21,973 nucleotides of DNA, taken from positions 1-21,973 of the IMG/VR virus record IMGVR_UViG_3300047374_000165; one strand, given 5' to 3'. Under the pieces are notes generated by a model. That model ran no database searches and was not told where the DNA came from. It saw only the letters and a list, made by a program, of their open reading frames with translations. This DNA comes from a virus. Within the stretch, counting starts at the first letter, position 1; every line of letters begins with the position of its first letter. Below are positions 1-21,973 of this stretch, in pieces. Position numbers and translations under genes: made by a program.

Positions 1-78
1 CTTTTCGCTGGCTTCGCGGAGTGTATCTCCCGTACCGTCGTTTGCTGATCCACCTGTGTTTAGAATTCTTCTTGTCAT
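1..78 (-). CDS. Phage structural protein, N-terminal fragment (cut by window edge)
   Basis: Only the first 26 codons are in the window; the gene continues beyond position 1. The peptide begins MTRRILNTGGSANDGTGD and continues TLREASEK. This type of start (xILNxGxxANDGTGDTLR) is common at the N-terminus of baseplate or fibre-associated structural proteins of marine T4-like phages; that is recalled family knowledge, not a search result. The ATG lies one base after the TAA of the upstream 316-residue gene, so it is the next member of the same late operon. The exact role cannot be told from 26 residues. Confidence 0.7.
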   Translation of the reverse strand, partial: MTRRILNTGGSANDGTGDTLREASEK

Positions 79-79
79 T

Positions 80-1030
80 TTACCCGCCGTGTTCTTCTGC
101 GTCTAGATTTTCGTAGGTTTGTGATAGATCAAGTGTACCATCATCTAGTGTAGGTGGTTTCACACCAGCCCATTCTCCGATCGTACCGAAGTCGTCGGAT
201 AGTTGTTGCAATGTAATCGTTTCGTACTTAACAAGTGTCTCAAGCGAACTAACGATAATACCTGTACCATCGTCCTTCTGTGCCTGTGTACGTGCATCGA
301 CCGGATCGTTCTCTTCCATAACGAGTAGAGAGTATGTCGGAGTGAGACTGCCCGACTGAGTTGTTTCAAGAACGACTGGGTAGTTAGGTATTTCTAATGG
401 ATCAGTTGTATCCCCCGCCATAACGTCGAGATCTCCGAACCCCAGAGTCTCTGTCTCTGCAGCCAAATAAAACCCGGCCGGGTGTACCATCTTCTTGTAC
501 ATTATTTCGTAGTCAGAAAACGATAGAGGTGTTCTTAAAAGAACTGAGAAAATCTGATATCGTTTGTCGTCTTGAATGTACTTCAACGAATTAGGTCCGA
601 TTAGGGATCCTCTTGGTTTGTCGTTCAGCCGAAAGATGTTTCTTTTTGGGTAGGTGACTTCAACGTCTACACCATAGAACGCCTTAAAGAACTGTTCCGC
701 AGATAGTTGCGTACCCTTGGACCGATAAAATCTTGATAGGAGTCGCGCCATAAATCTTGGGTCAGCATTTACATTCTGATCAAATGATCCGGCATCTAAC
801 CCATCACTGATTTCACCTATCAATAAATCTAAGTGCTCTAACTCAGTAGTTGAGATATTGCGTATATCAATCAATTCATTGATTATCTTTTCTACAGACT
901 CTTTTTCCGTAAACTTATAATATAGTTCCAAAAAATAAACGAGCCTTGGGTACTGTTCCTGAAAAAACTGAGGAAGTACCTGAGATACTTTTGGTTGATG
1001 AAACTTAGGGTCTATTCTCAAATCTGACAT
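80..1030 (-). CDS. Baseplate-associated structural protein (316 aa), not assigned to a T4 gene
   Basis: No firm T4 counterpart recognised. Residues about 15-45 carry the pattern VLPQFFQEQYPRLVYFLELY, which resembles the FLExYYxF segment that recurs in baseplate or wedge-associated proteins of cyanophages and other marine myoviruses (family recollection). The middle (residues 90-200) is mixed alpha/beta with a PKRNIFRLNDKPRGSLIG stretch, and the C-terminal third is acidic. The start ATG overlaps the TAA of gp6 (TAATG), so translation is probably coupled to gp6. Position directly after genes 25 and 6, where T4 has baseplate wedge genes 7 and 8, supports a wedge or wedge-fibre connector role, but this is inference from context. 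T4 gp7 is far larger, so it is not a simple gp7. Confidence 0.8.
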   Translation of the reverse strand: MSDLRIDPKFHQPKVSQVLPQFFQEQYPRLVYFLELYYKFTEKESVEKIINELIDIRNISTTELEHLDLLIGEISDGLDAGSFDQNVNADPRFMARLLSRFYRSKGTQLSAEQFFKAFYGVDVEVTYPKRNIFRLNDKPRGSLIGPNSLKYIQDDKRYQIFSVLLRTPLSFSDYEIMYKKMVHPAGFYLAAETETLGFGDLDVMAGDTTDPLEIPNYPVVLETTQSGSLTPTYSLLVMEENDPVDARTQAQKDDGTGIIVSSLETLVKYETITLQQLSDDFGTIGEWAGVKPPTLDDGTLDLSQTYENLDAEEHGG

Positions 1031-2859
1031 TACAAATCGACCTTGATTACACCTGTATCTACATTAGAGTAAACCATCGACAAACCTTCATCAATCGTTA
1101 GGATATAGTTTCTCAAAGGTATGATTGTACTTTGATTCGCCGGAGTCGCACTTATTTTAATAGCATCATCGACATAACTATTTTCGTCAACGGTCAATGC
1201 GTTAAGTGTTACTGTGCCCTTCGCTGGTTCATACGATCCGATGTTATCGATCTTGATGATGTTGTCCATGTCTAGCAGTTGTAACTTAGTTGAACCTAGT
1301 TTATTCTTGATGATGACGTTCTGTCCGTTAGACTTGAACACCGACGATGTGATTGTGTGATCGTCTTTGTCTGGTTCTGCCAAGAAGACAGGGAAGTTTA
1401 CGTGGAAGTCTTGTTCTATCTTATCAGTAATCCCCAGACTCTTCTCATTCAGTTCGGTAAACATTTCAGTGATAGGAATTCTCTGTTGAACTTTCAAAGT
1501 CATTCGCGAGTTTAGAACCGCAGGCGATAGGTTATCGATCTGCGTCAATAGATTGGAACGGCGGAAGATGGCGTTGAATGTAGATAACTCAGATTGCACG
1601 TGTGTATTGATCAATCCGCGAACGTCTGTCTCTAGGCTTTGAGACTTGGTTACTTTCAATGGATCTATATTAAACGATGTGTTTATTTCTAGATAGGTTT
1701 TTTGCGGGGATACAAATTCTACGTCAATTGACATAATTGATAGATTAGAAGTCAATTCTTTTTTTATTCGTTCCTGCTCTGCATCAATAACGTTCGGATC
1801 TACATCATCTCTGAAGTTTAAACTAACAAAAACTTTACCGTATTCCGGAGGAACATTATCATTACCGCCCCAAGCAATAACGTCATGAAAGTATGAAGAA
1901 TACTTCGATTGAATAAGCGCCCGATAATCGTCTGCTGTAACGAGTCGGTTTTGCGCAGCCCATGCGCGAGGAGCATTCATCTTAATAGAAGAGATACTTT
2001 CTTTACTAGAGCCCCCAGCCGAAAAACTTATCGTATCTACAGTTGAAGTATATCCGAGGTCGCTGAAACTATTTAACTTAAATGTTCTTGCGCCATTTCC
2101 TTCCGAACCTTTAGTAGATACATATGAAACTTCAATTACGTTTCCACGGATAGGTCTTTGTCCTAAAATATTTCCGTCGCTGAATAAAATGTCATAATAT
2201 CCATTAGGCGTTTCATTGACCATGTAGATCTTAGAATCGTCAGTAATAGTACCGACCGACTGTAAATCTTGATATGCGACTGAATCTGGTGATGTTGCGT
2301 TGTCTCTTACATTTACAGATAATGTAGATGTGTCTACACCTTCGTCCATTATAACGTAACTGACATCTACCGAATTGTTTGCTGAGAAAGTACGCGTGTT
2401 CATTTTTCCTTCGGCGATCTGCACGTTCTTAAACGTAAACTTACCGTCTTCAATAGCAACAGTTTTAGGTTCTAATGTATGAAAGGTGTAGCCGCGATCG
2501 TCAATGGTCGTTAGGAACTCTGTACCTCTATTTAAAGTAAAGGTCGAAGGTGGGTTAGGAATAGTAATGGCAACCTCTACTGTTGCTCTCGCTGAAGTAC
2601 GGGACTTCACAGAGTAACCTAGAGATTCGGCATGAGAGATAACCGACGCTCGTACTTGAGAAGTGCTTAAAAAAGATTCATTTATTGCGAGGTTAGCGGT
2701 GATCGCATTGAGGTGCGTATTATAAGCAAGCACGTCCAGAATATTAGACAGTCCGCTCGCATTAAAATCAAAATCGGCAAACTCAGAATCTGCTCTCAGA
2801 TGAGTTTTTAATTTGGATTTGATATCGTTGAAATCTAGTTTGGATGTATTGATTGTCAT
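1030..2859 (-). CDS. 6: Baseplate wedge subunit gp6
   Basis: The 609-residue protein is close to T4 gp6 in size (660) and opens with a typical gp6 N-terminus (residues 1-60, including DFNDIKSKLKTHLR and a NILDVLAYNTHLNA segment). gp6 belongs to the baseplate J-like family; pairs of gp6 form the inner ring that holds the wedges of the contractile-tail baseplate together. The segment around residues 295-330 (APRAWAAQNRLVTADDYRAL) is the conserved core of the J-like family. The start overlaps the stop of gp25 (TAATG), matching the usual gp25-gp6 linkage in T4-like phages. No frameshift or truncation is seen. Transcription is expected from the late promoter at 3322-3329. Confidence 0.93.
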   Translation of the reverse strand: MTINTSKLDFNDIKSKLKTHLRADSEFADFDFNASGLSNILDVLAYNTHLNAITANLAINESFLSTSQVRASVISHAESLGYSVKSRTSARATVEVAITIPNPPSTFTLNRGTEFLTTIDDRGYTFHTLEPKTVAIEDGKFTFKNVQIAEGKMNTRTFSANNSVDVSYVIMDEGVDTSTLSVNVRDNATSPDSVAYQDLQSVGTITDDSKIYMVNETPNGYYDILFSDGNILGQRPIRGNVIEVSYVSTKGSEGNGARTFKLNSFSDLGYTSTVDTISFSAGGSSKESISSIKMNAPRAWAAQNRLVTADDYRALIQSKYSSYFHDVIAWGGNDNVPPEYGKVFVSLNFRDDVDPNVIDAEQERIKKELTSNLSIMSIDVEFVSPQKTYLEINTSFNIDPLKVTKSQSLETDVRGLINTHVQSELSTFNAIFRRSNLLTQIDNLSPAVLNSRMTLKVQQRIPITEMFTELNEKSLGITDKIEQDFHVNFPVFLAEPDKDDHTITSSVFKSNGQNVIIKNKLGSTKLQLLDMDNIIKIDNIGSYEPAKGTVTLNALTVDENSYVDDAIKISATPANQSTIIPLRNYILTIDEGLSMVYSNVDTGVIKVDL

Positions 2860-3299
2860 TATCTTGACCTTGCAATAGTTAAATTCATAGTGACTACTTT
2901 CGGAGTATTAACAACAGCAAACACCAACCGTACACTTAAAGTATAAACGTCTTCGTTAAATGTTGCGGTAACGTTACGGACCTTCGCCCTTGGTTCATAT
3001 TGACTAATACAGTTTTTAATAATATCTTCAACCTCATCTTCCGAAACTTCGGTTGACAGTGAAAATAATAAGCTTTCTAAGTCACCACCAAAATCTGGTT
3101 TGAATGGGACTGATCCAGGCCGAGTCAATAAAAGATTTTTTACAGACTGTCGAACTGCAGCGGCATCTGTCTTCTTATAAACATCGCCCGATGTCTTACG
3201 TGCGAACGTGCAGTCAATATCCGAATACTCACGGTCAATACTTATCGTGATCGGTTTATTCTGCAGGTTTCCGTCTTCTGTAGAAAATACGCTTGGCAT
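2859..3299 (-). CDS. 25: Baseplate wedge subunit gp25
   Basis: A 146-residue protein of the gp25/lysozyme-like (GPW_gp25) family; T4 gp25 has 132 residues. It shows the family pattern: an N-terminal beta stretch, then VRQSVKNLLLTRPGSVPFKP (about residues 49-68), FGGDLESLLF, and the EPRAKV motif near residue 103 followed by a beta-rich end. gp25 joins the baseplate wedge to the sheath and helps to start sheath assembly. The first gene after a TATAAATA late promoter only about 22 bases upstream of its ATG, and overlapping gp6 by TAATG, it heads a late sub-operon 25-6-(316 aa). Confidence 0.93.
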   Translation of the reverse strand: MPSVFSTEDGNLQNKPITISIDREYSDIDCTFARKTSGDVYKKTDAAAVRQSVKNLLLTRPGSVPFKPDFGGDLESLLFSLSTEVSEDEVEDIIKNCISQYEPRAKVRNVTATFNEDVYTLSVRLVFAVVNTPKVVTMNLTIARSR

Positions 3300-3321
3300 T
3301 ACATTAAACTCTTTTTCTTTG

Positions 3322-3329
3322 TATTTATA
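3322..3329 (-). promoter_or_regulatory. T4-type late promoter (TATAAATA) for gene 25
   Basis: The minus strand reads GTATAAATAC here, an exact match to the T4 late -10 box recognised by RNA polymerase with gp55, gp33 and the gp45 clamp. Its TAA is the stop codon of the upstream 581-residue gene. A start about six bases downstream leaves a very short leader before the gp25 ATG. Confidence 0.85.
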
Positions 3330-5070
3330 CGGGAAGTTCTACATCAAATGAAGTTGGTATACCAATCAATGGCAAAACATCGCATAATGTGAGTGTCAGT
3401 AGGTCCAACAACTTGCCCAGACCAATCGCATCTAGGAACGACTTGATCTTCTTGATCCATACATTCAGCAGTTCTTTCTCCCAGTTCGCAGAAAAATCAC
3501 GTGCAGCCTTGATTAGATTGTCGATGTCTTTCTCTGGCATCTTCACTGTCTCATCGATATTACCACCGATCACATCAAGTAGAGACATACCGAATAGAGA
3601 TACACCCTCCAATTGATCAATGATCATACTATATGCCTCTGCCTGCAAATCAAAGTTCTTTATTCTGTCCTCGGCATCTTTGAGTTCTTGTTCAAACTCC
3701 TTCTTGAAGTTGTCTATTTGGGCATCTAGGTCGTCAATCTCTTGTTGAATGAGTTGATCCATATTCTCTATGTCCGACTGCACTTGCCCCGCTTTAGCGA
3801 TTGCGTCCGTCTTGAATTGTTCGGCTTTCTGTTTCGCAGATTCTATCTGAGCCCTTATGAACGATTCAACATCAAAGTTCAATGGTGCAGGTAACGAAGG
3901 CAGACCCAAAGCGTCCCATATCTCTTTGAACTTGTCTATTAATTTACCGAACGCTTCGTGTAATGTCTTGGTACAGAACTTGACGATCTCCGACTTGACA
4001 TATTGCCATGTACATCGAGCTCTCCATTCGTCACACTTCACACCAAACTCAGCATTGAACTGTTGATACTCTGCAGGAATCATCGAGTGGAATCTATCGA
4101 CTTCTGATTCTATTTGTGATATAATACGATTCTGTTCTTCTTCTTCGAAGACCTTGAGTACATCAATACTTATTCCTAAAACATTTACATTGAATCCGAT
4201 CGGTATCACCTTCGAGATCATCTCAAGCATCTTCGCAGGAATGAACATATGATATTCTTGTATCAGTTCATTCCACGCATCGTCGGCCTCTTTCTGCCAG
4301 TTACGTACCTGACCCTTCTTCCAGTACGGGGATAGAATATCTCCAATCAACTCCATGATCTCTTCGACTTGATCGATGATGCCCTGTAACTGTTCCTTTA
4401 TCTGAGCGATCTCACCTTCTATCTGAGATTCTATTTCAGCTTGTGCATTAAAATTCTGTACGTCGGAGTCTAGACCTTCTAACTTTTGTTCTAGTTCTTC
4501 ACCTTTCGCTCTAGCCTCTGCCTCTAATCGAGTCCTCTCTGCCTTTAGTTCCGCCTTGATATCCGGTAACGAATCAATGTATACCTGTATCTTGCTTGGT
4601 ATCTGTGCCAGTTTATTGAACTCGTTAACGATGTCTGCTCGTGTAGGCAATGTGCCACCTTCGCACGGTATTTGTATACCGCCGATCGCAGGTAATGCGA
4701 GAGCGGGCAATGCAATGCCAGCCAAAGACAAACCACCCGAAGCGAGTTTACTGAGGAAGTCTGCGTCCTCTTTCTTAAGAGAGGGAAGGGTAGAGTTAGG
4801 AACGGGTCTGATATTGAGTGTAGGGAGTTCTATCTCTACTATTGGTTCTGGTTCTGGTTCTGGTTCTGGTTCGGGCGCAGGTGCAGGTGCAGGTGCGGCG
4901 GTCGAAGCTGCCCACAAAAGTTGATCACCCAATCGAATTTCGATGATTGGTTCATTACCCAGAAACGCAACATACGTTGACCATACCAGTTCATCACCCA
5001 GGCGCACTTCGACGATCGGTTGATCGCCAAGCAGAACGTTGTGATTGTCCGACCCGTTAATGACTGGCAT
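3325..5070 (-). CDS. Large coiled-coil structural protein with Ala-Pro/Glu-Pro hinge (581 aa)
   Basis: Not recognised as a T4 protein. Residues 13-30 and 36-53 are two copies of a short unit (LGDQPIVEVRLGDELVW and LGNEPIIEIRLGDQLLW). Residues 58-76 are an (AP)n then (EP)n tract, a stiff extended hinge. A hydrophobic Ala/Leu/Gly segment follows at about 100-140. Two long acidic heptad-rich regions (about 165-260 and 400-480) are predicted coiled coils, and each half contains a hydrophobic globular part with a few Cys and Trp. It lies between a fibre-like protein and gp25 in a late operon, so a tail or baseplate appendage role is likely, but this is inferred from context. No signal peptide is seen. 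The start ATG has only a weak Shine-Dalgarno, and the stop codon forms part of the gene 25 late promoter. Confidence 0.8.
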   Translation of the reverse strand: MPVINGSDNHNVLLGDQPIVEVRLGDELVWSTYVAFLGNEPIIEIRLGDQLLWAASTAAPAPAPAPEPEPEPEPEPIVEIELPTLNIRPVPNSTLPSLKKEDADFLSKLASGGLSLAGIALPALALPAIGGIQIPCEGGTLPTRADIVNEFNKLAQIPSKIQVYIDSLPDIKAELKAERTRLEAEARAKGEELEQKLEGLDSDVQNFNAQAEIESQIEGEIAQIKEQLQGIIDQVEEIMELIGDILSPYWKKGQVRNWQKEADDAWNELIQEYHMFIPAKMLEMISKVIPIGFNVNVLGISIDVLKVFEEEEQNRIISQIESEVDRFHSMIPAEYQQFNAEFGVKCDEWRARCTWQYVKSEIVKFCTKTLHEAFGKLIDKFKEIWDALGLPSLPAPLNFDVESFIRAQIESAKQKAEQFKTDAIAKAGQVQSDIENMDQLIQQEIDDLDAQIDNFKKEFEQELKDAEDRIKNFDLQAEAYSMIIDQLEGVSLFGMSLLDVIGGNIDETVKMPEKDIDNLIKAARDFSANWEKELLNVWIKKIKSFLDAIGLGKLLDLLTLTLCDVLPLIGIPTSFDVELPV

Positions 5071-5082
5071 AGGTGATGCCTA

Positions 5083-6432
5083 TTAACCTGTGATGAAATA
5101 CAGTGTATCTGGATCTGGTGTCAATGCAGAATATTGGCTTTGGGTACCCGTCCATAGTTTAATAGGGTTACCCGAACTGTTTTGGTTGTCTAACACACCA
5201 CTTGATGCCGCCAACTCTGAAAGGATTGTTGACTCTTGCGCAGTCGCACGAGTAACTTCTGAAGTGATCTGTGTCTGTAGATCGGCAACAACAGTATCGT
5301 GTCCATCTACACGAGAAACTGTCGAATCTAGTTCTGTATGAACCTCATTGATTGCGCCAACGTTGTCTTGTGCAGTTGTGTCGAATGAACCCGTACCGAC
5401 CTTTGATTGAGTTTGAGTTACCGTTGTCTCTAGGTCTGTAGTACGAACCTCTAACGAAGTGACATCTGTCTCTAACGAAGTAGCACGACTTTCTACCGCA
5501 TTCATTTCAGACTGTAGAGTATTGATTTCGCCTTGTACAGATGTTACATTACCTTCTGTTGTAGTCGCACGAGATTCTAAATCGGTTGCTCTTACTTCTA
5601 CCGCATCAATGTCAGACTCTGCAGTCGTCAACCGACTAGAATTATTAGTGATGACTTGTTGCAGATCGCTGTCGGCATCTTCGAATGCGATGACGATTTC
5701 CTGAATCGTATCTAGAGTCTCTGGAGACGACCCAATGATTGTATCGACTCGACCCGTTACAGTATCTACATCGGTACGTAATCCAGATTCAACACCAGTA
5801 GCGCGAGTAACTTCGGCGTCCAACTGACTTTGTAAACCAGATACATCGCCCGACTGTAGAGTTTGTAGGGCAGTGATGTCAGAATCGTTTGCGGTAATCT
5901 GCGCCTGTATACTATCTACGTCAGTGCGTAGACCAGCTTCGATACCTTCTGCGCGAGTCTTCTCTGTCGCAATCGCATTAGCGTTAACACCTTCTGCTGC
6001 AGTGGCCCGAGCAACTTCCGAATCGATCTGAGATTGTAGATCACTAACATCACCACCTACTAGACCTTGTAAAGAAAGAATGTCAGAGTCATTATCGGCG
6101 ACTTGTGATTGTAGGGAATCTACATCGGTGCGTAACCCAGACTCTATCGATGTGGCGCGAGCGACTTCCGCATCGATGTTAGACTGTAGAGTTAGATCTG
6201 CAGATTCGCGGTTGGTTGTTTCGGTCGTTAAGATTCCATCAGCATAGGCTTTGGCGGCTGCTTCTGCGGCGTCAGCCTTAGTAGTCGCATCTGCGGTGGT
6301 GTCTGTGAGTACGGTTTCGAAATTAGTGTTTATCTTATCGAATGCCGGTATCATAGGTTCGATAACAGTACCGTCAATCTGTACTACATTTAACCCATCA
6401 TCGGAATCCAGTTGTTGTATATTGTCTGTCAT
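5083..6432 (-). CDS. Trimeric coiled-coil tail fibre-like protein (449 aa)
   Basis: Nearly the whole protein is heptad-like and rich in Asp, Ser, Thr, Ala and Gln with almost no aromatic residues, as in fibrous phage proteins. A module containing GLRTDVDS followed by LQSQ or IQAQ and then NDSDI recurs, with GLRTDVD at residues 99, 167 and 217. A GSSPETLDTIQEIV segment near 234 is typical of phage fibre shafts. The last 26 residues (IKLWTGTQSQYSAL, ending DTLYFITG) match the common phage fibre C-terminal motif in which a WTGTQxxY turn is followed by LYFIT. It probably trimerises as a fibre or whisker attached to the baseplate; the receptor is unknown. It lies eight bases after gp5 in the late operon. 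It could also be a fibritin-like whisker. Confidence 0.82.
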   Translation of the reverse strand: MTDNIQQLDSDDGLNVVQIDGTVIEPMIPAFDKINTNFETVLTDTTADATTKADAAEAAAKAYADGILTTETTNRESADLTLQSNIDAEVARATSIESGLRTDVDSLQSQVADNDSDILSLQGLVGGDVSDLQSQIDSEVARATAAEGVNANAIATEKTRAEGIEAGLRTDVDSIQAQITANDSDITALQTLQSGDVSGLQSQLDAEVTRATGVESGLRTDVDTVTGRVDTIIGSSPETLDTIQEIVIAFEDADSDLQQVITNNSSRLTTAESDIDAVEVRATDLESRATTTEGNVTSVQGEINTLQSEMNAVESRATSLETDVTSLEVRTTDLETTVTQTQSKVGTGSFDTTAQDNVGAINEVHTELDSTVSRVDGHDTVVADLQTQITSEVTRATAQESTILSELAASSGVLDNQNSSGNPIKLWTGTQSQYSALTPDPDTLYFITG

Positions 6433-6440
6433 TATATTAC

Positions 6441-7130
6441 CTATGAATTAAGTTTAACTGTGTCGCCTCTAACGGTTACACTTGGAGCGGATAAGTCAAT
6501 AGAAACTGCAGATGTGACCTTAACATCTTCTTTTACAGCGATCAATGCATTACCAGTGACATTGATTTTAACATTGCCGGCCACACTCACTTCATCATTA
6601 CCAACGACTACGGTGAAATGATCTCCGCCAATTACAAGGCTGTCGTCTTTTACTACGTATGTTCTACGAGTACCATCGTCTTGCATTTCGTAATTGGTAC
6701 CCGATCTATGTTGTTCTCTGATACGGGTCTTACCTTCGGTGTCATCATACTCCTTGAAGTGACCACGTTCAGTCTCATACACTTTATTAAGAGGATAGTT
6801 TGCCTTCGCCTTTTCGTTTGTGTCGCCTTCTTTCGGTATCGATCCGATGACCATAGGCAATTGAGAGTCCTGTCCATCTAAGAAGATACCAAAAACCTGA
6901 GTACCCACTAACATACCAAGATTCTGTCCTTTACCTTTGTGTATGCCAGTTGTAATTGGAATGACTACTTGAGCCCATGGTAGGTCTTTGTCTTCGATAT
7001 CATCGTATACACCGAACGCACGTACCTGTGCACGACCCAACTGTAAGGGGTCATCAGCTACATTAATGACTTCTCCAATAAACCAACGAGTCTGATCGCC
7101 ATAATAATCTATAAACGTTTGAGGTATCAT
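6441..7130 (-). CDS. 5: Baseplate hub spike gp5-like protein without lysozyme domain
   Basis: The N-terminal 100 residues look like the gp5/VgrG OB-fold (WFIGEVINVADDPLQLGRAQ, then LPWAQVVIPIT and VFGIFLDGQDSQLPMVIG). Residues 165-229 are short beta repeats such as VIGGDHFTVVVGNDEVSVAG and NVKINVTGNALIAVKEDV, as in the triple-stranded beta-helix that forms the membrane-piercing needle. T4 gp5 has 575 residues with a lysozyme domain between these parts; here only about 60 residues connect them and no lysozyme sequence is present, as in many marine T4-like phages. It overlaps gp27 by ATGA, consistent with the gp27-gp5 hub complex. Confidence 0.88.
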   Translation of the reverse strand: MIPQTFIDYYGDQTRWFIGEVINVADDPLQLGRAQVRAFGVYDDIEDKDLPWAQVVIPITTGIHKGKGQNLGMLVGTQVFGIFLDGQDSQLPMVIGSIPKEGDTNEKAKANYPLNKVYETERGHFKEYDDTEGKTRIREQHRSGTNYEMQDDGTRRTYVVKDDSLVIGGDHFTVVVGNDEVSVAGNVKINVTGNALIAVKEDVKVTSAVSIDLSAPSVTVRGDTVKLNS

Positions 7131-8452
7131 TTTATATCGCCATTAGATAATTTAACACCAGAGAAGGTAATTGTATATTCGCGTGGAGTGAATGAATGTT
7201 TACACGCAAAGATAAGGTAGTCACCAGACTTCTTTTTATCGAAAAGGTCGGTTCGATTTCCGGTCTTAGTGTTACGCAAAACTTTTACTCTCAATTTATT
7301 TCCTATAGTTGTGTTGTAGTCACCATACAGAAAGTCTAAACCATGAACGACAAATGTCACTGGGTCGGTGGTCAACAACCTAGAAATTGCTCGGGATCTC
7401 TCGTTTAAGGTGTAGTAAGCAATTTTGTCTTGTTCTGATATAGACTTTACGTCACCTTCAAAAACATTTGCGCCGCCGACACGAGTAATTTTTCTTGAGC
7501 TGATAGGGTTCTTTGCCCAGTCATATCGATACTTATCATATATTGGTAAACGCCCTTTTTCAACAATACCATCCTCCTCAAGGGTTGCGACTACTTCAGG
7601 TTCAATGTCATAAACAAACTTGTTGTCTATTTTTTTTATCGTATCGATATACCGATGTTCTGCTCCTAAAATTCCTTTATTAATTAAATCATACATATCA
7701 TAACTATCTCTTGACTGCATCGCCATAATAACTCGGCGTCTACTTTCCGGAGACATAGTAGATATCTGAGATTCATAATGCGTATATTCTTGTCCACTGC
7801 GAGGGTTCATCGGAGGCGTTTTAAGAAGACTTTGTAAATCGACAAAATTAAAATTTTGATCTATTAGTGTGGAGTAGAGATAGAAAGGATATCCTTCTAC
7901 AGTAGTAGTTTTATTTTTAATCCAGCACATTGCATCAATGGGTGTTAGGTTTGGTATAATAACCTTTATATCCTGTAGATCTTTATCGATGGGCTTGTTC
8001 ACTTTCGCATTAAAATATTCATCGGCGATCTTTTCAATGATAGTAGAAGACTTTCCGCTATAACATTTATTGATATTGATCAAGTTAGACTTGAACCCAA
8101 CATCTTCGATTAAGTGCATAGCAAAAAATTCTTCATTATCTGCAACTTTATTCGATGCTGAAATTTTATCAATATAGAAAACCTTTTCAATAGCAATAGC
8201 ATCTTCCATATTCGACTTCAAAACGATTGTGATCTTTTCGCCGCCGCTTATATTCAAAACGCCGACAATGTCTTCTATATCTACGAAACCAAGTAGTGCC
8301 GTGACATATGGTTTGTCTAGATGTTCAAAAACGTCCAAGTCAGTAACGACACCGGCTATATCTACTGGTCCAGTGTGCTGAGTGTGGATAAGAACAGAGT
8401 TTATCGATACCGAATCGATGTGTTCCGCCGCTGAAGGTTTTATCACGCTCAT
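7127..8452 (-). CDS. 27: Baseplate hub subunit gp27-like
   Basis: A 441-residue protein (T4 gp27: 391) directly before gp5 and overlapping it by ATGA. gp27 is the trimeric tube-like hub ring to which gp5 binds; it is related to gpD of P2 and the N-terminal half of VgrG. Visible features fit: beta-rich first 110 residues ending in GGEKITIVLKSNMEDAI, then a helical segment with PIDAMCWIKNKTT (common in this family: a Trp within the adhesion domain), and a C-terminal beta region around FVVHGLDFLYGDYNTTIGNK. The assignment relies on neighbour and fold pattern more than on strong sequence motifs. Confidence 0.82.
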   Translation of the reverse strand: MSVIKPSAAEHIDSVSINSVLIHTQHTGPVDIAGVVTDLDVFEHLDKPYVTALLGFVDIEDIVGVLNISGGEKITIVLKSNMEDAIAIEKVFYIDKISASNKVADNEEFFAMHLIEDVGFKSNLININKCYSGKSSTIIEKIADEYFNAKVNKPIDKDLQDIKVIIPNLTPIDAMCWIKNKTTTVEGYPFYLYSTLIDQNFNFVDLQSLLKTPPMNPRSGQEYTHYESQISTMSPESRRRVIMAMQSRDSYDMYDLINKGILGAEHRYIDTIKKIDNKFVYDIEPEVVATLEEDGIVEKGRLPIYDKYRYDWAKNPISSRKITRVGGANVFEGDVKSISEQDKIAYYTLNERSRAISRLLTTDPVTFVVHGLDFLYGDYNTTIGNKLRVKVLRNTKTGNRTDLFDKKKSGDYLIFACKHSFTPREYTITFSGVKLSNGDIK

Positions 8453-9186
8453 TGTGTGCGAATCGCCTCTTTAAATAATTGAACGACCCTATTAATTGAA
8501 CTTGATTTCAATACAATAATTTGTCGATTTTCTTCATTCTTTTGCGTATAAAAATCTAGGTTGGTGACCTCGACATAGGTCGATTGATCGGGCAGATCCG
8601 ATTTGTTTGTGTACATATGATCTTCATGCAAATAATGATGTGCCGACAAGTACTGCGGTTCTACAGCTTTCAATTGGACAGTATCTGTCTGTCCTACAAC
8701 ATTAACAATATCAGTTGATTTAAATGTTTTATTATCGATTGGTTCTATAACTATATGCCCCAAATCTAAATCATAGGACACGATCTTTCCTTCAGCATTA
8801 GATGGGTTGTTATCAGATGATTGCATAGATTTAATGATTGATCCGACTGTGAATGATGCTGGTATAACATCTTCGGTGGATAGCGTAGTAAAAGGAAAAT
8901 CTTTTTTTGCTTTCTTTACGATTTCAATGTGATCAAGCGGCCAACCAAATTCCCGAAGGTGATCGTTCATCATAAAAAACGTCCAATGCAATAACGGGCT
9001 TTCATACAATTCATATGAAACGTTGTCGGCCCTATCGCCATTACGAATGTAGTAATTATGATAATATGAACTATTAGTTTTTATCTCGTCTATTATTTCA
9101 ACATAAGCCGAAATATTTTGTACGGAAGCCCTTTCGCCGTTAGCGAAAGTGTATAGAGATGAAGGAAATTGTTTAAAGTATGACAT
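8449..9186 (-). CDS. 53: Baseplate wedge subunit gp53
   Basis: Recognised by the N-terminal gp53 pattern: a Y-F near the start (MSYFKQFP), followed at about residues 48-75 by DRADNVSYELYESPLLHWTF and MMND, then REFGWPL. T4 gp53 has 196 residues; this one has 245, with extra length in the C-terminal half. gp53 completes the wedge and clamps it to neighbouring wedges so that six can join around the hub. Its start overlaps the stop of gp48 (TAATG) and its stop overlaps the start of gp27 (ATGA), so all three are probably translationally coupled. Confidence 0.9.
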   Translation of the reverse strand: MSYFKQFPSSLYTFANGERASVQNISAYVEIIDEIKTNSSYYHNYYIRNGDRADNVSYELYESPLLHWTFFMMNDHLREFGWPLDHIEIVKKAKKDFPFTTLSTEDVIPASFTVGSIIKSMQSSDNNPSNAEGKIVSYDLDLGHIVIEPIDNKTFKSTDIVNVVGQTDTVQLKAVEPQYLSAHHYLHEDHMYTNKSDLPDQSTYVEVTNLDFYTQKNEENRQIIVLKSSSINRVVQLFKEAIRTQ

Positions 9187-10391
9187 TAGTAACCATCCTC
9201 CGGAGCAACATCCTTTCTTGATAACGTAACTTCTTCTACGAAGTTGAGAGTCAAGTCAACCTCGACTGGTTGACCATCCGTATGAAAAGACATCGACGTT
9301 GGGTTATAGTTTGTCGCGATAGATCTCAAAAAACAGTCTTTAATCTTGGTTCCAACACGTTTACCCGAGGGCTCATGTTTCACTACAATAGAAAACATGT
9401 CTGGATATTTGTAACCTGCGCTTATTCCGCCCACTTCTATTGATTCTGGGTAGGAATATGTCCTGAAGTGATGAATAATTTTTTCAACTTGGTCGGATTC
9501 TTTTCGTGATCGAGCAATGAATTTAAAAGTAAAAGAGAACTCTCTTAGCGCAACTCCACGAAACGCGCTTCGGATATTGGGGTTCACCGTAACCGCACCA
9601 GATATCTGTGTAGCCGCTCCCAGCTCAGTCCCGACTACAGGAACCTTTCCGGCAAGTTGAGACGACCCTAATCTAGCAGCATCACCGGCGAGTTGACCAG
9701 TAACTAAGTCGATAAAAGTACTCGCACCTTTTGTTAATCCGTCAAATACTCGGCCGCCTTTACTCATAATAGCTGCAGCGCCAGCGCCGATCTGACCAAG
9801 TTCTGGCGTTGCGATGTTAAACGAATCGTTTTGTTGAAAGGCGACGGGAAGATACAGTTTAATTTTAGGCACGCCTTTTCTATCGCTTATTATCTTTTCT
9901 GAGTAAATCGGAGTATCGGACTCAGAACCACCAGATTCTCCAGCAATAGTAGATGCGACAGATTTTGCTTTGTCTTTTGCGTTAGATATAGCTTGTTCTT
10001 GAGACACTCCTCCATTATCTTCTGCGTTATAATCTGGACTATTAGCTTCTTGTAGTGCTTTATTGGCCTCTCTATAATCAAGGGAAGGCAGCATGCTTTC
10101 TATGAGGTCCCCGAATTTTTCCATCACCCCCAATCCACTTACGCTCGCTCCTTTAACTTCACGCGCAGTAAATGTGACACTAGCGCCATAGTATTTTTTC
10201 TCATCGTTTATGGGATATTGTAAATTCTGAGGGGGTGTAGGGGTTTCTTTAAGAATTTTTTTGACCGGCTCTATGGTTTCTTCATATTCTTCTAAAAAAT
10301 TAGTACCTCCATAAGCAGAGACATTAATTTGAGATCCGGTGAGCGGGTTACCTGCATTTAGGTTTAATTTTATTTCGTCGTCGATAGCCAT
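9186..10391 (-). CDS. 48: Baseplate tail tube cap gp48
   Basis: The N-terminus (IKLNLNAGNPLTGSQINVSA, then YEETIEPVKK and a YPINDEKKYYGASVTF segment) and the central KIKLYLPVAFQQNDSFNIAT followed by ELGQIG are typical of gp48 of cyanophage-type T4-like viruses. Residues about 290-385 (FSFTFKFIARSRKESDQVEK, then HHFRTYSYPE and PVEVDLTLNFVE) form the tube-like fold shared by tail tube, gp48 and gp54. gp48 caps the hub and starts tube polymerisation. It is the first gene of the leftward late operon, 30 bases after a late promoter start point. The Shine-Dalgarno is weak. Length 401 versus 364 in T4. Confidence 0.9.
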   Translation of the reverse strand: MAIDDEIKLNLNAGNPLTGSQINVSAYGGTNFLEEYEETIEPVKKILKETPTPPQNLQYPINDEKKYYGASVTFTAREVKGASVSGLGVMEKFGDLIESMLPSLDYREANKALQEANSPDYNAEDNGGVSQEQAISNAKDKAKSVASTIAGESGGSESDTPIYSEKIISDRKGVPKIKLYLPVAFQQNDSFNIATPELGQIGAGAAAIMSKGGRVFDGLTKGASTFIDLVTGQLAGDAARLGSSQLAGKVPVVGTELGAATQISGAVTVNPNIRSAFRGVALREFSFTFKFIARSRKESDQVEKIIHHFRTYSYPESIEVGGISAGYKYPDMFSIVVKHEPSGKRVGTKIKDCFLRSIATNYNPTSMSFHTDGQPVEVDLTLNFVEEVTLSRKDVAPEDGY

Positions 10392-10409
10392 ATGCCAAAC
10401 TCGATGTTC

Positions 10410-10417
10410 TATAAATA
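10410..10417 (+). promoter_or_regulatory. T4-type late promoter (TATAAATA) for gene 4
   Basis: Exact TATAAATA on the plus strand, 30 bases upstream of the gp4 ATG. Expected transcription start is near 10423. It faces the minus-strand late box at 10427-10434, and the two melted regions would overlap. Confidence 0.85.
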
Positions 10418-10426
10418 TGATTAAAC

Positions 10427-10434
10427 TATTTATA
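10427..10434 (-). promoter_or_regulatory. T4-type late promoter (TATAAATA) for the gp48-gp53-gp27-gp5 operon
   Basis: Exact TATAAATA on the minus strand (plus strand reads TATTTATA). Expected start near 10421, giving a leader of about 30 bases before the gp48 ATG. It probably drives the whole leftward tail operon down to the fibre genes, since no other late box is seen until 3329. Confidence 0.85.
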
Positions 10435-10446
10435 CGTAATTTTTGA

Positions 10447-10956
10447 ATGAAGACCTACAAAGGGCGATACAAGCCAAAGAACCCAGCGAAGTACGTGGGC
10501 GACGTGAACAACGTTGTGTATCGTTCTATGTGGGAACGTCACGTAATGAAGTGGTGTGATGATAGTTCAGACATCGTACAGTGGATGTCCGAAGAGTTGA
10601 TCATACCTTATATATGTGAGACGGACAACAAACCCCACCGATACTATATGGACTTCGTCATTCAGTACAAGTCTGGTCGCGTTGTACTTGTCGAAGTCAA
10701 ACCTCATAAAGAAACCAAACGTCCTGAGCGCAAACAGGGTAAGTCTCGTAGGACGCTCCTTAACGAAGGGATGACTTACATCAAGAATCAATCCAAGTGG
10801 AAGGCTGCATCCGAATACGCAAAGGATCGGGGATACCACTTTGAGATCTGGACAGAGAAAGAACTTACCGCCATGGGTATCATGCCCAAGCCTCTGCGCA
10901 CCAAAAAACCAATCAAGAAGTTGCCGCCCTTCAAAAAGAAGAAAAAACGCGTATAA
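10447..10956 (+). CDS. 4: Head completion nuclease-like protein gp4
   Basis: The 169-residue protein (T4 gp4: 150) has the family pattern MKTYKGRYKPKNPAKYVGD at the start, then YRSMWERHVMKWCDD and a PHRYYMDFVIQYKSGRVVLV segment. D69, E83 and K85 (MDF then VEVKP) form a PD-(D/E)xK-like arrangement, consistent with the endonuclease-like fold proposed for gp4/TnsA-type proteins. gp4 acts after DNA packaging to prepare heads for tail joining. The C-terminus is very basic (a run of KKKKKR). There is no clear Shine-Dalgarno before the ATG although the family N-terminus agrees with this start. The final GTA TAA is part of the next late promoter. Confidence 0.9.
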   Translation: MKTYKGRYKPKNPAKYVGDVNNVVYRSMWERHVMKWCDDSSDIVQWMSEELIIPYICETDNKPHRYYMDFVIQYKSGRVVLVEVKPHKETKRPERKQGKSRRTLLNEGMTYIKNQSKWKAASEYAKDRGYHFEIWTEKELTAMGIMPKPLRTKKPIKKLPPFKKKKKRV

Positions 10957-10959
10957 ATA
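10952..10959 (+). promoter_or_regulatory. T4-type late promoter (TATAAATA) within the end of gene 4
   Basis: GTATAAATAC overlaps the last Val codon and the stop of gp4. Expected start near 10965, leaving about 20 bases before the ATG of the next gene, including a good Shine-Dalgarno (ACGGAAG). Confidence 0.85.
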
Positions 10960-10986
10960 CAGTTAAGAATTTTTACGGAAGCGCAC

Positions 10987-11577
10987 ATGTCTAACATATT
11001 TCAGAACCTAGAACTGCAGGCGTTTCGTGCTGGGATTACTCCAAGAACTAAGGAGTCCCGTGAGTGGTTCAGAAAAAAGATCAAGTCTCTCAAGTCGATT
11101 AATCGTGAGGCATTGATGAAAGAAGATCCGTTGAAGCAAACAACGGAAGAGATCGTAGGTAGTATGTACATGTTCTTCTATGATCCGAAGCACAAAGAGA
11201 CGTTGCCGTTTTACGACACGTTTCCGTTGGTGGTTGTGGTTGGTCCAGCCGAAGGTGGGTTCTATGGTTTGAACCTTCACTATCTACCTCCGATTCTACG
11301 TGCGAAGATGTTAGACGCGTTGATGGACATTACAACGAATAAGAAGTTTAACGACTCAACGCGATTCAAGATGTCGTACGAGTTATTGGCAAGAACTGCG
11401 AAACTGAAGTACTTCAAGCCGTGTTTCAAACACTATCTAAATGAACACGTCAAGAGTAAGTTCGCAATGGTACCCGCGCCAGAGTGGGAGATCGCAACGT
11501 TCTTACCAACCGCGAAGTTCGAGAAGGCAAGTATCAGCGCAGTCTATAAAGACTCCAGACAGAAGATATCAGACTAA
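10987..11577 (+). CDS. Conserved T4-like phage assembly protein (196 aa), possibly a gp2-type DNA end protector
   Basis: The pattern GSMYMFFYDPKHKETLPFYD (residues about 57-76) followed by FPLVVVVGPAEGGFYGLNLH and YLPPILRAKMLDALMDI resembles a protein present in many marine T4-like genomes close to gene 4. In T4 gene 4 is next to gene 2 (protects packaged DNA ends from RecBCD), which makes gp2 a candidate, but I cannot confirm this from sequence and no catalytic motif is visible. The last third (KYFKPCFKHYLNEHVKSKFA, then PAPEWEIATFLPTAKF) is well formed with no sign of degradation. It has its own late promoter and overlaps the next gene by TAATG. Confidence 0.85.
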   Translation: MSNIFQNLELQAFRAGITPRTKESREWFRKKIKSLKSINREALMKEDPLKQTTEEIVGSMYMFFYDPKHKETLPFYDTFPLVVVVGPAEGGFYGLNLHYLPPILRAKMLDALMDITTNKKFNDSTRFKMSYELLARTAKLKYFKPCFKHYLNEHVKSKFAMVPAPEWEIATFLPTAKFEKASISAVYKDSRQKISD

Positions 11578-12200
11578 TGGCAGGCATAGAAGAATTAAAA
11601 AGTAAGCTAATCTCCAAAGGCGGATTAGCGATGAATAATCAGTTCCTGATCAACCTTCCGTCAATGGGCGGAACGGATGGACGTACGATGAATGTCCTCT
11701 GTAAAGAAGTAACTTTGCCTGGGAGACAAATACTTACGCTTGATAGACCCGTCGCGATGGTTCAAGAAAAAGTTGCGAACGGATTCGCAACAGAAGACGT
11801 ATCTATGACGTTTTACGTTACCAACGATTATGCTCCTAAAAAGTATTTTGATAAGTGGAACTCTAAAATAATTGTAAGAGAAAATGGACATTTACACGTT
11901 GGGTACAGAGAAAACTACTCTGAAGATATTATTATACGGCAATTAAAAAAACCTGTCGCCAGATTTGGTTTTGATTTAGGTCCTTTAGATTTTAACCTAG
12001 ATGTTCTAGGCAAATCTATATACAGTATAAAACTGATAAACGCATTCCCAACGTCAATAAGCTCTATCCCGTTGAGCAGTGATCAAGATCAGATTGTTGA
12101 ATTTTCTGTACAGTTTTCTTACACTGATTGGGAAGTAATAGAGAATGAAAAAGATGGATTGGTTCCAAGTATAGGTCTCAATCTTGGTGGTTTAATTTAA
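11577..12200 (+). CDS. Tail tube-fold protein, gp19/gp54-like (probable tube initiator)
   Basis: A 207-residue protein starting GIEELKSKLISKGGLAMNNQ, like the N-terminal helix of tail tube proteins, followed by CKEVTLPGRQILTLDRP (about 42-58), EKVANGFATEDVSMTFYVTN and a C-terminal QIVEFSVQFSYTDWEVI strand, all typical of the gp19-like tube fold. T4 gp19 has 163 residues; the major tube protein is normally encoded next to the sheath gene 18, which is not in this window. Sitting between late assembly genes and the hub chaperone/tape measure, it more likely plays the role of gp54, the protein on which tube polymerisation starts. Start overlaps the preceding stop (TAATG). Confidence 0.83.
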   Translation: MAGIEELKSKLISKGGLAMNNQFLINLPSMGGTDGRTMNVLCKEVTLPGRQILTLDRPVAMVQEKVANGFATEDVSMTFYVTNDYAPKKYFDKWNSKIIVRENGHLHVGYRENYSEDIIIRQLKKPVARFGFDLGPLDFNLDVLGKSIYSIKLINAFPTSISSIPLSSDQDQIVEFSVQFSYTDWEVIENEKDGLVPSIGLNLGGLI

Positions 12201-12215
12201 ATTATAGGATACATC

Positions 12216-12929
12216 ATGGCATTACCAAAACTAAACTCGTCACCGGCATATGGAATGACAGTTCCGTCCAGTAAACAGAACATCACATATCGACCATTTC
12301 TAGTTAAAGAACAAAAGAATCTATTGATTGCGCTTGAGTCTCAAAATCGCAGAGATATCCTCAGATCGATAATTCGCACCATCGAGTCTTGCGTAGAAGA
12401 ACCTTTGGATCATAAATTGACGACATTTGACGTAGACTATATGTTTACCAAGATTCGTTCTAAATCGGTAGGAGAAACTTCTAAGGTAAGCGTTTCTTGC
12501 AGTAATTGCGGAGAGCAAAATGAAGTTTCTGTAGAGTTGGACAATGTAGAAGTTACTGGAGGATTATCTCCGGCAGATGCTATCGTGTCAATTACAGATG
12601 AAGTATCTGTAAGAATGAAATATCCAACATACGATGAGTTTCTTTTGAACGAAAATTTGTCGGAAAGTTCTACAGTAGCTGAAGCTCTCATGCAGTTAAT
12701 CATTACTTGCATGGACTCTATTATGACCGAAGAAGAAAATATTTCGGTCAGAGATGAAACTAACGAAGACATTATGTCTTTTTTAGAGTCGATGACTTCG
12801 AGTCAGTTCGAAAAACTTTCTGATTTTGCGAATAACATTCCCAGTCTTACAAAAAACGTAGAGTTTAAATGCGAGTCTTGTGGCACTGATAACAATCACG
12901 TACTAAGAGGACTCGACGATTTTTTTTAG
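12216..12929 (+). CDS. 26: Baseplate hub/assembly protein gp26-like, with Cys-x-x-Cys pairs
   Basis: The N-terminus (MALPKLNSSPAYGMTVPSSK, then ITYRPFLVKEQKNLLIALES) is the signature of the T4 base plate protein family that includes gp26. About residues 60-90 give LTTFDVDYMFTKIRSKSVGE, also typical. Two Cys pairs, C95/C98 (CSNC) and C219/C222 (CESC), could bind one zinc ion. The 237-residue length is slightly above T4 gp26 (208). Good Shine-Dalgarno (AGGA) before the ATG. The frame ends in GAT TTT TTT TAG, where a -1 slip would bypass the stop and extend the protein by 61 residues (see the next two entries). Immediately upstream of the tape measure gene, it holds the position of a tail assembly chaperone. 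Confidence 0.88.
   Translation: MALPKLNSSPAYGMTVPSSKQNITYRPFLVKEQKNLLIALESQNRRDILRSIIRTIESCVEEPLDHKLTTFDVDYMFTKIRSKSVGETSKVSVSCSNCGEQNEVSVELDNVEVTGGLSPADAIVSITDEVSVRMKYPTYDEFLLNENLSESSTVAEALMQLIITCMDSIMTEEENISVRDETNEDIMSFLESMTSSQFEKLSDFANNIPSLTKNVEFKCESCGTDNNHVLRGLDDFF
12905..12926 (+). other. Putative -1 programmed ribosomal frameshift site
   Basis: T_TTT_TTT at 12920-12926 is a perfect X_XXY_YYZ slippery heptamer in the gp26 frame, directly before the TAG at 12927-12929. A Shine-Dalgarno-like AAGAGGA (12905-12911) lies eight bases upstream, the arrangement that stimulates -1 shifting in dnaX. A weak 6-bp hairpin (12949-12954 with 12968-12973) lies 22 bases downstream, farther than usual. 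Confidence 0.72.
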
Positions 12930-13111
12930 TAAACCTCTCTCATGAAACGTTGACGAACTATTATCAAGTCAACTTTCAACTAATGAACAATTTCAATTAC
13001 TCGTTAGATGAAGTTGAACACATGATGCCTTGGGAGAGAGAAATCTACTTGACTTTACTAGTAGATGACATAAAAGAAAAAAACGAAAGGGCGAAACGAA
13101 AAGGTTTATAA
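12926..13111 (+). CDS. -1 frame extension of gp26 (gp51-like / GT-type tail assembly chaperone domain)
   Basis: The -1 frame encodes 61 residues: LVNLSHETLTNYYQVNFQLM, then a NYSLDEVEHMMPWEREIYLT segment and a basic end KEKNERAKRKGL. This is well-formed protein (Pro-Trp-Glu motif, amphipathic helices) rather than chance sequence. The frame is closed upstream at 12890-12892 and has no ATG or GTG with a Shine-Dalgarno before 12983, so the natural way to make it is by slipping from gp26, giving a 298-residue fusion (...LDDFF-LVNLSHE...). Its TAA abuts the tape measure ATG. In lambda, P2 and many other phages the second tail chaperone is made the same way just before the tape measure gene. I recall similar PWE-containing short proteins in T4-like genomes labelled gp51; that link is unverified. 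Confidence 0.75.
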   Translation, partial: LVNLSHETLTNYYQVNFQLMNNFNYSLDEVEHMMPWEREIYLTLLVDDIKEKNERAKRKGL

Positions 13112-14791
13112 ATGTCTTTAGCTGATCTATCAGAACAATTAAAAAAAGCAAATGAAGATCGAACAGAATTATATGTCGATGTGTATGATTACATCAAGGC
13201 AGTAGTTCATGATACTCCTACGCTCAAAGAATATAGATTAGAGTTGATGGATACAGCTCAAAAAATAAAAGCTGTCACACCCGAGCCTGGAGACCTAGCT
13301 GAAGAAAAGAGCGATAAGAAAAATTTTGATAAAAGAATGTTAGACACCCTTGTGGAAATCGCAGCCAACACTAAGGGCGGCAATAAAGGTGATGGTTCAA
13401 AAAAACAAGGTGTATTCTCACACGCACTAGCCGGTGGTTTAGGGTTTATGGCTAAAGGTATGGGGGCAGGTGTTGCTCTTGCGTCACTTGGTGCCGGACT
13501 CGGCGCATTGTTTGCAGGTCTTGCCCTTGCAGACGCGGCAGGTAACTATCTTAAGATAAATGGTCAAGCCCTTAAGACTCAAATAGTAACTTTAAGTCAA
13601 GCGTTCTCAGAAGCACCAAAAGACGGCCTAATGATACTGGGAGGAATTCTTGCCGGCACCGGAGCGTTCGGTGCTATATTCGGAGGAAAGGCGTCACGTA
13701 GAGCTGGTGGCGGCATGGCCGCACTCGGACTTGGTATTGGAGGATTCTTCGCAGGTCTTGCGGTGGGCGATAAAGCGATGGCTTGGATGAATGTTGATGG
13801 GTCTAAACTTAAGTCTATGATGATCAATCTCGCCGAAGGTTTGAGCGCGTTTAGTGGGGGTCAGTTAGCGGGGTTAAGTGCACTTTTGGCTGTGGGCGGA
13901 ATATTTGGCGCATTGCCGAAAGGTATGGGTTTGAAGATATTAGGTAAAGCTGCGCTCGGTATGACTGCGATTGGTGCGGGTATTGGAGGATTCTTTGCAG
14001 GCCTTGCACTAGGCGATAAGGCGATGTCTTGGATGAACGTTGACGGATCCAACCTTCGTGATATGATGATCAACTTGGGTAAAGGTCTGACTGGACTTAC
14101 ATCCCCCGATTATACAAAACTCCTAGGGTTTCCAGCGATAGCAGCCACAACAGCTGCTGGTATCGCCGCCCTGACTTTTGCGAGTAGTGTGGACGGTATC
14201 GGTAAGATTTTTGAGGGCGTCACTAGATTCGTAACCGGAGACACATCTTCCGTGTATGAACGTATAACCGAAGGATTGAAAAGTCTCGAAACCGTAGACC
14301 TTTCTAAATTAGAAAAATTTGATCCGGCATCAAATGCCGTTTTAAAAATGACATCCGCGTTATCTGAACTTTCAAACACAGACTTTAACTTTAGAAATAC
14401 AAAAAAAGAAATAAGCGAGCTTGGTGAATTAATCGCATTGACCCTTCCTATGTATGAAGCAATGTATGAGGGCGGGAAATCTAAGACTCCAAAAGGACAA
14501 GAACTAGAATTTAAGCCTGGATTAAAAAATATACCTAATGAGACGTTTAGCAAAATAGATTCCATCTTATCGATCAATGACGCATCAAGACAAGCATCAC
14601 CAACATCTTCTAGTAACATGAGTTCCCTGATAAAAGAAAATGATGAAACTAAAAACGCTCCACAAATTGTCGCCATAGATAATAGCACGTCGAACGTCTC
14701 TAGTGGCGGTGGTGGAGGCGGTACTTCTATCGTGACCGGAAACTTAACATCTACTGACCCTCAAGACCCATACGTAGGAACACGCAGATAA
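13112..14791 (+). CDS. Tail tape measure protein (role of T4 gp29)
   Basis: A 559-residue protein (T4 gp29: 590). Residues 1-100 are charged and helical. Residues 104-330 are Gly/Ala-rich and strongly hydrophobic, with three related units of about 80 residues: GLGALFAGLALADAAGNYLK (from 129), GIGGFFAGLAVGDKAMAWMN (from 208) and GIGGFFAGLALGDKAMSWMN (from 290). The C-terminal part is polar with a Gly-run (SSGGGGGGTS) before the end. A long protein with central hydrophobic segments immediately after a frameshifted chaperone pair is the usual picture of a tape measure, which sets tail length and may enter the host membrane during DNA delivery. Start chosen by a Shine-Dalgarno (AAGG) seven bases upstream; the ATG follows the preceding stop without a gap. 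Confidence 0.85.
   Translation: MSLADLSEQLKKANEDRTELYVDVYDYIKAVVHDTPTLKEYRLELMDTAQKIKAVTPEPGDLAEEKSDKKNFDKRMLDTLVEIAANTKGGNKGDGSKKQGVFSHALAGGLGFMAKGMGAGVALASLGAGLGALFAGLALADAAGNYLKINGQALKTQIVTLSQAFSEAPKDGLMILGGILAGTGAFGAIFGGKASRRAGGGMAALGLGIGGFFAGLAVGDKAMAWMNVDGSKLKSMMINLAEGLSAFSGGQLAGLSALLAVGGIFGALPKGMGLKILGKAALGMTAIGAGIGGFFAGLALGDKAMSWMNVDGSNLRDMMINLGKGLTGLTSPDYTKLLGFPAIAATTAAGIAALTFASSVDGIGKIFEGVTRFVTGDTSSVYERITEGLKSLETVDLSKLEKFDPASNAVLKMTSALSELSNTDFNFRNTKKEISELGELIALTLPMYEAMYEGGKSKTPKGQELEFKPGLKNIPNETFSKIDSILSINDASRQASPTSSSNMSSLIKENDETKNAPQIVAIDNSTSNVSSGGGGGGTSIVTGNLTSTDPQDPYVGTRR
13496..14095 (+). repeat. Three imperfect in-frame repeats in the tape measure gene
   Basis: Units starting near 13496, 13733 and 13979 code for G-(L/I)-G-x-(L/F)-FAGLA followed by a D-rich turn, (K/N)-(I/V)-(N/D)-G and an amphipathic helix (MMINL in copies two and three). 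Copies two and three are the most alike, both with DKAM-(A/S)-WMNVDGS. The period is about 80 residues. Such repeats may change tail length by unequal recombination. Confidence 0.8.
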
Positions 14792-14792
14792 G

Positions 14793-14823
14793 AAAAAGGG
14801 GACTTGATGTCCCCTTACTTTTT
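14793..14823. terminator. Bidirectional rho-independent terminator between converging operons
   Basis: An 8-bp stem AAGGGGAC/GTCCCCTT (14796-14803 with 14809-14816) encloses the loop TTGAT. On the plus strand it is followed by ACTTTTTA, on the minus strand by TTT from the A-run 14793-14797. It begins two bases after the tape measure stop and touches the stop of the leftward gene, so it can end both transcripts. Confidence 0.88.
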
Positions 14824-15091
14824 ACTTCAAATATGTTTCAATTTCAGTCTGAATTCTCGATTTGTTCCAAGATTTACGAACCGTAACTCCATTCCTCTCA
14901 GCAGTCTCGATTAACTCATTTTTTGATAAGTTTTCCAGATTTGGTCGAGGGGAAGGGATAGGTCTAGGAGAAGGATCGGGTTCAGCGGGACCAACCCTAG
15001 TCGTCTTCTCTGGCTTGCTTGATGCTGATCGGTAGATCAGACCAAACACAACCAGTCCCGCAAGAGCTAAAATAATTGCGTTAGTATCCAT
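14822..15091 (-). CDS. Small membrane-anchored protein with C-terminal SAP/Rho-N-like helix-extended-helix domain
   Basis: Not recognised as a named gene. Residues 5-22 (AIILALAGLVVFGLIY) form one membrane-spanning segment with a short N-terminus. Residues 28-50 are rich in Pro, Ser and Arg (a PSPRPIPSPRP linker). Residues 52-89 (LENLSKNELIETAERNGVTV, then RKSWNKSRIQTEIETYLK) look like a SAP/HeH or Rho N-terminal fold, which often binds nucleic acid. Membrane topology together with a possible DNA- or RNA-binding end suggests tethering of nucleic acid or replication proteins to the membrane, but this is inference. Translation is linked to gp32: three bases separate the genes and the Shine-Dalgarno (GGAGGA) lies in the last gp32 codons. 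It could alternatively be lysis related. Confidence 0.8.
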   Translation of the reverse strand: MDTNAIILALAGLVVFGLIYRSASSKPEKTTRVGPAEPDPSPRPIPSPRPNLENLSKNELIETAERNGVTVRKSWNKSRIQTEIETYLK

Positions 15092-15094
15092 GTA

Positions 15095-16042
15095 TCAGTC
15101 CTCCGCTGCCATTTGTGCGAAGTACGACAGAGTGTCGTCTTCTTCGGTCGCGACCGCTGCAGGGGCAGGGGCAGGAGCGGCTACGATTGTTGGTTCAGAT
15201 GCAGTGTTCCAAGGCGGTGCTTCTTCAGCACTCGATAGAGCCTCGTTCTTAACAGTAGAACCCGCACCTGTTGCAAGACCCAATACGGTCTCCAACTTCG
15301 CCTTTAGTTCGTCATAAGACTTGAACCAGTTCGCGTCGTGTGCGTTAGGGTAGTTAGGAACTACAAACTCATTCAGGTCATACAAAGAGTTGTATACTGC
15401 TTCGAGTTGGGTTTCGTCACCGTTCAAAAACTGAGATGTGCTTTTGAAGTCAGACTTATCATAGTTGCGATAACCCGCGACGTTGCGGATCTTCAACTCG
15501 AAGTCTGCGCCACCCCAGAAATCAAATGGGTTTACCGGAGTCTCGCCAGGAAATTCGGGTTGCATCTGATCCATAATTTTATCAAAGATCTTCTTGCCGA
15601 ACTCATAGATGAACGTCTTACCGTTGTTCGCTGGATTCGCGGGATCGTTGATCACTTGGATGTTAGTGACGTAGTGTAGACGACGCTTCTGGCGACGTGC
15701 AGTCTCTTTGTCTTCTTCGATACCTGAGTTCCACAGACGGGAGTTCAACTCACCGACTGGATCATTCTGACCAAGAGTCGTGAGTGATCGCTCGATGTAC
15801 CACTGTCCGGTTGGACCCTTGAACGCGTGATCCCAGTAACGTACCCACGGAAGATCTTGACCTTCGGTAGCAGGAAGAAAACGAATGACAGCGTAGCCGT
15901 TGCCCTGTTCATCAACAGTTGGCTTCCACTTGCGATCGTCTTGGTATTTGTTGGTGTTGGTTGTCTGACCTGACGCTTCGGTCGCGGCAGTGACAAGTTT
16001 GGAGATGTCCATAGATCTGGACTTTAGATTTGCAAAAGACAT
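15095..16042 (-). CDS. 32: Single-stranded DNA binding protein gp32
   Basis: A 315-residue gp32 homologue (T4: 301). The start MSFANLKSRSMDISKL matches the basic cooperative-binding arm, the core has the family segments GNGYAVIRFLPATEGQDLPW, then RYWDHAFKG, QWYIERSLTTLGQNDPV and ETPVNPFDFWGGADFELKIR, and the tail is acidic (EEDDTLSYFAQMAAED), which in T4 recruits replication and recombination partners. An Ala-Pro linker (APAPAPAAV) precedes the tail. The protein contains no cysteine at all, so the zinc site of T4 gp32 (one His, three Cys) is absent. Likely transcribed both by read-through from the early genes and from its own late promoter at 16104-16111. Shine-Dalgarno AAGGT before the ATG. 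Confidence 0.95.
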   Translation of the reverse strand: MSFANLKSRSMDISKLVTAATEASGQTTNTNKYQDDRKWKPTVDEQGNGYAVIRFLPATEGQDLPWVRYWDHAFKGPTGQWYIERSLTTLGQNDPVGELNSRLWNSGIEEDKETARRQKRRLHYVTNIQVINDPANPANNGKTFIYEFGKKIFDKIMDQMQPEFPGETPVNPFDFWGGADFELKIRNVAGYRNYDKSDFKSTSQFLNGDETQLEAVYNSLYDLNEFVVPNYPNAHDANWFKSYDELKAKLETVLGLATGAGSTVKNEALSSAEEAPPWNTASEPTIVAAPAPAPAAVATEEDDTLSYFAQMAAED

Positions 16043-16098
16043 AATATGTACCTTGTATTAACTAAAATATAAACTTAAGTATGAATTGCCTCTAGGGC
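16043..16098 (-). promoter_or_regulatory. AU-rich leader of gene 32, possible self-regulation operator
   Basis: The late transcript would begin near 16098. A small GCC/GGC-closed hairpin may form near its 5' end, followed by about 35 A/U-rich unstructured bases reaching the Shine-Dalgarno. In T4, gp32 represses its own translation by binding a pseudoknot plus an unstructured AU-rich ribosome site; the base composition here fits, but no clear pseudoknot was found. Confidence 0.4.
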
Positions 16099-16103
16099 TC
16101 TTC

Positions 16104-16111
16104 TATTTATA
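16104..16111 (-). promoter_or_regulatory. T4-type late promoter (TATAAATA) for gene 32
   Basis: The minus strand reads GTATAAATAG, overlapping the last Val codon and the stop of gp33. Expected start near 16098, 55 bases upstream of the gp32 ATG. T4 gene 32 likewise has both non-late and late promoters. Confidence 0.85.
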
Positions 16112-16343
16112 CGTCTAGTGTGTTCTGCTTGGGTAAGAAATGTAACTGTCTCGCCTCGGCCTCAAGATGCTCAACTATAGTCGGAGATAGGTACTTCTTG
16201 ATATCTTCCAACTCTAGTCCGTTCTCTTCACACAGATGTACTATAGCGTCCATATAGGACTGTTTGTTTCTATATACGAAACTCTCGATCATTGCCGAGA
16301 AAGATTTTTTGGTTAGGAACTTCTCTTCAGTTTGTTCATCCAT
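16107..16343 (-). CDS. 33: Late promoter transcription accessory protein gp33
   Basis: Taken from the ATG at 16343 (78 residues), because that start overlaps the preceding stop (ATGGATGA). The sequence KSFSAMIESFVYRNKQSYMD (about 12-31), AIVHLCEENGLELEDIKKYL and the end ARQLHFLPKQNTLDV are typical of cyanophage-type gp33. gp33 bridges the RNA polymerase beta flap and the gp45 sliding clamp and is needed for activated late transcription; the hydrophobic C-terminal motif is the expected clamp-binding part. It lies at the end of the early cluster, so it is made before the late genes it activates, and its own 3' end contains the gene 32 late promoter. Shorter than T4 gp33 (112). A longer reading from a start at 16415 is possible but less likely. 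Confidence 0.85.
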   Translation of the reverse strand: MDEQTEEKFLTKKSFSAMIESFVYRNKQSYMDAIVHLCEENGLELEDIKKYLSPTIVEHLEAEARQLHFLPKQNTLDV

Positions 16344-16587
16344 CGAGTACCTCAACTTGCGTGACGTTTTCCACACGGAAAGAGCGCCATGCTTGCTTAT
16401 CGATAGCGAACGCACGTACCACTGAGTTGTTCACAGCCAATGCAGCCGCAGTCTCACCCTGTTCACGCGTAGGTAATAACTCAGGTAACAGAGTGCAAGG
16501 CATAACGCGCTCTTCTCCATTCACCTTCGTAAACGTGACTTGTAGGATGTTAGACTTTAACTGTTCAACGATGTTATCGTATGACAT
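16336..16587 (-). CDS. Small SH3-like protein of the WYL_2/DUF2693 type (83 aa)
   Basis: Start set at the ATG at 16587, preceded by a strong Shine-Dalgarno (AAGGAGG, five bases upstream). The sequence VEQLKSNILQVTFTKVNGEE, RVMPCTLLPELLP and FAIDKQAWRSFRVENVTQVE matches my recollection of a small beta-barrel domain common in T4-like phages and plasmids (WYL_2, formerly DUF2693), with the KQAWRSFR core. Its biochemical role is not established to my knowledge. The stop overlaps the gp33 start by eight bases, so gp33 is translationally coupled to it. Confidence 0.8.
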   Translation of the reverse strand: MSYDNIVEQLKSNILQVTFTKVNGEERVMPCTLLPELLPTREQGETAAALAVNNSVVRAFAIDKQAWRSFRVENVTQVEVLDG

Positions 16588-16597
16588 TACTGCCTCC

Positions 16598-16885
16598 TTA
16601 GAATCGTTCGAACTCATCATCCTCTCCGCCTTCTTCACCAGTATCTGCATGAACGGCTTCGAGAAACTCTTCACTCTGGTCAAGAACTGCAATCGTGTGT
16701 TCGAACGCTTCAAGGGTTGCGATCACATTTTGACGTTTCTCATCTTCTTCGGGTAGTTCTGCGAACTCCTTAATGAAGGTGTCTAGAGTGTCTAGATACG
16801 CAATACGCATATACTCACGTGTAATGAGCTCTACATCATTGCGAGGATATTGACCTAAGTCAATAAGGTTTTCAGGTAGGGACAT
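16598..16885 (-). CDS. Acidic hypothetical protein (95 aa)
   Basis: No family recognised. The ATG at 16885 is preferred: it overlaps the previous stop (TAATG) and has GAGGAG eight bases upstream, while an in-frame GTG at 16894 is too close to that site. The protein is helical (residues 20-70) with a highly acidic end (ADTGEEGGEDDEFERF), which might mimic DNA or contact RNA polymerase; that is speculation. It is cotranscribed with the WYL_2-type protein and gp33. Confidence 0.75.
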   Translation of the reverse strand: MSLPENLIDLGQYPRNDVELITREYMRIAYLDTLDTFIKEFAELPEEDEKRQNVIATLEAFEHTIAVLDQSEEFLEAVHADTGEEGGEDDEFERF

Positions 16886-17109
16886 TAATTCCACTCCTCG
16901 TACTGGTTTGCTTCATATACTTCAGAGTAATGAGTATTGACAAACTTGGTCTCATCACCCCAACGTACATCCGACTTATAGTCTTGACGATCAAGACGTT
17001 CTACTTCATCAGCGAGACGCTTGTTTGCCGCACTGATTTTGCCACGTTTCTGAATCTTAAGTGCAGCTGCACGAATCATTGCGTAACGTTCTTCTTTCGA
17101 AATTGACAT
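16885..17109 (-). CDS. Hypothetical basic helical protein (74 aa, or 64 aa from Met11)
   Basis: No family recognised. The N-terminal half is basic and helical (EERYAMIRAAALKIQKRGKI, SAANKRLADEVERL), the C-terminal part is Trp/Tyr-rich and acidic. The ATG at 17109 has GGAG eight bases upstream, but a perfect sigma70 promoter sits on exactly that sequence, with its start point near 17105, inside the gene. Transcripts from that promoter lack the first ATG, so Met11 (17079) would be the first usable start; read-through transcripts can use the longer form. The stop overlaps the next start (TAATG). Confidence 0.7.
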   Translation of the reverse strand: MSISKEERYAMIRAAALKIQKRGKISAANKRLADEVERLDRQDYKSDVRWGDETKFVNTHYSEVYEANQYEEWN

Positions 17110-17111
17110 CT

Positions 17112-17140
17112 ATTATACTCCAAAAAACTCTTGTTGTCAA
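17112..17140 (-). promoter_or_regulatory. Consensus sigma70-type early promoter
   Basis: TTGACA (17140-17135), a 17-base spacer and TATAAT (17117-17112): perfect E. coli-type consensus on the minus strand. It serves the genes from 17109 through gp33 and probably gp32. The -35 box contains the stop codon of the small gene 17137-17286, and the -10 lies two bases before an ATG. Confidence 0.85.
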
Positions 17141-17286
17141 GAGTGTTCATTGTTAGGATAGAGACTATCTTCAGGATAGCCTCGTTTCTTGACCTCTTTC
17201 TTACGATCAATGTGGGTGGATGGCCGATTGAACTTCGGCGAGTGTTTCGCCACCGGATTCGACCGACTCGTAGATTTCTTCTTCAT
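17137..17286 (-). CDS. Small basic hypothetical protein (49 aa) overlapping the upstream gene
   Basis: Starts at the ATG at 17286, with a strong Shine-Dalgarno (GAGGAGG) ten bases upstream. The product (MKKKSTSRSNPVAKHSPKFN, then RPSTHIDRKKEVKKRGYPED) is strongly basic with an NRPSTHIDRKKE segment that I associate, without proof, with small proteins of other T4-like phages. It overlaps the last 80 bases of the metalloprotease-like gene in another frame. A nucleic-acid-binding role would fit the charge. Its stop lies within the next promoter. Confidence 0.6.
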   Translation of the reverse strand: MKKKSTSRSNPVAKHSPKFNRPSTHIDRKKEVKKRGYPEDSLYPNNEHS

Positions 17287-17683
17287 ACCTATATGCCTCC
17301 TCTTCCCACGGATGTTCTGCGTAAGGAAGATTTTTATACTCAACGCCATCGAATATATGATTATACGACAATATTCCGTTTTCGTCAAGTGTAAGACCTA
17401 TGTGAATAAGTCGCCCTGTTAGAATCTGAACAGCATGAACCATCTCGTGAGCGATATTAATCTTTAACGACTGATCATCTTGATCGTATGTCGAGAAACG
17501 AATATCAACCCGATCTTCGTCACCATCTGTCTCACCCGAAAAATTGCCGATCATATGATCTTCGAACACAACCTTTACATAACCCCCCAGACGATTAATT
17601 CCGATTGACTCCGCACAACGAAAGACATAATCAGAAATCTCAAAACTAGGGGCGTTTTCTACAATAATATTTTCGGCAATCAT
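17207..17683 (-). CDS. Putative zinc metalloprotease (HEMVH), 158 aa
   Basis: H79-E80-M-V-H83 in INIAHEMVHAVQILTG is a zinc-protease HExxH motif set in a predicted helix; HPWEEEAYRYEEE (124-136) offers glutamates for a third ligand, as in gluzincins. The upstream strand YVKVVFEDHMIGNF could be the edge strand for the substrate. The overall size and the PWExEA segment remind me of small metallopeptidase-like proteins in cyanophages. Possible roles are trimming a phage or host protein early in infection; no substrate can be named. Shine-Dalgarno AAGGA is 11 bases upstream of the ATG. Not a lysis or capsid protease by context, since it lies within the early operon. Confidence 0.75.
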   Translation of the reverse strand: MIAENIIVENAPSFEISDYVFRCAESIGINRLGGYVKVVFEDHMIGNFSGETDGDEDRVDIRFSTYDQDDQSLKINIAHEMVHAVQILTGRLIHIGLTLDENGILSYNHIFDGVEYKNLPYAEHPWEEEAYRYEEEIYESVESGGETLAEVQSAIHPH

Positions 17684-17692
17684 ACCTATTCC

Positions 17693-17902
17693 TTAATGAA
17701 CCGTTACTTCGGGGATGACTTCATCAAACGCTTCGAGAAGGTCAATCTCATCTTGGATCGCCTCTCGAATCTCGACTTCACTCATACCAATAGCTTCCAT
17801 ACTAGAAACCGCCATCTCAGGTGAGATCATATCATCAATCACCGAATCAAAAAGATCCCGAAGATACTCTCCCACTTCACCACGCGCATACCATTCTGTC
17901 AT
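17693..17902 (-). CDS. Acidic hypothetical protein (69 aa)
   Basis: No family recognised. Strongly acidic and helical (GEYLRDLFDSVIDDMISPEM, then MSEVEIREAIQDEIDLLEAF). The ATG overlaps the stop of the preceding gene (ATGA), and the metalloprotease-like gene follows after nine bases, so it belongs to the 18841-17137 early operon. Small acidic early proteins of T4-like phages often modify host enzymes, but nothing specific is visible here. Confidence 0.72.
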   Translation of the reverse strand: MTEWYARGEVGEYLRDLFDSVIDDMISPEMAVSSMEAIGMSEVEIREAIQDEIDLLEAFDEVIPEVTVH

Positions 17903-18132
17903 TGCTTTGACTCCACTAACCTATTATCACGAAACTCGAACCCCTCGGGGGCACTTAACTTACCAAGCAACCACCAGTCTTCTGCCTTCATAGTAGGCAC
18001 AAACTGACCGTGTTCATCTTGGAACTGCTTACCCATCTTATTATACTCATTCAAGTAATTGACGGCGTCTAACACGACCTCGAACTCTCGAACATCAAGA
18101 TGGTTATTTAACTTAGGCTTTGCTGTAAACAT
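17899..18132 (-). CDS. Hypothetical protein (77 aa)
   Basis: No family recognised. Start at the ATG at 18132, which overlaps the stop of the small upstream gene (TAATG) and has AAAGGAGAG within ten bases; a longer reading to 18180 would run through that gene. Contains MFTAKPKLNNHLDVREFEVV, a helical LDAVNYLNEYNKMGKQF and a C-terminal EDWWLLGKLSAPEGFEF stretch. The stop overlaps the next gene as ATGA. Confidence 0.72.
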   Translation of the reverse strand: MFTAKPKLNNHLDVREFEVVLDAVNYLNEYNKMGKQFQDEHGQFVPTMKAEDWWLLGKLSAPEGFEFRDNRLVESKQ

Positions 18133-18293
18133 TACTTCTCTCCTTTCATTTCGTGGCGGTACTCTCTCCGCAACCACCACTTATACATTCCAAAATACTC
18201 TCGCGAGTTATACATTGGGTTCCGACCTGTGAGACTCTCGATCTCTTCGCAGTGTTGGAACCACTTCTCAGCACACCAGTGACGAAAGTTCAT
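18132..18293 (-). CDS. Small Trp-rich hypothetical protein (53 aa)
   Basis: An open frame that exactly fills the space between two genes and overlaps both as TAATG. The product begins MNFRHWCAEKWFQHCEEIES and continues with MYNSREYFGMYKWWLRREYR; five Trp and many aromatic and basic residues. Such perfect start-stop overlap on both sides is unlikely by chance. No family recognised. The gene end carries the Shine-Dalgarno of the next gene. Confidence 0.75.
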   Translation of the reverse strand: MNFRHWCAEKWFQHCEEIESLTGRNPMYNSREYFGMYKWWLRREYRHEMKGEK

Positions 18294-18841
18294 TACGCGT
18301 ACCAACTGCGGTAGAACTCTTTGCCTTCTTCGGCAGGGCTTGCACTTCGTACATCGTCAATGTTGATGTACTTACCAGTGATTCGCTTCTTGAACTCACC
18401 ACCGATGAACTCGTTCTTGACGGGGACAACGCGGTCACTCATGAAACCCTCAGAACCCTCAACAGAGGCAACCGCGATCTCACGCAGAGTGACAGTAGCA
18501 CCCTTCTTGGCGACAACTTGGTAGGCGTCGATGTTGGTCTGTTCCCAACCCCAAGACGCGACGTAAATGTCACCCTCTTTGACACCCTCAAGGGCGGCAG
18601 CCTTAGCGGCGGCACGAGCGATCTTACGCTCTTCCTTCCACTGGTCGGCACGTTCGAGACCCGCAAGGAACTCTTCGACATGTTCGATCATGCGAGCGAC
18701 ACTACCGTATCGGTAAGCGAACTCAGTCTTGTAACCCAAACGGGCACGTTTAGTAGGACGCTTACAAACTGCAGTGATCTTGGCTTCGTCGATCTCCAAC
18801 TCAAGACCACGCGCTTCGTACTTCTCAATCAATGTTTTCAT
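18293..18841 (-). CDS. Conserved hypothetical protein with a VASWGWEQTNIDAYQVV domain (182 aa)
   Basis: Start taken at the ATG at 18841; a reading from 18856 would begin with TTG. Residues 1-55 are mixed charged; 60-90 is an Ala/Arg/Lys-rich helix (ERKIARAAAKAAALEGVKEG). From about residue 91, DIYVASWGWEQTNIDAYQVV and AKKGATVTLREIAV form a small beta-rich domain that I have seen in hypothetical proteins of phages and plasmids; no function is known to me. The end YINIDDVRSASPAEEGKEFY is polar. It is the first gene after a strong sigma70 promoter (18873-18900) and so probably one of the earliest and most abundant products. Confidence 0.82.
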   Translation of the reverse strand: MKTLIEKYEARGLELEIDEAKITAVCKRPTKRARLGYKTEFAYRYGSVARMIEHVEEFLAGLERADQWKEERKIARAAAKAAALEGVKEGDIYVASWGWEQTNIDAYQVVAKKGATVTLREIAVASVEGSEGFMSDRVVPVKNEFIGGEFKKRITGKYINIDDVRSASPAEEGKEFYRSWYA

Positions 18842-18872
18842 AATCAACTCTCTCAACTCAATTTACACAAGT

Positions 18873-18900
18873 ATTATATCAAATTCTGGAAAATTGTCAA
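18873..18900 (-). promoter_or_regulatory. Strong sigma70-type early promoter
   Basis: TTGACA (18900-18895), a 16-base spacer and TATAAT (18878-18873) on the minus strand, preceded by an A-run (AAAAAAGTG) that could act as an UP element. Start expected near 18866, 25 bases before the ATG at 18841. Drives the genes 18841 to 17137. Confidence 0.85.
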
Positions 18901-18929
18901 CACTTTTTTGAAACTTTTTTATGGTAATT

Positions 18930-19169
18930 TTACCACTCACTACCATCTATACGCAATAAGGGACCTAAGTCTTCACCTAACTCACGCGAAGACACACCAC
19001 CAACCGCCGCTAAACAGTTTTGCGAGCTGTGAAAGTCGCGGAAGAACTGCTCATCAAGCAAGGCTTCTGGAGTGTCTTCTAAAGACCAATCAGCAAACAA
19101 TTCATCAACCAACTCAGAGTTGGCGTCACTCATCACTTGAGGGTTTACCATGCTGTAGTTGTATCTCAT
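18930..19169 (-). CDS. Acidic hypothetical protein (79 aa)
   Basis: No family recognised. The sequence is acidic (ANSELVDELFADWSLEDTPE, then LLDEQFFRDFHSSQNCLAAV). It has its own promoter (19203-19231) and stands alone between two promoters, 30 bases upstream of the next -35 box. The Shine-Dalgarno (AGAG) is weak. Possibly an inhibitor-like early protein; no motif supports a particular function. Confidence 0.68.
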   Translation of the reverse strand: MRYNYSMVNPQVMSDANSELVDELFADWSLEDTPEALLDEQFFRDFHSSQNCLAAVGGVSSRELGEDLGPLLRIDGSEW

Positions 19170-19202
19170 ATCATCATTCTCTTATCATCAAATTACAGAG
19201 TA

Positions 19203-19231
19203 ATTGTACTTGATTTTGAAACATGAATCAA
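19203..19231 (-). promoter_or_regulatory. Sigma70-type early promoter
   Basis: TTGATT (19231-19226), a 17-base spacer and TACAAT (19208-19203) on the minus strand, with an A-run (AAAAAAAGTG) immediately upstream. The spacer end TCAAAATCAAG resembles that of the promoter at 19614-19641. Start expected near 19196. Confidence 0.75.
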
Positions 19232-19239
19232 CACTTTTT

Positions 19240-19476
19240 TTATGTTACTTTTTCACAATAGAGGGGTTGGATCTTTCGTTCAACAATCTCCATCGCACAG
19301 TCATTACTCGCAAAGACATTCCATGTTCCATCGTATTGACTGGCGATAGTAATCTCAAAGTCTTCTCCGTAGATGTCGTACGCTTCGAACTTGAACTCGT
19401 AGAAGATGTTAGGCTCTCCCAGAACCTCAACCAACTTTTCGTAGGACACATCAATGTATCCTTGTAAACAACTCAT
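19240..19476 (-). CDS. Hypothetical protein (78 aa) behind a structured leader RNA
   Basis: The product (MSCLQGYIDVSYEKLVEVLG, EPNIFYEFKFEAYDIYGEDF, then TWNVFASNDCAM) resembles in outline small phage proteins with a SYEKLVEVxGEP start and a beta-rich body; function unknown. Unlike its neighbours it has a leader of about 130 bases that folds extensively, and its Shine-Dalgarno (AAGAGG, five bases before ATG) lies in the 3' arm of a hairpin. This suggests that its translation is controlled. The stop lies just upstream of the next promoter. Confidence 0.75.
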   Translation of the reverse strand: MSCLQGYIDVSYEKLVEVLGEPNIFYEFKFEAYDIYGEDFEITIASQYDGTWNVFASNDCAMEIVERKIQPLYCEKVT

Positions 19477-19482
19477 AACAAC

Positions 19483-19606
19483 CTCTTAATAAAGAGTGAG
19501 GGGGAGAAGCAGTGAACAAAGTTCCTATTCTGACTCCAGATGTCTCAGAGAGACAAACAGTGAACCCGAAGGCTCCTAGTCGAGAGACCAGATCTCCCCA
19601 ACTCAC
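19483..19606 (-). ncRNA. Highly structured 5' leader RNA (riboswitch-like candidate)
   Basis: Reading the minus strand from the predicted start point: closing stem P1 = GUGAG, UU bulge, GGGGAGA (19606-19593) with UCUCCCC-CUCAC (19507-19496), 12 bp. Inside are five hairpins in a row: CUGGUC-UCUC-GACUAG (19591-19576), GAGCC-UUCG-GGUUC (19575-19562), UGUCUC-UCU-GAGACA (19555-19541), UCUG-GAGU-CAGA (19540-19529) and GAAC-UUU-GUUC (19524-19514). Linkers ACUGUU and ACUGCU follow two of them. A last hairpin CUCUU-UAUU-AAGAG (19496-19483) covers the Shine-Dalgarno and shares one base with P1. Two helices contain G-U pairs that would be A-C mismatches on the other strand. It matches no class I know. 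Confidence 0.65.
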
Positions 19607-19613
19607 AATACAT

Positions 19614-19641
19614 ATTATACTTGATTTGAAAATAAAGTCAA
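19614..19641 (-). promoter_or_regulatory. Sigma70-type early promoter for the structured leader
   Basis: TTGACT (19641-19636), a 16-base spacer and TATAAT (19619-19614) on the minus strand, with an upstream A-run (AAAAAAGTAC). The start near 19607-19606 coincides with the 5' side of the leader's closing stem. Confidence 0.82.
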
Positions 19642-19654
19642 GTACTTTTTTAGA

Positions 19655-20254
19655 TTATTTTGGAATAACCATATTATTTAATGGAGCGCGTTGCGCAGCT
19701 CGCAACCACGACTCTGGATCTTTCGGTTTCGCAGGCGTCACTCGCAGACCCTGTTCCTTGAAGTTTGCCTTCAGGATCGAGGCAGTCTCACGACCAAGGA
19801 ACCTCGACACCAACTTCAGTAAAGTCTGCCGAAAGGTCACATGGTGGTGACTGTGTCCCGCACTGTGCGCCAGTTCGTGTAGGACGATGTACTTGTTAAA
19901 GTCAAACGCAGGCGAGATCTCGATCCATGACCCGTGCGACCTGCCCATGTAGGCGGCTCGACTTCCCATGTTACGCGATTGGACGACCCGCACCTTTCCG
20001 TGGTATCGGGAGACCTTCTCCCATGTCTTGGATGCAGTTACTTGTTTTACAAACTTCTCCACATCCCTGAACTCGTTGAGCGGACCGATCAACTCAGGGT
20101 GTTCATTTTCGAGCTTCCACTCTGCGTTGTAGGTCTTAGTCTTTTCGCTGTCGCGTTTTGGTAGAACCGTCTTGCGACGGTAATAGTCGGAATACCGTTG
20201 GGCTTGAGAGGTAGTCAATCCCGCATCAATTGCTCTTCGGTATGCCGCTCTCAC
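19655..20254 (-). CDS. Putative SprT-like zinc metalloprotease (HELAH), 199 aa
   Basis: Start set at GTG 20254, which overlaps the preceding stop (GTGA) and has AAGGAAG nine bases upstream; a longer ATG reading from 20308 would run within the upstream gene. H126-E127-L-A-H130 in YIVLHELAHSAGHSHHHVTF is a zincin motif; the His-rich stretch H134-H138 followed by a Phe and a helix (TLLKLVSRFLG) resembles the HExxH-(x)n-H-G-x-x-F layout of SprT-type and related proteins. The N-terminal 40 residues (AAYRRAIDAGLTTSQAQRYS) are helical and basic, and SRNMGSRAAYMGRSHGSWIE precedes the motif as beta strands. SprT-type proteins often act on DNA-bound proteins, but substrate and role here are unknown. 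Confidence 0.78.
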   Translation of the reverse strand: MRAAYRRAIDAGLTTSQAQRYSDYYRRKTVLPKRDSEKTKTYNAEWKLENEHPELIGPLNEFRDVEKFVKQVTASKTWEKVSRYHGKVRVVQSRNMGSRAAYMGRSHGSWIEISPAFDFNKYIVLHELAHSAGHSHHHVTFRQTLLKLVSRFLGRETASILKANFKEQGLRVTPAKPKDPESWLRAAQRAPLNNMVIPK

Positions 20255-20514
20255 TTCTTCTTCCTTACCCGCGTCTTGGCAGGAGCCTTCTTCTTGGGTG
20301 CTGTCCATTTCTTTGCGAGGAACTCCTCAACTGATAACCCACACTCACGAAGGGTCTTGTGGAATCTTTTCACATCGGTCATCTCCCATGAGTTGTCGAT
20401 GAATGAACCGAAGTGATTTAAAACTTTTTCTCCAAGCTGTGCGTTTTCTTCAGTCTCTTTGTCGAAGATATAACGCACCTTCTTAGTGAAGTTCAACTTG
20501 ATGACTTTAGACAT
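20251..20514 (-). CDS. Hypothetical protein with Lys-rich tail (87 aa)
   Basis: No family recognised. Starts with MSKVIKLNFTKKVRYIFDKE behind a strong Shine-Dalgarno (AAGGAG, five bases upstream). The middle is helical (FHKTLRECGLSVEEFLAKKW), and the end is a strongly basic tail (APKKKAPAKTRVRKKK), like histone-type or nucleic-acid-binding tails. The stop overlaps the start of the SprT-like gene (GTGA), so the two are translated together; the basic tail may bring the partner to DNA, which is inference. Confidence 0.75.
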   Translation of the reverse strand: MSKVIKLNFTKKVRYIFDKETEENAQLGEKVLNHFGSFIDNSWEMTDVKRFHKTLRECGLSVEEFLAKKWTAPKKKAPAKTRVRKKK

Positions 20515-20522
20515 AGGTCTCC

Positions 20523-20708
20523 TTACGCAATTCCGTGAATGATGCCGATTCGTTTCTGTTTGTTGACGACAACCGTCACAGTTGAACCGACAGCCCGTTC
20601 GGGTTCACCGACCACATCAAGGTAGGTCAGTTCCTCGAACACTCGCTTACCGTACTTGGTGAACTCTACCAAGTAGGTCCGCCAAATGGTTCTTGGCATT
20701 TTAAACAT
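20523..20708 (-). CDS. Hypothetical protein (61 aa)
   Basis: The ATG at 20708 overlaps the stop of the upstream gene (TAATG) and has GAGGAG eight bases upstream. The product (MFKMPRTIWRTYLVEFTKYG, then VGSTVTVVVNKQKRIGIIHG) is basic and beta-rich, perhaps a small SH3-like barrel. Its first codons and ribosome site lie in a 22-base repeat shared with the start of the next upstream gene. Confidence 0.7.
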   Translation of the reverse strand: MFKMPRTIWRTYLVEFTKYGKRVFEELTYLDVVGEPERAVGSTVTVVVNKQKRIGIIHGIA

Positions 20709-20724
20709 TACGCACACTCCTCTA
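20703..20724. repeat. 22-base direct repeat at a gene junction, copy 1
   Basis: Identical to 20915-20936. On the minus strand it codes for the last residues of one gene (EECA plus stop), its GAGGAG ribosome site and the first two codons (ATG TTT) of the following gene. Copies are 212 bases apart. Confidence 0.92.
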
Positions 20725-20920
20725 ATACAAATCTCACATAACCATCGCGGTAATAATAATCATCCAGACTATCAACATACCTTCTCGCTGTGACTGGACA
20801 GTTGAAAGCGACCCTTATTGTGGCTTCATCAATATGGACATCTCGACGACCATAATTCTTGTTAGGTAAATTCATCTGCTTTATTACAGCATGGCGGACA
20901 GCAACCACCTCCCAAAACAT
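20708..20920 (-). CDS. Hypothetical protein (70 aa) flanked by direct repeats
   Basis: No family recognised. Starts at the ATG at 20920 overlapping the upstream stop (TAATG). The product (MFWEVVAVRHAVIKQMNLPN, DVHIDEATIRVAFNCPVTAR, then YVDSLDDYYYRDGYVRFVLE) is rich in Tyr and Arg. Both ends lie in copies of the same 22-base repeat, so recombination between the copies would remove this gene exactly and leave the operon intact. Confidence 0.72.
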   Translation of the reverse strand: MFWEVVAVRHAVIKQMNLPNKNYGRRDVHIDEATIRVAFNCPVTARRYVDSLDDYYYRDGYVRFVLEECA

Positions 20921-20936
20921 TACGCACACTCCTCTA
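20915..20936. repeat. 22-base direct repeat at a gene junction, copy 2
   Basis: Identical to 20703-20724; covers the end of the gene at 20920-21168 (again EECA and stop), GAGGAG and the ATG TTT of the next gene. Confidence 0.92.
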
Positions 20937-21168
20937 CAATTGGTTTCGCGATCAAGTAGACACCGACCGCACTGGGGACATCACAGAATGGATACTCACT
21001 GCAAAGCAATCGAAACTTTGCAATGTAGTGAATAGACTGTTCGAACTCACCGTTGGCAGGACATCGAACGACACACTGTTCGCCACGGTCTTCAATGACC
21101 TCACCGATACGAGGCGCATACATTGCACCAGAAACAATCTCAACTGAACGACCTTTTAAATTTTCCAT
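20920..21168 (-). CDS. Hypothetical beta-rich protein (82 aa)
   Basis: Start at the ATG at 21168 with GGAGAG four bases upstream; an in-frame GTG at 21180 overlaps that site and is less likely. The product (MENLKGRSVEIVSGAMYAPR, IGEVIEDRGEQCVVRCPANG, then YIAKFRLLCSEYPFCDV) reads like a small beta barrel with four Cys. First gene behind the promoter at 21196-21224. No family recognised. Confidence 0.74.
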   Translation of the reverse strand: MENLKGRSVEIVSGAMYAPRIGEVIEDRGEQCVVRCPANGEFEQSIHYIAKFRLLCSEYPFCDVPSAVGVYLIAKPIVEECA

Positions 21169-21195
21169 AACTCTCTCCACTCACTCAACACAGAC

Positions 21196-21224
21196 ATTAT
21201 CTCACATGTTTAGAAAATATGCAA
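21196..21224 (-). promoter_or_regulatory. Sigma70-type early promoter
   Basis: TTGCAT (21224-21219), a 17-base spacer and GATAAT (21201-21196) on the minus strand. Start expected near 21189, about 20 bases before the ATG at 21168. Drives the genes 21168 to 19655. Confidence 0.72.
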
Positions 21225-21255
21225 GAGTTATTTTTGGTAATAAGTCACAAAGTGT

Positions 21256-21315
21256 AAAAATAGGGGAGCGGTCCACTTACCTGTCAGTCGGAATCTTCGA
21301 AAGACCGACTCCCCT
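21256..21315 (-). terminator. Terminator with large structured loop
   Basis: On the minus strand AGGGGAG-UC-GGUC (21315-21303) can pair with GACC-G-CUCCCCU (21273-21262), followed by AUUUUUA. It lies six bases after the stop of the 154-residue gene. An alternative hairpin AGTCGG/CCGACT (21286-21291 with 21305-21310) extended by TCTT/AAGA shares bases with the terminator stem, so the two folds exclude each other in part. Confidence 0.7.
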
Positions 21316-21321
21316 CTTAAA

Positions 21322-21786
21322 CTATTGATCAACGAATCCAGATCCGTCACACATGTAACAATCTTCGTCCGCATAATCGTCGTAACCTATTCCCCCACAC
21401 TCTGGGCAAGTTTCATCGAGATCCTCATCGGAGTAGTCGAACATGTCTTCGGTGTTCTCCATCGTCATCAGCTGAGGATTGTAGGTCACCATCTTGGTGG
21501 TCATCTCCACGATGCGATCGATCGCGTGATGAAAGAAATCACCGTCGTAGTTGCCTTCATAGAGACGACCTGTAGTGTAGGGTAAGACGTACTCGAACAA
21601 CTCCTTGTCGATCGCACCCTTCTCACGTAGGAACTTCAGGGCACCAGACGTGTTGTTGCCCATACCGTTGTTGTAGAAGTCGTAACGCAGACGACCTGCA
21701 GCACGGATCATCTCACCCGCAACTGTCGCGGCGTTACCTTCGCGAGGAACCAACTCCTCCCAGATTCGTTCAAACGTAGCACTCAT
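21322..21786 (-). CDS. Hypothetical protein with DnaJ-type zinc-binding tail (154 aa)
   Basis: Residues 1-110 are helical (FERIWEELVPREGNAATVAG, AAGRLRYDFYNNGMGNNTSG) with no recognised family. The end carries two CxxCxGxG-like units, C127-PE-C130-GGIG and C143-YM-C146-DGSG, which would bind one zinc ion as in DnaJ central domains; single pairs like this occur in many small phage proteins. Start ATG 21786 has AAGGGGAG six bases upstream. A DnaJ-like tail might contact unfolded proteins or host chaperones, but this is only a suggestion. It is followed by a terminator. Confidence 0.8.
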   Translation of the reverse strand: MSATFERIWEELVPREGNAATVAGEMIRAAGRLRYDFYNNGMGNNTSGALKFLREKGAIDKELFEYVLPYTTGRLYEGNYDGDFFHHAIDRIVEMTTKMVTYNPQLMTMENTEDMFDYSDEDLDETCPECGGIGYDDYADEDCYMCDGSGFVDQ

Positions 21787-21890
21787 CGTGTTCTCCCCTT
21801 TAGTAGAGCATGAATTGCTTTTGCTTCCTTACCTTTGATGCGACGATCCTTGTCAATCTGCTTCTGAACTGCTTCCTTGTTATACTTCAT
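21783..21890 (-). CDS. Small basic hypothetical protein (35 aa)
   Basis: ATG at 21890 overlaps the upstream stop (ATGA) and its TGA overlaps the next start (ATGA). The product MKYNKEAVQKQIDKDRRIKG and KEAKAIHALLKGRTR is basic and helical. The double overlap supports translation; no family recognised. Confidence 0.62.
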   Translation of the reverse strand: MKYNKEAVQKQIDKDRRIKGKEAKAIHALLKGRTR

Positions 21891-21973
21891 TCTACCACAA
21901 CCTCCACACGGTTATCAAAATCACGACCAGCCATCTGAAAGGGGACATACATGATACGACCCACACGTTGCAT
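21887..21973 (-). CDS. Short hypothetical protein, possibly cut by window edge (28 aa visible)
   Basis: The frame ends at 21887 with a TGA that overlaps the next ATG. The visible peptide MQRVGRIMYVPFQMAGRDFD and NRVEVVVE may be complete (its first codon is ATG at the very edge) or the end of a longer protein. Too short to assign. Confidence 0.5.
   Translation of the reverse strand: MQRVGRIMYVPFQMAGRDFDNRVEVVVE

Follow-up and report, generated by a model that had tools for sequence, protein, structure and literature searches.

The window, that is, the whole stretch of DNA analysed here, is a 21,973-base IMG/VR record whose nearest annotated relative is Phage C48C1 of the Kyanoviridae. On its minus strand, a sigma70-like promoter is followed by a structured leader and by the gene for a 78-aa protein, which matched no Pfam or PHROG family and for which 25 relatives were detected among viral contigs. 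The window phage appears to carry one such leader, with plain leaders on the neighbouring genes. An initial annotation had described the leader as an undescribed RNA of five consecutive hairpins held by a closing stem, with a further hairpin covering the Shine–Dalgarno sequence of the 78-aa gene. The features of the locus are listed below in the direction of transcription.

19614..19641, minus strand: sigma70-like promoter, read directly (TTGACT 19641-19636, 16-nt spacer, TATAAT 19619-19614)
19495..19606, minus strand: whole leader element, predicted twin (Y-fused) junction; covariance model R2, 119 bits, the window being among the model's own sequences
19593..19599, minus strand: arm X1 (closing stem P1), 5' strand GGGGAGA; pairs with 19507-19501; A-U to G-C in L030
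19588..19591, minus strand: core strand CUGG of copy A; conserved in all leaders
19578..19585, minus strand: arm Y, 5' strand UCUCGACU, the copy A half; four compensatory pairs in alignment A1
19562..19575, minus strand: arm Z of copy A, a UUCG hairpin; compensatory A-U/G-C at two pairs
19558..19561, minus strand: core strand ACUG of copy A; conserved, the invariance being partly built in by the search patterns
19541..19555, minus strand: inner hairpin, serving as arm X in the second junction; compensatory changes at four pairs
19536..19539, minus strand: core strand CUGG of copy B; conserved
19529..19535, minus strand: arm Y, 3' strand AGUCAGA, the copy B half; partner of 19585-19578, a single base being bulged in the window
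19514..19524, minus strand: arm Z of copy B; C-G to U-A in L064
19510..19513, minus strand: core strand ACUG of copy B; conserved
19501..19507, minus strand: arm X1 (closing stem P1), 3' strand UCUCCCC; pairs with 19599-19593
19482..19496, minus strand: weak Shine–Dalgarno hairpin, found in the window and L028; outside the conserved element
19240..19476, minus strand: gene for the 78-aa protein; homologues occur with and without the leader

Folding of the window leader

The leader folds better than shuffled sequence, and it does so on the strand that had been proposed. The minus strand from 19606 to 19495 reaches -45.7 kcal/mol compared with a shuffle mean of -34.8 (z -3.51, equalled by 0/200 shuffles), whereas the plus strand gives a z of only -1.72 (12/200). 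For a longer, 173-nt piece of the leader, z is -2.53 and 3/200 shuffles are as good. The minimum-free-energy (MFE) fold of the minus strand contains the parts that had been read from the letters, namely the closing stem GUGAG-UU-GGGGAGA/UCUCCCC-CUCAC, the five hairpins, the C(UUCG)G loop and two occurrences of GUUCACUG; the TATAAT upstream of the leader was likewise confirmed. A tRNA or tRNA-like RNA was rejected, as ARAGORN gives 0 genes in the window.

The relatives point to a different arrangement. When the leaders kept upstream of 78-aa gene homologues are read side by side, the repeat AUCUGG...UAGG-hairpin-CACUG occurs twice, with a third copy in L011/L013. Each copy holds half of one arm, Y (GACU in copy A and AGUC in copy B), and the pairing of the A half with the B half (19585-19578 with 19535-19529) is nested, the two junctions sharing one helix back to back. 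This was evaluated on A1, an alignment of eleven distinct leaders made with MAFFT without regard to structure. In it the twin structure has 94.9% paired cells, both bases have changed in 12 pairs, and the covariation score is 0.229, compared with 0.130 +/- 0.011 for shuffled alignments (reached by 0/500). Sliding A1 by one column collapses this support. In A1, both bases have changed at four pairs of the shared helix, whose variants include UCCUGAUU/AAUCAGGA in L030 and CUCAAC/GUUGAG in L066 compared with UCCCGAC/GUCGGGA in L039. Furthermore, R2 finds two twins that were not in the model build, L157 (E 7.5e-11) and L273 (E 1e-6), with the unrelated shared helices GUGUUGUU/AACAACAC and AUUCGAUU/AAUCGAAU, respectively. 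The comparison shows the predicted structure of the window leader to be two copies of one three-way junction, in which the arms X, Y and Z meet at a core of CUGG/UAG/ACUG.

The five local hairpins are all present in the window MFE, but two of them, hairpins 1 and 4, are without any compensatory change among the relatives, and it is these two that the long-range shared helix replaces. A covariance model had been named in the initial annotation as a check on the fold; it was built and passed, with compensatory changes in P1 and in the hairpins. The energies lean the other way. By nearest-neighbour energy, the fold described initially has -44.5 in the window compared with -37.0 when the long-range helix is forced, and RNAalifold and single-sequence energies favour the local hairpins in most leaders, the window included; four of the 11 relatives (L066, L030, L039 and L040) reach the shared helix in their own MFE without its being forced. 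Since the energy model favours the local hairpins in the window, a switch between the local-hairpin and shared-helix folds is possible there. On this comparative evidence the leader is a real conserved RNA, but its predicted fold differs from the one first described, and it illustrates that a single-sequence MFE fold can miss the conserved structure.

The Shine–Dalgarno hairpin (CUCUU-UAUU-AAGAG) does exist, but its proposed function of sequestration fared less well: the hairpin is absent or weaker than 2 kcal/mol in most of the other leaders that could be compared, and its lack of conservation makes translational sequestration unlikely.

Leaders of the 78-aa gene homologues

Relatives of the window leader repeat the same layout of a promoter and a fixed spacing to the motif. 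The leader is kept upstream of the closer homologues of the 78-aa gene (L003-L009 and L014) and of L011, L013, L015 and L016, while L017-L027 have a short plain leader. Homologues that keep the gene and lose the pairing, a pattern initially named as evidence against the fold, are thus represented by homologues whose leaders are without the whole element; wherever the element exists, its pairing is kept. In L066 (7390-7830, minus strand) and L010, an HNH endonuclease gene lies between an intact leader and the 78-aa gene, and L064 has a short remnant resembling the HNH insert sequence in the same place.

Single, arrayed and permuted members

The motif occurs in about 150 IMG/VR contigs of uncultivated phages by our own count, with one to four copies per genome. 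The same junction is found on its own with X open, as arrayed copies, and as a circular permutation that opens Y and closes X. The single form was seen in L089 and L091, near relatives of the MSDQ gene, which have one junction rather than two, arm Y being closed as its own hairpin. A pattern search for this form returned 54 stretches, nearly all of them true members, and 38 single junctions give a covariation score of 0.636 compared with 0.192 +/- 0.016. A second pattern, in which the core and a UUAAGAG loop were required while X and Y were free to be unpaired, found 36 stretches. Among the 26 non-redundant members, X pairs with a mean of 4.19 compared with 1.07 when shuffled (the highest of 2000 shuffles being 2.42), and Y with 2.92 compared with 0.56 (highest 1.23). 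The facing bases between X and the core, which the pattern also left free, are A.A in 20/26 and U.U in 5/26.

In the last scan, CUGG was omitted from the pattern. CUGG (or CAGG) was still present in nearly all matches, either in its usual place or 3' of arm X; the latter position corresponds to a circularly permuted junction, with X closed into a hairpin and Y left open. The permuted form has a covariation score of 0.609 compared with 0.215 +/- 0.027, reached by 0/500 shuffles, and each of the models, R1 for single, R2 for twin and R3 for permuted junctions, recovers its own class. CUGG has changed to CAGG at least twice, in the third copy of L011 and in L289, by which the U.U facing ACUG becomes A-U; this weakly suggests that the core strands CUGG and ACUG may pair with each other. 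The arms are free in sequence and length, with 30-nt insertions in L231 and L238.

The search design affects some of these numbers. UAGG and CACUG were demanded by the patterns, so the invariance of these strands is partly an artefact. Members in A2 and A4 had passed a mild pairing filter and their percentages of paired cells lean upward, whereas the 26-member X and Y test was unfiltered. When the 4-mer beside arm Y was tallied blind, CTGG was the commonest (20/57, next best 2), although this count is noisy, arm Y often being only 3 bp. Pattern matches in L050, L052, L054, L058, L059 and L072-L085, and about six from the CUGG-free scan, were judged to be due to chance.

One large subgroup almost always has UUAAGAG as its Z loop, a sequence that the second pattern demanded, and a cyanophage-like subgroup has UUCG there; such a conserved loop could serve for docking. 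In L168, L171, L178, L192 and L200, tandem copies have a common outer X stem and local Y hairpins, and their Y strands fit both shared-helix twins and an open six-way ring.

Genomic setting of the motif

Among the 49 members examined, a promoter-like -10 box ends 13-17 nt before arm X in about 15, and a start codon lies 15-35 nt past the motif in about 20; several others start 2-10 nt past a stop codon. Many members begin 13-15 nt past a -10 box and stop 15-30 nt short of a start codon. Permuted members L302, L277, L278 and L289 lie between an ssb gene and uvsX/recA. The genes downstream are unrelated, comprising the 78-aa family, the MSDQ family, metalloprotease-like, HNH endonuclease and UvsX/RecA genes and many unknowns. 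Of these, the MSDQ family, which is a second family of small genes, and the metalloprotease-like and HNH endonuclease genes were met in a pattern search based on the repeat of the window leader. Because unrelated genes are also preceded by the motif, the element is not tied to the 78-aa gene.

Several contigs have further features near the motif. In L276, L279 and L301 the permuted motif is directly 3' of a tRNA-like 3' half (GGGGTTCAAGTCCCCACCACACTACA), and in L281 (3560-3740, minus strand) promoter, motif, promoter, motif and promoter follow one another within about 250 bases. A second conserved stretch, GGGTTGAAACCCGCAAGYCTWGCCCAAGTCGCWAGCAT, which looks like another structured RNA, is found just downstream of the motif in L227, L231, L238 and L273. 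Motif-bearing viral contig L236 also encodes a permuted, alphaproteobacterial-type tmRNA (12030-12375).

Database, genome and literature searches

At the gathering threshold, no Rfam 15 family matched the window element or the other twin, single and permuted loci scanned, and none matched the window leader at E values up to 10; L175 gave only two snoRNA matches, at 13 bits compared with cut-offs of 40 and 50. The hammerhead core is CUGAUGA/GAAA. The motif lacks the CUGANGA and GAAA strands that a hammerhead places around its three helices, and no match came from the hammerhead models of Rfam.

BLASTN of the window, L047, L176-like, L186, L302 and L278 motifs against phage isolates found no member; a match of the window in C48C1 was rejected as it covers the shared promoter stretch only and not the motif. 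Searches of the whole genomes of C48C1, the nearest isolate, and of Microcystis phage Mel-JY01, including the UvsX neighbourhood of the latter, found no motif, and the element is therefore dispensable. The motif was also not found at the phrog_2402 gene in Alteromonas phage ZP6 and Vibrio phage VP2. A genome scan restricted to a pattern for the cyanophage-like variant gave five matches in a Prevotella MAG, which were discarded as an unrelated dispersed repeat; this structured repeat (L067-L071, Prevotella sp. UBA2725) occurs in five or more places in the one MAG.

No description of the motif was found in the open-access literature. The lack of an Rfam 15 match and the strong covariation bear out the initial description of an undescribed structured leader RNA; the wider RNA family is likewise absent from Rfam 15, widespread and apparently undescribed.

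Discussion

We infer that the motif is not a switch hiding the ribosome site of one particular gene. A cis-acting module for processing or stability is in keeping with the motif's gene independence, with its placement where transcripts begin or between cistrons, and with the permutation that it tolerates, and the lack of conserved Shine–Dalgarno pairing counts for a module that is independent of the gene. The promoter-proximal, post-stop, ssb–recA and post-tRNA sites are furthermore locations at which the ends of RNAs are generated or shielded, which supports the same reading. From position and architecture, we consider a gene-independent, cis-acting transcript-processing or stability module to be a plausible description of the motif, held with about even confidence. 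Such a module would set the fate of the transcript that carries it: the RNA would be processed or protected at its 5' end or between cistrons, either by self-cutting or through recognition of the core by a widely conserved factor, for which a host ribonuclease or another RNA-binding protein would be a candidate. Against this counts the single leader in the window phage, as a general processing role would be used sparingly there; the absence of the element from C48C1 and Mel-JY01 and the energy preference for local hairpins in the window weigh in the same direction.

Self-cutting would be a special case of such processing. The motif may represent a new class of self-cleaving ribozyme, a possibility that we regard as tentative, in which a junction of ~50 nt, which exists in two circularly permuted versions and also as fused twins, would cut near its core and process phage mRNAs at 5' ends and between genes; the twin form would carry two active sites. 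A compact core, arms that are free and accept 30-nt insertions, and circular permutations are ribozyme-like traits that the motif shares, and they are suggestive only. The only natural RNAs stated to be known in circularly permuted versions are the hammerhead and twister ribozymes, 5S rRNA and group II introns (PMC10085705). Like the motif, hammerheads are found both in phage intergenic regions and as arrays (PMC3088659), and these parallels make a ribozyme a serious possibility. The likeness to hammerheads of types I, II and III is in the small three-way junction, the short conserved core, the free arms, the natural permutations, the phage intergenic sites and the tandem copies (PMC3088659; PMC10085705). 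Nevertheless, there are distinguishable differences: the core of the motif is CUGG/UAG/ACUG, and the twin form is fused. Neither hammerhead, twister nor any other Rfam ribozyme gives a match, and a ribozyme would not need the fixed promoter spacing of many members. Moreover, when ten similar candidates from a ribozyme-based search were tested by others, 0/10 cleaved (PMC10085705).

A ligand-binding riboswitch or aptamer, of which the twin would be a cooperative double form, is unlikely. The conserved core in 5' leaders, the tandem and fused copies and the chance that local hairpins and shared helix compete in the window are compatible with it, but the downstream genes are unrelated and mostly unknown, with no common metabolic theme, and the 11 leaders have no conserved terminator, Shine–Dalgarno platform or downstream hairpin. 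Many members also follow stop codons, and circular permutation is a further point against a riboswitch. Among structured 5' leaders, the manA and wcaG RNAs (RF01745, RF01761) of T4-like cyanophages are comparable (PMC2864571), but they differ in their downstream genes and gave no Rfam match to the motif at the gathering threshold or at E up to 10. The glutamine riboswitch (RF01739), a junction RNA known from cyanophages, occurs in viral contig L189 together with the motif; its match (10665-10716, minus strand) is apart from the motif, at about 460 bases.

Still less probable is a nascent-RNA element whose action on RNA polymerase would make the enzyme less prone to pause or terminate. The HK022 put RNA is structured, stands at the start of phage early transcripts and acts in cis with no gene-specific role (PMC9378689). 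The motif is alike in its structure, position and gene independence and would likewise act in cis, and RNA polymerase would be a target common to all hosts. However, many members follow stop codons or tRNAs rather than standing at operon starts, so that only the promoter-proximal ones fit; unlike put RNA, the motif is also permuted, and the known leader RNAs in Rfam give no match. An exonuclease-resistant RNA (xrRNA) was suggested by the tandem junctions and rejected on account of the circular permutation, which the direction-dependent ring of the xrRNA fold would not tolerate. Finally, control of 78-aa gene translation by a leader that hides the Shine–Dalgarno sequence is very improbable, since the hairpin, although present in the window and close relatives, is negligible or missing in most other leaders, the element also precedes unrelated genes, and some homologues of the gene lack it.

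As a strongly covarying RNA family in about 150 environmental phage contigs, the motif offers a new handle on phage transcript control. Natural circular permutation is rare among small RNAs, and a fused twin in which the cores complete each other's helix is unusual; together they make the family directly testable for catalysis or for ligand or protein binding. If the ribozyme reading is true, the motif would be a new self-cleaving ribozyme class that is widespread in environmental phages.
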